From Paludibacteraceae bacterium (GTDB taxonomy: Bacteria > Bacteroidota > Bacteroidia > Bacteroidales > Paludibacteraceae), in assembly GCA_017464025.1 (NCBI GenBank), contig JAFUEI010000034.1, forward strand, positions 1 through 58,791: a DNA stretch of 58,791 bases, given 5' to 3'. This document shows, one piece after another, positions 1 to 58,791 of this stretch (position 1 is the stretch's first letter; each line of letters starts with the position of its first letter). The notes under the pieces are model-generated. The model was given only the letters and a program-made list of their open reading frames with translations, had not been told where the DNA came from and searched no databases. A program made the position numbers and the translations under genes.

Positions 1-2
1 AA

Positions 3-62
3 TATGCCTACCGACGCGAGGATGGAGTGTATGTGGTGCCGATAGGGTGCTTGAAGCCATAG
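3..62 (+). CDS. 3' end of an unidentified upstream gene (partial)
   Basis: One frame is open from the window edge to a TAG stop and encodes a plausible C-terminus (tyrosine-, arginine- and valine-rich, ending VVPIGCLKP). The other two plus-strand frames also stay open over part of this stretch, so the call rests only on how protein-like the residues look. Too little is present to name a family. Nothing else coding is seen between here and the DUF262 gene. Confidence 0.35.
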   Translation, partial: YAYRREDGVYVVPIGCLKP

Positions 63-147
63 GCTATCCCTTCGGTATGGGTATAGTATCCCTATAGTGA
101 GAGTCGCATAAAAGTAGCCCATCGGTAGCGCATCCGTAGCGGACAGG

Positions 148-162
148 GAATTAGAATAATTC
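148..162. repeat. Small dyad upstream of the DUF262-HNH gene
   Basis: A perfect 6-bp inverted repeat GAATTA-GAA-TAATTC lies 32 bp before the start codon. It is AT-rich in a GC-rich setting and could be an operator or simply part of an AT-rich promoter. No TAnnTTTG element is visible here. Confidence 0.3.
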
Positions 163-194
163 TCCAAATCAGTTGACAATAAACATATACACTT

Positions 195-1484
195 ATGAAG
201 ATAGAACTGCATCAAATCAGCGTGCGCGAGTTGTGCGCAAGTTATCAGGACCTCAGTATTCAGGAGGAAGGCATCACCGGCTACGGCGGACGGCTCAACA
301 TACGCCCGAAGTATCAGCGTGAGTTCGTGTATGACGAGAAGAAACGCAATGCCGTGATGGACACCGTTTGGCAGGGCTTCCCGCTGAACGTGATGTACTG
401 GGTGCGAGTCGGGAACAAAGAACAAGGAGCAAAGAACAAGGACTCCAATGAGTCTTTGCTCTTTCGGCAAAGCGGTCTTTGTTCTAACAGCGTTAGCGGT
501 CAAATAGAGTACGAACTGCTTGACGGGCAGCAACGTACCATCTCCATCTGCTCGTTCATAGCAGGCGAGTACATGATGCTGTTCGATGGCAATCTGCTCG
601 GGTTCAATAATATGACCGAGGAGCAGCAGAACCGCATATTGGACTACCGCTTGCAGGTGTATATCTGCGAGGGAACGGACGAGGAGAAGTTGCGTTGGTT
701 CCAAACCATCAATATAGCGGGCGAGAAACTGACCGACCAGGAGATACGTAACGCCATCTATTCGGGCAGTTGGGTGACGCAGGCAAAGCGGCGCTTCTCC
801 AAGTCGGGCTGCGTAGCGTACAAGATTGGTTCCGACTTTATGTCGGGCTCGCCCATCCGGCAGGACTATTTCGAGACCGCGCTACGCTGGATAGTGGATT
901 ACAAAAAGAACAAAGAACAAGGAGCAAAGAACAAGGACTCCAATGAGTCTTTGCTCTTTCAGCAAAGTGGTCTTTGTTCCAACAGCGATAGCGGCCAATA
1001 TACCATCGAGCAGTATATGGCGCAACACCAGCACGATACGGATGCCGACGAACTGTGGCAGTACTTCCAGGACGTGATACACTGGACGGAGAAACTCTTC
1101 GGGCGCAGATACAAGAAAGAGATGAAAGGCGTGCAGTGGGGGCTGCTCTACAACCAATACCGCGACACGCCGCTCACCGCCACGGCTATCGGCGAGGAAG
1201 TGGCACGGCTGATGCGCGACTCAGATGTGCAACGGAAGTCGGGCATCTTCCACTATATCTTCGACCACGACATCCGGCACCTCGGCATCCGCGCTTTCGA
1301 CGACAATACCAAGCGCGAGGTCTATGAGCGGCAGGGCGGCGTGTGCCCTATTTGCGGCAAGCATTTCGAGATAGAGCTCATGGAAGCCGACCACGTGACG
1401 CCGTGGGTCGAGGGCGGGCGCACCGTGGCGGACAACTGCCAGATGCTCTGCCGCGACTGCAACAGACGCAAGAGCAGCAAATAG
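195..1484 (+). CDS. DUF262 and HNH domain endonuclease (GmrSD-like defence protein)
   Basis: Probable single-gene restriction/defence nuclease. The N-terminal DUF262 (GmrS, ParB/sulfiredoxin-like) domain spans roughly residues 1-350 and has the hallmark DGQQR motif near residue 109. The C-terminus is an HNH nuclease: CPIC at 384-387, the A-D-H catalytic core at 398-400, Asn414, and CRDC at 419-422. In the GmrSD family the DUF262 half binds NTP and the HNH half cuts modified DNA; that role is inferred from the family. The odd feature is that the DUF262 domain is interrupted twice by almost identical 30-residue hydrophilic segments (about residues 74-103 and 239-268), encoded by a 91-bp palindrome-like repeat, both read in the same frame. 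Without these segments the protein would be about 370 residues. Start is the first ATG after an AT-rich spacer. No partner gene is adjacent. Confidence 0.85.
   Translation: MKIELHQISVRELCASYQDLSIQEEGITGYGGRLNIRPKYQREFVYDEKKRNAVMDTVWQGFPLNVMYWVRVGNKEQGAKNKDSNESLLFRQSGLCSNSVSGQIEYELLDGQQRTISICSFIAGEYMMLFDGNLLGFNNMTEEQQNRILDYRLQVYICEGTDEEKLRWFQTINIAGEKLTDQEIRNAIYSGSWVTQAKRRFSKSGCVAYKIGSDFMSGSPIRQDYFETALRWIVDYKKNKEQGAKNKDSNESLLFQQSGLCSNSDSGQYTIEQYMAQHQHDTDADELWQYFQDVIHWTEKLFGRRYKKEMKGVQWGLLYNQYRDTPLTATAIGEEVARLMRDSDVQRKSGIFHYIFDHDIRHLGIRAFDDNTKREVYERQGGVCPICGKHFEIELMEADHVTPWVEGGRTVADNCQMLCRDCNRRKSSK
413..503 (+). repeat. In-frame palindromic coding repeat, copy 1
   Basis: A 91-nt segment nearly identical to the one at 908-998 (5 differences, the first 53 nt identical). 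It contains a direct repeat (AAAGAACAAGGA twice, 2 nt apart), outer inverted ends AACAAAGA/TCTTTGTT and an inner GACTC/GAGTC, so it can fold into an imperfect hairpin. It encodes about 30 polar residues (Asn, Lys, Ser, Gln rich) inside the DUF262 domain. It resembles the idea of Rickettsia palindromic elements that insert into reading frames. Confidence 0.8.
908..998 (+). repeat. In-frame palindromic coding repeat, copy 2
   Basis: Second copy of the 91-nt element, exactly 495 nt (165 codons) downstream of the first and in the same reading frame. The differences lie in the 3' third; two of the five change a residue (Arg to Gln, Val to Asp). No further copy was noticed by eye in the window. Confidence 0.8.
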
Positions 1485-1524
1485 ACCAACCACCACGCCG
1501 GCATGGCACTTGCATACTCCTGCG

Positions 1525-1557
1525 CTTGCATATCCCAAATAAAAGGCGTAACTTTGC
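1525..1557 (+). promoter_or_regulatory. Bacteroidetes-type promoter of amn
   Basis: TAACTTTG at 1549-1556 fits the TAnnTTTG -7 element; CTTG at 1525-1528 lies 20 bp upstream as a -33 box. It would start transcription about 45 nt before the amn ATG. Confidence 0.6.
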
Positions 1558-1612
1558 AGCGCATAGCAAGTACGGCGGACGGTTGCCGCATGGCTGTGCA
1601 TACATCTGGCGT

Positions 1613-2389
1613 ATGCTGAAATCGAAAGAAGACATCATCAACAACTGGCTGCCGCGCTACACGCACCGCAGCCTGCAGGAGTTCACCGACCTGGTGCTCC
1701 TCACCAACTTCAACCACTATGTAGAGCGCTTTGCCGAGCAATACGGAGTGCCTGTTCTCGGGCGCGAAGGCAGTATGCCCAACGCTTCGGCTGACGGCAT
1801 CACCATCATCAACTTCGGCATCGGCAGCCCCAATGCGGCCCTCATCATGGACCTGCTCCCCGCCGTCAGCCCGAGGGCCGTGCTCTTTCTGGGCAAATGC
1901 GGCGGCCTGCGCGACAAAAACCGCATCGGAGACTACATCCTGCCCTCGGCCGCCATCCGCGGCGAAGGTACCAGCAACGACTATTTCCCGCCGGAGATTC
2001 CCGCCCTGCCGGCCTTCAACCTGCTGCGGGCCGCCAGCACCAGCATCCGCGACTTCGGACACGACTACTGGACCGGCACCGTCTATACCACCAACCGGCG
2101 CGTATGGGAGCACGACGAGGCATTCCGCGAGCGCCTGCGCCTGAGCCGGGCCTATGCGGTGGATATGGAGACAGCCACCCTATTTTCGGTCGGCTTCCAC
2201 AACAGCATACCCACCGGCGCCGTGCTGCTGGTGAGCGACATGCCACTGCGGCCCGACGGCATAAAGACCGACGAGGGCGACAGAAAGACCACGGCCGCCT
2301 TTGCCGACGAGCACCTCAACATCGGCATCCGCACCCTCCGGACCATACGTGACAACACAATCACCCTCAAGCATCTGCGCTTCGACTGA
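1613..2389 (+). CDS. amn: AMP nucleosidase
   Basis: Hydrolyses AMP to adenine and ribose 5-phosphate in the cytoplasm (purine balance). At 258 residues this is the short Bacteroidetes form, a nucleoside-phosphorylase fold without the N-terminal domain of the E. coli enzyme. Visible marks are the glycine-rich GKCGG at 94-98, the RGEGTSNDY segment near 116-124 and DMETA at 184-188, which holds the ribose-binding Glu. An upstream in-frame extension exists, but the ATG at 1613 gives the family's usual N-terminus (MLKSKEDIINNWLPRYT) and sits just behind a promoter. The stop shares one base with the start of holA, so the two are co-transcribed. Confidence 0.92.
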   Translation: MLKSKEDIINNWLPRYTHRSLQEFTDLVLLTNFNHYVERFAEQYGVPVLGREGSMPNASADGITIINFGIGSPNAALIMDLLPAVSPRAVLFLGKCGGLRDKNRIGDYILPSAAIRGEGTSNDYFPPEIPALPAFNLLRAASTSIRDFGHDYWTGTVYTTNRRVWEHDEAFRERLRLSRAYAVDMETATLFSVGFHNSIPTGAVLLVSDMPLRPDGIKTDEGDRKTTAAFADEHLNIGIRTLRTIRDNTITLKHLRFD

Positions 2390-3414
2390 TGGCCGCCTAC
2401 GCTGACATAATGCGCGACCTCAAGAAAGGTCAGTTCGCCCCGCTATACTTCCTGTATGGCGAGGAGCCCTACTATATCGACAAGGTGTCCGACTATATCG
2501 AGGAGCACGCGCTGGACGATATGGCGCGCGAGTTTGACCAGACCATCGTCTATGGCAAGGACTATGAGCGCGACCTCGGCCCTGTCATAGCCGCCGCACG
2601 CCGTTTCCCCATGATGGGACGGCAGGTCATCATCGTCAAAGAGGCCCAGAACATCCGGAAATGGGACCCGCTGGAGCTCTATCTCAAGCAACCCATGCCT
2701 TCCACGGTGCTCGTCTTCTGCTACAAATACGGCAAACCCGACAAACGCCTCAAGGTGTTCAAGGACTTCGAGAAAGCCGGCGGCATCATGATGGAGTCGG
2801 CCCAGCTGCGCGACTACCAGATGCAGAAGTGGATTATCGACTATGTGGCCGAATGGTCCAAAGAGAAGCAGCTCAACCTCACCATCGACCTCAAAGCCGT
2901 CATGCTGCTGGTGGACTCGCTCGGAACCGACCTGCAGAAAATCACCGGCGAACTGGAAAAACTCGTCCTCGGAGCACCCGAAGGAACACGCGTCATCACG
3001 CCCGAACTCGTCGAGCGCAACATCGGCATCTCCAAGGACTTCAACGTCTTCGAACTGCAGAACGCCCTGCGCGACGGCGATGTCGTGAAGGCCAACCGCA
3101 TCGTGCGCTACTTCGCACAGTCCAAACAGCACCCCATACAGAAAGAGCTCATCTCGGTCTTCACGTGGTTTCAGAACCTGATGCTCTACCATTACCTGCC
3201 CGACAAGAGCGAGCCGGCCGTCAGCGCCGCACTCGGCATCAACCGCTTTTTCGTGAAAGACTATGCCGCTGCCGCACGGCGCTTCAACGCCATGAAGACC
3301 TTCCGCATCATCAGCTGGATTCGCGAGACCGATGCCCGCTCCAAAGGCATCGACAACCCGTCCGCCACCGAAAGCGACCTCTGGACCGAACTCATCTACA
3401 AAATCTTGCACTGA
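2389..3414 (+). CDS. holA: DNA polymerase III subunit delta
   Basis: Clamp-loader subunit that opens the beta sliding clamp during replication. The 341 residues match the family length; the N-terminal segment (GQFAPLYFLYGEEPYYIDK) is the typical HolA opening of the degenerate AAA+ domain, followed by a helical lid domain and a C-terminal collar domain. The start codon overlaps the amn stop by one base (TGATG), and the MFS gene follows after 19 nt, so it sits in the middle of an operon. Delta has no functional Walker ATPase, in keeping with the absence of a clear P-loop. Confidence 0.93.
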   Translation: MAAYADIMRDLKKGQFAPLYFLYGEEPYYIDKVSDYIEEHALDDMAREFDQTIVYGKDYERDLGPVIAAARRFPMMGRQVIIVKEAQNIRKWDPLELYLKQPMPSTVLVFCYKYGKPDKRLKVFKDFEKAGGIMMESAQLRDYQMQKWIIDYVAEWSKEKQLNLTIDLKAVMLLVDSLGTDLQKITGELEKLVLGAPEGTRVITPELVERNIGISKDFNVFELQNALRDGDVVKANRIVRYFAQSKQHPIQKELISVFTWFQNLMLYHYLPDKSEPAVSAALGINRFFVKDYAAAARRFNAMKTFRIISWIRETDARSKGIDNPSATESDLWTELIYKILH

Positions 3415-3433
3415 AGCACAATACACCCTTCCT

Positions 3434-4753
3434 ATGACACAGCATAAGATCAACCCCTGGCTATGGGTCCCCACCCTCTATTTCGCGGAGGGAATCCCTT
3501 ATTTTCTGGTCAATAACATCTCCGTCATGATGTTCACCCGTATGGGTGTGCCCAACGGACAGATGGCCCTCTTCACGAGCCTGCTCTATCTGCCTTGGAC
3601 CATCAAGCCCTTCTGGAGCCCCTTCGTGGATATCCTCAAGACCAAGCGCTGGTGGATTCTGGCCATGCAGCTGCTCATGACAGCCGCCTTCGTACTCCTC
3701 ACGCTCACCATTCCGCATCCCTCGCCTGAGATGATAGCGGCCGGCGAAACGCCCGTATCGCTGTTCACGGCGATGCTCATCATCTTCATCATCACGGCTT
3801 TTGCCTCCGCCACGCACGACATCGCGGCCGACGGCTTTTATATGCTGGCTCTTACGCAGCACCAGCAGGCCGCTTTCGTAGGCGCCCGCTCCGTGTTCTA
3901 TCGCCTCTCCAGCATTTTCGGACAAGGCGTCCTCCTCGTTATCGCCGGTGCCTTGGAGACCCGCACCGGCAACATCCCCTTGGCATGGCAGCTCACCCTG
4001 CTCGTTTGCTCTGTGCTCTTCGCCCTCATCAGCCTGTGGCACCTCTTCTTCCTGCCCAAACCCGACACCGACCATAGCAGCATGGAGGGGCGGCCGCAAA
4101 CGGCAGGCGCCATCTTCTCCGAGTTCGGGCGCACCTTTGTCACCTATTTCCGCAAGCCCGGCATCTGGTTGGCCATGATATTCATGCTCGTCTATCGCCT
4201 GCCCGAGGCCTTCCTTATCAAGATGATCAACCCCTTCCTCGTCGCCTCCCGCGAGGCGGGCGGTTTGGGGCTCCCCACAGAGACCGTCGGTCTGGCCTAC
4301 GGCACCATCGGCGTCGCCTTCCTCATGCTGGGCGGCATCCTCGGCGGCATCTTCGCTTCGCGCGTCGGTCTGCGACGCTCCATGTGGTGGATGGCGGCCT
4401 GCATGACGCTGCCCTGCCTGAGCTTCGTCTATCTGAGCATCTGGCAGCCCGCCAACATCATAGCCATCTCCACCGCCATCGCTATCGAGCAGTTCGGCTA
4501 CGGATTCGGCTTCACGGCCTATATGCTCTATATGATGTATTTCTCCGAGGGCGAGTTCAAGACGGCCCACTACGCCATCTGCACCGCCTTCATGGCCCTC
4601 AGCATGATGATTCCCGGCATGGTGGCCGGCTATCTGCAGGAGGCGTTAGGCTACGTCAACTTCTTCTGGATGGTCATCGCCTGCTGTGCTGCCACCGTGG
4701 GCGTCACCTTCTTCGTGCACCGCAAGGTGGACGCTAACTACGGAAAGAAATAA
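3434..4753 (+). CDS. MFS permease of the AmpG-like type
   Basis: Integral inner-membrane transporter of 439 residues with about 12 hydrophobic segments. The opening (NPWLWVPTLYFAEGIPYFLV) and the pattern of a proton-driven major facilitator fit the PAT/AmpG group, whose best known member imports muropeptides for cell-wall recycling; the substrate here cannot be read from the sequence. A longer frame upstream runs through the end of holA and is not used; the chosen ATG leaves 19 nt to holA. It is followed after 7 nt by pssA, so both are probably expressed together. Confidence 0.8.
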   Translation: MTQHKINPWLWVPTLYFAEGIPYFLVNNISVMMFTRMGVPNGQMALFTSLLYLPWTIKPFWSPFVDILKTKRWWILAMQLLMTAAFVLLTLTIPHPSPEMIAAGETPVSLFTAMLIIFIITAFASATHDIAADGFYMLALTQHQQAAFVGARSVFYRLSSIFGQGVLLVIAGALETRTGNIPLAWQLTLLVCSVLFALISLWHLFFLPKPDTDHSSMEGRPQTAGAIFSEFGRTFVTYFRKPGIWLAMIFMLVYRLPEAFLIKMINPFLVASREAGGLGLPTETVGLAYGTIGVAFLMLGGILGGIFASRVGLRRSMWWMAACMTLPCLSFVYLSIWQPANIIAISTAIAIEQFGYGFGFTAYMLYMMYFSEGEFKTAHYAICTAFMALSMMIPGMVAGYLQEALGYVNFFWMVIACCAATVGVTFFVHRKVDANYGKK

Positions 4754-4760
4754 AACCACA

Positions 4761-5522
4761 ATGATACGCAAACACATTCCCAATACCATCACGTGCTGCA
4801 ACCTGCTCTCGGGTTGTGCAGCAGTCTATATGGCCGCCCAGCAGCAGTATGCCGCCGCCTTCCTGCTCATCCTGCTCGGCGCGTTCTTCGATTTCTTCGA
4901 CGGCATGTCGGCCCGCCTGCTCGGCGTGAGCAACCCGATCGGCAAGGAGATGGACTCGCTGGCCGATGTCATCACCTTCGGCCTTGCCCCGGGCATGGCC
5001 GCCGCCTCGTTTCTGCGCCCCGTGGTGGGCTGGTGGGCACTCCTCAGTCTGCTGATGGTCGCCTTCTCCGCTCTCCGGCTGGCCAAGTTCAACCTCGACG
5101 AGCGGCAGACCACCAGTTTCCTCGGTCTGGCCACACCGCCCAATGCCATCTTCTGGGCCTCACTCACGGCTTTTCTGCATGCCGTCGGCTACGCCCCCTT
5201 GTGGCTCGGCATCGTGCTTGTAGGCTACAGCTTCCTGAGCTGCTGGCTTCTCGTGAGCGAGATACCTTTCTTCTCACTCAAGTTTCATAACCTCGCGTGG
5301 GCCGACAACCGCCTCCGCTACGTCTTCATCATCGGCTCCGTCGTTCTCGTCTTCGCTCTGGCCGTATGTGCCGCCGAAGTGGACCCCGCCATCCTGCTGG
5401 CCACTGGAGCCGTCGTCATCTTCTGGTATGTACTCCTTGCCCTGTGCACCGCCCGCACCGCCCGCACCAGCCGCACCAGCCGCACCACCCGCACCACACA
5501 CGCCCCCAAGGAAACACGATAG
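4761..5522 (+). CDS. pssA: CDP-diacylglycerol-serine O-phosphatidyltransferase
   Basis: Makes phosphatidylserine, the precursor of phosphatidylethanolamine, in the inner membrane. The CDP-alcohol phosphatidyltransferase signature is complete: D44-x2-D47-G48-x2-A51-R52-x8-G61-x3-D65-x3-D69. Several membrane segments follow, as in the family. The last 25 or so residues are odd: a run of Ala/Ser/Thr-Arg-Thr triplets encoded by six 9-bp tandem units (5445-5498), directly followed by an 11-bp tandem array that contains the stop codon. The tail is therefore likely to vary in length between strains and is not part of the catalytic fold. Last gene of the amn operon. Confidence 0.93.
   Translation: MIRKHIPNTITCCNLLSGCAAVYMAAQQQYAAAFLLILLGAFFDFFDGMSARLLGVSNPIGKEMDSLADVITFGLAPGMAAASFLRPVVGWWALLSLLMVAFSALRLAKFNLDERQTTSFLGLATPPNAIFWASLTAFLHAVGYAPLWLGIVLVGYSFLSCWLLVSEIPFFSLKFHNLAWADNRLRYVFIIGSVVLVFALAVCAAEVDPAILLATGAVVIFWYVLLALCTARTARTSRTSRTTRTTHAPKETR
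5445..5498 (+). repeat. 9-bp tandem repeat coding the PssA tail
   Basis: Six units of the type CGCACCNNN, in frame, encoding (A/S/T)-R-T repeats. Because the unit is three codons long, unit gain or loss would change tail length without a frameshift. Confidence 0.85.
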
Positions 5523-5590
5523 ATACACGATACATACACGATACATACACGATACATACATGATACATACATGATAGATACATGATAGAT
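5514..5590 (+). repeat. 11-bp tandem repeat between pssA and the endonuclease I gene
   Basis: Seven consecutive units of ACACGATACAT with drift to ACATGATAGAT at the 3' end. The pssA stop codon (TAG) lies in the first unit. The array fills most of the pssA-nuclease spacer; no terminator or TAnnTTTG promoter is seen in it. Confidence 0.88.
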
Positions 5591-5616
5591 AAACGTATCA
5601 AAACCGCACCTGCACT

Positions 5617-7389
5617 ATGACAGCACGACACTCTCTTTCAGCGCTCTTCCTTCTGCTGGTCTTCCCCCTCCTTGCCGAAGACCTGCCCGCCGGCTATTAC
5701 GATGCTATCGAAGGAAAGAAGGACTCGGTCCTGAAAACCACCCTCAGCAATATCATCAAAGGCGGCACACGCTACAAATACGGCACGCGCGGCATCAACG
5801 AGGTGCACAGCTCGCCCTACACATGGGATGGCTTTCTGCTTACCGACACCCGTGAAGACGGCTCCGTTTGGGACATGTACTCCGACCGTCTGCACTATAT
5901 GGCACCCGACACACTCGGCGCCGTCAGCATTCCCGACCTTGAGATTGAGCACTGCTTTCCAAAAGGCTGGTGGGGAGGCACCAACAACGATGCCTACAAA
6001 GACCTGCACCACCTCAATCCGGCCAACTGCCGCGCCAACAACAACAAGAGCGACTGTCCGCCGGGCTATGTGCCCAAAGCCGACAAATATGACAACGGCG
6101 TCTTCCGCATGGGCAAGAACGACGCTTACGGCGGCTTCTACGTGTTCGAACCCTGCGACGAATACAAGGGCGACTTTGCACGCGCCTACTTCTACATCGC
6201 CACCGCCTACGAAGACCTGACGTGGGTGGACAAGACTTCGGCCTGGCTGAGCAACACCGACTGGCAGGAATTCCTGCCGTGGCTGCGCGATGTGCTGTTA
6301 GCCTGGCACCGGCTCGACCCCGTCAGCGAAAAAGAGCTATGCCGCCACGATGCCGTGAGCAGCATACAGCACAACCGCAACCCCTTCATCGACTATCCGG
6401 AACTGGCGGAGCACATCTGGGGCAACCTGCAGGGACAGCCTGTCAGCCTGAAAGACCTCGTCTTCACCGGCTCCGATGACTATGAGTTGCCCGTCGAGAC
6501 GCTTGTCAGCCGAGCTCTGCCCGCCACTGATGTCACGACCGAGGGCTTCACTGCCCGCTGGAAAGATGCCGGCGAACGCGACTACACCGTGGACGTGTTC
6601 ACCCTCACCGAAACCGGCCGCAACGACACGCTGCTCCAGATGCCTTACTTCAACAAGGCCCTCGTCACGGCCGACCCGCAGCATTTCTCCGCCACAGGCA
6701 ACTGGGGCACCACCGGCACCGGCAAGGCGGCAGCCTCGTTCGGCAACAACAGCGGTGCGCTCAGCATCACCCTCTCCGGAATCACCATACCTGCCGGCAC
6801 ACGGCTCGTACTCCGGGCCATGGCACCGATGAAACTCAACGGCACCGATGGCGCCGAACTGCGTGTCACAGCCGACGGCGTGACGGTGGGACAGCCCGTG
6901 CTTACCAACGACGAGGCCTTCTATGAGTTTCCTCTCCCCGAGGGTACGAAACAGACGGTCATCGGACAGGGCAACAGCAAAATCTTCAACGTGCAGCAAC
7001 TTTTCCTCGTCAGCGGCGACCTGCAGTGCACACGCACTTCGCTGCCGGGTTGGCCTCAAACCCTGCGTGCCACCGAAGCCGCTGTGGTCAGCACCCTGCA
7101 TACCACAACGCCCGTTTGGTACAGCGTTACACCCCAAGGCCTGCGCGAGAGCATGCCTGTCTGCGTCAGCTACAACCCGTCTCCCGCCACCCTGGCCGAC
7201 AACCGCCTCGAAGCTCTCTCCGTCACGCCCGACGGAGTCGTGAAATTGCCTGTGGCAGGGGGCAGCCGGCTGTATGACCTCACCGGCCGTCTTCGCTGCC
7301 GGACCGACGGCGAAAGCCTCCACCTGCCCTCACATGGTATCTGGCTTATTGTCACCCCGCAAGGCGGCTATTATAAAGTCTGCTGGTGA
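5617..7389 (+). CDS. Secreted endonuclease I family nuclease with C-terminal extension
   Basis: Extracellular or periplasmic DNA/RNA nuclease. A signal peptide covers about residues 1-20. The endonuclease I (EndA/NucM) domain follows, with the metal-binding IEHCFPKGWWGG stretch near residues 109-120 and the downstream DLHHLNP and N-rich loop (ANCRANNNKSDCP) typical of the family, to about residue 285. The remaining 300 residues hold beta-rich domains, and the last 45 (RLYDLTGRL...GIWLIV) resemble a degenerate T9SS type A sorting domain, suggesting cell-surface export. It probably feeds nucleotide scavenging or digests extracellular DNA. It stands behind the 11-bp tandem array and in front of a structured leader. 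Confidence 0.85.
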   Translation: MTARHSLSALFLLLVFPLLAEDLPAGYYDAIEGKKDSVLKTTLSNIIKGGTRYKYGTRGINEVHSSPYTWDGFLLTDTREDGSVWDMYSDRLHYMAPDTLGAVSIPDLEIEHCFPKGWWGGTNNDAYKDLHHLNPANCRANNNKSDCPPGYVPKADKYDNGVFRMGKNDAYGGFYVFEPCDEYKGDFARAYFYIATAYEDLTWVDKTSAWLSNTDWQEFLPWLRDVLLAWHRLDPVSEKELCRHDAVSSIQHNRNPFIDYPELAEHIWGNLQGQPVSLKDLVFTGSDDYELPVETLVSRALPATDVTTEGFTARWKDAGERDYTVDVFTLTETGRNDTLLQMPYFNKALVTADPQHFSATGNWGTTGTGKAAASFGNNSGALSITLSGITIPAGTRLVLRAMAPMKLNGTDGAELRVTADGVTVGQPVLTNDEAFYEFPLPEGTKQTVIGQGNSKIFNVQQLFLVSGDLQCTRTSLPGWPQTLRATEAAVVSTLHTTTPVWYSVTPQGLRESMPVCVSYNPSPATLADNRLEALSVTPDGVVKLPVAGGSRLYDLTGRLRCRTDGESLHLPSHGIWLIVTPQGGYYKVCW

Positions 7390-7444
7390 CAAGGTTGTCA
7401 AAAAGTCCACTCTATTTGGCAATTTGTGGACACATACCCCTTCG

Positions 7445-7523
7445 GAAGTTAGTAATTTTGCAGTGTGGGAAGAAGGGCGCTACAGCGCCGCACTTCTCCT
7501 CGGAAAGCAGAATTACTAACTTC
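7445..7523. repeat. Nested inverted repeat in the leader of the first IgGFc gene
   Basis: Perfect 13-bp arms GAAGTTAGTAATT (7445-7457) and its complement (7511-7523) enclose a second palindrome: AGAAG (7471-7475) and GGCGCT-AC-AGCGCC (7476-7489), closed by CTTCT (7493-7497). The left outer arm overlaps a TAATTTTG promoter box, so only the inner hairpin would be in the transcript, within the 5' leader. Confidence 0.75.
7453..7460 (+). promoter_or_regulatory. Putative -7 element for the first surface locus
   Basis: TAATTTTG followed by GCA fits TAnnTTTG. TTTG boxes lie 16 and 24 bp upstream, neither at the preferred 19-21 bp, so strength is uncertain. It overlaps the left arm of the long inverted repeat, which could be a repressor or activator site. 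Confidence 0.45.
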
Positions 7524-7540
7524 TTGCAAGATAACACACA

Positions 7541-10177
7541 ATGAAACACAACAACCGCATTTTCAGGCTCCTGCTGGCAGCCCTGTTACTCACTACGGGA
7601 GGCGCGATGCACCACCTCTCCGCCCAAACCACCGAAGGCACCGACTTCTGGGTGACCCTCATGCGCGGCGACGAACGCAACTACGACACGCTGTCGCTCC
7701 GCTTCTCCGCCAAGGAGGCCACCAAAGTCTATATCGAGAACGCCTATACCGGCTATCGGGATACCGTTGAGGTGGGTAACAACGACATCCGGTCTCTAAA
7801 ACTCAACAATCAAGACTACAGCTGCTACGTCACCGACCTTGAAGGCGAGCAGGTGTCGGAAAAAGCGCTGCACGTCACCGCCGACAAGAACATCTCGATG
7901 ATTGCCGCCAACTACAAGGACAAGTCGTTTGACGTGGCTTCCATTCTGCCTACGGCGGCCCTGATGAGCGAATACCGCATTCAGTCTTACCCGCCATACG
8001 CCCACAAGAACAACTCGCAAGGCAGTCATTTCGTCATCATTGCTGCCGAAGACAATACGGTGGTGGACATCACGCCCACGGCCAATACCGACAAGGGACA
8101 CATGGCAGGGCAGACATTTGCCACCGACACCCTGATGCGCGGACAGACCTACTACGTCTGGACCGGCTATGGCTCGGGCGATTACTATGACTTCACCGGC
8201 ACCGTCATCAAAGCCCGCGGCGGAAAGAAGATTGCCGTATTCAACGGCAACCCGCATACCAATATACCCTCCATCGAGGACCGCGACCACGTCTATTCGC
8301 AGGCCATGCCTGTCAACTACTGGGGCAAGCGCTTTGCCATCACCTCCTCGCTCACCACTATCGACAATCAGAAAGACAAAGACAACAAAGATTATAAGAA
8401 ATTGGACGGCTTTTGGGAGCGTATCGACAAAATCCGCGTACAGGCCCTTATTGACGGCACCGTGGTGTATGTGGACGGCGACTCGGTCTATACCTTCGAC
8501 TTCGCCACCAACCCCAAGCATGTCTATGAGTTCGATTTCGGAGCCAGGGACAAGATGACCAAAGACGGCACATCGTTCAGCAGTTACCGCTACTTCGAGG
8601 GTGCCAGCCACTATGTGGAGACCTCCTGCCCCAGCGCCGTGCATCTGTTCATGACCAGCAACCGCTTCGACCACACGACCCGGAAGATTGACGGCACGGA
8701 TTACAAGTATTGCAACGGCGACCCTTCCGAGATATGGGTCAATCCGATTGAGCAGCAAATCAAGTCGCTTACGTTCTGTACCTTCCAAACCAAGCAGGTG
8801 ACCGACCACTTCCTCAACATCGTGACGGCAACCACCAGCGTAAGCAGCATGCTGCTTGACGGGAAAGACATCAGTGCACAGTTCCAGCCGCTCAACGGCA
8901 ATGCGGCCTACTCGTATGCCCGCATCACGGCGCTTGCCGACGGCACGCATACCCTTGTCTCCGACTCGGGCTTCATTGCCCACGTGTACGGCTTCGGACA
9001 GCGCGAGAGTTATGGCTACCCTGCCGGTGGCAACACCAAAGACCTCACCGCTTCCGTGGAGATTGACGGCGAGATATATACGCCCGGTACCAAGAAGCAA
9101 ATCTGCCCCAAGGGCGATGACAACACCATCAACCTATCATGCAAACTCAACTACGAATACGAGTCCATGACCTGGGAGTTCGGCGACGGTTCGCCGCAGC
9201 AGAAGGGCAAAATAGAAGAAGTGGACCACCTCTATCCCTCACCCGGTGTCTATGAGGCATGGGTGGCTATTCAGCGCAGCCTGACCGACTGGTGCGAGGG
9301 AATGGAGCAGCCTGTCGATACCATCAACTTCATTGTCAACATAGGCAACTACAAGATTGACGTGGACAGCACCTACATGCCCGGTTGCATCATGCCCGGC
9401 ACGCCCGTTGACTATCTCATCTATCTCAATAATCCCGCCGGTCTGTCGCTCAACGGCGACAGCGTGAAACTGGGCTTCAACAAAGTGGCGCTCAACGACG
9501 GCTTCAATCCCGCAAACGGCATCCAAATCACCGACTCGCTGCTTACCATCCGCGTTCCCTCGTCGGCACGCCACAACGTGACCTACGGCGTAACGCTGCA
9601 TATCGGCTCCGTATGCCCCAACAGCGTATTGGACAAAACGCTTGACTTCACGGTCAAATACGACATCCCGTTGCTCCAACAGCGCTTCGACAACGTACTC
9701 GGGCTGCTTACCGACTCCTTCCCCGGCAAGGTGCTCACCGACTACGTATGGTACAAAGACGGCATCCCCATGCAGGATGAGCACAGCTCCGTGCTCACGA
9801 TTGAAGACGGAGAGAGCAATTCCGGCGAGTATTACGTATGCTACAAAGTCCATAAAGACGAAAGCGATACGGAAGGAACTCTGGAATGCACCTGCCCCAT
9901 CGCCTTCACGGCAAACAGCGACAAGCCTGCCTTCGAGTCGGACAACGGCGATATCACCGTTCAGAAAGTGGGCCGGAACCTCTACGTCAATGCCGATGCT
10001 GAAGGAACGGCCGAATGGATCCGTATGGACGGCACCGTGCTCAGCAGCATCAAACTGCCCGTCGGCGGAACGCTTGTAGAAGTACCGGACCAAGCGGGAC
10101 TGTATGTCCTCCGCGTCGTCACCGGCGAGGGCAAACAGTTCAAACAACGTAACTTCAAATTCTTGATAGAGAAATAA
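7541..10177 (+). CDS. Secreted IgGFc-binding/PKD surface protein
   Basis: Large exported protein of 878 residues. A signal peptide ends near residue 29 (LSAQ). Residues about 30-500 match the IgGFc-binding domain pattern (opening GTDFWVTL, and QGSHFVIIAAEDNTVVDI near 166-183). A PKD-like module (WEFGDGS, from 544) follows, then a beta-sandwich with paired cysteines, an Ig-like module (RFDNVLGL from about 713, with YVWYKDG) and a beta-rich tail from about 810 that resembles a T9SS sorting domain. Family members are thought to be adhesins; ligand unknown. The OmpA-like gene follows after 23 nt, and a paralogue lies beyond it, so the three probably act together at the cell surface. Confidence 0.8.
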   Translation: MKHNNRIFRLLLAALLLTTGGAMHHLSAQTTEGTDFWVTLMRGDERNYDTLSLRFSAKEATKVYIENAYTGYRDTVEVGNNDIRSLKLNNQDYSCYVTDLEGEQVSEKALHVTADKNISMIAANYKDKSFDVASILPTAALMSEYRIQSYPPYAHKNNSQGSHFVIIAAEDNTVVDITPTANTDKGHMAGQTFATDTLMRGQTYYVWTGYGSGDYYDFTGTVIKARGGKKIAVFNGNPHTNIPSIEDRDHVYSQAMPVNYWGKRFAITSSLTTIDNQKDKDNKDYKKLDGFWERIDKIRVQALIDGTVVYVDGDSVYTFDFATNPKHVYEFDFGARDKMTKDGTSFSSYRYFEGASHYVETSCPSAVHLFMTSNRFDHTTRKIDGTDYKYCNGDPSEIWVNPIEQQIKSLTFCTFQTKQVTDHFLNIVTATTSVSSMLLDGKDISAQFQPLNGNAAYSYARITALADGTHTLVSDSGFIAHVYGFGQRESYGYPAGGNTKDLTASVEIDGEIYTPGTKKQICPKGDDNTINLSCKLNYEYESMTWEFGDGSPQQKGKIEEVDHLYPSPGVYEAWVAIQRSLTDWCEGMEQPVDTINFIVNIGNYKIDVDSTYMPGCIMPGTPVDYLIYLNNPAGLSLNGDSVKLGFNKVALNDGFNPANGIQITDSLLTIRVPSSARHNVTYGVTLHIGSVCPNSVLDKTLDFTVKYDIPLLQQRFDNVLGLLTDSFPGKVLTDYVWYKDGIPMQDEHSSVLTIEDGESNSGEYYVCYKVHKDESDTEGTLECTCPIAFTANSDKPAFESDNGDITVQKVGRNLYVNADAEGTAEWIRMDGTVLSSIKLPVGGTLVEVPDQAGLYVLRVVTGEGKQFKQRNFKFLIEK

Positions 10178-10186
10178 CAAAAGCAC

Positions 10187-10192
10187 AGGAGG
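10187..10192 (+). promoter_or_regulatory. Shine-Dalgarno sequence of the first OmpA gene
   Basis: AGGAGG sits 8 nt before the ATG at 10201. A perfect Shine-Dalgarno is uncommon in this phylum, where most starts in the window have none, so it may give strong or reinitiated translation of the OmpA protein. Confidence 0.6.
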
Positions 10193-10200
10193 ACAGCATC

Positions 10201-12345
10201 ATGAAAAAAACAATCAACATACTACTCAGCATCATCTTCCTGTTCAGTCTGGCTATGCCCGTAGCAGAAGCCCAGACACGCAGCGGACAGAAAACAACTA
10301 TGACGGCGCAGCAGAAGCAGCGCCAAAAGGAAAAGGAGAAACGCGAAAAAGAACGTGCGAAACAGCAGGCACAGCGCCAAAAAGAACGCGCCAAGCAGCA
10401 GGCACAACGCGAGAAGCAGCAGGCCGAGCGCCAAAAAGAGCAGGCTAAGCAACAGGCCGAACGCGCCCGTCAGGCTGAGCAGGACTCCATACAGGCCGTC
10501 AAAGATGCCGGACGCCGCGAGCAATTGCAGGCCAAAGCTGCTGCCGAAAAAGAGCGGCAGGCTGAAAAGGCACGCAAAGCGGACGACAAGAAATACGCTC
10601 CCCGCAAGCAGAGCGAGGCTATCCACTATTTCAACCTCAGCGCACGCGCAGGCTACTCCGCCATCTTCGACAATATCGAAGCCTATGGCAATACCCTGCC
10701 CGCCGACGGGACCCCCCGTTCTTTCATGAGCAAGAGCCTCACGGGCGGAGGAGGAGCCGGCCTGCAGTTCGGCTACGAACTGGCCTATCATGCCTTCCGC
10801 TTTGAAACGGGCGTGGGCTTCGACTTCCTCAATTCGCGCTCCGACTACGGCTTCAACATCGACCGCCGCCTCACCACCTATCCGCAGACGTGGCACTATC
10901 TGACCGACGATCTTCGCGAGACACGCAACGCCGCCTACGTGAGCATTCCCCTCATGTTCGGCGCCCAGTTCTCACGCTACTATTTCATGCTTGGTGCCCG
11001 CGTGGGCTACGGCGTACTCGGCACTTACAGCCAACAGGGACTTTACGACGTGACCGTTGAAGACGATGCCTATATCGACCCCTACGGCATGGGAATCATT
11101 GAAAATCCTGTCTCCGCTCAGCAGGGCAAGTGGACGCTCCGGCAGCCCGACGTGCGTGCCGCCATAGAGTTGGGTATCGACCTCGACGAATGGCTGCAAG
11201 CCGAGCCCGACAAGAAGAAACCGCAGGTGAAGGCTGGCGAACGCTACCCCTTCGGCAAAGAGAATATCCACTATAAGCTGGCCCTGTTTGCCGACTATGC
11301 CGTGCTCAACGGCAATGGCTTGAGCGGTACCATGCCGCTCAGCTTCGCTGCCGACCAGTGGCAGCCTACGGGCAGCAACAGCGTGCTGGGTACAGGTGAA
11401 AAAGGAGCGGTAACCAACAACCTTTTTGTAGGAGCCAAGTTCACCGTACAGTTTGAGGTGCCGGGCCGCAAGCCCACCACCCCGCCAGCACGGCCCTCGT
11501 TCCTTAACCTCACGATTGTGGACGATGCGACGGACAAACCTATCGCCACCAGCCGCGTAAGTTTCACCACCCTGAAGAACAACAAGACCACCAATCCCAA
11601 GGAGGTGCGCAACGGCCAGATGCGCCGCGGCGTGGGCAAGGGTGAATACATCATCAACGCAACTGCCACCAACTACTATCCCGCTACAGCCGAGTTCGCC
11701 ATCACCGATGCCGGTCAGACCGAGCACGTAGTGATGCGCATGAAGCACGTGCCCTATTTCCGTATCCATGTCGTCAATGCCGAGACGGGAGCCGTCGTAC
11801 CGGCCAATGCGCAAATCCGCAGACGGGGCACGGAGGAAGCGGCCTATACCATGACCACCGACAGCCTCACCGGCAGCAGCCGTATGATTCTGCCCGACAC
11901 CGCTGCCTACAGCCTTCATATCGAGATGCTTGGCTACGACACCTACGATGCCGACATCCGGTCGGTGGGCGACAGCATGACCATCGGACTGCGCCCCGTG
12001 AAGAAAGGCGAGGTATTCGTGATGAAGAACCTCTTCTTCGCTACCAACAAGACGCGTATTCTCAAGGCTTCGGAAGACGCACTTAACGAGATGTATATGT
12101 TCTTGGAGCGCAACAAAGACGTGCGCATCAAGATTATCGGTCACACCGATTCCGTCGGCTCCGATGCCGCCAACCAGAAACTCTCAGAGGGTCGTGCCGC
12201 CGCCGTGCGCGAAGACCTCATCAAGCGGGGTATTTTGGCAGACCGTATCGAGGCAGAAGGACGCGGTGAGAGCCAGCCTGTCGACACCAACGAGACCGAG
12301 GAAGGCCGCCAGAACAACCGCCGTGTAGAGATTGAGATACTATAA
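10201..12345 (+). CDS. OmpA-family outer-membrane protein with coiled-coil N-terminus
   Basis: Outer-membrane protein of 714 residues. Signal peptide to Ala24. Residues about 25-140 are an extremely charged Lys/Gln/Arg/Glu stretch predicted to form a long helix or coiled coil. Then comes a region with the alternating aromatic pattern of a beta-barrel (about 140-430), two carboxypeptidase-regulatory-like beta-sandwiches (from about 434 and 519) and a C-terminal OmpA peptidoglycan-binding domain (from about 608, with GHTDSVG and NRRVEIEI). The order differs from T9SS PorE (TPR-PD40-CRD-OmpA). It lies between two IgGFc/PKD genes and may anchor or export them; that is inference. The periplasmic side would bind peptidoglycan. 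Confidence 0.85.
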   Translation: MKKTINILLSIIFLFSLAMPVAEAQTRSGQKTTMTAQQKQRQKEKEKREKERAKQQAQRQKERAKQQAQREKQQAERQKEQAKQQAERARQAEQDSIQAVKDAGRREQLQAKAAAEKERQAEKARKADDKKYAPRKQSEAIHYFNLSARAGYSAIFDNIEAYGNTLPADGTPRSFMSKSLTGGGGAGLQFGYELAYHAFRFETGVGFDFLNSRSDYGFNIDRRLTTYPQTWHYLTDDLRETRNAAYVSIPLMFGAQFSRYYFMLGARVGYGVLGTYSQQGLYDVTVEDDAYIDPYGMGIIENPVSAQQGKWTLRQPDVRAAIELGIDLDEWLQAEPDKKKPQVKAGERYPFGKENIHYKLALFADYAVLNGNGLSGTMPLSFAADQWQPTGSNSVLGTGEKGAVTNNLFVGAKFTVQFEVPGRKPTTPPARPSFLNLTIVDDATDKPIATSRVSFTTLKNNKTTNPKEVRNGQMRRGVGKGEYIINATATNYYPATAEFAITDAGQTEHVVMRMKHVPYFRIHVVNAETGAVVPANAQIRRRGTEEAAYTMTTDSLTGSSRMILPDTAAYSLHIEMLGYDTYDADIRSVGDSMTIGLRPVKKGEVFVMKNLFFATNKTRILKASEDALNEMYMFLERNKDVRIKIIGHTDSVGSDAANQKLSEGRAAAVREDLIKRGILADRIEAEGRGESQPVDTNETEEGRQNNRRVEIEIL

Positions 12346-12361
12346 CAACATTCATATATGC

Positions 12362-12378
12362 GGTCACACAACGTGACC
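12362..12378 (+). repeat. Hairpin between the OmpA gene and the second IgGFc gene
   Basis: GGTCAC-ACAAC-GTGACC, a perfect 6-bp stem, in the 52-nt spacer. It has no U-run on its 3' side (A-rich instead), so it is more likely an operator or processing site than a terminator. Confidence 0.4.
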
Positions 12379-12397
12379 CAAAAACAACACATACACT

Positions 12398-15286
12398 ATG
12401 AGAAAGCAATTGTTCATTACCGCCGTTTTGCTACTTGCACTTGCAGCGCATGCCTATGCCCAGATGCCGGGTACGGAAGGTAAAGATTTCTGGGTTACGT
12501 TCCTGCGTTCCGACATTACCGGCGATGAAAACAATCTCCGGCTGGAACTGACCGTCTCCGCCAAGGAGCAGTGCTCGGTCACATTTGAGAACCCGTACAC
12601 TCAACAGAAATATACGCAGTCCGTAAATGCAGGCGAGGCATTCACTTATCCGCTGTACACCTCCACCCCCCGCAATACTAACAACGACCGTTGGGGGTGC
12701 TATACCATACAGCCCGAACAGGTACTGCAAACGGCGATTCATGTGACAGCCGATGCCAACATCTCACTCTATGCCAGCAATTGGAAAAACAAATCCTTTG
12801 ATGCCACCAATGTGCTGCCCGTAACGGCCCTGTACGACCACTACCTGATTCAGACCTACCCGGGTTCCGACCACGAAGACAAGCCGCAAGGCAGCCACTT
12901 CGCCATTATTGCAGCTGAAGACAATACGGTCGTCGATATTGATTTGTCCGTAGCCACCTCCACCGGTAAAACCGGCCGTATCACCACACCTACCCTCCAG
13001 AAAGGACAGGTCTATTATGTCTGGGCCGGCAACAAGAGCGGCGACGAGTCCGACTTGTCAGGCACGGAAGTGACAGCCCGCAACGGCAAACCGATAGCCG
13101 TTTTCCAAGGTTGCCCGCACACCAATATTCCCAATAAGATACGCGACCGCGACCATATCTACTCACAAGCCATTCCTACCGCCTTCTGGGGCACGCGGTT
13201 TGCCGTCACATTGTCCGCCACCCGCAAGCGCGACAAAATCCGTATCATGGCTATCAACGATGGTACAGAGGTGAAAATCAACGGACAGGTTGTCCATTAT
13301 TTCGATTTCGCAAACGACAACGTAGCCTCGGGTGCGCAAGTGACAGAGTGCTATCCCAAAGGGAAACGCACGTATGAATTCGAAATCGGCGAGAAGAATG
13401 TGCAGTGCACCGACAGCAAGCAGTCCTTTGCTCTGCAAGATCCAAAAGTGACCGGCGAAAGCTGCTTTATCGAGACATCCTGTCCGTGTGCCGTCCATCT
13501 GCTGATGACCTCCAACAAATATGACGACACCCCCTACGGCGACCCGTCAATGCTGCCCATCAACCCCATTGAGCAGGGTATCAATCAGGTCACATTCTCT
13601 ACGTATGGCGCCAACAACCACCATTTTGCCAACATTGTAACGGAAACGGTCAACATCCCCTATATGCAACTCGTCCGCAAGAACGCCTCCAACGCGCAGG
13701 AAACCGTTGACCTCGCCACATTAGGTAAGTTCAAGCCTGTGGCCGGTTGCGACGAAAAGTATTCCTACATCCGTTTGGACTCCACCTTGCTGGACAAGGT
13801 GGCCACTTATACACTGAAGGGAAGATTCCCGTTCTCCGCCCACGTATATGGCTACGGTCAGCGCGAAAGCTACGGCTATTCCGTCGGGTCGGCCGCCGTG
13901 CAGAAAGGCATTCTGTTCAACGGAATGAATGCGTTGGATGGTTCCCAAGTAACTAACGTTGTGTGCGTAAACGATAGTATAGACCTTGAGTCCCATTTCA
14001 GTGTGGATGTTGACAAAGTGATGTGGGATTTGGGTGACGGAGTGACCAAAGAGATGAGCGGCGATGAGCGCTTCCGCTATATATACGAATCGGAAGGCTG
14101 GTACGATGTAAAGGCCGTTACCAGTACCACTAATCCGTGCGACGGCAGTAGTTATAAAGACACCATCTCCGTCTCCGTTTACGTTTCAAAACCGGACACG
14201 ATGTATCATCAGTTTGCCATTTGCGAAGGAGAACAATTTGAATACGGAGGGAAAACTTATACCGAATCCGTTACCGATACCACCACATTCAACTGCGACA
14301 GTATAGTGGTCTTCACTGTGCAGGTGGGCAAAAAGCAGACGGTGCAACTGGCCGACACCACGGTGAACGACTCTGTATGGTGGGACGGCCGCTTCGAATA
14401 CGGCTCCAACGGCGAGACCCGCACCCTGACCGATACACTCCGGACATGGTTCTTCCGCTGCGACAGCATCGTATCGCGCGATGTTACCTTCCGCTCCTGC
14501 CTGCGCATACGCGTACAAACCGGCAATCTGCAAGTATGTAGTCTGGAACCTGTCAGCATTCCCTATGTAGTGGAGAAAGGCGGCATCAGCGATGCCACGC
14601 TGGAGGTGAACGGCCAAACGCTGCCGCTCACATGGGACGGACAGTTCTTCCACTGCGAGACGGGACTCCCGAAGGCAGGGACCTATAGTGCAACACTGCG
14701 TGTGACCGACGCTGAGACGGCCTGCAACCAGGTGATTCCTTTCACGTTCGATGTGACAGCCCTCTTCCCCAAGACCGTCTTCCAGCAGAAGTGGAACGAT
14801 GTGCTGGCCGTACTCAACGCCAAATACAACGGCGGCTACACCTTCACGGCCTATCAATGGCTGAAGAACGGCCAGCCTATCGAGGGCGCCACCGGCTCAT
14901 GGTATCAGGTGCCTGAAGGTCTTGACGCTGCCGACGAATACAGCGTACTGCTCACCACGGCCGATGGCCTGACCCTGCCTTCCTGCCCGCGTCACGGTGG
15001 TGACAAGACGGGCGGCAACGGCGACGGCAATAACGGCAGCAACGGCGATGGCAACGGCGGTATTGACGTCAATCCGGGCGGCATCCTTCCTGGCGGCGGC
15101 ATGATATTTATCCGCGCCAAAGGTCAGGGCACCGCATCGCTCTACAGCACCATGGGACAGCCCGAAGGAAGCATCAGCTTCACCAACGAAGGCAGCATCC
15201 GTATGCCCGAGCGCAGCGGCATCTACGTGCTGGATATCCGCATGGCTGACGGAACGAAGAAGAGCGTCCACGTGATGGTGCAGTAA
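12398..15286 (+). CDS. Second secreted IgGFc-binding/PKD surface protein
   Basis: Paralogue of the 878-residue protein two genes upstream, 962 residues. Signal peptide to about residue 21 (AYAQ); IgGFc-type region about 22-500 (GKDFWVTF, QGSHFAIIAAEDNTVVDI); PKD-like module with MWDLGDG near 541; a CEGEQFEYGGKTY module near 608 of the kind that repeats in Bacteroidetes surface proteins; a Cys-containing beta-sandwich; an Ig-like module from about 798 (KWNDVLAV, YQWLKNG); a Gly/Asn/Asp linker at about 868-897; and a 58-residue tail ending in a sorting-like fold. Compared with its paralogue it has an extra module and the linker. Probably exported and displayed; possible adhesin. Confidence 0.8.
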   Translation: MRKQLFITAVLLLALAAHAYAQMPGTEGKDFWVTFLRSDITGDENNLRLELTVSAKEQCSVTFENPYTQQKYTQSVNAGEAFTYPLYTSTPRNTNNDRWGCYTIQPEQVLQTAIHVTADANISLYASNWKNKSFDATNVLPVTALYDHYLIQTYPGSDHEDKPQGSHFAIIAAEDNTVVDIDLSVATSTGKTGRITTPTLQKGQVYYVWAGNKSGDESDLSGTEVTARNGKPIAVFQGCPHTNIPNKIRDRDHIYSQAIPTAFWGTRFAVTLSATRKRDKIRIMAINDGTEVKINGQVVHYFDFANDNVASGAQVTECYPKGKRTYEFEIGEKNVQCTDSKQSFALQDPKVTGESCFIETSCPCAVHLLMTSNKYDDTPYGDPSMLPINPIEQGINQVTFSTYGANNHHFANIVTETVNIPYMQLVRKNASNAQETVDLATLGKFKPVAGCDEKYSYIRLDSTLLDKVATYTLKGRFPFSAHVYGYGQRESYGYSVGSAAVQKGILFNGMNALDGSQVTNVVCVNDSIDLESHFSVDVDKVMWDLGDGVTKEMSGDERFRYIYESEGWYDVKAVTSTTNPCDGSSYKDTISVSVYVSKPDTMYHQFAICEGEQFEYGGKTYTESVTDTTTFNCDSIVVFTVQVGKKQTVQLADTTVNDSVWWDGRFEYGSNGETRTLTDTLRTWFFRCDSIVSRDVTFRSCLRIRVQTGNLQVCSLEPVSIPYVVEKGGISDATLEVNGQTLPLTWDGQFFHCETGLPKAGTYSATLRVTDAETACNQVIPFTFDVTALFPKTVFQQKWNDVLAVLNAKYNGGYTFTAYQWLKNGQPIEGATGSWYQVPEGLDAADEYSVLLTTADGLTLPSCPRHGGDKTGGNGDGNNGSNGDGNGGIDVNPGGILPGGGMIFIRAKGQGTASLYSTMGQPEGSISFTNEGSIRMPERSGIYVLDIRMADGTKKSVHVMVQ

Positions 15287-15314
15287 AAAAACTTGTATTC
15301 ATAAGTTCACCGTT

Positions 15315-16046
15315 GTGAAGCGTTTCCTGACAGAAAACTGCCTGTTTCTTGCGCTGCTCCTTGTCGCCGCCGCGGCAATGGGAGCAGCGCTTCTTCTTGT
15401 GCCGCAAACGTCGCTCCATCTCTGGCTGAACAGCGGCCACACTCCGTTTGGCGACGTGTTCTGCCGCTACTATACGTTAGTGGCGGAATACGGCATTGCC
15501 GTTGCTGCCCTGCTGCTGATCTTCTTTGCCGGTGCGGGCGATACGCTCCAACTGTTGGCCGCCGAAGCAGGAGCCGGACTCACGTGCCAACTTATCAAAC
15601 ATATAGTGCATGCCCCGCGACCCGTCACCGTATTCAGCGAGGCAGGTCTGCTGGAGCAGCTACCCTTGGTGGCGGAGGTCAGAATGCGCCTCTGGAACTC
15701 CTTCCCGTCGGGCCACACCAGCACCTTCTTCGTGCTCTGCTTCACGCTCTGCCTGCTCTGGAACCGCCACGCAGCAGCCGCACACAAAAAAGAGACGTAT
15801 CCGGTTACGTCTCTTCAAGTTGCCTTGCAGGTTGCCCTCTTCGCGGCAGCATTGCTCGGCGGCTATTCACGTATCTATCTGTCGCAGCATTTCGCGGCCG
15901 ATGTCTTGGCGGGTATGCTCATTGGCAGCTTCTTCGCCGCCTTGTCCGATTTTCTCTTCCGCGCAATCGGCCAGCGCTATCCGCGCTTCAGCGCTTGGCA
16001 TATCGCCGCGTCCATACGCCGAACAGCACCACACACACCAGCGTAA
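15315..16046 (+). CDS. PAP2-family membrane phosphatase
   Basis: Integral membrane phosphatase of the PAP2 superfamily with the full active site: K95-x6-R102-P103, PSGH at 131-134, and S185-R186-x5-H192-x3-D196. Such enzymes act on undecaprenyl pyrophosphate, phosphatidic acid or lipid A phosphates; the substrate cannot be chosen here. The start is GTG, 28 nt after the surface protein gene. The last 59 bp overlap the 3' end of cstA on the other strand; the overlapping C-terminal residues (RRTAPHTPA) are not conserved-looking, so the frame may just run on to the first available stop. Confidence 0.85.
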   Translation: MKRFLTENCLFLALLLVAAAAMGAALLLVPQTSLHLWLNSGHTPFGDVFCRYYTLVAEYGIAVAALLLIFFAGAGDTLQLLAAEAGAGLTCQLIKHIVHAPRPVTVFSEAGLLEQLPLVAEVRMRLWNSFPSGHTSTFFVLCFTLCLLWNRHAAAAHKKETYPVTSLQVALQVALFAAALLGGYSRIYLSQHFAADVLAGMLIGSFFAALSDFLFRAIGQRYPRFSAWHIAASIRRTAPHTPA

Positions 16047-17469
16047 CCGCGGCAGCGGTCAGATAGCCTGCCCAGCGGTATTCGGCGGGCAGATGCATTC
16101 CCTCCGGAGCTATCAGGATATAGCTCGCACTCACCATCGTCATAAACACGGCAGGCACCATCGCCATCAGATAGCCGCAGCGCGGTCCGGCGGCGGGCTG
16201 CGCATGCTCCTGCCTGTAAAGGAAGACCGTACCCGCCCAGAGCGTGAAGACGGCCAGCGTCTGGTTGGTCCACGAGAAGTAGCGCCATACCACGTCGAAG
16301 TTGACGTAGGTCATGCCGAACACAAGAGCAAACAGCGGCAGAGAGATGGCGAGACGCTTCCACACCGTCTTCTGCTCCAGATGCAGGAAGTCGGCCACTA
16401 TCAGACGGGCCGAGCGCAAGGCCGTGTCGCCGGAGGTGACAGGAGCGGCAATCACGCCGATGATGGCCAGTATGCCGCCTACCACGCCCAACCACGAGCG
16501 CGACACGCGGTCCACCACCAGAGCGGCTATGTTTTCGCCAGAATGGGCTGCTGCAAAAGCCTGCAGACCGTCAATGCCGTAGAGCCCCTGCTCGGGGTCT
16601 GCGAAGAACGTTCCCGCCGCAGCAGCCCAGATAAGAGCCAGTATGCCCTCGGCCACCATCGCCCCGTAGAATATCCAGCGCCCTTGTCGCTCCGAGGTAA
16701 CGCAGCGGGCCATCAAGGGCGACTGCGTACCATGGAAGCCGCTGATAGCGCCACACGCTATCGAAACGAACATCATCGGGAAGAGCGGCAGCCCATTGTG
16801 CTGACGGTTCTGCAAACCGTCGGTCAGTTCGGGCATCTCAGAGGCATGCCCCCCCAGCATCACACAGGCGATACCGATACCCATGAACAACAGCACACCG
16901 CCGAACAGAGGGTACAGCTGGCCGATGATTTTGTCCACCGGCAGCAACGTAGCCAGAATGTAATAGCCGAAGATAATCAGTACCCACCACTTGAAGCTTA
17001 CACTCTCCACCAAACCATGCAGCAACGAAGCCGGGCCGGAAAGGAACGTGGTAGTCAGCAGGATTAGCAGCACCAGCGAGAGCAGACGCATGAATTGGCG
17101 GACACCCATGCCCAGTTCCGAACCTACTATCTCGGGCAGACTGACACCGCCTTTGCGCAGCGACATCATACCCGACAGATAGTCATGTACGCCACCGGCG
17201 AAGATAGTACCCAGCACTATCCACAGGAAAGCCGACGGACCGTAGAAGATGCCCATGATGGCACCGAAGATGGGACCTAAGCCGGCAATGTTCAGAAACT
17301 GTATCAGGAAGATGCGCCATGCCGGAAGCGGCACATAGTCCACGCCGTCCTGCTTGCTCACTGCAGGCGTATCGGCTTTTGTGTCAATACAAAACACTTT
17401 TTCTACCAGCGTCCCGTAGGTCAAAAATCCGACCACAAGAGCTATCAGAGCAATGATAAAGGTGTACAT
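15988..17469 (-). CDS. cstA: Carbon starvation protein A family transporter
   Basis: Inner-membrane protein of 493 residues with more than ten hydrophobic segments. The N-terminal third carries the CstA signature (NIAGLGPIFGAIMGIFYGP, then a GGVHDY segment). CstA proteins take up pyruvate and/or peptides under carbon limitation; E. coli CstA is about 700 residues, and this is the shorter form common in this phylum. It is read from a TAnnTTTG promoter in the spacer shared with tRNA-Val, and its 3' end overlaps the PAP2 gene tail-to-tail. Confidence 0.9.
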   Translation of the reverse strand: MYTFIIALIALVVGFLTYGTLVEKVFCIDTKADTPAVSKQDGVDYVPLPAWRIFLIQFLNIAGLGPIFGAIMGIFYGPSAFLWIVLGTIFAGGVHDYLSGMMSLRKGGVSLPEIVGSELGMGVRQFMRLLSLVLLILLTTTFLSGPASLLHGLVESVSFKWWVLIIFGYYILATLLPVDKIIGQLYPLFGGVLLFMGIGIACVMLGGHASEMPELTDGLQNRQHNGLPLFPMMFVSIACGAISGFHGTQSPLMARCVTSERQGRWIFYGAMVAEGILALIWAAAAGTFFADPEQGLYGIDGLQAFAAAHSGENIAALVVDRVSRSWLGVVGGILAIIGVIAAPVTSGDTALRSARLIVADFLHLEQKTVWKRLAISLPLFALVFGMTYVNFDVVWRYFSWTNQTLAVFTLWAGTVFLYRQEHAQPAAGPRCGYLMAMVPAVFMTMVSASYILIAPEGMHLPAEYRWAGYLTAAAVTLVCVVLFGVWTRRYAKR

Positions 17470-17533
17470 GTGGATAATTGTTGGTGATTGGGTGAATCAG
17501 TAAATAAGCAAACGTTTCCTTCATTGAGGAGTG

Positions 17534-17562
17534 CAAAGTTACAAAATATCCGTGATAACAAA
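17534..17562 (-). promoter_or_regulatory. Promoter of cstA
   Basis: On the minus strand TAACTTTG (17534-17541) with TTTG (17559-17562) 17 bp upstream; about 65 nt from the start codon. Confidence 0.55.
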
Positions 17563-17642
17563 AAATAATATTCTTGTCAGCTCTTATTATCAGTCAGATA
17601 AATCCACCGCACAAAAATAATTGCATTTTTTTATGTCCGATA

Positions 17643-17674
17643 TTTGCGTATGTCGGAAAAAGGCAGTACCTTTG
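17643..17674 (+). promoter_or_regulatory. Promoter of tRNA-Val
   Basis: TTTG (17643-17646), 20-bp spacer, TACCTTTG (17667-17674): an exact match to the Bacteroidetes consensus, 36 nt before the mature tRNA. Confidence 0.7.
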
Positions 17675-17710
17675 CACCCGCAAATGAGGAACACATCCTC
17701 TGAAGCAATA

Positions 17711-17785
17711 GGGCGCTTAGCGCAGCTGGTTTAGAGCATCTGCCCTACAAGCAGAGGGTCGGCGGTTCGAATCCGTCAGCGCCCA
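17711..17785 (+). tRNA. tRNA-Val (anticodon TAC)
   Basis: Cloverleaf with acceptor stem GGGCGCT/AGCGCCC, anticodon stem TCTGC/GCAGA and loop CCTACAA, TTCGAAT T-loop, discriminator A. The CCA end is not encoded. Monocistronic, followed at once by a terminator. Confidence 0.95.
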
Positions 17786-17786
17786 C

Positions 17787-17816
17787 AAAAGAGGATTACG
17801 AAAGTAGTCCTCTTTT
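17787..17816 (+). terminator. Terminator of tRNA-Val
   Basis: Stem AAAAGAGGATTAC / GTAGTCCTCTTTT with a GAAA tetraloop and one mismatched pair, ending in a T run. It separates the tRNA from engB. Confidence 0.8.
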
Positions 17817-17907
17817 ATTGTTTCATAGTCAGGAGGTTCCAACCGTTCCGTTCGTCCCTGAAAGCGACAAGCCGGAAGCCAGCACCTCCGCAAAGCCTCC
17901 GCTTCCT

Positions 17908-18501
17908 ATGATAAAATACGCCAATTTCGTCATTTCCAGTCCCGACGTGATGCAGTGTCCCCAGTCGGCGTTGCCGGAGTATGCCTTCATCGGGCGCAGC
18001 AACGTGGGCAAATCGTCGCTCATCAATATGCTATGCGGGCGCAAGGACCTGGCAAAAACATCGGCCAAGCCCGGCAAGACACTGCTGATAAACCATTTCC
18101 TTATTAACAACGAGTGGCATCTGGTGGACCTTCCCGGCTATGGGTTTGCGCAAGCCGGCAAGACGCAGCGAGAGCAGTTGCGACGTATGATAGAGCGCTA
18201 TTGCCTGCTGCGCAACCAGCTCGTTTCACTCTTTGTGCTCATCGACTGCCGTCTTGAGCCGCAACCGATTGATCTGGCCTTTATGCAATGGCTCGGCGAA
18301 CAGCAGATTCCCTTCGCCATCGTCTTCACCAAAGCTGACAAACTGGGGCGCCAGAGTCTGCAGACCAATATCGAAGCCTATAAGCAACGCCTGCTGGAGA
18401 CGTGGGAGGAGCTTCCTCCCGTCTTCGTCACCTCCAGCGAGAAGACCACCGGCGGCGAAGAAATCGTTCAGTATATAGAAAACATCAACCGCACCTTATA
18501 A
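17908..18501 (+). CDS. engB: Ribosome biogenesis GTPase EngB (YihA/YsxC)
   Basis: Essential GTPase that helps assemble the large ribosomal subunit. 197 residues, the family length. G1 P-loop GRSNVGKSS at 29-37, G3 DLPGYG at 74-79, G4 TKAD near 138 and a final TSS (G5) motif are all visible. An open frame extends back to a TTG inside the tRNA terminator; the ATG at 17908 was chosen because it gives the usual MIKYANF-like N-terminus. It is followed after 23 nt by a lipoprotein gene and may lead a three-gene operon. Confidence 0.93.
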
Positions 18502-18524
18502 TAATATATAGAGAACCGTACGTC

Positions 18525-19640
18525 ATGAGAAAACAAATCTGCCTTGCCTTTGTATGCGCCCTACTGCTCACCGGCTGCCGGCATGAAGATACCGGCCTGA
18601 TGCCACCCGTCCCCGAGGGACAGTACGCCCGGGGGTTCGTGCTGACGGAGCATGAGGGCTGCACGGAAGTAGTGATAGCCGATCCGTGGCAGAAAGGCCG
18701 CATCATGCAGCGCTACTATCTGGTGAAGCGCGGCTCCGGTGTTCAGAGCCGTCCCGACGGAATCGTCCTTGAGGTGCCCATACGCCGCTTGGCGGCTACC
18801 AGTTGCACACATGTGGGGTTTCTCGACGCCCTGAACGAGACCGGATCGCTGTGCGGCATCTGCTCGCCATGGCTGGTCTATACACCCGTTCCGTCGGTCG
18901 AAGACGGTTGTGCCGACCTTGGCGATGCCATGCAGGTGAACGGCGAACGCGTGTTGCTCACCCATCCTGAGGCCGTAATGATCAGCACCTACGCGCAGGG
19001 CGATGGTGTGCGCCAGTATTTGCAGAAATCGGGTGTTCCGCTGATATATAACAACGAGTGGACCGAAGCACATCCGCTGGCTCGGGCCGAGTGGATACGG
19101 CTTGTCGGGGCCTTCTACGACAAACAGGCCGAGGCCGACAGCATCTTCCGCGAGGTGGAAAACAGCTATAACAGCCTGCGCAGCCGCGTGCTGCAGGCAG
19201 CCCCCCGCAAACGCAGCGTGATGGCTGGCAACAACTTCCGCGGCACATGGTACATGCCTTCGGGAAAAGTCTATACGGGACAGCTCTACCGCGATGCCGG
19301 CGCATCCTATTTCTATGAGAACGACACCTCCGACGGCAGCATACCGCTGTCCATCGAGACCGTGGTTCTGAACTTCCGCGATGCCGATGTATGGGTCAAT
19401 AGCACGGCCCGCACCCTGCAGGAACTGGCAGAACTGGACAGCAAGCACACATGGTTCAAGGCATGGCAGACAGGCGAGGTCTATAACTTCCTGAAGCGGA
19501 CAAGCGAGATGGGAGCCAACGATTTCTGGGAGAGTGCCGTGGTGCATCCCGAGCGGCTGTTGGCCGACCTTGTGTGGGTGCTGTATCCCGAACTCATGCC
19601 TGCCGACTACGAGCCCTACTACACCTGCCGCCTTCCTTGA
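18525..19640 (+). CDS. ABC transporter substrate-binding lipoprotein (BtuF/FepB type)
   Basis: Lipoprotein of 371 residues with lipobox LLLTGC, so anchored in a membrane facing the periplasm. The sequence follows the helical-backbone binding-protein fold used for iron siderophores, haem or cobalamin (two lobes; a central segment with VMISTYAQGDG, then PLIYNNEWTEAHPLARAEWI typical of the linker region). No permease or ATPase gene is next to it, which is unusual, since these normally sit in an operon with fecCD-type genes. Ligand unknown. Placed between engB and a UspA-like gene, with 23- and 27-nt spacers. Confidence 0.8.
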   Translation: MRKQICLAFVCALLLTGCRHEDTGLMPPVPEGQYARGFVLTEHEGCTEVVIADPWQKGRIMQRYYLVKRGSGVQSRPDGIVLEVPIRRLAATSCTHVGFLDALNETGSLCGICSPWLVYTPVPSVEDGCADLGDAMQVNGERVLLTHPEAVMISTYAQGDGVRQYLQKSGVPLIYNNEWTEAHPLARAEWIRLVGAFYDKQAEADSIFREVENSYNSLRSRVLQAAPRKRSVMAGNNFRGTWYMPSGKVYTGQLYRDAGASYFYENDTSDGSIPLSIETVVLNFRDADVWVNSTARTLQELAELDSKHTWFKAWQTGEVYNFLKRTSEMGANDFWESAVVHPERLLADLVWVLYPELMPADYEPYYTCRLP

Positions 19641-19667
19641 CAACAGCCACATTCACACACCGTCCGC

Positions 19668-20339
19668 ATGACATTTCTCCTTGTATATAACACGCGTACG
19701 CCTGAAGAGCACCGCACCTTCGCCCGCCGTCTGGCAGAGCAGATGGGCAAGCAGTACGTTGAGACCGGCAGCATCCCCGACGATGTAGAGACTTTCTGCG
19801 ACGACAACGGCATTGACATGCTCTTCATCTCCTGCAGCAATAGCCGGAACGAGGTACAACGCTGGCTCGACCGGTGCCGCACGCTCCGTCTGCCCTACGT
19901 ATTCCTCACAGGCACCATGACGAAAGTACAACCTGTCAGCCGCATTCTGATGCCAGTAACACTGTTGGAAGAGGAAGTGCACAAAGCTCAGACTGCCGCC
20001 CACATCAGCCGTTTCACAGGAGCGCATATCATACTGCTTCGCGCACACGACTACGGCAGCAAGGCCCGACAGAACACGCAAAAAATCATCACGTTGCTCG
20101 ACAAATTCAGTCTTTCTTACGAAGAACACGAAGCCCGTAAGGACAGCTTCGCCATCACGCGCGAGCTGAGCGACCGCCAGCGTGAGTTCGTGCCCGACCT
20201 GCTCATCCTCACGGCTTCGCGCGACTACGGGCTCGACGACATCGTGTTCGGACCGCCCGAACGGCATGCCATCCGGCGCTCAACGGTTCCCGTACTCCTC
20301 CTCAACCCGCGCGGTGACCTCTACGCCCTGTGCGACTGA
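19668..20339 (+). CDS. Universal stress protein family protein
   Basis: Soluble protein of 223 residues with a nucleotide-binding alpha/beta (UspA-like) pattern: a central strand with RILMPVTLLEEEVHKAQTAA, and near the C-terminus the segment FGPPERHAIRRSTVPVLLLNP, which resembles the UspA G-x2-G-x9-G(S/T)-type end with strand VPVLLL. The glycine ATP-binding motif is not textbook, so nucleotide binding is uncertain. Last gene of the engB cluster; a strong terminator follows. Confidence 0.7.
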   Translation: MTFLLVYNTRTPEEHRTFARRLAEQMGKQYVETGSIPDDVETFCDDNGIDMLFISCSNSRNEVQRWLDRCRTLRLPYVFLTGTMTKVQPVSRILMPVTLLEEEVHKAQTAAHISRFTGAHIILLRAHDYGSKARQNTQKIITLLDKFSLSYEEHEARKDSFAITRELSDRQREFVPDLLILTASRDYGLDDIVFGPPERHAIRRSTVPVLLLNPRGDLYALCD

Positions 20340-20355
20340 GACACGACATACGTAC

Positions 20356-20386
20356 AGAAAAGGCTCCTGCATGAGGAGCCTTTTCT
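20356..20386. terminator. Bidirectional terminator between the UspA-like gene and tRNA-Ser
   Basis: Perfect 12-bp stem AGAAAAGGCTCC/GGAGCCTTTTCT with a 7-nt loop; it has an A run on one side and a T run on the other, so it can stop both converging transcripts. Confidence 0.85.
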
Positions 20387-20390
20387 GTTG

Positions 20391-20478
20391 CGGAAGGAGG
20401 GGGATTCGAACCCCCGGTACCCTAATCGAGTACGTCAGTTTAGCAAACTGGTGGTTTCAGCCACTCACCCATCCTTCC
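20391..20478 (-). tRNA. tRNA-Ser (anticodon GCT)
   Basis: Minus-strand cloverleaf: acceptor GGAAGGA/TCCTTCC, anticodon loop TTGCTAA, a long variable arm typical of serine tRNAs, GGTTCGAATCC T-arm and discriminator G. CCA is not encoded. It reads AGC/AGU codons. Confidence 0.95.
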
Positions 20479-20520
20479 TCGTTATGGGCCGATGCCAAAC
20501 GTATTGCTCGAAAGCGGTTG

Positions 20521-20552
20521 CAAAAGTAGTGCATTTTTTTCAATTGACCAAA
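20521..20552 (-). promoter_or_regulatory. Promoter of tRNA-Ser
   Basis: On the minus strand TACTTTTG (20521-20528) with TTTG (20549-20552) 20 bp upstream. It lies back to back with the mltG promoter. Confidence 0.6.
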
Positions 20553-20574
20553 CATTTCTTTCAAAAAAATGTAT

Positions 20575-20582
20575 TAACTTTG
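20575..20582 (+). promoter_or_regulatory. Promoter -7 element of mltG
   Basis: TAACTTTG followed by GCA, only 9 nt before the mltG ATG; a clear TTTG -33 box is not present. The mRNA would have a very short leader. Confidence 0.5.
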
Positions 20583-20591
20583 CAGTCACGT

Positions 20592-21617
20592 ATGAAAAAG
20601 ACAATCCTTGCAATCGTTACGGTATTGCTGCTTGCGCTGGTCGCTCTGGCCGGCGAACAGTATTACCGGCTGTGTGTAAGCAATCTCACGAGCCGCGACG
20701 GGGAAGCGCATCTGGTCTATATCTATCCTGATACGCCGGTTGACAGTCTGCTGCAACTGCTGTCAACCGACTTCGAGACGGCTGCTCCGCGTGTGTTCGC
20801 CTGGCATGCACACCTCATGAAGTTCCGCTATCCGCGCCCCGGATGCTACCGTATCGGGCCTCGCACCGGCGACCTCACCCTCATCCGCAAGCTGCGCGGC
20901 GGCGAACAGACTCCCGTAGAAGTAACCTTCAACCATATCCGCACCCGTGCCCAATTAGCGGCACGTCTGGGAGCCCAGCTGATGCTTGACTCGGCCGATA
21001 TTGCTTCCCGTTTAGAGGACGACTCCTACATGAGCCGCTACGCGCTGAATAAGGCCACGGCCGTCTCGCTCTTCCTGCCTGACACCTACGAGATGTACTG
21101 GACCATCTCCCCCGATGCACTCTTCGAGCGCATGGACATGGCCTACCACCATTTCTGGAACATCGACCGCCAGCAGAAGGCCAAACGCCTCGGTCTGAGC
21201 CGCACGGACGTAGCCACCCTTGCCTCTATTGCGGAAGAGGAGACCAACAAAGATTTTGAATATCCCATCATTGCCGGACTCTACTATAACCGTCTCCGGA
21301 AGGGCATGCCCCTGCAGGCCTGCCCTACCGTGAAGTTCGCCCTGCAGGATTTCTCGCTCCGGCGCATCCTCAACGAACATCTGAAGACGGAATCGCCCTA
21401 CAACACCTACCGCAACAAAGGGCTGCCCCCCGGACCCATCCGCATACCGCGGGCCTCCACGATGGATGCCGTGCTGAACATGCAGCCAAGCAACTATCTC
21501 TATATGTGTGCCTCGGCCGATTTCAACGGCACCCACCACTTCTCCGCCACCTATGCCGAACACGCACGCTACGCACGGCAGTATCAGGCCGAACTCAACA
21601 GGAGAGGAATCCGATGA
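20592..21617 (+). CDS. mltG: Endolytic transglycosylase MltG
   Basis: Inner-membrane anchored enzyme that cuts nascent peptidoglycan glycan strands and so ends their synthesis. 341 residues: an N-terminal membrane helix (about 4-22), a LysM-like subdomain, then the YceG/MltG catalytic domain with ASIAEEETN near 213-221 holding the catalytic Glu, and the conserved YNTYRNKGLPPGPI segment near 277-290. A longer frame through the tRNA is not used; the ATG lies right behind a TAACTTTG element. ispG follows after 27 nt. Confidence 0.92.
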   Translation: MKKTILAIVTVLLLALVALAGEQYYRLCVSNLTSRDGEAHLVYIYPDTPVDSLLQLLSTDFETAAPRVFAWHAHLMKFRYPRPGCYRIGPRTGDLTLIRKLRGGEQTPVEVTFNHIRTRAQLAARLGAQLMLDSADIASRLEDDSYMSRYALNKATAVSLFLPDTYEMYWTISPDALFERMDMAYHHFWNIDRQQKAKRLGLSRTDVATLASIAEEETNKDFEYPIIAGLYYNRLRKGMPLQACPTVKFALQDFSLRRILNEHLKTESPYNTYRNKGLPPGPIRIPRASTMDAVLNMQPSNYLYMCASADFNGTHHFSATYAEHARYARQYQAELNRRGIR

Positions 21618-21644
21618 GGCGTGAGCAACAAAGCAACTGACAGC

Positions 21645-23030
21645 ATGACGACTGAAATATCTTTTTCCCATTCACGACGGCTGACCACGACCGCACAAGC
21701 CGGCAGCCTGTCTATAGGCTCTGACTATCCGATACGCATACAGTCGATGGCCAACACCGATACCAACGATATCGGGGCGTCCGTCCTTCAGGCCCGCCGC
21801 ATCATTGCCGCAGGCGGCGAACTGGTGCGTTTCACCACGCAAGGCAGCCGCGAAGCCGAAAGCCTCGCCCTCATCAGGCAACAGCTGAGGGCCGAAGGCA
21901 TTCAAACCCCGCTTGTGGCCGACGTCCACTTCAACCCCAACGTGGCCGACACCGCCGCCGCATTGGTGGAGAAAGTGCGCATCAACCCGGGCAACTACGT
22001 GGACCCCGCCCGCAAGTTCGTCCATATCGACTATACCGATGCCGAATATGCCGCCGAACTGAAGCGGTTGCGCGAGCGCTTCGTGCGCCTGCTTGACATC
22101 TGCAAGAGGCACCATACTGCCCTGCGTATCGGCGTCAACCACGGCTCGCTCAGCGACCGCATCATGTCGCGCTACGGCGACACGCCGGCCGGCATGGTAG
22201 AGAGTTGTATGGAGTTCCTGCGGATCTGCGTGGAAGAAGGTTTTGCCGACGTGGTTATCTCGGTGAAAGCCTCCACGACACGCGTGATGGTGGAGACGGT
22301 GCGATTGCTAGTCCTCACAATGGACCAAGAGAACATGCACTTCCCGCTGCACTTGGGCGTGACGGAAGCCGGCGAGGGGGAAGACGGCCGGATCCGCTCG
22401 GCCGTAGGTATCGGCGCCCTGCTCAGCGAAGGTATCGGCGACACGGTGCGCGTCTCGCTGAGCGAGGCTCCCGAAGCAGAGATTCCTGTGGCTCGGGAGC
22501 TGGTACGCTGGACCACCTCTGCTGCACCTTCGCTCAGGCACTGCTTCTGCAATGATGGTACATTACATTACCACTCCTCCGATTCCGCCGGATGGAGCGA
22601 CTTCTGCCTGCATGCGGCTGCCGACTTGGGCAAGCCGTTGTTCGACACCGGCTGCAAACAGTTGCTTATCCGGCATCCCGTTTTCAGCCGCGACCAACTG
22701 GACACACTCGCCAAAGACATCCTGCAAGCAGCTGGCGTTGTCCGCTATAAGACGGAATACATTTCCTGCCCGGGCTGCGGACGCACGCTGTTCGACCTGC
22801 AACAGGCAGTGGCCGATGTCAAAGCGGCCACCAGCCACCTGAAAGGACTGAAGATTGCCGTGATGGGCTGCATCGTCAACGGCCCCGGCGAGATGGCCGA
22901 TGCCGACTATGGCTACGTCGGTGCCGGACGCGGACGCGTCAGCCTTTACAAAGGCAAAAACTGCGTGCTGAAGAACATTCCTGAAGACGGGGCAGTACCG
23001 GCTCTGCTCCGTCTGATAGAGGAAGGATAA
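21645..23030 (+). CDS. ispG: 4-hydroxy-3-methylbut-2-enyl diphosphate synthase, short form
   Basis: Radical-type [4Fe-4S] enzyme of the MEP isoprenoid pathway. The TIM-barrel half (about 1-280, opening with SDYPIRIQSMANTDT) and the cluster domain (YISCPGCGRTLFDLQ, then GCIVNGPGE) are intact. Three-domain IspG of Bacteroidetes, Chlamydiae and plants usually has a large A* domain between them and is around 600 residues or more; here the total is 461 and the linker is only about 85 residues, of which roughly half is unlike the E. coli two-domain enzyme (372 residues). It is one uninterrupted frame, so the loss is a deletion, not a frameshift. ATG at 21645 chosen over GTG at 21621. Confidence 0.9.
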   Translation: MTTEISFSHSRRLTTTAQAGSLSIGSDYPIRIQSMANTDTNDIGASVLQARRIIAAGGELVRFTTQGSREAESLALIRQQLRAEGIQTPLVADVHFNPNVADTAAALVEKVRINPGNYVDPARKFVHIDYTDAEYAAELKRLRERFVRLLDICKRHHTALRIGVNHGSLSDRIMSRYGDTPAGMVESCMEFLRICVEEGFADVVISVKASTTRVMVETVRLLVLTMDQENMHFPLHLGVTEAGEGEDGRIRSAVGIGALLSEGIGDTVRVSLSEAPEAEIPVARELVRWTTSAAPSLRHCFCNDGTLHYHSSDSAGWSDFCLHAAADLGKPLFDTGCKQLLIRHPVFSRDQLDTLAKDILQAAGVVRYKTEYISCPGCGRTLFDLQQAVADVKAATSHLKGLKIAVMGCIVNGPGEMADADYGYVGAGRGRVSLYKGKNCVLKNIPEDGAVPALLRLIEEG

Positions 23031-23036
23031 AAAGTA

Positions 23037-23068
23037 TTTTCGTATATCGGCAAAATGTTGTAATTTTG
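23037..23068 (+). promoter_or_regulatory. Promoter of pfp
   Basis: TAATTTTG (23061-23068) followed by CAGG, with TTTT 20 bp upstream as a weak -33 box. It begins just after the ispG stop and leaves an 80-nt leader. Confidence 0.55.
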
Positions 23069-23148
23069 CAGGTTGAACAGACACCCGTCAAACGGCAGGT
23101 GGAAAGTCTGACAAGAAACAAAAGCATTACTTAAAAACAGCGAACTAT

Positions 23149-24804
23149 ATGGTAAAGAAAAGTCCCCTACAGATTGCACGCGGTAACTACCAACCCAAGT
23201 TGCCCGTTGCTCTCAAAGGCAATGTAAAGGTACAGGAAGGAGCGGCCACACAGTCTGTCGCCGATCAGGAAGAAATCAAACAGTTGTTCCCTAACACGTA
23301 CGGTCTGCCGTTGCTCCATCTGGTAGCAGGTGAAGCCGCCAACTATCCCGCCATCAACGTAGGTGTCATCCTGTCAGGCGGTCAGGCCCCCGGCGGCCAC
23401 AACGTCATCGCCGGTCTCTACGACGGTCTGAAGAAACTGAATCCCGCAAGCAAACTCTACGGCTTTCTTGGCGGCCCGAGCGGTCTGATCGAAGGCAACT
23501 ATACGGAGCTTACAGCTGACGTTATTGACGAATACCGCAACACCGGCGGTTTCGACATCATCGGGTCGGGACGTACCAAACTGGAAGAGACATGGCAGTT
23601 CGACAACGGCATCGAGGTGTGCAAGAAGCTGGGCATCACTGCCATCGTGATTATCGGTGGTGACGACAGCAACACCAACGCCTGCGTACTGGCCGAATAC
23701 TACCTGCAGAAGCAGTGCGGCATTCAGGTTATCGGCTGCCCCAAAACCATCGATGGCGACCTGAAAAACGGCATGATTGAGACCAGCTTCGGCTTTGACA
23801 CCGCCTGCAAGGTGTATAGCGAGCTCATCGGTAACATCCAGCGTGATGCCAACAGCGCCAAGAAGTACTGGCACTTCATCCGCCTCATGGGACGCTCAGC
23901 CAGCCATATCGCTCTGGAGTGCGCCCTGCAGAGCCAACCCAACATCTGCATCATCTCGGAAGAGGTAGAAGCCAAGAACATGACGCTGAGCGACATAGTG
24001 GACCAGATAGTCAACGTCATCGTGGCACGCGCAGAGGCCGGTCTTAACTTCGGCACGATTCTTATTCCCGAAGGACTTATCGAGTTCATCCCTGCCATGA
24101 AGCGTCTGATTCGTGAACTCAACGACCTGCTGGCCAACAATGAAGAGTTCGTTGCCCTCAACACCGACGACGAGAAGCGCCAGTACGTTAAAGGCATGCT
24201 CTCGCCCGAGAGCCGTGAGCTGTACCGCTCGCTCCCGAAGGGCATCGCCCGTCAGTTGACCATGGACCGCGACCCCCACGGCAACGTGCAGGTCAGCCAG
24301 ATTGAGACCGAGAAACTGCTCATCGAGATGGTGGCCAAGAATCTGGCCATGCTCAAGGGCGAGGGCAAATACAAAGGCAAGTTCGCCGCTCTTAACCATT
24401 TCTTCGGCTACGAAGGCCGCTGCGCCATCCCCTCCAACTTCGATGCCGACTACTGCTACTCCATCGGCATCACGGCCAGCCACCTCATTGCCGCCGGCAA
24501 GACGGGCTATATGGCCCTCGTGCAGAACCTCACCGAGCCTGCCGTTGACTGGAAGGCAGGCGGTGTGCCCATCACGATGATGATGAATATGGAGCGTCGC
24601 AACGGCAAGATGAAGCCCGTTATCCAGAAGGCCCTTGTTGACCTCAACGGTGCGCCGTTCAAGTATCTGGAAGCCCATCGCGCCGAATGGGCCGACGAGA
24701 ACACAAGCTACGTCTATCCCGGTCCCATCCAGTACTACGGGCCTACCGAAGTATGCGACCAGCCCACCCGCACCCTCATGCTGGAAAAGGGCAGGAACAT
24801 CTGA
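23149..24804 (+). CDS. pfp: Diphosphate-fructose-6-phosphate 1-phosphotransferase
   Basis: PPi-dependent phosphofructokinase: reversibly phosphorylates fructose 6-phosphate with pyrophosphate, saving ATP in glycolysis. 551 residues, the long (beta-subunit-like) clade used in this phylum. The donor loop GGDDSNTN, catalytic [10 protein letters not shown] and substrate segment [14 protein letters not shown] are all present; the Asp in GGDD rather than Gly-Gly-Asp-Gly is the mark of PPi specificity. Monocistronic: own promoter and own terminator. Confidence 0.95.
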
Positions 24805-24842
24805 AACGCCCCCTTCTCTCATCCGTGAGAAGAACTTCAAGG

Positions 24843-24870
24843 AAAGAGCACCCACACGGTGCTCTTTTGT
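24843..24870 (+). terminator. Terminator of pfp
   Basis: Perfect 10-bp stem AAAGAGCACC/GGTGCTCTTT with a 5-nt loop, running into TTTGTTTTG. Confidence 0.85.
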
Positions 24871-25000
24871 TTTGATAGGATTTTCTTTTGTTTCGCGACC
24901 GACAACAGCCTGCAATGTGGCACGGAAATTGACACCTGCCGAACGGCTCTCCCGCTGAAGGCAGGACCTGCCACTCCCATATTTACACAACCGGAACATC

Positions 25001-25789
25001 ATGACCAATATCCTACTCTCACTGCTCCTCCTGCTCGCCACCGCCACGGCACAAGCCCAGACGCCGGCCCCTGACCGCTTCAACGAAGCCGATATGTACG
25101 ACTGCTACCTCTCGCAGAACAAACAACTCTGGAAAGAATACGTCAACACGGCCGATTGGCAGCAGATGAGCAACAGCGAGCGGCAGCGCCTGCTCAACTA
25201 TGAATACGGATACATCGCTTACGCCATCTCTTGCAAGGAAAAGAACGTGGAACGGATGCTCAACAACTATCTCCGCCACCTGGCCGAGATGGAAGGCCAA
25301 ATGCCCGAGTCCACACGTCTCACCTATCTGGCCGCCGCCTTCTCCTACACCATCTCGGTGAACAAAATCACCATCTTGTCGAATGGTCCAAAGACGTTCA
25401 GTTATTCGGAAAAGGCCGTTCAGACCGACCCCGACAACCCGTATGCACTCACGCTGCGCGGAAGCATCTTCTTCTACTGCCCTAAGACATTCGGCGGCGA
25501 CAAATCCAAAGCCCTCGACTTCGTACAACGGGCCGAGAACCGCTTCCGGCAGACAGGCGATACCGTCAACAACTGGAACTACCGCTCGGCCCAGATGATC
25601 ATCGCTCAATGCTACGAGAAGACGGGCGACAAAGAGGCCGCCATCCGCAAGTGCCGCGAGATTCTGCAAGAGGAGCCCCGCTTCAGCTATATCCGCGACT
25701 GCTACCTGCCCGAACTGTTGGGCGAGAAGCCCCACGACGACACCAACCCGCAGAACATGGGGGCCAGCTTCGTCAGCAGTTTCGAATAA
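25001..25789 (+). CDS. Secreted TPR-like protein of unknown role
   Basis: 262 residues with a signal peptide (cleavage near ATAQAQ, about residue 20). The rest is helical, with TPR-like pairs: a segment around residues 140-175 (EKAVQTDPDNPYALTLRGSI) and one around 200-225 (AQCYEKTGDKEAAIRKCREI). No catalytic motif. Probably a periplasmic protein-protein interaction module. It stands alone between two terminators; no clear promoter box in the 130 nt upstream. Confidence 0.65.
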   Translation: MTNILLSLLLLLATATAQAQTPAPDRFNEADMYDCYLSQNKQLWKEYVNTADWQQMSNSERQRLLNYEYGYIAYAISCKEKNVERMLNNYLRHLAEMEGQMPESTRLTYLAAAFSYTISVNKITILSNGPKTFSYSEKAVQTDPDNPYALTLRGSIFFYCPKTFGGDKSKALDFVQRAENRFRQTGDTVNNWNYRSAQMIIAQCYEKTGDKEAAIRKCREILQEEPRFSYIRDCYLPELLGEKPHDDTNPQNMGASFVSSFE

Positions 25790-25804
25790 CAAGCCGAAGA
25801 GATA

Positions 25805-25848
25805 AAGAAAAACACCGCACTGAGTAGTCAGTGCGGTGCTTTTCTTTA
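25805..25848. terminator. Bidirectional terminator
   Basis: Perfect 11-bp stem CACCGCACTGA/TCAGTGCGGTG with a GTAG loop, flanked by AAAGAAAAA and TTTTCTTT. It separates the convergent TPR and beta-helix genes. Confidence 0.85.
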
Positions 25849-25885
25849 TGCTGTATGTCCTGTCTGCCGCAATGCGGCAGTGCCG

Positions 25886-27412
25886 TCAGGGCTTCTGTGC
25901 ACCGTAGCCTTCCTTGGCGCCGAAGAAGAGCAGAGCCTTGTCGAAGTTGTAGCGGTTGCCGTACATGGAGACGCGGATGGTCTCCGACCCTTGCATGTTC
26001 ATGCCCATGGCCGAGCGGAACTGGTTGGCTGCCGAGTTCGGGTTGAAAGAGCTGCTGGTCACCACCTTCAGCTTGGCAAAAGCCTCCAAGTAGTCCTTGT
26101 CGATAGCCTCCACAAAGGGGTCGCCGTTCTTAAGCTCAAAGTTGCCTTCCACCTTGGGAAGAATGCTCTCGTCAAGATCCTCGAAGTTCTCCACCTTCAC
26201 GTTGGTCCACTTGCCGCCGCCGGTGGGGGGAAGCTGAAGGTCGGCCGTATTCATGAAGAACGCATTATCGTAGATGTTGGTCTTGCGCTTGGCCTCGATG
26301 GGTTTGTCGGGTCCGCTCAGCACATGGGTGCGTGCAATGGCGGCGTAGTTGTTGCAGGCGAAGATGTTATGGTGCAGGTCGCAGTTTACCTTTGTCATAC
26401 ACTCATAGCCGTAGCCCATGTCTTCCATAGCTTTCTCACGGCACCACGCAAAGGCAACGGTGTTGTGGTGGAAGTTGACGTGTGAGGCCTCGCCGTTCTT
26501 GTCACCGCCGTCAATACGCACGCCGCCGTAGCGGTTGCTGAGGATGACATTGTTGTATATCTCCACTTCGCCGCAGCGCGAACCAAACTGCAGAGCAAAA
26601 TACACACCGTTAAGGAACAAACAGTTACGGATTATCACATTGCCTGCTATCCAACCGTCGGAATGAAACATCTGATGCTCCACTTGGGGGGGGATAGCGT
26701 CAACGATACGGCCGGTCTCAAACTTGTCGGAGGGGCAACCGTTGCGCGGGTCGGAGGGGTCGTTGGGCATGTAGTAGTTCTCCAAACCGAGGTTGATGAA
26801 TATACCGTCAATAATGAGCGTTCCCTTCGGCTGTTTGGCCATCACATCGTCAAGTGCGCGGTTGATCTGGATCACGCCCTTGCTGCCGTTCGAGCCGAGT
26901 TGCTCCTGGGTGGGCTCCATGCGCGTGATGTACTTCAAGGGGTTGCGCTCCGTAAAGTTGCTGTTCCAGCCGCCTTCAAGGGTCACCCAGTTGTATATCT
27001 CTATAAAGCCGCTGTTCATGTAGCCTAAATAGTTGCCCTCGGCCACGCGGATGATAGCACCGTCCTGCTGGTTGTCGCGGATATTGTTCAGAATCTTCTG
27101 GATGTCTTTTGCAGGTGCATCAGCCGTGGTGCCGGCGGCACGCGCCGTGCCGGCGTTGCTCACATAATACACGGGGCCGTTGTTCTCCTTCACCGCACCG
27201 CTCGGCTTGTTGGCGGGAGCCGTAGCCTTGGACGTTGTGGTTGGAACGGCCACGGTCTTCTGCTGGTTCTGCGACGACGGAGTGGTCGGTTGTTCTTTCT
27301 TCTCAGTTCCTTGCTTGATTGCATTGCCGAGATTGCGCAGAAGCTGTCCCTGCGCCGTTTGCACCGTAAGCGCCGCTGCCAAAAGGGCGGCCGCTAATTT
27401 CAAATGTCTCAT
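25886..27412 (-). CDS. Secreted parallel beta-helix protein
   Basis: 508 residues. Signal peptide to about residue 22; then a 60-residue Gln/Thr/Ser/Pro-rich linker; then a right-handed parallel beta-helix pattern with repeated short strands ending in N-x-(I/V)-x-(S/N) (NVIIRNCLFLNG, EIYNNVILSNRYGG, CDLHHNIFACNN, NIYDNAFFMN). The fold is shared by pectate lyases, other polysaccharide lyases and glycosidases, but no family-specific catalytic motif is certain, so the substrate is not called. Its place is 16 kb from the pectin locus, under its own promoter. Confidence 0.7.
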   Translation of the reverse strand: MRHLKLAAALLAAALTVQTAQGQLLRNLGNAIKQGTEKKEQPTTPSSQNQQKTVAVPTTTSKATAPANKPSGAVKENNGPVYYVSNAGTARAAGTTADAPAKDIQKILNNIRDNQQDGAIIRVAEGNYLGYMNSGFIEIYNWVTLEGGWNSNFTERNPLKYITRMEPTQEQLGSNGSKGVIQINRALDDVMAKQPKGTLIIDGIFINLGLENYYMPNDPSDPRNGCPSDKFETGRIVDAIPPQVEHQMFHSDGWIAGNVIIRNCLFLNGVYFALQFGSRCGEVEIYNNVILSNRYGGVRIDGGDKNGEASHVNFHHNTVAFAWCREKAMEDMGYGYECMTKVNCDLHHNIFACNNYAAIARTHVLSGPDKPIEAKRKTNIYDNAFFMNTADLQLPPTGGGKWTNVKVENFEDLDESILPKVEGNFELKNGDPFVEAIDKDYLEAFAKLKVVTSSSFNPNSAANQFRSAMGMNMQGSETIRVSMYGNRYNFDKALLFFGAKEGYGAQKP

Positions 27413-27419
27413 GATTGTT

Positions 27420-27505
27420 TTGGTTATTGGGTTAATGGTTATTGGGTTATTGGGTTATTCGCTATTCACTATTAGCTATTAGCTATTCGCTACTAACTAT
27501 CCTCT
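27420..27505. repeat. Low-complexity tandem repeat upstream of the beta-helix gene
   Basis: Degenerate short units: GGTTATTG/GGGTTATT changing into CTATTAGCTATTCG, filling the spacer between the beta-helix start codon and its promoter. It lies within the expected mRNA leader, so unit changes could alter leader length. Confidence 0.6.
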
Positions 27506-27519
27506 GGTCTAATGTGCGA

Positions 27520-27551
27520 CAAAGGTAGTATAAAATTCCGGAATATACAAA
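27520..27551 (-). promoter_or_regulatory. Promoter of the beta-helix gene
   Basis: On the minus strand TACCTTTG (27520-27527) with TTTG (27548-27551) 20 bp upstream: consensus match. It leaves a leader of about 100 nt that contains the tandem repeat. Confidence 0.65.
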
Positions 27552-27620
27552 CATTCACTTTAAGAGAGCTACAAAACTGTAAAAACGAAAGAAGTCTCCG
27601 TTTCCGAAGACTTCCTCAAG

Positions 27621-27691
27621 TTGCTTAGCCAGGACTCGAACCCAGACAGACAGAACCAGAATCTGTAGTGCTACCATTACACCACTAAGCA
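27621..27691 (-). tRNA. tRNA-Gln (anticodon CTG)
   Basis: Minus-strand cloverleaf: acceptor TGCTTAG/CTAAGCA, anticodon stem ACAGA/TCTGT with loop TTCTGGT, T-loop TTCGAGT, discriminator A, no encoded CCA. The U1-A72 first pair is usual for glutamine tRNAs. Confidence 0.93.
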
Positions 27692-27722
27692 GTATGTCAT
27701 GCTTCCTTTCCGAAAGCGGGTG

Positions 27723-27754
27723 CAAAGGTACGGCAACTTTTTTAATTGTGCAAT
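27723..27754 (-). promoter_or_regulatory. Promoter of tRNA-Gln(CTG)
   Basis: On the minus strand TACCTTTG (27723-27730) with ATTG (27751-27754) 20 bp upstream, 31 nt before the tRNA. Confidence 0.6.
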
Positions 27755-27791
27755 ACCTTTGGTAAGAAAAATGCATTTTTTCTTTAGATGG

Positions 27792-27823
27792 CTTGTCGGT
27801 ATGCCGTATTTTCAGTACCTTTG
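27792..27823 (+). promoter_or_regulatory. Promoter of the second surface locus
   Basis: TACCTTTG (27816-27823) followed by CA, with CTTG (27792-27795) 20 bp upstream, 24 nt before the ATG. It would drive the Ig-like protein, OmpA-LysM, nuclease and the unknown gene. Confidence 0.65.
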
Positions 27824-27847
27824 CACGCTGTATAAAAATAGATTCTT

Positions 27848-29227
27848 ATGTTGCGAAAGTCCGTATATACATGGCTGACGGCGTTGCTTTGCACGCTGCT
27901 TCTGCTGCCGGCAGTGCCGCTCCGTGCGGCCGACCCCGGCTCGATAGGCAACTACACCGATGTGTTGTGTCTCGACCGCAATGAGTTGGGCGTCTGGATG
28001 ACGGTACAAAACCTGCACGAAGCCGCTGGCGCCGCCTCCTACCGATACCGTCTTTGCGGCAACGGAGCCGACGGCAAAGCCGACACTATATATATAGATA
28101 AGGACAGCATCTCGCTCGACTACTTCTTCCGCCCGGCCGACTACCCCCAGTTTGTGCTGCCTGCCACGTTCGAACTGCACCGCCAGGCCCTTATCGGCAC
28201 CGCATGGCAGACTGCCTCCGGCAAAGGCAGTTTCACCGTCTCGCGTAACGAATACACCTTCGACACCGTGCGTGTCTGCAAGCTTGACACCTATACAGGT
28301 TCCTACACCAACTACGCCGACCAGACCGACCGCATCTTTTTCTCCTACGGCGACACTGCGGACTACGTCAACTACGACAAAACGTCCCTCGGCTGCGACA
28401 AGGAATACCACCTGCACTGCACCTGGCTCGATGTACCGGAGGTCGAGATAGAGCCGCTCGGCGTGCTCTGCCAGACCGACAAGGAAATCACCGTCTATTT
28501 CAACACGCTGCGCGGCACGCCCACCAGCGTAAGCGTCAGCTTCAACAAGGCCGCACTGAAGGCGGGCTTCAAAAATAAGGAACTGGCGCTGAAGAGTGCC
28601 AACCACTTCACGCTCACGGTGCCCACCACCTCGCGGGGCGACTATGCCATGTATGTGCAGTTCTACGACACCACCTCACTCGCCGCCTGCAACGGCAAGC
28701 GCGACACGCTGGCCTTCAACCTCAACCTCGGAGGCTACGTGGTGGACAAGTGGGACGATGTGCTGCTGGTGGACAACAACCCCTCCAACGCCAACCCTGA
28801 TGCCGTGGGCGATACGCTCTACTTCGCTTCCTACCAGTGGTACAAGAACGGCCGCGCCATCGGTGGTGCCACCGGTCAGGTGTACCACGAAGAGTTCGGA
28901 CTGAACGGCGTCTATTACGTTGAGATGACCGATACGCTGGGGCGCACCTACCGCAGTTGTGCTGTGGAAAAACGGCCTGTCATTGCGCAGTCCTCGTCGC
29001 AAGAGGTGTTCACCGTTGAGGCCGGACAGCCCGGCAGTATGCTGCACTACACCTCTCCCTCTGCCGGCACACTCGCCATCTACGACCTGAGCGGGAAATG
29101 TCTCACAAGCCTCGCCGTTGAGAGCGGCGACGGTAGCATCCAGGCCCCTCCTATACCGGGCCTCTACATGGTACGTCTCCTTCCCGCTGGCGAGAAACCG
29201 CTGACGCGTAAACTGATAGTCAGATAA
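27848..29227 (+). CDS. Secreted Ig-like surface protein related to the IgGFc/PKD pair
   Basis: 459 residues with a signal peptide (about 1-27). It lacks the IgGFc region but its C-terminal half has the same three modules as the two large proteins of the first surface locus: a Cys-containing beta-sandwich (about 195-295), an Ig-like module from about 300 (KWDDVLLV, YQWYKNG, GATGQVY) and a sorting-like tail from about 395 (LAIYDLSGKCL, GLYMVRLL). Probably exported and attached to the surface. The OmpA-LysM gene starts 3 nt after the stop, so the two are translationally linked. Function unknown. Confidence 0.75.
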   Translation: MLRKSVYTWLTALLCTLLLLPAVPLRAADPGSIGNYTDVLCLDRNELGVWMTVQNLHEAAGAASYRYRLCGNGADGKADTIYIDKDSISLDYFFRPADYPQFVLPATFELHRQALIGTAWQTASGKGSFTVSRNEYTFDTVRVCKLDTYTGSYTNYADQTDRIFFSYGDTADYVNYDKTSLGCDKEYHLHCTWLDVPEVEIEPLGVLCQTDKEITVYFNTLRGTPTSVSVSFNKAALKAGFKNKELALKSANHFTLTVPTTSRGDYAMYVQFYDTTSLAACNGKRDTLAFNLNLGGYVVDKWDDVLLVDNNPSNANPDAVGDTLYFASYQWYKNGRAIGGATGQVYHEEFGLNGVYYVEMTDTLGRTYRSCAVEKRPVIAQSSSQEVFTVEAGQPGSMLHYTSPSAGTLAIYDLSGKCLTSLAVESGDGSIQAPPIPGLYMVRLLPAGEKPLTRKLIVR

Positions 29228-29230
29228 GTC

Positions 29231-31264
29231 ATGATGAAAAGAATACTTGCTATATATATCGTGCTGCTGGGTGCCTGCACAGCCGTTTGGGCCCAAATGC
29301 CGGCCGACACACTCGCCGCGCCGGCCGATTCTGCCACGCAGCAGTCTGTCAACTTCGACAAAGGTTCGTTCCTGCATTTCGGCATCGGCGGCGGCTTCGG
29401 CAGCTGGAACTATTCCCTCGCCGGCGGCACCGTTGCACCATGGCAGGGCTCTTTCACGGGCGACGTCACCTACGCTTGGTATTTTCTTCCCTGGCTCGGC
29501 ATCGGTACGGGTGTCCACCTGAGTTACATTGCCTCCGATGCACAGCTCACCCGACAGATGACGTGGGACGGCAAGACCCTCGGCATCACCGACTCCGAGG
29601 GAGAGTTGTACAACCACCGCGTGGATTTCAACGACTGGCACGAACGGCAGAACCTCCTCTTCCTTGAGATCCCGCTCGCCCTCCAGTTCAAAGCCGGTAC
29701 CGGCAAAGCCGGATTCTACTTCAACATCGGCGCCAAGATGGGCATACCCGTCTATGCCAACTACAACCACTACCGCGGCGACCTCATCCACAGCGGCTAC
29801 TATCCCCAGTGGAACGCCGTGCTCGCCAATCTGCCCGAACGCTTCGAGACCGAAACCTTCACGCGGGCGCAAGACGGACGCGCAGCCGCTATCAGCTGGG
29901 TAAACGGCGAATTGTTCGGCGAACTGGGTATGCTTATCCGCCTTGATCGCACCACCCACCTCACCCTCGGCATCTACGGAGCCTACACGCTCAACGATAT
30001 GAACACCGCCACCGATGCTCCGGCTCTCGGCTTCCGCAACGAGGCCTACCGCACGGGCTTCATGAACCCCTACAGCGGTTTGTGCGGCACCGACCATATC
30101 AGCAATATCCATCCCTTTGCCTTCGGTCTCAAACTGGGCGTGCAGACCCGTCTGCTCACCAAGGCCGAGCGCGAACAGCTCCGACGCGAACAACTGATGC
30201 GCGACCACCCCGAGTGCCTGCAGCAGAAGGCCGACACGCAGCGCATCATGATACGCGACACTGTCTTCCTGCATGACACGCTCTACATGTACATCCACGA
30301 CACGGTGGTTGACTCCCGTCTGCGGCAAGACACCGTCTATGTCACCTCCGAAGCAACAGGCGCTGCCGGAGCTGCCGGAGCCGCCTTCATCGGCCTCTTG
30401 GATGGTGACGAAGATAACACCGGAAAATCTGGAAAGTCAGGGAAGTCCGGCACTTCCTCCGACGACTTCAACCGCAGCCTTCAGGACTGGGAAGACATTG
30501 CCGAAGGCACCGACTACAGCTACCCGATGGATGCCGAGAGTCACCGTCAGGCCCTCAATCTTGACGGAACTCTGCAAACCTCCGTCATCTGGTTCAAGTT
30601 CGACGACTACAAGCCCATCCTCGAGCCCTTCGACGTGGTAGGTGCCGTAGCGGAAGCTTTGAAGGCCAATCCTTCGCTCCACGTCAACGTGAACGGGCAT
30701 GCCTGCAAGATCGGCACCGACAGCTACAACCAGCGTCTTGCCATGAAGCGTGCCAAAGCCGTGGCCGCACTGCTTCGCCGCAGAGGTGTGCCGGCCGAAC
30801 AGATGACCGTCCGCTCGCTCGGTGCCAGCGAACCCTATCGCTACAACGAAGGGCCCCACCAGTACTCCAAAGACCGACGCGTCGAGATTGTGCCCGCCGG
30901 ACTCGAATCACCCGTCTATGATGTCAATGCCGCTACAGCCTACAAAGACCCTGTCAACTCCGCACCGGCCGCCGCACGCACCGACATCGACTACGAGCAA
31001 TACACGTCCTTCATCGGCGAAGAAAAGGTACGCGAAGGCTCCCACCTCGCGCAGATTGCACGACGCTGGTACGGGCATCAGGTCTATTGGGTGTATATCT
31101 ATGAGGCCAATGCCGACAAGATTGCACGTGCCAACCGCATCGCCGTCGGCATGACCGTCATGATTCCCGACCTCAGCAAAATCAACGCCGGTCTCACCGA
31201 AGAGGAAGCCCTCAGCAAAGCCAAGGAACTGGAAGACCGCTACGTCGAACAATTGTTGCAATGA
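29231..31264 (+). CDS. OmpA-family outer-membrane protein with C-terminal LysM
   Basis: 677 residues. Signal peptide to about residue 22; a beta-barrel-like region (about 35-290) rich in alternating aromatic residues; a charged segment near 310-335; an Ala/Gly and Gly/Lys/Ser-rich stretch near 375-410; an OmpA peptidoglycan-binding domain from about 450 (VNVNGHACKIG, KDRRVEIVPA); and a LysM-like domain at about 597-645 (EGSHLAQIARRWYG, ANRIAVGMTVMIP). Two peptidoglycan-binding modules in one protein suggest firm anchoring of the outer membrane to the wall. Its start follows the Ig-like gene by 3 nt and its stop overlaps the nuclease start by 4 nt (ATGA). Confidence 0.85.
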   Translation: MMKRILAIYIVLLGACTAVWAQMPADTLAAPADSATQQSVNFDKGSFLHFGIGGGFGSWNYSLAGGTVAPWQGSFTGDVTYAWYFLPWLGIGTGVHLSYIASDAQLTRQMTWDGKTLGITDSEGELYNHRVDFNDWHERQNLLFLEIPLALQFKAGTGKAGFYFNIGAKMGIPVYANYNHYRGDLIHSGYYPQWNAVLANLPERFETETFTRAQDGRAAAISWVNGELFGELGMLIRLDRTTHLTLGIYGAYTLNDMNTATDAPALGFRNEAYRTGFMNPYSGLCGTDHISNIHPFAFGLKLGVQTRLLTKAEREQLRREQLMRDHPECLQQKADTQRIMIRDTVFLHDTLYMYIHDTVVDSRLRQDTVYVTSEATGAAGAAGAAFIGLLDGDEDNTGKSGKSGKSGTSSDDFNRSLQDWEDIAEGTDYSYPMDAESHRQALNLDGTLQTSVIWFKFDDYKPILEPFDVVGAVAEALKANPSLHVNVNGHACKIGTDSYNQRLAMKRAKAVAALLRRRGVPAEQMTVRSLGASEPYRYNEGPHQYSKDRRVEIVPAGLESPVYDVNAATAYKDPVNSAPAAARTDIDYEQYTSFIGEEKVREGSHLAQIARRWYGHQVYWVYIYEANADKIARANRIAVGMTVMIPDLSKINAGLTEEEALSKAKELEDRYVEQLLQ

Positions 31265-32151
31265 AACGCAAACGACGCAAACAATATCCCGTATGGCTGT
31301 CCGTAATCGCTACGCTGGCAGCCATACTCGTTTATCTGTTCACCGAGACCACCCTCCTCGACCCGCTGCTCAACCGGCTTCTTCCGCAGCAAAACGTCGC
31401 CCCGCAGTCTGCTGACACGACGGCCGTTGATGTCTCCCCTGCCGCCGCTCCCTGTCTCATTCCCGACATGGAGTTTCCCCGTCTCCTCGAAGACCGCCCC
31501 GGGCAGCTGATACGCCATCTGGCCTATACGGTCCATTACAACCCCAAATGGCGCGTACCCAACTGGGTGGCCTATTGCCTCACTGCCGAAGAGACGCAGG
31601 GCGGCGAGGAGCGTGCCTCCCATTTCTATCCCGACCCCATGGTTGAGGGCGACCCCGTCGTCACTAAAGACTACAGCAACTCCGGCTACGACCGCGGGCA
31701 CATGGCGCCGGCCGCCGACTTCAAATGGTCCGAAGAGGCTATGCGAGAGAGTTTCTATATGACCAACATGTGCCCGCAGAACCACAATCTCAATGCCGGT
31801 GACTGGAAAGAACTGGAAGAACTTGTCCGCCAACTCGCGGTGCAATACGGCCGTATCTATGTCGCCTGCGGACCCGTCGTAGCCGCCCGTCCCAAGACAA
31901 TCGGCACCGAGCGCAAGATAGCCGTGCCGCAGGCCTTCTTCAAAGCCCTTCTCCGGCAGCGCAACGACGGCAGCTGGACCGCCGTCGGTTTCCTCTTTGC
32001 CAACAAAGCCGGCAACAAACCCCTGTCTGCCTACGCTACCACAATCGACGAGCTGCAGACCACCACCGGCATCGACTTCTTCCCTGCCCTACCAGACGAG
32101 GCCGAACAGCAGGCCGAAGTCTCCTGCACACTCTCCGATTGGAACCTGTAA
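31261..32151 (+). CDS. NucA-type DNA/RNA non-specific endonuclease, membrane-anchored
   Basis: Sugar-non-specific nuclease of the beta-beta-alpha-metal (NucA/NUC1) family. 296 residues: an N-terminal positively charged stretch and one membrane helix (about 12-28) that probably anchors it; the catalytic DRGHMAPA motif with His near 146; and the metal-binding Asn in the downstream MTNMCPQNHNLNAGDW segment. The domain would face the periplasm. It overlaps the OmpA-LysM gene by 4 nt, so the operon couples a wall-binding porin-like protein to a nuclease. Confidence 0.9.
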   Translation: MKRKRRKQYPVWLSVIATLAAILVYLFTETTLLDPLLNRLLPQQNVAPQSADTTAVDVSPAAAPCLIPDMEFPRLLEDRPGQLIRHLAYTVHYNPKWRVPNWVAYCLTAEETQGGEERASHFYPDPMVEGDPVVTKDYSNSGYDRGHMAPAADFKWSEEAMRESFYMTNMCPQNHNLNAGDWKELEELVRQLAVQYGRIYVACGPVVAARPKTIGTERKIAVPQAFFKALLRQRNDGSWTAVGFLFANKAGNKPLSAYATTIDELQTTTGIDFFPALPDEAEQQAEVSCTLSDWNL

Positions 32152-32156
32152 CCCTG

Positions 32157-33308
32157 ATGCTGCTCTTCGCTCCCCATATCAATCGCCGTACGCTGCCCGC
32201 CGAAGCACAATCGCTGCCGGTGGATACCCTCTATTACATGCTGTCGGCCGACAACCGCCTCAACGAGGAGGTGCAAGCGCTCCGTACAGACCTTCTGCGC
32301 AGCATGAACAGCACATGGCTCGCCTACAGCTTGCTCGCCGTGCCCTGCGCCTCCGGCAGTCCCTATGCAGGCTGCCTCGTCTGCCGCACACTGCCTGCCA
32401 ACGACAACGAACTGGTCGCCCTTCTCTCCGTACAACTGCGCCGCGGCAAAGTGCTCCGTGCCGCCGGCATGCTGGCCGCTGAAGTACAGCGCCTCAACCG
32501 GCAGGCGGTAAGCAGACGCCTGTCCGGCGGTGTTCCCACTCCGCTTTGCGAGGAGCGGACGATGGAGCCCGGACTTTGTGCCGATGCCTGCCCACCCGTT
32601 CAGGAACTATTTTCCGAAGAGGCTCCCCGCCGCCATAAGATGGCCGGTTCCGCCCTCGGACGAATGGCGGAACGCCGCATGGCGCCTGCGGCTGCCGAAC
32701 CTATGAAGCCCGCAGCCGGCACAACCGACGATGACACTCTCCGCCTGCTCGCTATCCGCATACGCGACGAGATAGCCGAATTGCAGCGGCGCAACGGGCT
32801 GCACGTCCTCTTCAGCGAACTCGGCGACGACTTCCTCAGCTCGCTCGGCCGACTCACCGCCAATGCACCGGCCCCCCTCCGTATAGACGACAGGTTCCGT
32901 TTTCTGCTCACAACCGAAGTCCCTAACGAGGCCGCCGTACTGCCAGCCGGCGAAACAGAAGTGGAGATGCCCACGCTCTCCAAGGTGGTATATCTGCTCT
33001 TCCTGCGCCATCCCGAGGGCATCCGGCTGAAAGAGATTGCCGACTACCGCGACGAACTCCGAACGCTCTATCTCACCCTCTCGCCACGTAGCGATGCAGA
33101 GGCCATGCATAACAGCATTGCCGACCTCACCAACCCAGCCTCGGGGTCGCTCAACCAGAAGCTCTCACGTATCACCGCAGCTTTCCGCCGGCTGTTGCCT
33201 ACCGACATGGCCCAGCATTATATCATCACCGGGCCGCGTGGCGAAGCACGCCGCATCATCCTCGACCGCTCACTCGTCTGCCTGCCGCCCGAACTGCAGC
33301 AACTCTGA
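32157..33308 (+). CDS. Conserved-looking protein of unknown function
   Basis: 383 residues, no signal peptide, no recognised motif. Three parts can be seen: an N-terminal region (about 1-130) with two hydrophobic strands and cysteines; a middle stretch rich in Ala, Arg, Glu and Pro (about 130-190) that looks like a linker; and a C-terminal helical region (about 255-383) with LSKVVYLLFLRHPEGIRLKE, which resembles a winged-helix-type turn, followed by KLSRITAAFRRLLP. It could be a regulatory or DNA-binding protein; this is a guess. The start ATG lies 5 nt after the nuclease stop, so it is in the same operon. A TTG start 18 nt earlier is possible. Confidence 0.6.
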   Translation: MLLFAPHINRRTLPAEAQSLPVDTLYYMLSADNRLNEEVQALRTDLLRSMNSTWLAYSLLAVPCASGSPYAGCLVCRTLPANDNELVALLSVQLRRGKVLRAAGMLAAEVQRLNRQAVSRRLSGGVPTPLCEERTMEPGLCADACPPVQELFSEEAPRRHKMAGSALGRMAERRMAPAAAEPMKPAAGTTDDDTLRLLAIRIRDEIAELQRRNGLHVLFSELGDDFLSSLGRLTANAPAPLRIDDRFRFLLTTEVPNEAAVLPAGETEVEMPTLSKVVYLLFLRHPEGIRLKEIADYRDELRTLYLTLSPRSDAEAMHNSIADLTNPASGSLNQKLSRITAAFRRLLPTDMAQHYIITGPRGEARRIILDRSLVCLPPELQQL

Positions 33309-33322
33309 CCGGCAATCTTCCT

Positions 33323-33336
33323 TTGCAACGTTGCAA
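33323..33336. promoter_or_regulatory. 14-bp perfect palindrome upstream of the VWA gene
   Basis: TTGCAACGTTGCAA, a perfect dyad 27 bp before the TATCTTTG promoter element. Position and symmetry fit an operator for a dimeric regulator. Confidence 0.4.
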
Positions 33337-33362
33337 CGCTCGTCCCGCGTTGGTTTATGCTG

Positions 33363-33370
33363 TATCTTTG
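33363..33370 (+). promoter_or_regulatory. Promoter -7 element of the VWA gene
   Basis: TATCTTTG followed by CAG, 79 nt before the ATG; no TTTG box at 19-21 bp, so it may need an activator, perhaps at the palindrome upstream. Confidence 0.5.
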
Positions 33371-33449
33371 CAGCGTCTTTCGGGAGCAAAGGCTATCCGC
33401 CCGCTCCGACTGGAAGCACTTGTGTTCAACCTTCTAAAACCAACGCATT

Positions 33450-34073
33450 ATGAACTTCTACCATCTCATCCTCCTCGACGCAAGCGGTTCTATGAACTGC
33501 ATCCGCCAGACCGCACTCACCGGCTGCAACGAAACCCTGCAGAGCATACGCGCCATGCAGCACAACCACGCCGACCAGCAGCACTTCGTCTCCCTCGTCA
33601 GCTTCAACAGCGAAGACCCCGCCCGCATCATCCTCGACTGCCGTCCCGCCGGCGGGACAACCGACCTCCCGGCGAACGCCTATCTGCCCAATGCCTGCAC
33701 GCCTCTCTACGATGCCGTCGGCATCGCCATCGCACGCATGGAGAGAGCCCTGCCCGCCACCGACTGCTGCGTACTTGTCACCATCATCACCGACGGCCTC
33801 GAGAACGCCTCTATCGAATACAATGCCGCAAGCCTGAAGCGCCTTGTCGAGCAGAAGAAGAAACAGAACTGGACCTTTGCCTTCATCGGAGCCAATCAGG
33901 ACGAGGTAATGGAGGCCGGACGCATCGGCATCCGCAACACACTCCGTTTCGATCAGAACGAGCGGGGCACCCGCAAGATGTTCTCCCGTCTCGGCACGGC
34001 CATGGAGCGTTTCTGCAAGGAGGCCCCCGTCATGACCCGCGAAGAGCGCGAGACCGGCTTCTTCCGCTCCTGA
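33450..34073 (+). CDS. von Willebrand factor A domain protein
   Basis: 207 residues that are almost entirely one VWA domain. The metal-ion-dependent adhesion site is complete: DASGS at 10-14, a threonine in the NACTPLYDAV segment (near 82), and TDG near 113. No signal peptide or membrane segment, so it is cytoplasmic. Such lone VWA proteins usually work with MoxR ATPases or in stress/tellurite-type clusters, but no such partner is next to it; the unknown 383-residue gene upstream is the only neighbour with an equally obscure role. Own promoter. Confidence 0.85.
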   Translation: MNFYHLILLDASGSMNCIRQTALTGCNETLQSIRAMQHNHADQQHFVSLVSFNSEDPARIILDCRPAGGTTDLPANAYLPNACTPLYDAVGIAIARMERALPATDCCVLVTIITDGLENASIEYNAASLKRLVEQKKKQNWTFAFIGANQDEVMEAGRIGIRNTLRFDQNERGTRKMFSRLGTAMERFCKEAPVMTREERETGFFRS

Positions 34074-34079
34074 CCATTC

Positions 34080-34102
34080 ACCGGCGGGGTTCACCCGCCG
34101 GT
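34080..34102 (+). terminator. Hairpin after the VWA gene
   Basis: Perfect 9-bp stem ACCGGCGGG/CCCGCCGGT with a 5-nt loop, but only TTT follows, so termination may be partial. Its 3' end touches the -33 box of the next promoter. Confidence 0.55.
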
Positions 34103-34133
34103 TTGCATATCCGGGAAAGAATACGTACCTTTG
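34102..34133 (+). promoter_or_regulatory. Promoter of the HIT gene
   Basis: TTTG (34102-34105), 20-bp spacer, TACCTTTG (34126-34133): exact consensus, 55 nt before the ATG. Confidence 0.7.
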
Positions 34134-34188
34134 CACCACGCAGCAACGCAGCTGTGTCCCTACCGCAACACCTAAAAAACAACCCTAT

Positions 34189-34617
34189 ATGTATTCCGAT
34201 CCTAAAGACTGTCTGTATTGCACCGACAATCAGACGCAGAAAGACCTCATGGTCGAAGTCATGCACCTCAGCGTCTCGCGACTCTTCATCTTCCGCGAGC
34301 AGACCTATCGCGGCCGCTGTCTCGTGGCTTACGACGAGCACGTCAACGACCTCAACGAACTGTCCGACGACAAGCGAAACGCCTTCATGGCTGACGTCAC
34401 ACGCGTCACACGTGTCATGCAGCAGATCTTCCAGCCTGAGAAAATCAACTACGGTGCCTATGCCGACACTCTCTCACACCTGCATTTCCACCTCGTTCCC
34501 AAGTACAAGGGCGGCCCCGACTTCGGCGGCACATTCCGCATGAACCCCAAGGAGGTCTATCTTGACGAAGCCGAATATGCCGACATGGCCGACCGCCTGC
34601 GCAAGGCTCTGCAATAA
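34189..34617 (+). CDS. HIT family hydrolase
   Basis: 142-residue histidine-triad protein; the catalytic HLHFHLVP is near 104-111. HIT enzymes hydrolyse nucleotide phosphoramidates, dinucleoside polyphosphates or similar. A CxxC-type pair near residues 8-11 (CLYC) recalls the zinc-binding N-terminus of some HIT proteins. The exact substrate is not evident. A HAD phosphatase gene follows after 31 nt. Confidence 0.88.
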   Translation: MYSDPKDCLYCTDNQTQKDLMVEVMHLSVSRLFIFREQTYRGRCLVAYDEHVNDLNELSDDKRNAFMADVTRVTRVMQQIFQPEKINYGAYADTLSHLHFHLVPKYKGGPDFGGTFRMNPKEVYLDEAEYADMADRLRKALQ

Positions 34618-34648
34618 CCGGTTTTTCTCTCCTTAATCTGTCTGCTCT

Positions 34649-35254
34649 ATGACCTTTGTCTTCGACATGGGCGGTGTGCTCATTGACCTTGACCCGCACG
34701 CCTGCATCCGCAACTTCACGGCTCTCATGGACACCTCCGGCGGCTTGAACGTCTCGGCGGCCGACCTGCTCGGCAACGGCGGGAAAACACCGCTCGGACA
34801 ATACGAACTCGGCCTCATCACCACCCGCCAGTTGCTCGACTATTTCCATACGCTCAGCCGTCCCGAAGTCACCGACGAACAACTGCGGGCTGCATGGCTC
34901 TCCATGACCCTCACCATTCCCGAGAGCCGCAAAGCCCTCGTCCGCAGGCTCCATCGGCAAGGCCATACCGTCTTCCTCTTGAGCAATATCAACGAGATGC
35001 ATTGGGACCATATCCGTCCCATGTTTCAGCAGGACGGCTTCTCCTTGGACGATTATTTCGACCGCCTCTTTCTCTCCAACGAGCTCCACATGGTCAAGCC
35101 GCAAGAGCAGGTGTACGACCTCGTGATGAGTTATGTCCCGCAAGGCGACGAGGTGGTCTATGTGGACGACCTTGAGCACAACCGCCTCCCCGGCAGCCGC
35201 CGGGGCTGGCGCACTTTCGCTTCCGTCGAACAACTCGCTGCCGCCGGCTACTGA
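34649..35254 (+). CDS. HAD-superfamily hydrolase
   Basis: 201-residue phosphatase of the HAD IA type. Motif I is FDMGGVLIDLD (residues 5-15); in it the second Asp is replaced by glycine (D-x-G instead of D-x-D), a change also found in YihX-like HADs. Motif II LLSNINE near 109-115, motif III Lys in VKPQ near 151 and motif IV VYVDDLEHN near 169-177. The helical cap lies at about 18-95. Substrate likely a sugar or nucleotide phosphate. Probably co-transcribed with the HIT gene. Confidence 0.85.
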   Translation: MTFVFDMGGVLIDLDPHACIRNFTALMDTSGGLNVSAADLLGNGGKTPLGQYELGLITTRQLLDYFHTLSRPEVTDEQLRAAWLSMTLTIPESRKALVRRLHRQGHTVFLLSNINEMHWDHIRPMFQQDGFSLDDYFDRLFLSNELHMVKPQEQVYDLVMSYVPQGDEVVYVDDLEHNRLPGSRRGWRTFASVEQLAAAGY

Positions 35255-35275
35255 ACCGTTTCATGTTTACTTGTA

Positions 35276-35297
35276 GAGACGCATGACGATGCGTCTC
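35276..35297. repeat. Extragenic palindrome GAGACGCAT/ATGCGTCTC, copy 1
   Basis: Perfect 9-bp inverted repeat with a GACG loop, directly after the HAD gene. A second copy with the same arms lies at 36975-36996, so this is a repeated extragenic palindrome rather than a one-off terminator. Confidence 0.65.
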
Positions 35298-35304
35298 ACG
35301 CAAA

Positions 35305-35341
35305 CAGGGGTGTGCCAAAACCGCGTTTTGACACACCCCTG
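35305..35341. terminator. Long hairpin between the HAD gene and tyrS
   Basis: Arms CAGGGGTGTG-C-CAAAAC and GTTTTG-A-CACACCCCTG pair over 16 bp with one mismatch and a CGC loop. It lies between convergent genes and probably ends both transcripts, although there is no long T run. Confidence 0.6.
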
Positions 35342-35361
35342 CCTTCTTTCCCACGCCCTGC

Positions 35362-36654
35362 TTACTCAGCCACTATCAAGTAGTAGTTTTTCTTGCCTTT
35401 TTGGAAAAGAATGTATTTGCCGTTCAGCAGCGCCTTGCTGTCTATCGCCGTCTGCGTGTCCGTCAGCTTCTCCTTGTTCATCGAGAAGCCGTTGGCTTGC
35501 ATCATCTTGCGGGCCTCCCCTTTCGAAGGGAATATCGATGTCTGCACGGCCAACAGGTCAAGCGGCTGGATGCCCTGCTCCAATTCGGCCTTGCTGATGC
35601 GGAACTGCTCCACGCCCTCAAACACCTGAAGGAACGTCTCCTCGTCTAACTTGTGCAAGGCCTCGGCCGTCGCGTTGCCGAACAGGATGTTGCTTGCCTC
35701 CACCGCCGCCTGATAGTCTTCCTCCGAATGTACCATCACGGTCACTTCCTTCGCCAAACGCTTCTGCAGCAGTCGCAGATGCGGAGCCTCGCGGTGCTCG
35801 GCCGTCAACGCGTCTATCTCCTCCTTCGGCAGCGAGGTGAATATCTTGATGTATTTCTCGGCATCCTGGTCGCTCACGTTCAGCCAGAACTGGTAGAACT
35901 TGTAAGGCGACGTATAGCGCCTGTCAAGCCAGATGTTCCCGCTCTCCGTCTTGCCGAACTTGCCGCCGTCGGCCTTCGTTATCAGCGGACAGGTCAGGGC
36001 AAACGCCGTCTTGCCGTTCATCTTGCGCATCAGCTCGATGCCCGTCGTTATGTTGCCCCACTGGTCGCTGCCGCCCATCTGAAGCAGGCAGTTCTTGTGC
36101 TCGTTCAGCCATACGAAGTCATAGCCCTGCAGCAGCTGGTAGGTGAATTCCGTGAACGACATGCCTTGTGAATACTCGCCGTTGAAGCGTTTCTTCACGC
36201 TGTCTTTGGCCATCATGTAGTTCACGGTTATCAGCTTTCCTATCTCGCGGGCGAAGTCCAGAAACGTAAAATCCTTCATCCAGTCATAGTTGTTCACCAG
36301 CTCGGCGGCATTCGGTGCATCGCTCTCGAAATCAAGAAACTTGCTCAACTGACGCTTGATGCACTCCTGATTGTGACGCAGCGTTTCTTCCGTCAGCAGG
36401 TTGCGCTCGGCCGACTTCCCCGACGGGTCGCCTATCATGCCTGTCGCACCGCCTATCAGGGCTATCGGCTTGTGACCGCAACGCTGCAGGTGACGCAGCA
36501 TCATGATGCCGCACAAGTGACCGATGTGCAGGCTGTCGGCTGTCGGGTCTATTCCCACGTAGGCCGTTGTCTGCTCTTTCTGGAGTTGTTCTTCCGTACC
36601 CGGCATGATGTCCTGGAGCATGCCTCTCCATCGAAGTTCTTCTACAAAATTCAT
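35362..36654 (-). CDS. tyrS: Tyrosyl-tRNA synthetase
   Basis: Charges tRNA-Tyr. 430 residues, class I synthetase: the HIGH variant is HIGH (SLHIGHLCG near 48-56), the tyrosine-binding segment [11 protein letters not shown] is near 181-191, and the KMSKS loop appears as KFGKTESG near 238-245, as in the TyrRS clade with KFGK. A C-terminal S4-like RNA-binding domain spans about 360-430. The chosen ATG gives [12 protein letters not shown], the usual N-terminus; a longer frame runs into the promoter. No T-box is seen. Confidence 0.94.
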
Positions 36655-36683
36655 CGATTCAGTCTTTTTACGTATTGAGGGTG

Positions 36684-36714
36684 CAAAGTTACGACTTCTT
36701 TCTGACATGACAAA
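36684..36714 (-). promoter_or_regulatory. Promoter of tyrS
   Basis: On the minus strand TAACTTTG (36684-36691) with TTTG (36711-36714) 19 bp upstream, 30 nt before the start codon. Confidence 0.65.
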
Positions 36715-36731
36715 GTTTTTCTGCCCTCCCC

Positions 36732-36763
36732 CTTGCACATGTCAATTATTTGCCGTACCTTTG
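36732..36763 (+). promoter_or_regulatory. Promoter of tRNA-Gln(TTG)
   Basis: CTTG (36732-36735), 20-bp spacer, TACCTTTG (36756-36763), 25 nt before the tRNA. Confidence 0.65.
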
Positions 36764-36788
36764 CACCCGCTTTTCGAAAGACAAGCAT

Positions 36789-36860
36789 TGTCCAATGGTA
36801 TAAAGGCTATTACGTCAGATTTTGGTTCTGAAAATCCTGGTTCGATTCCGGGTTGGACAA
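36789..36860 (+). tRNA. tRNA-Gln (anticodon TTG)
   Basis: Acceptor TGTCCAA/TTGGACA, anticodon stem TCAGA/TCTGA with loop TTTTGGT, T-arm CCTGG-TTCGATT-CCGGG, discriminator A as in the other tRNA-Gln; CCA not encoded. Its last 10 nt (GGTTGGACAA) are the first 10 nt of a 40-bp tandem repeat that continues downstream. Confidence 0.92.
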
Positions 36861-36960
36861 CAAAGTTGAACAACAAAATCCCTATAGGGAGGTTGGACAA
36901 CAAAGTTGAACAACAAAATCCCTATAGGGAGGTTGGACAACAAAGTTAGACAACAAAATT
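36851..36960 (+). repeat. 40-bp tandem repeat starting in the 3' end of tRNA-Gln
   Basis: Two perfect 40-bp units (36851-36890 and 36891-36930) and a 30-bp third unit with one substitution (36931-36960). Each unit begins with the tRNA 3' end GGTTGGACAA, contains GTTGAACAAC and ends with the palindrome CCCTATAGGG plus A. The tRNA 3' end is thus present three times. Confidence 0.9.
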
Positions 36961-36974
36961 GCAGTTGCCCGCGC

Positions 36975-36996
36975 AGAGACGCATTCATGCGTCTCT
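36975..36996. repeat. Extragenic palindrome GAGACGCAT/ATGCGTCTC, copy 2
   Basis: AGAGACGCAT-TC-ATGCGTCTCT, a perfect 10-bp inverted repeat with a 2-nt loop; same arms as the copy at 35276-35297. It lies 80 bp before rplY. Confidence 0.65.
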
Positions 36997-37078
36997 TCTC
37001 ATGAAAGCAACCGCAGAGTGTGATGACAAGTAGGGCGACACACTATCAAAACGCCCGAATAAAGTAACACAACCTACA

Positions 37079-37642
37079 ATGAAAGAATTCAATCTCGCCG
37101 GTACCGCGCGCAGCGAGTACGGCAAAAAGGCCGCCAAGGCCCTCCGCAAGCAAGAGCTCGTGCCCTGCAACCTCTATGGCAACGGAACCAACGTTACCTT
37201 CACCGTCAATGTCAACGACGTGCGCAAACTCATCTACACGCCGGACACACAGGTGGTTAACCTCACTATCGACGGCAACGCCTGCAAGGCTGTCGTTAAA
37301 GAGCTCCAGTTCCACCCCGTTACCGAACAGCTCTACCACATCGATTTCCTTCAGGTTACCGACGCCAAGCCGGTTACTGTTGAGATTCCCGTACAGCTCG
37401 AAGGCCACGCCGAAGGCGTAAAGGCCGGTGGCAAGCTCCAGCTCGTTACCCGCAAGCTCAAGGTGAAGGCTATCTACACCTACCTGCCCGACCGCATCAT
37501 CATCGACGTTACCAACCTCGGCCTCGGCAAGAAGCTTCAGGTGGCTGACCTCAAGTACGACAATCTGGAAATCATGAACGTGAAGACCCAGATCGTGGCT
37601 CAGGTGAAGGCTACCCGTCAGAGCGCACAGGCCGCTCAATAA
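37079..37642 (+). CDS. rplY: 50S ribosomal protein L25 (general stress protein Ctc form)
   Basis: Binds 5S rRNA. 187 residues: the L25 domain (about 1-90) plus the C-terminal TL5/Ctc beta domain (about 95-180), the usual long form. The ATG gives MKEFNLAGTARSEYGKKAAK, a typical start. It leads the rplY-pth-hslR group common in this phylum. No clear TAnnTTTG box is seen just upstream. Confidence 0.94.
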   Translation: MKEFNLAGTARSEYGKKAAKALRKQELVPCNLYGNGTNVTFTVNVNDVRKLIYTPDTQVVNLTIDGNACKAVVKELQFHPVTEQLYHIDFLQVTDAKPVTVEIPVQLEGHAEGVKAGGKLQLVTRKLKVKAIYTYLPDRIIIDVTNLGLGKKLQVADLKYDNLEIMNVKTQIVAQVKATRQSAQAAQ

Positions 37643-37747
37643 GCAACGCGGAGAACTGAATTGAGGAATGTGGAACGCTTGACGATCCCATTCCTCTTTT
37701 CTTTTTCTTGCAACCTCTTCTCTTTAACACGCCAACTTCCTCCTGAC

Positions 37748-38311
37748 ATGAAATTCCTTATCGCCGGCTTGGGCAACATCGGCGACGAATACGCCGGCAC
37801 ACGCCACAACATCGGCTTCCGCGCGGTGGACCGCTTCGCCGAGGCTCATAACGCCTTGTGGCAGGACGCACGCTATGGCTTCGTCGCACGTTGCCGCATC
37901 AAGAGCGCCGAAATCCTGCTCCTCAAACCCTCCACCTATATGAACCTCTCCGGCACGGCCGTACGCTACTGGCTCCAGAAGGAGAACATTCCCGTGGACA
38001 ACCTGCTCGTCATCGTGGACGACCTTGCCCTACCCTTCGGCACCCTCCGCCTGCGGGGCAAAGGCTCCGACGGCGGACACAACGGACTCAAGAACATCGA
38101 ATCCTGCCTCATGACGCAGCAGTATGCCCGTCTGCGCTGCGGCATCGGGGCCGACTTCGTACACGGTGCGCAGATATCCTACGTCCTCGGCGGCTGGACT
38201 GAAGAAGAAGAACGCCTTCTTCCCGAACGCCTCGACGTCATTGCAGAAATCATCCCCTCCTTCTGCCTGCAAGGCCTCGAACGAACCATGAACCAATACA
38301 ACAAGAAATAA
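37748..38311 (+). CDS. pth: Peptidyl-tRNA hydrolase
   Basis: Releases tRNA from dropped-off peptidyl-tRNA. 187 residues, the family length. The N-terminal [18 protein letters not shown] holds the catalytic His near residue 20, [10 protein letters not shown] is near 58-67, and the [12 protein letters not shown] segment near 109-120 has the conserved Asn/His. A longer frame upstream is discarded because [10 protein letters not shown] is the standard start. 105 nt after rplY. Confidence 0.95.
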
Positions 38312-38330
38312 TTATATATATGTCAGCCTC

Positions 38331-38387
38331 ACGTCTGTCATTCTCACATCTATCATTTTCACATCCATCATTCTCACATCTATCACC
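38331..38387 (+). repeat. 15-bp minisatellite between pth and hslR
   Basis: Three full units and one partial unit of ACATCTATCATTCTC with few changes. Behind it, a looser GTGATT-rich stretch extends to the hslR start. No terminator or promoter motif is recognised in this 199-bp spacer. Confidence 0.8.
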
Positions 38388-38510
38388 ACACCCCTGTCTT
38401 ATGTGATTCGTATGTGATTGATAGGAGATTCACATGTAATTAGCGGGTGATTGGCGGGTGATTAGTATATTATTCCCGTGTTAATCCGCTTTCTTGACCG
38501 CAGCAAGCCT

Positions 38511-38918
38511 ATGGAAGTCCGTATCGACAAATATCTCTTCGCCATGCGCATCTACAAGACGCGCTCCATCGCAGCCGATGCCTGCAAGAAAGGCCGTGTC
38601 ACCATGAACGGCACGCAACTCAAGCCCTCCCGCACCTTCCGCGTGGGCGATGTGTTCTCTGTCCGCAAGAATCCCGTCACCTTCACCTACCGCATCCTGC
38701 AGCTCAGCGAGAACCGTCTGGGCGCCAAGTTGGTGCCCGACTATCTGCAAGACATCACTGCGCCTGACCAGCTCGAACTGCTTGAGTTGGCACGTATGGC
38801 AGGCCGGCAGGGACGTGACCGCGGCACCGGCAGGCCTACCAAGAAAGACCGCCGCGACATAGAGACCTTCTTCTCCGACGACTACGAACTGGACGATTTC
38901 AGCCCCGACGACGTATAG
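38511..38918 (+). CDS. hslR: S4-domain RNA-binding protein (Hsp15/HslR-like)
   Basis: 135 residues. The S4 RNA-binding fold spans about residues 1-60 (MEVRIDKYLFAMRIYKTRS, then KKGRVTMNGTQLKPSR). Hsp15 recycles stalled 50S subunits carrying peptidyl-tRNA, which fits the neighbouring pth gene. The C-terminus is charged, with a KKDRR patch and an acidic end. An 11-residue N-terminal extension is possible but starts before the conserved S4 opening. Confidence 0.85.
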   Translation: MEVRIDKYLFAMRIYKTRSIAADACKKGRVTMNGTQLKPSRTFRVGDVFSVRKNPVTFTYRILQLSENRLGAKLVPDYLQDITAPDQLELLELARMAGRQGRDRGTGRPTKKDRRDIETFFSDDYELDDFSPDDV

Positions 38919-38935
38919 TCAATCATCCATTCCTC

Positions 38936-38984
38936 AACCCATCAATTCCCCAATTCATCAATTCCCCAATTCCCCAATTCATCA
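38936..38984 (+). repeat. Short tandem repeat between hslR and the DUF4924 gene
   Basis: Repeats of CATCAATTCCCC and AATTCCCC fill the spacer right up to the next ATG. It forms the leader of the DUF4924 gene; length changes would move the ribosome-binding region. Confidence 0.65.
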
Positions 38985-39461
38985 ATGAAGAGCAAAACCG
39001 ACAACATAGCCGAATACATCCTCCACCTCTGGCAGATGGAAGACATGGTGCGGGCTTTTGCCGACGACCCCGCCCTGCAGCAGAACACCTTCCTCAGCGA
39101 CCTGCTGCAGATGATGCGTCTCGAAGGAGTCATGGACCACGGACATGTGCAGATTGCACAGAATGCACTCGCGGAACTTGAAGATCTGCATGCCGAACTG
39201 CAGGACACCGAAGCCACCTACCGGGCCGCCGTATTGCATCTCCAGCCGCAACTCAATATCCTCAAGAGCAAATCCGACAACCCCACACAGTCCGACCTCT
39301 CGATGATGTTCGTCTTCCTCTACAACATCATGCTCCTCCACCTCCAAAAGCGCCATGTCTCATCCGGCACGGACGCCCTCCGGCAGGAAGTATCCCGTCT
39401 GCTGGCCTATCTGAGCAAAACCTACAAAGAGAATAGCAATGACGACCAAACAGCGCTTTGA
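38985..39461 (+). CDS. DUF4924 family protein
   Basis: 158-residue all-helical protein of unknown function. The opening (DNIAEYILHLWQMEDMVRAF) and the run MMFVFLYNIMLLHLQKR match a Bacteroidetes-specific family labelled DUF4924, usually found next to nth. No catalytic motif. Its last 23 nt overlap the nth gene in another frame, so the two are co-translated. Confidence 0.75.
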   Translation: MKSKTDNIAEYILHLWQMEDMVRAFADDPALQQNTFLSDLLQMMRLEGVMDHGHVQIAQNALAELEDLHAELQDTEATYRAAVLHLQPQLNILKSKSDNPTQSDLSMMFVFLYNIMLLHLQKRHVSSGTDALRQEVSRLLAYLSKTYKENSNDDQTAL

Positions 39462-40080
39462 AGGCTGCCTCGCATGGTGGCAGCAGAACATGCAGATTGC
39501 CGAAAGCGAACTCCACTACGACAACCCCTTCCAGTTGCTTGTGGCGGTCATGCTCTCCGCACAGTGTACCGACAAGCGTGTCAACCTCGTCACCCCCGCC
39601 TTGTTCAGTGCCTACCCTACGCCCGAAGCTATGGCCGAAGCCTCTGAAGAGGACGTGCTCCGCTATATCAGCTCCGTGAGCTATCCCAACAGCAAAGCCG
39701 GACATCTTGTTGCTGCCGCCCGGCGGCTCGTTGAGGCCTACAACGGACGCGTGCCCGACAATATTGACGACCTGCAGACCCTCCCCGGTGTCGGACGCAA
39801 GACCGCCAACGTGGTGTGTGCTGTTATCTTCAGCCAGCCCACAATGGCAGTGGACACCCATATCTTCCGTGTCAGCGAGCGCATCGGATTCACCACCGGC
39901 AGCAAGAACCCCTATCAAACCGAAATGCAGCTCGTGAAATACATCCCTGCCGAACTCATACCGAAGGCCCACCACTGGATTCTCCTCCACGGACGCTACA
40001 TCTGTCAGGCCCGCCGGCCCAAGTGCGGCGAATGTGCCCTCACACCTTGGTGCCGCTACTACCACAACCGCCAGCAGTAA
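39439..40080 (+). CDS. nth: Endonuclease III
   Basis: Base-excision repair glycosylase/AP lyase for oxidised pyrimidines. 213 residues: helix-hairpin-helix LPGVGRKTANVV with the catalytic Lys near residue 121, catalytic Asp in VDTHIFRV near 139, and the [4Fe-4S] loop C-x6-C-x2-C-x5-C at the C-terminus (CQARRPKCGECALTPWC). Start overlaps the DUF4924 gene. Confidence 0.95.
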   Translation: MTTKQRFEGCLAWWQQNMQIAESELHYDNPFQLLVAVMLSAQCTDKRVNLVTPALFSAYPTPEAMAEASEEDVLRYISSVSYPNSKAGHLVAAARRLVEAYNGRVPDNIDDLQTLPGVGRKTANVVCAVIFSQPTMAVDTHIFRVSERIGFTTGSKNPYQTEMQLVKYIPAELIPKAHHWILLHGRYICQARRPKCGECALTPWCRYYHNRQQ

Positions 40081-40122
40081 GCCTCCTACTCCGTCAGCAG
40101 AAGTAAAGCGGCGAAAAATCTG

Positions 40123-40154
40123 CTTGCGGATATCAAAAACTTGCATTATCTTTG
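40123..40154 (+). promoter_or_regulatory. Promoter of recA
   Basis: CTTG (40123-40126), 20-bp spacer, TATCTTTG (40147-40154). No LexA-like palindrome was recognised beside it. Confidence 0.65.
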
Positions 40155-40203
40155 CACACAAATAAACCACTCAACAAATAACTCACTCAACAAGACTACC
40201 GCT

Positions 40204-41205
40204 ATGGCAGAACCCTCAGCAGACAAACTCAAAGCCCTCCAGATGGCTATGGCCAAAATCGACAAAGACTTCGGCAAAGGTGCCATCATGAAGCTCGGCG
40301 ACGACAAGATAGAAGACATCCCCGTCATTCCCTCCGGCTCCGTAGGCCTTAATCTCGCCCTCGGCGTGGGAGGCTATCCCCGCGGACGAGTCATCGAAAT
40401 CTACGGTCCCGAGTCCTCCGGTAAGACCACACTCGCCATCCATGCCATCGCCGAGGCGCAGAAGCAGGGAGGTATCGCCGCTATCATCGATGCAGAGCAT
40501 GCTTTCGACCGCTTCTATGCCGAGAAGCTCGGTGTGGACGTGGACAACCTCCTTATCTCGCAGCCCGACAGCGGCGAACAGGCCCTCGAGATTGCCGACG
40601 AACTCATCCGCTCTTCGGCTATCGACATCATCGTCATCGACTCCGTTGCCGCACTCACTCCCAAGGCCGAACTTGAAGGCGAGATGGGCGACAACAAAGT
40701 AGGTCTGCAGGCAAGGCTCATGTCGCAGGCTCTCCGCAAACTGACGGCCACCATCAACAAGACCAACACCACCTGCATCTTCATCAACCAGCTCCGCGAG
40801 AAAATCGGCGTCATGTTCGGCAATCCCGAGACCACCACGGGCGGCAACGCCCTCAAGTTCTATGCCTCCGTCCGTATCGACATCCGCCGTATCGGACAGC
40901 TCAAGGACGGCGATGAGGTCATCGGCAACCAGACCCGCGTCAAAATCGTCAAAAACAAGGTGGCTCCCCCCTTCCGCAAGGCCGAGTTCGACATTATGTT
41001 CGGCGAAGGCATCTCCAAGGTCGGCGAGATTGTGGACCTCGGCGTGGAGTACGGTATCATCAAGAAGTCCGGCTCTTGGTTCAGCTACGGCGACACCAAG
41101 CTCGCCCAGGGACGCGATGCCGTCAAGCAACTTCTCAAGGACAACCCCGAGCTGGCAGACGAACTGGAACAGAAAATCATGGAAGCTGTCCGCGAGGAGA
41201 AGTAA
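40204..41205 (+). CDS. recA: Recombinase A
   Basis: Strand-exchange ATPase for homologous recombination and SOS induction. 333 residues: Walker A GPESSGKT at 68-75, Walker [11 protein letters not shown] near 140-149, the DNA-binding L2 loop with [20 protein letters not shown], and the C-terminal domain. The ATG at 40204 ([12 protein letters not shown]) is chosen over an in-frame ATG upstream that lies in the promoter. An FAD oxidoreductase gene follows after 25 nt. Confidence 0.97.
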
Positions 41206-41230
41206 CAAACCTCCTCAGAAAGGCGCCTGA

Positions 41231-42892
41231 ATGGATAACCTCCGGCTCATACTCACTCCGCAGCAGGCTGCGTCCGATACGGAGATACGCAAGGCAGTGG
41301 CACAACAGTTGCGACTGCCTTTTGCTGACCTCAAGGACGTGCGCATCCTCCGCCGCTCGGTGGACGCACGCCAGCGCAACATACGCGTCCTGCTCACCGT
41401 ACAGCCTGTCATCACGCCATCCCGCAACGCCGATGCACCTGCCGACGGGCTCTTTCTGCCGCCTGTCTATCAGGATGTGCACCATGCCGACCGTCAGATC
41501 GTCATCGTCGGAGCCGGACCCGCAGGGCTCTTCGCCGCACTCACCCTCTTGGAACACGGCATTCGCCCCGTCCTGCTCGAACGCGGCAAGGAGGTCTCCG
41601 AACGAAAACGCGACATCGCCTTGCTCAATCGCAACGAGGGTCTCAACCCCGAGTCCAACTATTGCTTCGGCGAAGGCGGAGCCGGCACGTTCTCCGACGG
41701 CAAGCTCTTCTCCCGCAGCAAGAAACGCGGAGATATGCAGCGTGTCATGGAGATATTCTGCCATCACGGCGCACCCGCTGCCATCCTGTACGAGACCCAC
41801 GCCCATATCGGCTCCGACCGTCTGCCCGCCATCATTCGCCACATGCGCGAGACCATCATTGCTCATGGCGGCGAAATCCGTTTCTCCACCAAAGCAACCG
41901 GCCTCCTCTTTTCCGATACGCCTGCTGCATCCGCCACAGCGTCCGCGGCGAAGCGTCTGGCCGGTGTCCTCACGGCTGACGGTACGGCCGTCACAGGCGA
42001 GGCCGTCATCCTCGCCATCGGTCACTCCGCCCACGACACCTACCGCATGCTGGCTTCCTCCGGCGTCCGCCTCGAGCCGAAAGGCTTCGCTATGGGCGTG
42101 CGCGTGGAGCATCCGCAGGCCCTCATCAACCGCCTCATGTACCATCTCGGTGGCAAGCCGCAGACGGCCAAGGCCGACGATGCGCTGGTCAGTCTGCTCG
42201 GCAATGCGTCCTATTCTCTCGTCACCCAGGCCGACGACCGCGGTGTATATTCTTTCTGTATGTGTCCGGGCGGGCATATTGTTCCCGCCGGCAGCGATGC
42301 GGACGGATGTGTCGTCAACGGGATGTCGGCCTCCCATCGCAACTCACCCTATGCCAACTCCGGCATCGTGGTCGAGATACGGCCCGAAGACCTATGTGCC
42401 AATCTACCGGACCACCGAAGCACCACCGAAGAGGCTTTACATTGTCTCGCATTTCAGGAACAGGTCGAGCAGATGGCCAAACAGCACGGAGGCCCCCACT
42501 GCAAAGCGCCCGCACAGCGGCTCTGCGACTTCGTGGAAGGCCGTGCCAGCACCGACTTGCCACCCTGCTCCTACCTGCCAGGCATCGTGCCCTCACGGCT
42601 CGACCTCTGGCTGCCCCCTATGATAGGCCGCCGTCTGCGGCAGGGCTTCCGCGACTTCGACCGCAAGTACCGCGGCTTCCTCACCAACGAGGCCGTCATC
42701 CTCGGCGTGGAGAGCCGCAGCAGCAGTTCCGTCCGCATTCCGCGCGACAAAGAGCAGCTTTGCCATCCCGACCTGCCCGGCCTCTACCCCTGCGGCGAAG
42801 GCGCCGGCTATGCCGGAGGTATCACCAGTTCGGCACTCGACGGCATCAATGCCGCACTGGCTATAACGGAAAAACTCAGTCAACTCCAATAA
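41231..42892 (+). CDS. FAD-dependent oxidoreductase (COG2509-like dehydrogenase)
   Basis: 553 residues. After an N-terminal domain of about 85 residues comes the dinucleotide-binding GAGPAGLFAALTLLEHG (about 93-109), then the family's CFGEGGAGTFSDGKL segment, and at the C-terminus GLYPCGEGAGYAGGITSSALDG for FAD. The family is widespread but poorly studied. Gene order recA-oxidoreductase-tcdA with short spacers (25 and 5 nt) implies one transcript. Confidence 0.85.
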   Translation: MDNLRLILTPQQAASDTEIRKAVAQQLRLPFADLKDVRILRRSVDARQRNIRVLLTVQPVITPSRNADAPADGLFLPPVYQDVHHADRQIVIVGAGPAGLFAALTLLEHGIRPVLLERGKEVSERKRDIALLNRNEGLNPESNYCFGEGGAGTFSDGKLFSRSKKRGDMQRVMEIFCHHGAPAAILYETHAHIGSDRLPAIIRHMRETIIAHGGEIRFSTKATGLLFSDTPAASATASAAKRLAGVLTADGTAVTGEAVILAIGHSAHDTYRMLASSGVRLEPKGFAMGVRVEHPQALINRLMYHLGGKPQTAKADDALVSLLGNASYSLVTQADDRGVYSFCMCPGGHIVPAGSDADGCVVNGMSASHRNSPYANSGIVVEIRPEDLCANLPDHRSTTEEALHCLAFQEQVEQMAKQHGGPHCKAPAQRLCDFVEGRASTDLPPCSYLPGIVPSRLDLWLPPMIGRRLRQGFRDFDRKYRGFLTNEAVILGVESRSSSSVRIPRDKEQLCHPDLPGLYPCGEGAGYAGGITSSALDGINAALAITEKLSQLQ

Positions 42893-42897
42893 CCTCT

Positions 42898-43566
42898 ATG
42901 TTCACCCGTACCACACAACTCATCGGCTCCGACGGCCTGAACCGCTTGCAGCAGGCCCGCGTACTCCTCTTCGGCGTAGGCGGCGTAGGCGGCTGGTGTG
43001 CTGAAGCATTGGTACGCACCGGTGTACAACATCTCACACTCGTCGATTTCGACGTTGTGGACCGCACCAACCTCAACCGGCAGGTGGTGGCTACAGCCGC
43101 CAACATCGGTCGGCCCAAAGCCGAAGAGATGCGTCTGCGACTGCTCGCCATCAATCCCGAGGCCGACATCACGGCACTGAACGCCCGCTTCACGGCCGAG
43201 ACGGCCGCTTCCTTCCGCCTTGCCGACTACGACTGCATCATCGATGCCATCGACTCCGTGCGCGACAAGGCCGAACTCATCCTCCAGGCCACGGCCACCG
43301 ATGCCCTCTTCTTCTCCTCCATGGGAGCCGCCCGCAAACTCGATGCCGGCCGCCTGCAGGTATCCGAGTTCCGCAAGGTGGAAGGATGCCCGCTCGCAAG
43401 AGCCCTGCGACAGCGCTTCAAGGCGACAGGCCGCTGGCCGGAGAAGAAGTTCCCCTGCGTCTGGTCGCCCGAGATAAGTGCCCCAAGCGGCACCATCGCC
43501 CCCGTAGTAGCCGCTTTCGGCATGCGTCTTGCTGGCGAGGTCATCAACACATGGCTCCATACGTAA
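42898..43566 (+). CDS. tcdA: tRNA threonylcarbamoyladenosine dehydratase
   Basis: E1-like (ThiF/HesA) enzyme that cyclises t6A37 in tRNA. 222 residues: ATP-binding GVGGVGGWCAEALVRTG (about 26-42), D-x-D-x-V-x4-N-R (DFDVVDRTNLNRQ) and DAIDSVRDKAELI near 119-131. The length fits the TcdA/CsdL clade and not the longer MoeB or ThiF. Starts 5 nt after the oxidoreductase stop. Confidence 0.9.
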   Translation: MFTRTTQLIGSDGLNRLQQARVLLFGVGGVGGWCAEALVRTGVQHLTLVDFDVVDRTNLNRQVVATAANIGRPKAEEMRLRLLAINPEADITALNARFTAETAASFRLADYDCIIDAIDSVRDKAELILQATATDALFFSSMGAARKLDAGRLQVSEFRKVEGCPLARALRQRFKATGRWPEKKFPCVWSPEISAPSGTIAPVVAAFGMRLAGEVINTWLHT

Positions 43567-43625
43567 CACTTTGGCACGATATTGGATATACCAACTATAG
43601 CGACTCATCAAAAAACCAAAATAAC

Positions 43626-45119
43626 ATGAAAAAGACCCTTCTTACCGCCTTACTGCCTGTACTGATGCTCGCAGCCAACGCCCAGGAGAGCAAGTACGAA
43701 CACTACTATGCCAATCTCCCCGTTGAGATAGAGCATGTACGCCCCGTCGAGTTCCCCAAAACAGCCCTCAACATTGCCCAGTTCGGTGCCAAGCCCGACG
43801 GACAGACCCTCTGCACCGAAGCCATCGCTGCCGCTATCGACAGCCTCACCAAGGTGGGAGGCGGACACGTCATCATCCCCCGCGGCACGTGGAAAACCGG
43901 ACCGATTGTTCTCAAAAGCAACATCGACCTCAATCTCCGCCGCGGAGCTGTCCTCGTATTCTCCGAGAACAAAGAGCTCTATGTCCAGAAAGGTGACCCG
44001 CGCGACGGCTCAAAGAAGTGCAATGCCTTCATACGCGCCTCCAAGTGTGAGAACGTCGGCATCACCGGGCAGGGGGTTATTGACGGACAAGGCTTCTATT
44101 GGCGGCCTGTCAAAGAGAAGAAAGTGGTGCGTGACGGCGGCCTGCAGGAAGTGTGGGATGCCGCAGTCGCACTCGGAGGTACGCTACGGCAGGACGACAA
44201 GACCTACCGCCTCTGGTATCCCTTCAATCTCAACCCCGAACTCGGCATCCCTAACATCGCCGCCACCCCCGAGATTCAGGAGAAGATGCGTCCCAATCTG
44301 GTCAACATCCTCGACTCGAAAAACGTTGTCATCGAAGGGGTCACTCTGCGCAACAGCCCCAAGTTCCACCTTGTGCCTACACGCATACAGAACCTCATCA
44401 TCGAAAACGTCACCATTGACTGCCCATGGTGGGCACAGAACGGCGATGCCATGGACCCGGGCAATGTGCAGGTGGCTCTCATCGCAGGCTGCCACATCAG
44501 CGCCGGTGACGACGGCATCTGTATGAAAGGCGGCGTCGGGGAGAAAGGCGTACAAGCCGGTCCGCAGCGCGACTTCCTCATCACCAACGACACCGTCTAT
44601 CGCGCACACGGCGGATTTGTCATCGGTTCCGAGTTCTCGGGCGGTATGCAGCGGCTTATCGTCAAAGACTGCATGTTCGACGGCACAGATATAGGCTGCC
44701 GCTTCAAGTCGGCACCCGGACGAGGCGGCTGGTGCGAAGACATCTGGTGCTACAACATCACCATGAAGGACATCCGCGAAGCGGCCGTACTCTTTCAGTC
44801 CGGCTATGCCGACCGGTCTGCGGGCGGACGGGGTGCCACCGACACCGACAACAAAGAGACCTTCTATCCCGAGTGGAGCAACTTCCATTTCAAGGACATC
44901 ACCTGCGTCAATGCCCGCAAGGCGGTGGACATGACCGGCCTCAAAGGCCTTCCCGTCCACGACATCACCTTCGAGAACGTCAACTTCTACGGCGTGCGTG
45001 AGGGTATGACGATTGACTATGCAAAGGGTGTTCTCTTCAACAACTGCACCATCACTCCACAGAAAGAGAACACTATCAAACACTCCAGCGACATCCTCTG
45101 GAACGGAAAGGAGCTCTGA
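43626..45119 (+). CDS. Glycoside hydrolase family 28 polygalacturonase-like enzyme
   Basis: Secreted pectinase. 497 residues with signal peptide (about 1-19, LAANAQ). The beta-helix shows the GH28 motifs: NGDAMDPG (form of NTDG), GDDGICMKGG (catalytic Asp pair), HGGFVIGSE (form of GHG) and RFKSAPGRGG (R-x-K). The family cleaves galacturonan or rhamnogalacturonan. It is encoded convergently to the susCD-PL1-CE12 genes and belongs to the same pectin locus by function; it follows tcdA by 59 nt. Confidence 0.9.
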   Translation: MKKTLLTALLPVLMLAANAQESKYEHYYANLPVEIEHVRPVEFPKTALNIAQFGAKPDGQTLCTEAIAAAIDSLTKVGGGHVIIPRGTWKTGPIVLKSNIDLNLRRGAVLVFSENKELYVQKGDPRDGSKKCNAFIRASKCENVGITGQGVIDGQGFYWRPVKEKKVVRDGGLQEVWDAAVALGGTLRQDDKTYRLWYPFNLNPELGIPNIAATPEIQEKMRPNLVNILDSKNVVIEGVTLRNSPKFHLVPTRIQNLIIENVTIDCPWWAQNGDAMDPGNVQVALIAGCHISAGDDGICMKGGVGEKGVQAGPQRDFLITNDTVYRAHGGFVIGSEFSGGMQRLIVKDCMFDGTDIGCRFKSAPGRGGWCEDIWCYNITMKDIREAAVLFQSGYADRSAGGRGATDTDNKETFYPEWSNFHFKDITCVNARKAVDMTGLKGLPVHDITFENVNFYGVREGMTIDYAKGVLFNNCTITPQKENTIKHSSDILWNGKEL

Positions 45120-45186
45120 CCTTTCGCACTACTGCAGCGTAATTCATGCACGATAGCCTCCGCAGCCAAAGAGGAATCCATAAAAA

Positions 45187-45230
45187 GCAAATCGCTTGTT
45201 GCTTCTGCAACAAGCGATTGCTATTGTTTT
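45187..45230. terminator. Terminator between GH28 and the CE12 gene
   Basis: Perfect 13-bp stem AATCGCTTGTTGC/GCAACAAGCGATT with a TTCT loop (45190-45219), with GTTTT further downstream. It can serve both converging genes. Confidence 0.75.
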
Positions 45231-45280
45231 CCCTCCATCAACAAGATGGCAGTCCGGCACTTATGTAGATTCTTTCCGGT

Positions 45281-47149
45281 TTAGCGCAACTGCACCCCCG
45301 TCAGCGTGTATTCACGGCCGTCGCGCACGATACGGATGCTCCCATCGCACCACACCTTTTCAGCGTTCGCGGTCGTGGAGCTTTTTTCTTCCAGGGCGGT
45401 AGGACTTTCCGGCTCGAAAGCCATGCCTTCTATCTGCACATTCTTCACGCACAGATATTTGCCGCTGCCTTCCTTATTGCTGTCATGCCACGGCAGAATG
45501 CGTACATGCAGTGTCTGGCCGGCTTCGATTTCTAATATCGGTGTCAGAGCAATGTCCACCAGCGTCTTGTCGGGCAGGTTCTTCCGTTCATACACCGTCT
45601 TCACGTTGGTGAACTCATCCCCAAAGCCCGTATTGATATGGCAGCACATCGTGCTGGTACTGTGCGAGGCGATGGTCATGCTGATGCCGGTGATGCGTAT
45701 CTTCATCGTGGTGGGCGCCGTGACAGCAAAGTCAATGTAGCGACTGGCGTTCTCGTCAATCTCGCCTATCGGCCATTTCGTCTTCTGCCCGCTCGCATCC
45801 GCATTGTGAATACGCACCATCGAAAGCCCCTGTTCCGTGCCATCGGTAAAATCATCTTTTATATCTGTTGCCACCATATTGCTCAGCCCGAACTCCGCCG
45901 TTATCGGACCCGTCACCTCCGCAGGAGGCACCGGACGATTGTCCACGGCCCAGTAGGCACGCACGGCCGTACCGCCCGACAGCGACAGCACCGATGCCGT
46001 CACCGGCACCACAATCCGCCTCTCACCCGACACTATCGTCAGCGAGTCGGTAGCCTCACCGCCTTTCTCATAGGCAGTCCGTATATAGATACGCTGGAAG
46101 AGCGTGCTGCCGGCATACGACACTGTTGCCGTCTGGCCGAATGTCACGTTGTCGGCCGAAATCGTGAGTCCGCTGCTCGCCGTCACCGTGAGCGACCCCG
46201 ATTCGGGCACCAGACCGAAGCCCGTCAGCAGCACTTCTTTCTTCACAGCCACGCCGGCATAGGTTTCACCTATCGTTAACGACGCAGGGCTCGCACTGAT
46301 GGAGACGGGTATCCGCACATGCTCAGCAAGCATGGCCGAGTCGCGCAGCAGTTGCGCGGCCAAACGCGCTATCAGGTTTGCGCCAAGCGTGGCAGTATGC
46401 GTGTTGTCGGTCTGGCAGAAGAGCAGTTCCGTGCACTTCTGCTCGCCGTATTGCTCATACAGTTCTTTCGTGGCGGAGGTCAGGTCGATGAAAGCGGTAT
46501 TCGTCTCTTCCGCCACTTGGCGCATGGCATACACATAGTCCATCGAATGGTCATCCTGTTCCACTGACTGTTTCTCTACCAGCACCCCGTCAACCAATTT
46601 GCTGAACTTGTCACCCAAATCATGTCTTCCGTTTCGCCGGATGGTGTTGCCGTCGAAGTACTTGCGGCATATCGGAGCCACCAGCACGGGTATGCAGCCT
46701 GCCGCCGTCGTCTCCTCCACAAAGTGTCGCAGATATGCCTTGTAGGTGGTCTGCGGATGCGTTCCTCTCAGGTCGGTGAGTTCCGCCTTGCCCGCTGCCT
46801 TCAGCACGTCATTGTACTCCACCGCATCCACGCCGTCGTTGTTCTCGTCGTTATGGGCAAACTGGATAAGCACGTAGTCGCCCGCCGTCAGACGCTGTTT
46901 CACCGACGGCCAATAAGCCGTCTGTTCGTAAAATGTACGCGTCGAAGCGCCCGACTTCCCCCAGTTGCTCACCTCCACCGCCTGGGCGTCGAAAAACGAA
47001 CCGAGATAGGTGCCCCATCCGCGCCGGTCCGTGGTGGATTCGTCGTAGTCGGCCATCGTTGAGTCGCCGATAGTATGCACTCTCACTTTGCCTGCCGCCG
47101 GTTGCAGCAACAGCACCATACCTGCAAGCAGTATAAAAAGCCTTTTCAT
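45281..47149 (-). CDS. SGNH-hydrolase, rhamnogalacturonan acetylesterase (CE12-like)
   Basis: Removes acetyl groups from pectin. 622 residues: signal peptide (about 1-20), SGNH domain with GDSTM (nucleophile Ser30), Gly64 region, HND (Asn100) and the catalytic D-x2-H pair Asp248/His251; then two beta-rich domains, and at the end a tail of about 27 residues (CDGSIRIVRDGREYTLTGVQL) like a T9SS type A sorting end. Last gene of the susC operon on the minus strand. Confidence 0.85.
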   Translation of the reverse strand: MKRLFILLAGMVLLLQPAAGKVRVHTIGDSTMADYDESTTDRRGWGTYLGSFFDAQAVEVSNWGKSGASTRTFYEQTAYWPSVKQRLTAGDYVLIQFAHNDENNDGVDAVEYNDVLKAAGKAELTDLRGTHPQTTYKAYLRHFVEETTAAGCIPVLVAPICRKYFDGNTIRRNGRHDLGDKFSKLVDGVLVEKQSVEQDDHSMDYVYAMRQVAEETNTAFIDLTSATKELYEQYGEQKCTELLFCQTDNTHTATLGANLIARLAAQLLRDSAMLAEHVRIPVSISASPASLTIGETYAGVAVKKEVLLTGFGLVPESGSLTVTASSGLTISADNVTFGQTATVSYAGSTLFQRIYIRTAYEKGGEATDSLTIVSGERRIVVPVTASVLSLSGGTAVRAYWAVDNRPVPPAEVTGPITAEFGLSNMVATDIKDDFTDGTEQGLSMVRIHNADASGQKTKWPIGEIDENASRYIDFAVTAPTTMKIRITGISMTIASHSTSTMCCHINTGFGDEFTNVKTVYERKNLPDKTLVDIALTPILEIEAGQTLHVRILPWHDSNKEGSGKYLCVKNVQIEGMAFEPESPTALEEKSSTTANAEKVWCDGSIRIVRDGREYTLTGVQLR

Positions 47150-47283
47150 GTAGTTAGATGTCAGATGTTTTTCAGGTTATTATCAGGAATGCCCCTGAAA
47201 GTGGAATTCCTACCTTCAGGGGCATCGCTTGCTTCTTGTTCGAGTCGGCCTGCCCGTTTCAAGGGGGAGCAGGTCCGGCCCGT

Positions 47284-49299
47284 TTACTCTACTTTCGCGC
47301 CGAGTATGTTGAACTTCTCGCCGTTCTTGTAGATGAAAATCTGACCGTCTTCAATCACCTTCACTGCCTTGGTGGGCTCTATACCCTTTATGTCTTCCAG
47401 GCCCGTTACGGGTACCAGATTAGTGATGTTTACACCAAAGATATTGATGGTATTCTTCACTACTTTCACTACAATCTCGCCTGCGCTGTAGTAGCCCTTG
47501 TCAATAGCCAATTTGGTCACGCGGCATACCTCTTTCTTCACGAACTCTACCGAGTCGCGTACGTTCACGTTGGCGCTGTCCTGCGAGCTGTAGATATCAA
47601 CGCCACGGGCACTGGTGCCGTTCGGCTGCCAGTAAACCTCAATCTCGGCAGCGGCGTTTACCTCAAACTCGCCAAGTTCTATCACGGCACCGCTCGAACC
47701 GCGGAAGGCAGAAGCTACCAATACCGTGTCTGCCGTAGTCTTCGGATCGGCATCCACCTTGCCGGCCTCATTCGTCTTGGTGGCAATGCAAAGTTTCGTA
47801 TCATAGTCGTCTTTGATGTTCCAAAGGCTGGCAGTGCTCGAGATAGTCGATTCTTTTACGATAGAGCCGTTCGCCATAGTGAACGGAAGAGCCGTACTGG
47901 CAGTGATGTCCTCATCCTGAACATTGATGAAGTTCATCAGCTTATTGATGGTCTGATATTTGTATTCTACCGGCGGCACTTCTTTCCAAGCGGCCACCAC
48001 GTCGGCCTCTGCATACTTGCGCGGAGCCACTGCCGAACCGTCGGCGGCGGTCTCTACGTAGGCTATCGAGTCGCCGCAGTAGTAGTTGTAGGTCATCTCC
48101 TCGGTAGCATTGTTGATGGTTGCCTTATACGAACCGTCATCCTGCTTGGCCAACTGGATGTACTCGTCTTTCGTAGCCTCACCCATGATATACACTTTCT
48201 TCGTACCGTCGGGCACCGTCACGGTGTAGGTCACCTTCGTCGGCTCCACCACCTCGCCGCCTTCTATGGCCTCTATCTTGAACAAACGGAAGCCGCCTGT
48301 TGTCTCTTTGAACTCAACTGTAGTAGCGGTAGCGGTGAAAGTGATGGTCTTAGCCGTAGCGACAGCTGATCCTGTTTCCGCCACAGATACTTCTTGGGGA
48401 GCCGTAGCGCCGGTAGCTTCAAAGGTAGCTGCTGCGGATGAGCCTTTGGCCAGCACATACAGCGTGATGGCATCGCCTACTTTCACATCATCGAGGATGA
48501 AGGAAACACCCTTGCCGTCCAACTGAATATACGCTGCATCCACCTTTACAATGTTGTCTTTTGCCTTTTCTTCCTTGTACTTGAAGGTCACACCGCTCAC
48601 CTTGAAGCTGGCCTCCTTGCCGCCCTCTGTGTAGTTGAACGAATAGAGTTTCTTGTCGCCATATTCCGTCTCCGTCAGGTTCTGTACCTCCGAGAAGTCA
48701 GCTTTCTCCAGTCCGGCAAAGTCATAGACGGTCGGCAGTTTCACGTTGGGGTCGCCGTCCGATACAACAATCTTCGCTATACGGAAGCCGCCTGCCGACT
48801 CGCTGATAACCACTTCCTCAGCGGTTGCCACAAACGCCAAGGCCACATAATCGGCAGCCTTATCGATTTTTGCTACCGATGCAGCCTCTGTCGGAACCGT
48901 AGCACCCGTAGCCGTAAATACGGAATTTGTTTTGCCTTTGGCAGAAACGTAAGCTGTCACCGTTTGACCGACCGTCACGCCGCTCACCTTGATACTGCCT
49001 CCCTTGTTGTCCAGTTGAAGGAATTCTTTGGCAGTCTTCACAATCAGAGAGTCTGCCTCCTTACGACTGGCATTGTCATGCATCAGTTTCAAGCCGCGAA
49101 CATCAACAGACATGTTGGTCTTACCGCTTTCGTATTTAAGCGCCGGACCTGCCACACCGTCCATCGTGTAAGTTGTTGGTGTTACATTCACCAAGTTGGT
49201 GAAGTCTGTTGCCTCTAAGCCGCTGAACGAATAGGTCGTCTGCGCGTTCAGCATAATGGCAAACATCGTTGCCACTACAGAAAAGAAAATCTTTTTCAT
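47284..49299 (-). CDS. Secreted two-repeat protein of the pectin locus, unknown function
   Basis: 671 residues with a signal peptide (about 1-20). Two internal repeats of about 170 residues, each opening with Y-x-F-x-GLE-x-x-DF and ending with GGFR-(I/L)-x-KI, form the first half (about 22-370). An E-set-like domain (VTYTVTVPDGTKKVYIMGEA) follows near 375-440, then a further beta domain, and the last 27 residues (IEDGQIFIYKNGEKFNILGAKV) match a T9SS type A sorting end. The location between PL1 and CE12 suggests a pectin-binding surface protein, in the place where SusE/F-like proteins usually lie. An upstream in-frame ATG would overlap the PL1 stop; MKKIFFSVV is the better start. Confidence 0.75.
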   Translation of the reverse strand: MKKIFFSVVATMFAIMLNAQTTYSFSGLEATDFTNLVNVTPTTYTMDGVAGPALKYESGKTNMSVDVRGLKLMHDNASRKEADSLIVKTAKEFLQLDNKGGSIKVSGVTVGQTVTAYVSAKGKTNSVFTATGATVPTEAASVAKIDKAADYVALAFVATAEEVVISESAGGFRIAKIVVSDGDPNVKLPTVYDFAGLEKADFSEVQNLTETEYGDKKLYSFNYTEGGKEASFKVSGVTFKYKEEKAKDNIVKVDAAYIQLDGKGVSFILDDVKVGDAITLYVLAKGSSAAATFEATGATAPQEVSVAETGSAVATAKTITFTATATTVEFKETTGGFRLFKIEAIEGGEVVEPTKVTYTVTVPDGTKKVYIMGEATKDEYIQLAKQDDGSYKATINNATEEMTYNYYCGDSIAYVETAADGSAVAPRKYAEADVVAAWKEVPPVEYKYQTINKLMNFINVQDEDITASTALPFTMANGSIVKESTISSTASLWNIKDDYDTKLCIATKTNEAGKVDADPKTTADTVLVASAFRGSSGAVIELGEFEVNAAAEIEVYWQPNGTSARGVDIYSSQDSANVNVRDSVEFVKKEVCRVTKLAIDKGYYSAGEIVVKVVKNTINIFGVNITNLVPVTGLEDIKGIEPTKAVKVIEDGQIFIYKNGEKFNILGAKVE

Positions 49300-49352
49300 G
49301 TTCTTGTTGTTTTTAAGTGTTGAGTTTATGTTTTGAATTGTTTCTTGTCCTC

Positions 49353-50843
49353 TCAATATAGTTCCCGAACCAGATAGTTCAGATACACCTCCAGATTGCT
49401 CAGCCCCTCTTTCAGCGTGCTCTCACGCGCGTCCTTGAACTGGTTCTTGTCCAACCCGAAACGGTCTTCAAACTCGTCGGGCATACCGTCGCTATCGCTG
49501 TCCGTCAGATTGTTGCCTGCTGCGTCTGCACGTTTGTAATAGCCCGTCTCATAGTCCGGATAACCGCCCGCATCGGCCGGTGTGTCTATCAAGCCGCCCT
49601 TCGAACCGTTGCTGCCCGTGCAGGTGGCCATGCCGTTCTTCACCTCATTCACTATCCGTGCATCCACCGCATCGCGCCTGAGCGAACAGCCTCCTTTTGC
49701 CAGCACAGTCTGAAGTGCCTTGTCAGCCGTCTCAGCCGACAATTCGTGCTTCATCGCAAAACGGCTGTCCGACCGCGCAAGCGTCGTTGTTGACCCTTGC
49801 CAGTTGTCGGCCGTCACCTTCTCCGAACCGTACATCAAGTTCTGTGCCAGATAAATCTTTGCCGGACGCACCGTCCCGCCATGGCGTTTCGTGCAGTTGT
49901 CGCAACTCGTCCACGGGTCCACCAGACGCTCGCGAACCTTACTGCCCGTGGCCGGACCGGGACGCATCCAGTTGCCGGTGATGTTGATCTTCCGTTCCGC
50001 ATCCACCGACTCTCCGCCATAGACCGAGTTGCCCCCCCAGTTATACACCACGTTGTTCACGAAGTCCACCGGACCGCGCTCCGTGTTGTTCACATAATCA
50101 TGGTCAAACCGCGGACAACGGCTGCTGTGGTGAGCTATCAGGTTATGGTGGAACGTGACCTCCGCACCACCCCAAATGCCGCCGTAGCCGTGCGAACCTT
50201 TGGCGTGCACCGAACTGTTGAGCGACTCCGTAACGAAACAGTACTGACACGTGAAGTTGCGGTTACCGTAGCACGACAAACATTCATCCGTTGACCAAGA
50301 AAACGAGCAGTGGTCAAGCACGATGTTCTGAACACCGATGCACGTCAGTGCATCGCCTTCCACCCCGTTCTGGTCGCCCATACGGAAGCGCACAAAGCGG
50401 ATTACCACGTTGTTGGCACGTATCACCGTCGGATAGCCCGCTATGCACACACCCCCGTAAGGAGCCGACTGACCGAGTATCGTCAGGTCGCCGTTCTTTA
50501 TCTCCAACTCGTTCTTCAGATTAATCACACCCGCTACGTCAAACACTATCACGCGTTTGCCCGTTTGCCGTACCGCATAACGCAGCGAACCTAACGGATA
50601 CGTACCGTCCGTATCCAGCTCGTCGCTCAGAGTCGTCACGTGGTATATTGTTCCTCCGCTGCCGCCTGTCACGTCGGCTCCACAGCCTGCCACATACTGA
50701 CAGGCCGTCTCCAGTTCCGACACATCCGCAGGTGTCTTCTCTCCGTTCGTATCAGGTCCTACGGGACCCGTCGTGCACGAGAGAAGTATCACCGACAGCC
50801 ACAACAGCAGACTCGCACAATATGCCAACGTTTTCTTTTGCAT
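49353..50843 (-). CDS. Pectate lyase family 1 lipoprotein
   Basis: Cleaves homogalacturonan by beta-elimination. 496 residues with lipobox VILLSC, so probably on the outer-membrane surface. PL1 pattern: GSLRYAVRQTGKRVIVFDVAG near 86-106, then VVIRFVRFRMGD, IVLDHCSFSWSTDE (calcium/substrate region) and the ladder VTFHHNLIAHHSSRCPRF, with the catalytic Arg in that region. The C-terminus has a calcium-binding DSDSDGMPDEFEDRFGLD like a thrombospondin type 3 repeat. It follows susD by 44 nt. Confidence 0.9.
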   Translation of the reverse strand: MQKKTLAYCASLLLWLSVILLSCTTGPVGPDTNGEKTPADVSELETACQYVAGCGADVTGGSGGTIYHVTTLSDELDTDGTYPLGSLRYAVRQTGKRVIVFDVAGVINLKNELEIKNGDLTILGQSAPYGGVCIAGYPTVIRANNVVIRFVRFRMGDQNGVEGDALTCIGVQNIVLDHCSFSWSTDECLSCYGNRNFTCQYCFVTESLNSSVHAKGSHGYGGIWGGAEVTFHHNLIAHHSSRCPRFDHDYVNNTERGPVDFVNNVVYNWGGNSVYGGESVDAERKINITGNWMRPGPATGSKVRERLVDPWTSCDNCTKRHGGTVRPAKIYLAQNLMYGSEKVTADNWQGSTTTLARSDSRFAMKHELSAETADKALQTVLAKGGCSLRRDAVDARIVNEVKNGMATCTGSNGSKGGLIDTPADAGGYPDYETGYYKRADAAGNNLTDSDSDGMPDEFEDRFGLDKNQFKDARESTLKEGLSNLEVYLNYLVRELY

Positions 50844-50887
50844 CTGTATTTCCGGACCTTACAGGTGGTTCCGCACCCACATCTTCG

Positions 50888-52846
50888 TTAATACCCGTAG
50901 TCGTTCCACAGCGTGGTCGGGCTTACAAGGTAGTTCACTGAGAATATCGGCCAGTACTGACGCGACTCCAGCTTCTCTTCGTCCGCAAATAACGGATACT
51001 TTGCCGAACCGAGCACTGCCTCGCTGTCGGAAGTATAAATCTCCTTCTTCACCCAGCCGGCCGATTCGTCATATTCCGCAGGTGCGCCCAACTCGCCCAC
51101 ATGCAAACCATATATGGATTCACGGTCAATCACCCAGCCGTTCACTTCGCTGTCAAAAGCATACTTGAAATAGATAGAGTCGTTTATCTCAAGTGCGGCA
51201 CGACCCTCCGGCGTGGACATCTGGTCAAGCTTGTCGCGGGCAGCTATCATCTTTTCTTTCAGGTTGCCCCAGCGCATCAGGTCCCACTTGCGCACATACT
51301 CGCCGCACAACTCGCAGGCACGCTCGTGCATGATGGCATCCATGTCCAAGGTGGCAGCGGCACCCAAACCGGCGCGGGCACGCACCTTGTCCAGCATCGC
51401 CTTGCCGTCAAGACCCCATTTGTTTTCAGGCTTGTCGGCCGAGATGCCGCCGATAGAAGCCTCTGCAAACATCAGCAGCACGTCCGCATAGCGCAGTATC
51501 GGGAAGTTAACACCGTCTTCCGTTGTGGTGAACTCACGGTCCATCCACTCTACACGATATTTGCCGAGATAATATTTGTTTATCGTGTTGTGCTTCTCAT
51601 ACAAACGGTCCTCCGATGCACCCACGCCCGGAAATATAGCCTCGCGCTTGGTCTCATCTGTCGTCACCGACTCGGCGTTGTTGTAGTACCACACACCCGG
51701 AGCATAGGTTACACCCGCACGCTTGTCGCCTTTCTCGAAGTCGAATATCATGATAGGGCTCACCTGCTGGACGGCGTTCGTTGAGCAACTGGCATTGAAA
51801 TTGGGCAACTTGCCGCTGATGCCGTCTTTCTGCTTCGTGTCGGTCAGCTTCACGCAGTTGTAGTTCAAGAACTGACCGCGATTACCCATAGCGAAAGGCA
51901 TCACCCAGATGTACTCCATCGTCTTGTAACTCGTCTTGTCGTTGCACAGGTCTTTGAATACCTGCTCATAGTTGCCTATCAGCTTGCTGTCGCCATCGTG
52001 GTTGATAATCTCGGCGCAGGCGTCCAATGCCTCCTGATACACGGCCTTGCGGTCAGCGGGAAGTTCCAGATTGTAGTCCACCTTATAGGCCGATGTACCA
52101 CCCGGTACAATCTTCTCAGGGCGCACCGCCTTGCCGGCATACATCAGGTCCGCACGGGCCAGCAGCGCCAACGCCGCTGCCTTCGACGGACGCTCTATCG
52201 AGTTCGCCGCAGGAGCCGGACAACTCTCCGACCACGGCAGTATCTCGGCAGCCTTACGCAAGTCTTCGCGGATAAACTCATAGACTTCGTTGCGGTCGGT
52301 CTTCGGATTGTTAATGCCATCGGGGTTCTTCGCCAACGACTCCTTGCGCAAGGGCACATCACCCCAATATTTCACCATCTCCAGGTATTGGAACGCACGC
52401 AGGAAGTAGGCCTCACCCAGGAAATACTGCGTCACAGCGTCCTGCCCGCCGTATTCGGTGATTCCTTCTATAATATTATTGCAGCGCTCTATGCCAATAT
52501 TCAGGTACGACCAGATGTCCTGCTTCTTGTTGTTTGATACGTTGGAGTTCACGTCAGTCATGTTGTACAACACCAGCATCACCTGCTCCTCTTTGTTACT
52601 GGTGCTGTACGTGCTGTGCTCTATATCCGTATTCAACCCCTGAAAGCCGCAAGCCATACGGTTGCGGTATGAGTTGTTCTGGGCGAACAGGTCATATACG
52701 CCTGCAAGTGTCTGCTCGCAACGCTCCGGAGAACTGTAAGCGTATGACGCATCCATTGCAGAGGGGGAATTGGTACTCATGAAATCGCTGCAAGCCACCA
52801 GTGCCAACACCGGAACAGCAAGCATCATATATTTGATTGTCTTCAT
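50888..52846 (-). CDS. SusD/RagB-type nutrient-binding lipoprotein
   Basis: Outer-membrane surface lipoprotein that forms the lid of the SusCD importer. 652 residues, lipobox LALVAC. Helical N-terminal TPR-like half with the typical GLNTD and EAYFLRAFQYLEMVKYWGDVPL segments, and a C-terminal RagB domain with the (R)YADVLLMFAEA motif and an RARAGL segment. 34 nt downstream of susC. The substrate is likely pectin oligosaccharides by context. Confidence 0.93.
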   Translation of the reverse strand: MKTIKYMMLAVPVLALVACSDFMSTNSPSAMDASYAYSSPERCEQTLAGVYDLFAQNNSYRNRMACGFQGLNTDIEHSTYSTSNKEEQVMLVLYNMTDVNSNVSNNKKQDIWSYLNIGIERCNNIIEGITEYGGQDAVTQYFLGEAYFLRAFQYLEMVKYWGDVPLRKESLAKNPDGINNPKTDRNEVYEFIREDLRKAAEILPWSESCPAPAANSIERPSKAAALALLARADLMYAGKAVRPEKIVPGGTSAYKVDYNLELPADRKAVYQEALDACAEIINHDGDSKLIGNYEQVFKDLCNDKTSYKTMEYIWVMPFAMGNRGQFLNYNCVKLTDTKQKDGISGKLPNFNASCSTNAVQQVSPIMIFDFEKGDKRAGVTYAPGVWYYNNAESVTTDETKREAIFPGVGASEDRLYEKHNTINKYYLGKYRVEWMDREFTTTEDGVNFPILRYADVLLMFAEASIGGISADKPENKWGLDGKAMLDKVRARAGLGAAATLDMDAIMHERACELCGEYVRKWDLMRWGNLKEKMIAARDKLDQMSTPEGRAALEINDSIYFKYAFDSEVNGWVIDRESIYGLHVGELGAPAEYDESAGWVKKEIYTSDSEAVLGSAKYPLFADEEKLESRQYWPIFSVNYLVSPTTLWNDYGY

Positions 52847-52880
52847 AATGAGATTGTATTTTCAGGGTTAGTATCTGGAG

Positions 52881-55800
52881 TTAGAACGACAGGTTCAGAC
52901 CGAAGTTGAACGAACGGTTCTTCGGGAAAGCCGAGTAGTCAACACCTATCAGCATCGGGTTGTTCTTCGAGCGAGTGTCCACTTCCGGATCGGCGCCGCT
53001 GTAGCTTGTCGCACAGAACAGGTTGTTGGCAGTGAAGAACACGCGCAGGTTCTGTATATATGCTTTCTCTATATATTTTTTCGGTAGCGAATAACCGACG
53101 GTCAACGCGCTGAAGCGCAGATACGAAGCGTCCTCTACGAATTTGTCGGTCAGCACGAGCGACGTGTTGTAGGGGTTGGCCTGCGTATAGCCGCTGTTGT
53201 TCTGGGCCAGCTCGGCTGCTAACTGGTTGTAGCCGTCGCTGCCGTAGGCCACAACGTTCTTCACAGCAAACGACGAGTAGTTGGCAGGTATGTAGTTGCC
53301 GTCCGCATCAAACATCGAGTAGCGGTTCTTGTAGGTCAGGTTGCCGTTGTTGTTTCGAAGCGCCGTTGTGGTCGATACGATGGTAGAATAGTCCAATGCC
53401 GAGAAGTTCAGCACATCGTTGCCGTAGGTGTAGGTGAAGTTGGCCGACAGGTCCACCTTGCCCCAGTTCTCTCCGCTGATGTTGAAGCCGATATTGAAAC
53501 CGCCGTTGAACTTCGGGAGCGCATTGCCCAGCACCTCGGTTTCACCTTTCTGATATACGCCCTCGCCGTCTATGCCGCCTATCTTCGTCATACCCGGATA
53601 AGCATTGCCTAAGGGAGTCGTTATCTCCTTGCCGTCGGCACCCAACCATACGTTGTTCTTTGCATTGTAGCCGCCGAGGAAGTCTTCCGGCGTCCAGATG
53701 CCGTTGGAACGGTAGCCGTAGATGTTACCGACGAGGTCACCCTTGTGAAGCACATACTCGGCTCCCGAATAGTACGAACTCAAGCAACCTACACTGACAG
53801 AGTATTCGTCCATACCGCCAAGGTCAACCACGCGGGTGCGGTTCAGCGAAAGGTTCGCGCCGATGGTCAGGTTATAACTCAGATTTTTCGACTTGTGGTC
53901 AAGCACCACGCCGTTCACCGAGAACTCGAAGCCCTTGTTGTCGGTCGAACCGATGTTGCGGTACTGGTAGTTATACGCGCTCGGCAGTTCATACTTCAGT
54001 ATCAGGTCGTTCGTCGTGTTCCAATAGCCGTCTATCGTGAACGTCAGACGCTCATTGAAGAAGCCGAGGTCCAAGCCGAGGTTTCGGGTCACCGTCGTCT
54101 CCCATTTCAACTTCTCGTTGGCGGCGATAATCTCGCTCGAGCTGCCGCCTATCGTCAGCATGTTCTTCGCCACGTCCGTAAACGTCGTCGGAGTACCTAC
54201 ATAGTCAAACGAGAGGTAGCCGAGGTCCACGTTGTTGTTGCCCACCGAACCGTACGACAAGCGCCATTTCATGTTCGACAGCCAGCTCTGCGCTCCTTCC
54301 ATCCAGGCTTCGTCTGACATACGCCATGCCAAGGCAAGCGAGGGGAAGAAGCCCCACTGGTTACCCTTCGCAAAGCGTGTCGAGCCATCGGCACGGAACG
54401 TTCCCGTCACGTAATAGCGTCCTAAATAATCATAGTTCACGCGGGCGAAGAACGACAGCATGTTGTCGTTCGGCGATATGTAATTCGAGTTGCTCCAGTT
54501 CTTGGCCAGACCAAGGTAGTTATATACCTGCGGGCCCGTCATCTTGTCGTCAAAACCGAAGTATTTGTTTGTACGAAGTTCCTGCTTCGTAATGGTCTGC
54601 TCTTCGCCTACCAGCAACGAGAAGTTGTGGTCGCTGCCAAAGCGCTGGGCATACTCAAACGTGTTCGTCTCCTTGAAGCGTGACGACTTCGTATCCGTAG
54701 AAATGGCATTGCCCAGATATGGCGCACCTGCCTTCATTGCGCCTTCGCCCTGACGGCTGTAGTAGGTGTAAGGGCCATAGAAACGGTCTTGCTGCACGTC
54801 ACGCGTCTCATAGCCTATCTCGGCCTTAATCGTAAAGTGCTTCAGGAACTTGTAGCTCACGTAGCCGTTCAAGGTCAGCTTGTTGTCCACCTTCTTCTTG
54901 TAGTTGTTGTCTATCGTCAGTATCGGGTTGTAGATGTTCTTCGAACTGCTCGCGTCGTCGTCCTCGTCGTTGCGGTGCAGGTTGAACAGTTCCACCGGCG
55001 CATAGCCGATAGCATCGCGCACGCGGCTCTCGGTGGAGGTGCCCGCATTGTCGGCAGTATTCGTGCCCGAGCCTAATACGTTCGTGTTCGTATAACGCGT
55101 CGTAAACGCTATCGTCAGGTCCTTGATGGGTTTGAATTTCGCTTTCAGCGACAGGTTGTTGCGCGAATAGTCCGAACCGTACATGATACCTTTGTCGTCT
55201 ATTCGGTTGTAGCTCAGGTTGAAGTTTGCATTCTTCGTTCCGCCGTTCACCGAGAAACTGTGGTTCGAGTTCAGACCGTGCTTGCCAAACGTCTCATTCT
55301 GCCAGTCGGTCTGCTTCTGATTGCCCCAGTAGGTATAGAGGTCGGCCAACGGAGTCGTCGTCTTGTCTATCTGATACTGCGGGTCGAAATATTTGTTGAA
55401 GTTCTCCGCCACCTTCGAGTTGCCTGCCATGTAGGCCGACTCGTACTGCAACCGGATAAACTCGTTCAGGTCAAGCATATTGTAGCGGGTTGCCACCTGA
55501 CGCCAGCCCATGTAGCCCGTATAATCCACGTGTATCACCATCTTGTCACCGTCGGCCTTCGTGTCCTTCGTCGTGATGATGATTACGCCGTTCGCGCCTT
55601 GTGCACCGTAGATGGCCGTGGCGGCCGCATCTTTCAGTACGTCCATTGAGGCTATGTCCGAGGGGGAAATATCCGATATGCTGCTCACGGGGAAACCATC
55701 CACAATGTACAGCGGGTCGTTCGACTGCGTAAGCGACGTTCCGCCGCGCACACGTATCTTCACGTCCGCATCCGGCGAACCTTCCGTTGTCGTCACCGAC

Positions 55801-56237
55801 ACACCCGCCAGCTTGCCCTGAAGGGCCTCGGCGGCCGTCGTCACGGGAATGTCTTTCAGTTGGTCCGAATTCACCGAAGCCACCGAAGTCACGAGGTCGC
55901 GCTTCTTGGTCGTGCCGTAACCCGTCACCACCACTTCTTCCAGCACCTCGCTATTCTCTTTCAGCACCACGTTGATGGTCGTGCCGCTGATGGCCACCTC
56001 CTGAGTCTCCAGACCGATGTAGGAAAATACAAGGATTTTTGCATCGTCGGGTACGTCTAACTCATAGTTGCCGTCAAAATCGGTAACCGTACCAATAGTA
56101 GTGCCCTTCACGACCACCGACGCCGAGATAATGGTCTCCCCCGTCTGGTCCGTCACCGTACCGCGAATCACTTTGGCTTGCGCCGCCCCTGCAAGAACGA
56201 GCAGGGCAGACAAAACGAAAAGTTTCAGTTTGTTCAT
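52881..56237 (-). CDS. SusC/RagA-type TonB-dependent outer-membrane transporter
   Basis: 1118 residues. Signal peptide to about residue 21; carboxypeptidase-like domain at 22-105 (VIRGTVTDQTGETIISASVVVKGT); TonB-box-like EEVVVTGYGT near 100-109; plug domain with the SusC marker VRGGTSLTQSNDPLYIVDGFP; a 22-strand barrel with many aromatic strands, and the closing NRSFNFGLNLSF. First gene of the pectin operon susC-susD-PL1-unknown-CE12. Confidence 0.94.
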   Translation of the reverse strand: MNKLKLFVLSALLVLAGAAQAKVIRGTVTDQTGETIISASVVVKGTTIGTVTDFDGNYELDVPDDAKILVFSYIGLETQEVAISGTTINVVLKENSEVLEEVVVTGYGTTKKRDLVTSVASVNSDQLKDIPVTTAAEALQGKLAGVSVTTTEGSPDADVKIRVRGGTSLTQSNDPLYIVDGFPVSSISDISPSDIASMDVLKDAAATAIYGAQGANGVIIITTKDTKADGDKMVIHVDYTGYMGWRQVATRYNMLDLNEFIRLQYESAYMAGNSKVAENFNKYFDPQYQIDKTTTPLADLYTYWGNQKQTDWQNETFGKHGLNSNHSFSVNGGTKNANFNLSYNRIDDKGIMYGSDYSRNNLSLKAKFKPIKDLTIAFTTRYTNTNVLGSGTNTADNAGTSTESRVRDAIGYAPVELFNLHRNDEDDDASSSKNIYNPILTIDNNYKKKVDNKLTLNGYVSYKFLKHFTIKAEIGYETRDVQQDRFYGPYTYYSRQGEGAMKAGAPYLGNAISTDTKSSRFKETNTFEYAQRFGSDHNFSLLVGEEQTITKQELRTNKYFGFDDKMTGPQVYNYLGLAKNWSNSNYISPNDNMLSFFARVNYDYLGRYYVTGTFRADGSTRFAKGNQWGFFPSLALAWRMSDEAWMEGAQSWLSNMKWRLSYGSVGNNNVDLGYLSFDYVGTPTTFTDVAKNMLTIGGSSSEIIAANEKLKWETTVTRNLGLDLGFFNERLTFTIDGYWNTTNDLILKYELPSAYNYQYRNIGSTDNKGFEFSVNGVVLDHKSKNLSYNLTIGANLSLNRTRVVDLGGMDEYSVSVGCLSSYYSGAEYVLHKGDLVGNIYGYRSNGIWTPEDFLGGYNAKNNVWLGADGKEITTPLGNAYPGMTKIGGIDGEGVYQKGETEVLGNALPKFNGGFNIGFNISGENWGKVDLSANFTYTYGNDVLNFSALDYSTIVSTTTALRNNNGNLTYKNRYSMFDADGNYIPANYSSFAVKNVVAYGSDGYNQLAAELAQNNSGYTQANPYNTSLVLTDKFVEDASYLRFSALTVGYSLPKKYIEKAYIQNLRVFFTANNLFCATSYSGADPEVDTRSKNNPMLIGVDYSAFPKNRSFNFGLNLSF

Positions 56238-56359
56238 GTGTTTATTGTGGTTTTAGTTTGTTACCGGTTAAGCAAAAATCGGGTGTCATCCCTGCGTGTG
56301 GTCTTCACGCGCGGCCGGCTGTGTTCATACCCGCCGTATAGGGACATTATTTTACGGTG

Positions 56360-56367
56360 CAAAGATA
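56360..56367 (-). promoter_or_regulatory. Promoter -7 element of the pectin operon
   Basis: TATCTTTG on the minus strand, about 120 nt before the susC start; no TTTG at the expected distance, which would fit activation by a regulator. The spacer also contains GC-rich short repeats but no clear hairpin. Confidence 0.5.
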
Positions 56368-56441
56368 CGGCGATATCCCCGCTTGATTGTGGAAAAATTG
56401 ACACTACGTGTATTTTTTTTCGCACTTTCAGGAAAAAGCAC

Positions 56442-56449
56442 TACTTTTG
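56442..56449 (+). promoter_or_regulatory. Promoter -7 element of topB
   Basis: TACTTTTG followed by TACCCC, 64 nt before the ATG; only a T-rich run at the -33 position. Confidence 0.5.
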
Positions 56450-56513
56450 TACCCCACTATCAGAGCGGCTGTCCCCACAACCGGCATGCCCGCCGTTACA
56501 ATAACACCAACGC

Positions 56514-58649
56514 ATGATACTTTGTATTGCAGAAAAACCCTCCGTCGGACGGGACATCGCACGCGTGCTCGGAGCCGACCGCCAGCACGACGGATTCATG
56601 GAAGGCAACGGCTACTGCGTCAGCTGGACCTTCGGACATTTGTGCGCCCTGCTTGACCCCGACGACTATACGCCCGACTGGAAACCATGGAACCTCTCCC
56701 GGCTCCCCATGATTCCCGAACGCTTCGGCATCAAGGTCAGCGCCGACAAGGGGGTGCAGAAGCAGTTCGCTATCCTGCGTGACCTTATTGCACAGGCCGA
56801 CGAGGTCATCAACTGCGGCGATGCCGGACAGGAGGGCGAACTCATCCAGCGCTGGGTCTATCAGAAAGCCGGATGCAAAGTCCCCGTACAGCGGCTCTGG
56901 ATCAGTTCCCTCACCGAAGAAGCCATCCGCGAGGGCTTTCAGAACCTCAAGGACCAGGCCGAGTACCAGCGCCTCTACGAAGCCGGACTCTGCCGCGCCA
57001 TCGGCGACTGGCTTCTCGGCATGAACGCCACACGCGCCTACACGCTACGCTACCGCAAAGAGAACCGGCAGGTCCTCTCCATCGGACGCGTGCAGACGCC
57101 TACCCTTGCACTCATCGTCCGCCGCCAGCAGGAGATAGAGCGCTTCGTGCCGCGCACCTATTGGGAACTCAGGACCGACTACCGCGGCACCACCTTCTCC
57201 GCCATCGTCCGCAAGTCAGAAGAAGAACTGCTGGAAGAAATCGAAAAGATAAAGGCCAAAAACGAGAAACTCAAGAAGGGGGCCAAGCCGCAGCCCGTTC
57301 CCTCCTTAGAAGAACTGCAGAGCACCAACCGCGGCATCGACGCCATCCCCTCGCCCGAAGCCGGACAGGCACTTATCGCCGCCCTGCAGAACCATCCCTT
57401 CTGCGTCACCTCCGTCGAGAAGAAGAAAGGCTCCGAAGCACCGCCACGGCTGTTTGACCTCACCTCCCTCCAGGTCGAGTGCAACCGCAAATACGGCTAT
57501 TCCGCCGATGAAACCCTCAAACTCATCCAGTCGCTCTATGAGAAGCATGTCACCACCTATCCGCGTGTGGACACCACCTTCCTCCCCGACGACGTATATC
57601 CCAAGTGCGGACAGATTCTGCGCGGCATAGAAGCGTATTATAAGGACCAGATAGAGCCACTCCACGGACGGCCACTGCCCAAGTCGAAGAAGGTGTTCGA
57701 CAACACCAGGGTCACCGACCACCATGCCATCATCCCCACCGGGCAGCACCCCGACGCCCTCAGCGAACAGGAACGGCGCGTCTTCAACCTCGTCGCTCTC
57801 CGCTTCATCGCCGCCTTCTGGCCCGACTGCCAGACATCCACCACCACCGTCTTCGGCCAGGTCACACCCGGAGCAGACGCAACAGATGCCGCCGGCACGC
57901 CCACAACAGACGGCACGCCTGCAACAGAGGGCGTATCCGCACCCGTCCTCTTCCGTGCCACCGGACGTCAGATTCTCGACCCGGGATGGCACACCGTCTT
58001 TGCCGCTGAAAAATCAGACAAAAACGACAACGCCGACGCACCCGATGCTCCTGACGCCGCCGATGCTGCTGACAATGCAGAGGCTACCAGCAAACCCTCC
58101 ATCCTACCCGACTTCCGCAAAGGCGAGAGCGGACCGCACACACCCGCCCTCATTGAGCGCCAGACCACGCCACCCCGTCCTTACAGCGAAGCCACCCTGC
58201 TACGCGCCATGGAGACGGCCGGACGCATGGTGGACGATGAGGAACTGCGCGACGCCATGAAGGAAAACGGCATTGGACGCCCCTCCACACGCGCCGCCAT
58301 CATCGAGAAACTCTACCAGCGACGCTATATCGAGAAAAAACGCAATGTGCTGCATGCCACACCCGTCGGCGTCGAACTCATCCGGACCGTCCATTCCCCC
58401 CTGCTCAAGAGCGCCGAACTGACCGGACGCTGGGAGAAGAAGCTCCGCCAGATTGAGAGCGGCGACTACACCGCACAGCAGTTCCTTGACGAACTCAAGC
58501 AGATGACCTCCGAGGTCGTTCTCGATGTCAAAAACGACAAGGCCGGCATGCTCTGCCCTATCTGCCGCCGCGGACTTATCATACGCGGCAACACACAGTA
58601 CGGCTGCTCCCGCTGGCACGAAGGCTGCTCTTTCCGCGAACCTTTCTGA
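56514..58649 (+). CDS. topB: DNA topoisomerase III
   Basis: Type IA topoisomerase. 711 residues: TOPRIM domain at the N-terminus (ILCIAEKPSVGRDIA; NCGDAGQEGELI, the family's D-x-D-x-E form), the active-site region with SIGRVQTPTLALIV near 189-202 and catalytic Tyr in the VTTYPRVDTTFLP segment near 345, and a C-terminal zinc-binding stretch (CPICRRGL...CSRWHEGC). Two low-complexity inserts rich in Ala/Asp/Thr/Pro (about 448-467 and 500-525) interrupt the core where most homologues are shorter. It stands alone beside the pectin locus. Confidence 0.94.
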   Translation: MILCIAEKPSVGRDIARVLGADRQHDGFMEGNGYCVSWTFGHLCALLDPDDYTPDWKPWNLSRLPMIPERFGIKVSADKGVQKQFAILRDLIAQADEVINCGDAGQEGELIQRWVYQKAGCKVPVQRLWISSLTEEAIREGFQNLKDQAEYQRLYEAGLCRAIGDWLLGMNATRAYTLRYRKENRQVLSIGRVQTPTLALIVRRQQEIERFVPRTYWELRTDYRGTTFSAIVRKSEEELLEEIEKIKAKNEKLKKGAKPQPVPSLEELQSTNRGIDAIPSPEAGQALIAALQNHPFCVTSVEKKKGSEAPPRLFDLTSLQVECNRKYGYSADETLKLIQSLYEKHVTTYPRVDTTFLPDDVYPKCGQILRGIEAYYKDQIEPLHGRPLPKSKKVFDNTRVTDHHAIIPTGQHPDALSEQERRVFNLVALRFIAAFWPDCQTSTTTVFGQVTPGADATDAAGTPTTDGTPATEGVSAPVLFRATGRQILDPGWHTVFAAEKSDKNDNADAPDAPDAADAADNAEATSKPSILPDFRKGESGPHTPALIERQTTPPRPYSEATLLRAMETAGRMVDDEELRDAMKENGIGRPSTRAAIIEKLYQRRYIEKKRNVLHATPVGVELIRTVHSPLLKSAELTGRWEKKLRQIESGDYTAQQFLDELKQMTSEVVLDVKNDKAGMLCPICRRGLIIRGNTQYGCSRWHEGCSFREPF

Positions 58650-58660
58650 GCAAACCGAAA

Positions 58661-58776
58661 ATTGGTAAACTTGAGGAAGATTCTTCACACGGGCTTCTCA
58701 TCAGGAAGACCCTTGTTTCTCCTTAGGGCGGTTAAGGTTAACAAACAGAGGATGAGATAAATAAAAGTTTACCAAT
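58661..58776. repeat. 116-bp structured element with 12-bp terminal inverted repeats
   Basis: Perfect outer arms ATTGGTAAACTT (58661-58672) and AAGTTTACCAAT (58765-58776) enclose nested arms TCTCATC/GATGAGA (58696-58702, 58751-58757) and CCTTA/TAAGG (58721-58725, 58733-58737). It could be a miniature inverted-repeat element or a structured RNA; no target-site duplication is evident and no ORF is inside. Confidence 0.6.
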
Positions 58777-58791
58777 AGCACCGCGCTGATA

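Follow-up and report, generated by a model that had tools for sequence, protein, structure and literature searches.

In the Coxiella 23S rRNA IVS, two to three GACAGAT heptamers and a degenerate one directly precede the start codon of the S23 ORF (PMC4990558), and a passage of that paper describes IVS functionality and origin as unclear and the S23-family proteins as being without known function. Rickettsia palindromic elements (RPEs) are treated in part of PMC3733652 as in-frame repeats in ORFs that likely encode functional proteins, and the same text places REPs inside genes of several species. Cyanobacterial STRRs, 7-bp units that are repeated in tandem and can fold into hairpins, are the subject of a passage of PMC2670836, and one of PMC4679880 reports that TAACTGA occurs as direct repeats in Beggiatoaceae, in most cases shortly before a start codon, and also in a few Bacteroidetes, Paludibacter included. 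In-frame palindromes, IVS/S23 in 23S rRNA and heptamer repeats are already known; joining them appears, judged by the excerpts of open-licence literature consulted, to be new here. In those excerpts we found neither a link between S23/IVP and heptamer arms outside rRNA nor comparable in-frame repeats in Bacteroidota.

Two 91-nt copies in a DUF262-HNH gene

The window, i.e., the whole 58,791-nt stretch of Paludibacteraceae DNA that was analysed, contains at 195..1484 (plus strand) a gene for a 429-aa protein with GmrSD_N (DUF262) and HNH domains, which Pfam placed at aa 36-189 and aa 384-428, respectively. The PADLOC REase_II profile (372 aa) matched this protein in three separate stretches with 404.9 bits in total, and a search against solved structures matched the HNH part only, leaving the DUF262 part without a structural match. 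One relative of this host gene was present in viral contigs (L248) and was left out of the comparisons.

Two copies of a 91-nt element are read in frame within the gene, copy 1 at 413..503 (plus strand, aa 73-103) and copy 2 at 908..998 (plus strand, aa 238-268). They form a direct repeat of 95% identity (86/91) with a spacing of 495 nt, or 165 codons, in the same frame, in agreement with an earlier note on this DNA that had described two 91-nt segments, five differences apart and 165 codons from each other in one frame. The same note had placed both inside DUF262, which holds for copy 1 but not for copy 2, located between DUF262 and HNH. The copies differ at unit positions 54, 61, 73, 81, and 88, three of the five differences being synonymous. 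The first 53 nt are identical, so that the described contrast between identical 5′ and differing 3′ parts is borne out; the chance of all five differences falling within the last 38 nt was 0.011, for a boundary picked post hoc.

Copy 1 consists of a heptamer arm at 413..445 (GAACAAA GAACAAG GAGCAAA GAACAAG GACTC), a 3-nt centre at 446..448, a second arm with a small hairpin unit at 449..485, and a terminal hairpin-type unit at 486..503 (AACAGCGTTAGCGGTCAA), all on the plus strand; the heptamer arm and second arm of copy 2 lie at 908..940 and 944..979 on the same strand. Inverted ends are present, as had been claimed for the segments, and so is the 12-bp direct repeat, AAAGAACAAGGA occurring at 417 and 431; the claim that the segments can fold is supported by minimum free energies of -29.5 and -30.1 kcal/mol for copies 1 and 2, with z values of -3.76 and -3.86 against 200 dinucleotide shuffles each. 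The net gain in length was +87 nt at site 1 (compared with L073) and +90 nt at site 2 (compared with L053), both divisible by three despite the 91-nt unit.

S23 genes and their heptamer arms

Searching the own genome, a draft of 71 contigs and 89% completeness, with the 91-nt unit returned its two copies and four weaker matches, located in C24 (E 1.7e-7), C28 (0.001), and C37 (0.048 and 0.58), the last of which is probably due to chance. Between the matches at C24:862-894 and C24:1298-1334 lies a 126-aa ORF, a 23S rRNA IVP (S23) of PF05635 matched with 125.5 bits. The upstream arm of this element ends in ...GAACAAAGACTCAA directly before the S23 ATG, and its downstream arm, past the S23 stop, reads ...GAGTCCTTACTC.

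Copy 1 is antisense to the S23 reading direction of C24: its heptamer arm is the reverse complement of the C24 downstream arm (29/33 identical) and its second arm that of the upstream arm (33/37), and the 3-nt centre, at which the alignment ends, would stand where C24 has the S23 ORF. The corresponding identities of reverse-complemented copy 2 were 29/33 and 32/36. In a scoring of the copies against arms from 60 S23 loci, C24 was the best for both, with 54 (29+25) for copy 1 and 53 for copy 2, compared with 36 and 34 for the next-best locus and means of 17.6 (SD 5.5) and 17.3 (SD 4.8) for the other 59. Three loci had been left out of the arm and flank comparisons, two with an S23 ORF of <90 aa (L156 and L184) and one that gave no tblastn match (L157). 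The two arms of C24 itself paired with a score of 13, below the control maximum of 15. Because both arms match and only 3 nt replace the ORF, the window copies are, by sequence criteria, ORF-less relatives of the C24 S23 element.

Compared with the S23/IVS type of element, both copies fold, having the inverted repeats expected round an ORF or its remnant; the S23-family ORF inside is absent, 3 nt taking its place, and the copies sit within a protein gene and not in 23S rRNA. The family as a whole resembles the Coxiella IVS, as described in a passage of PMC4990558, in its S23-family ORF, flanking inverted repeats, heptamers abutting the S23 start, and patchy presence; unlike the 23S rRNA IVSs, the elements studied here lie between or within protein genes, and the window copies have no ORF. 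The copies share with MITEs the lack of genes and the inverted ends. We consider that the window segments are probably ORF-less, MITE-like copies or relics of a heptamer-armed S23/IVP element.

The flanks of S23 genes at large were then compared. PF05635 was detected (E 0.001) in 97 of 121 genus genomes, with up to 10 matches each, and in 157 of 198 Bacteroidota genomes, with up to 16. The flank sample comprised 31 genus and 29 phylum genes, nearly all best-scoring and with no random draw. A lag of 7 was the best period in 38/62 genus and 32/58 phylum S23 flanks versus 8/80 flanks of 40 window genes and 14/96 intergenic segments used as controls, and a lag of 8 was the best in 15/58 phylum flanks. 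Alignment of each upstream flank with the reverse-complemented downstream flank gave own-pair means of 18.6 (genus, n = 31) and 16.9 (phylum, n = 29), the baselines being 10.1 and 10.5 for cross-locus pairs and 8.8 for control genes (maximum 15, n = 40). The own pair exceeded the control maximum at 18/31 genus and 17/29 phylum loci and the 95th percentile of its cross-locus pairs at 16 and 18 loci, respectively, and it exceeded every cross-locus pair at only 7 and 6. The arm sequence differs from one S23 locus to another, and S23 genes with known neighbours adjoin protein genes. These data showed that many S23 four-helix-bundle ORFs are directly flanked by arms composed of small hairpins and a 7-nt unit repeated in tandem, often in inverted orientation to each other.

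Elsewhere in the window, a GGTTATT/GCTATTA-type heptamer array was seen at 27416-27501, just upstream of a minus-strand ATG, and no good inverted partner was found nearby.

Heptamer arrays and small palindromes might instead arise in place, by slippage or template switching, and be tolerated as nearly frame-neutral, S23 playing no part in their spread. We consider such local expansion unlikely for the family, since two composite 91-nt units identical at 86/91 positions in one gene need copying rather than independent slippage, both arms of a single S23 element are matched by the units in the correct order, and a 7-nt period is much commoner in S23 flanks than in other intergenic DNA. In its favour are heptamer arrays of other sequence that are free of S23 (window 27416-27501 and L237 1400-1485), and the tract counts and the superoxide dismutase loop considered below.

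A further ten S23 loci were sampled from 19 plasmid records, nine of them cyanobacterial and one from Gemmatirosa. The heptamer arrays round the cyanobacterial genes may be STRRs. Lag 7 was the best period on both sides in 7/10 loci; six of these were strongly inverted (27-34), and the arrays of L249 were direct. At L250, L254, and L258, lag 7 on both sides was not found. The own-pair inverted mean was 23.5 versus 11.8 for cross-locus pairs. The passage on STRRs in PMC2670836 names no S23, whereas 7-nt arrays bracket S23 here in 7/9 cyanobacterial plasmid loci. The neighbours were cas6/cas4 twice, cas10/cmr3 once, and nrdB/nrdA once among the ten loci. Three cyanobacterial plasmid S23 genes lie between cas genes, two with 7-nt arrays (L249 and L253) and one with a lag of 8 (L254). 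A figure legend on CRISPR association scores in PMC10910872 names ‘23S rRNA IVP’, and S23 located between cas genes may explain the association named there.

Insertion sites and protein-coding tracts

The host protein was searched against 178 genus genomes, 89 of which, own included, matched at E 1e-20 or better, and the 30 best loci of these 89 genomes, the window's own among them, were compared (L072 lacks site 1). The earlier note had proposed a check on DUF262-HNH homologues, and among these 30 best loci the window element was indeed missing from the readable relatives, with 0/28 at site 1 and 0/29 at site 2. At site 1, where the window has 36 aa, a loop of 7-13 aa was found in 24/28 relatives and other sequence of 27-37 aa in 4/28 (L052 to L055). 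At site 2, where the window has 40 aa, 27/29 relatives have a 10-aa loop, the exceptions being L052 (30 aa) and L054 (18 aa), of different sequence.

Each insert of the relatives was compared with arms from 60 S23 elements, and 20 shuffled versions of it served as the control. The site 1 insert of L053, from a second species, scored 50 (best shuffle 34) and reads (AAAGTCA)(AAAGTCG)...CTAATTAG...GGTCTTTCGACT, an architecture identical to that of the window element but built on another heptamer. The site 1 insert of L055 scored 41 (best shuffle 30), and that of L052 was marginal at 34 (best shuffle 32). No S23-arm match was obtained for L052 site 2 (25, best shuffle 31) or L054 site 1 (21, best shuffle 31), both of which are GC-rich palindromes that fold into strong hairpins (-35.6 and -44.7 kcal/mol). 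The different inserts across L052 to L055 indicated, at the level of sequence comparison, that two loops of one host gene took in different repeats in several species.

Three of these inserts have features of their own. L055 carries at site 1 an in-frame 15-nt tandem repeat of the AGTACCAAGGGACTA type, about six units long, in the same loop as copy 1. The GC-rich palindromes of L052 (site 2) and L054 (site 1, about 1711-1790) likewise stand in frame in the DUF262-HNH loops, that of L054 reading GGAACGCGGATGTCCCCGTCCGC...GCGGACGCGGATGTCCGCGCTCC.

The earlier note had also offered a device that diversifies the defence protein, which could be DGR-like or work by cassette conversion. Such a device would fit the variation of the loops, with other inserts at site 1 in four relatives and a longer site 2 in two, but similar tracts occur in housekeeping genes and as hydrophobic N-termini, and RVT_1 was not found in the genome, so that we regard it as very improbable and do not retain it. 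A reverse transcriptase was likewise rejected as the copying agent, with 0 RVT_1 matches in the 89% complete genome.

Further copies of the unit, which the earlier note had suggested looking for, were found as related tracts within and between genes in the own genome and across the genus. Matches with an E value of 0.001 or below were obtained in 58 of 101 genomes of the genus, own included, with up to 14 per genome, a figure that comes from the real query alone. A pattern search of the own genome gave no clear excess, with 15 matches versus 13 for the reversed pattern, a control that also matches such arrays. The exact right-arm pattern occurred in 44 stretches of named genomes: 14 from Paludibacteraceae, 20 from other Bacteroidales, 4 from one bin labelled Prevotellaceae, 5 from Flavobacterium/Flavobacteriaceae, and 1 from Pedobacter.

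One conserved stretch that contains the right-arm pattern together with a GACCATTGCATTG unit recurs, in an unchanged context, in four Flavobacterium-type loci (L088, L100, L112, and L122), an indication that some copies are old and vertically inherited. A search of six loci against Rfam gave a single match, a sub-threshold Flavo-1 at L100 2270-2337 (34.8 bits, gathering 42). This match lies about 0.9 kb from the heptamer element.

Over 98 genomes, the number of tracts was weakly correlated with that of S23 genes (Spearman 0.27, p 0.008; genomes without a listed S23 count and those above G099 were left out). Tracts were present in 10/20 genomes without detected S23, a count that favours local expansion, and in 48/78 with S23 (Fisher p 0.45). 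The relics may therefore outlive their source or spread without S23.

A whole S23 element was found at the junction of two methylmalonyl-CoA mutase genes (mutA-mutB); 62 of 101 genomes gave matches, and their 30 best loci were compared. Three of the 30 carry the element (own, L189, and L195), 26 are empty with a spacer of 5-28 nt, and one (L197) is unreadable. In L195, the element at this junction is built on another heptamer.

Of 98 tracts examined in 76 loci, 69 lie within a spanning ORF of at least 100 aa. Some of the spanning ORFs, e.g., those of L034 and L098, are probably not genes, and the rows are partly dependent: L037/L093 and L027/L119 look like the same places, and UvrA (L090 and L099) and LpxD (L029 and L033) were each counted in two species. 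Ten tract-host proteins were scanned with Pfam, and nine were matched (L105 had none), identifying UvrA, LpxD, MiaB, alanine racemase, a TsaD-family protein that we read as TsaB, superoxide dismutase (SOD), two S9 peptidases, and methylmalonyl-CoA mutase. The tract lies within the matched domain in LpxD, MiaB, alanine racemase, the TsaD-family protein, the mutase, and an own-genome NUDIX protein. Compared with solved structures, the tract falls at a 7-residue gap in UvrA and at a gap of 6 plus 5 residues in MiaB, and a 4-residue gap lies beside it in SOD. SOD was rejected as a clean insert, the length of its loop being nearly constant across 30 genus loci, own included; it is a case of sequence replacement within a loop. 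That this loop turns repeat-like at nearly constant length, here and apparently in other genomes, speaks for local expansion, and in-place slippage stays a real rival, above all for SOD-like loops. The SOD surface loop (L218 to L247) varies in sequence by species, and several of its versions look repeat-derived (KELTNERTNELTIM and TIEQSSIINHQLPII).

The coding behaviour of the arrays is consistent with their presence in genes. Because the 7-nt unit is coprime to the codon, three units (21 nt) of a uniform array encode one heptapeptide whichever of the three frames is read, and mixed arrays such as those of the window encode three similar, not identical, peptides per strand. Arrays of GAACAAA and GAACAAG are stop-free in all six frames, with one strand hydrophilic (EQRTKNK) and the other hydrophobic (FVLCSLF). 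Inserts would be tolerated in genes because a heptamer array leaves every reading frame open. A hydrophobic peptide was encoded by 17/21 tracts near the N terminus versus 5/17 interior tracts (Fisher p 0.0026; ORFs of at least 150 aa, 19 more tracts classed as ‘other’, rows partly dependent), a tendency that follows from one stop-free strand reading hydrophobic and the other hydrophilic. In L028, for example, a tract supplies a signal-peptide-like N terminus (MRQYRYIITVLLVLCSLFFVPAKA); signal peptides were judged by eye and hydropathy.

Modes of spread and relation to known repeats

With palindromic repeats read in frame in unrelated genes, the family behaves in the manner of Rickettsia elements, and the comparison drawn in the earlier note was apt as a way of working. 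The likeness to RPEs, palindromic repeats in frame within ORFs, is one of description; the present family differs in its lineage, in having an identified ORF-bearing relative, and in arms that are heptamer arrays. Like MITEs, the copies are gene-less, with inverted arms and ends in common with a larger element of the same genome. Unlike the case of MITEs, that larger element carries S23 and no recognised transposase, and the arms vary by locus. No clear target-site duplication was found by eye at the host-gene and mutA-mutB junctions, where the spacers are too short or diverged. The TAACTGA repeats of Beggiatoaceae are, in contrast, a single fixed heptamer, and the text of PMC4679880 mentions neither S23 nor a helix bundle.

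The mobile, protein-compatible repeat family that the earlier note had envisaged is upheld as dispersed, protein-compatible, and palindromic; movement itself was not observed, and we infer mobility from presence/absence patterns between genomes. S23 elements would spread by copying, with S23 acting directly or together with a host enzyme. Copied elements would lose the S23 ORF, and within genes the copies would persist only if their net length is divisible by three, the survivors being confined to loops or N-terminal leaders. If the 23S rRNA IVSs are a guide, the arms may fold in RNA and become RNase III targets. We know of no catalytic site in S23, and S23 is not, to our knowledge, a transposase. 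The varying arm sequence is unusual for transposase-bound ends and counts against the reading as copies of an S23 element.

REP/REPIN-type repeats that a RAYT (Y1) transposase mobilises offer another source of in-gene palindromes. According to a passage of PMC3733652, REPs occur within genes, and those of the GTAG type often give flanking ORFs TAG stops; many S23 elements seem, by eye, to start with TAG at the stop of the upstream gene, and the genome has one borderline Y1_Tnp gene (23.6 bits, cut-off 23). GTAG and CGTC are, however, absent from both strands of both copies, no element flanks the Y1 gene within 3.2 kb (best match 16 nt, E 0.03), and the gene between the matching arms is S23 and not RAYT. 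We find this origin improbable and favour derivation from a heptamer-armed S23 element.

On a wider scale, we tentatively propose, with slightly more doubt than belief, that S23/IVP is the core of one mobile-element class in Bacteroidota, cyanobacteria, and 23S rRNA IVSs, with a locus-specific pair of 7-nt-repeat arms as its signature, and that its ORF-less relics gave rise to many unexplained heptamer arrays, STRRs included, and to new protein loops and leaders. If S23 is routinely bracketed by heptamers and has ORF-less in-gene copies, its mobility becomes testable. A common cause would then be possible for the 7-nt repeats of cyanobacteria, of Beggiatoaceae, and of the Coxiella IVS, and there would be a measurable route from selfish DNA to protein sequence.

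As a minor observation, the one Y1-transposase-like gene found in the own genome (L259 1291-2466, contig C28) contains an in-frame KEQ-like stretch, ARQEQKAQNEQTQEQNKARG.
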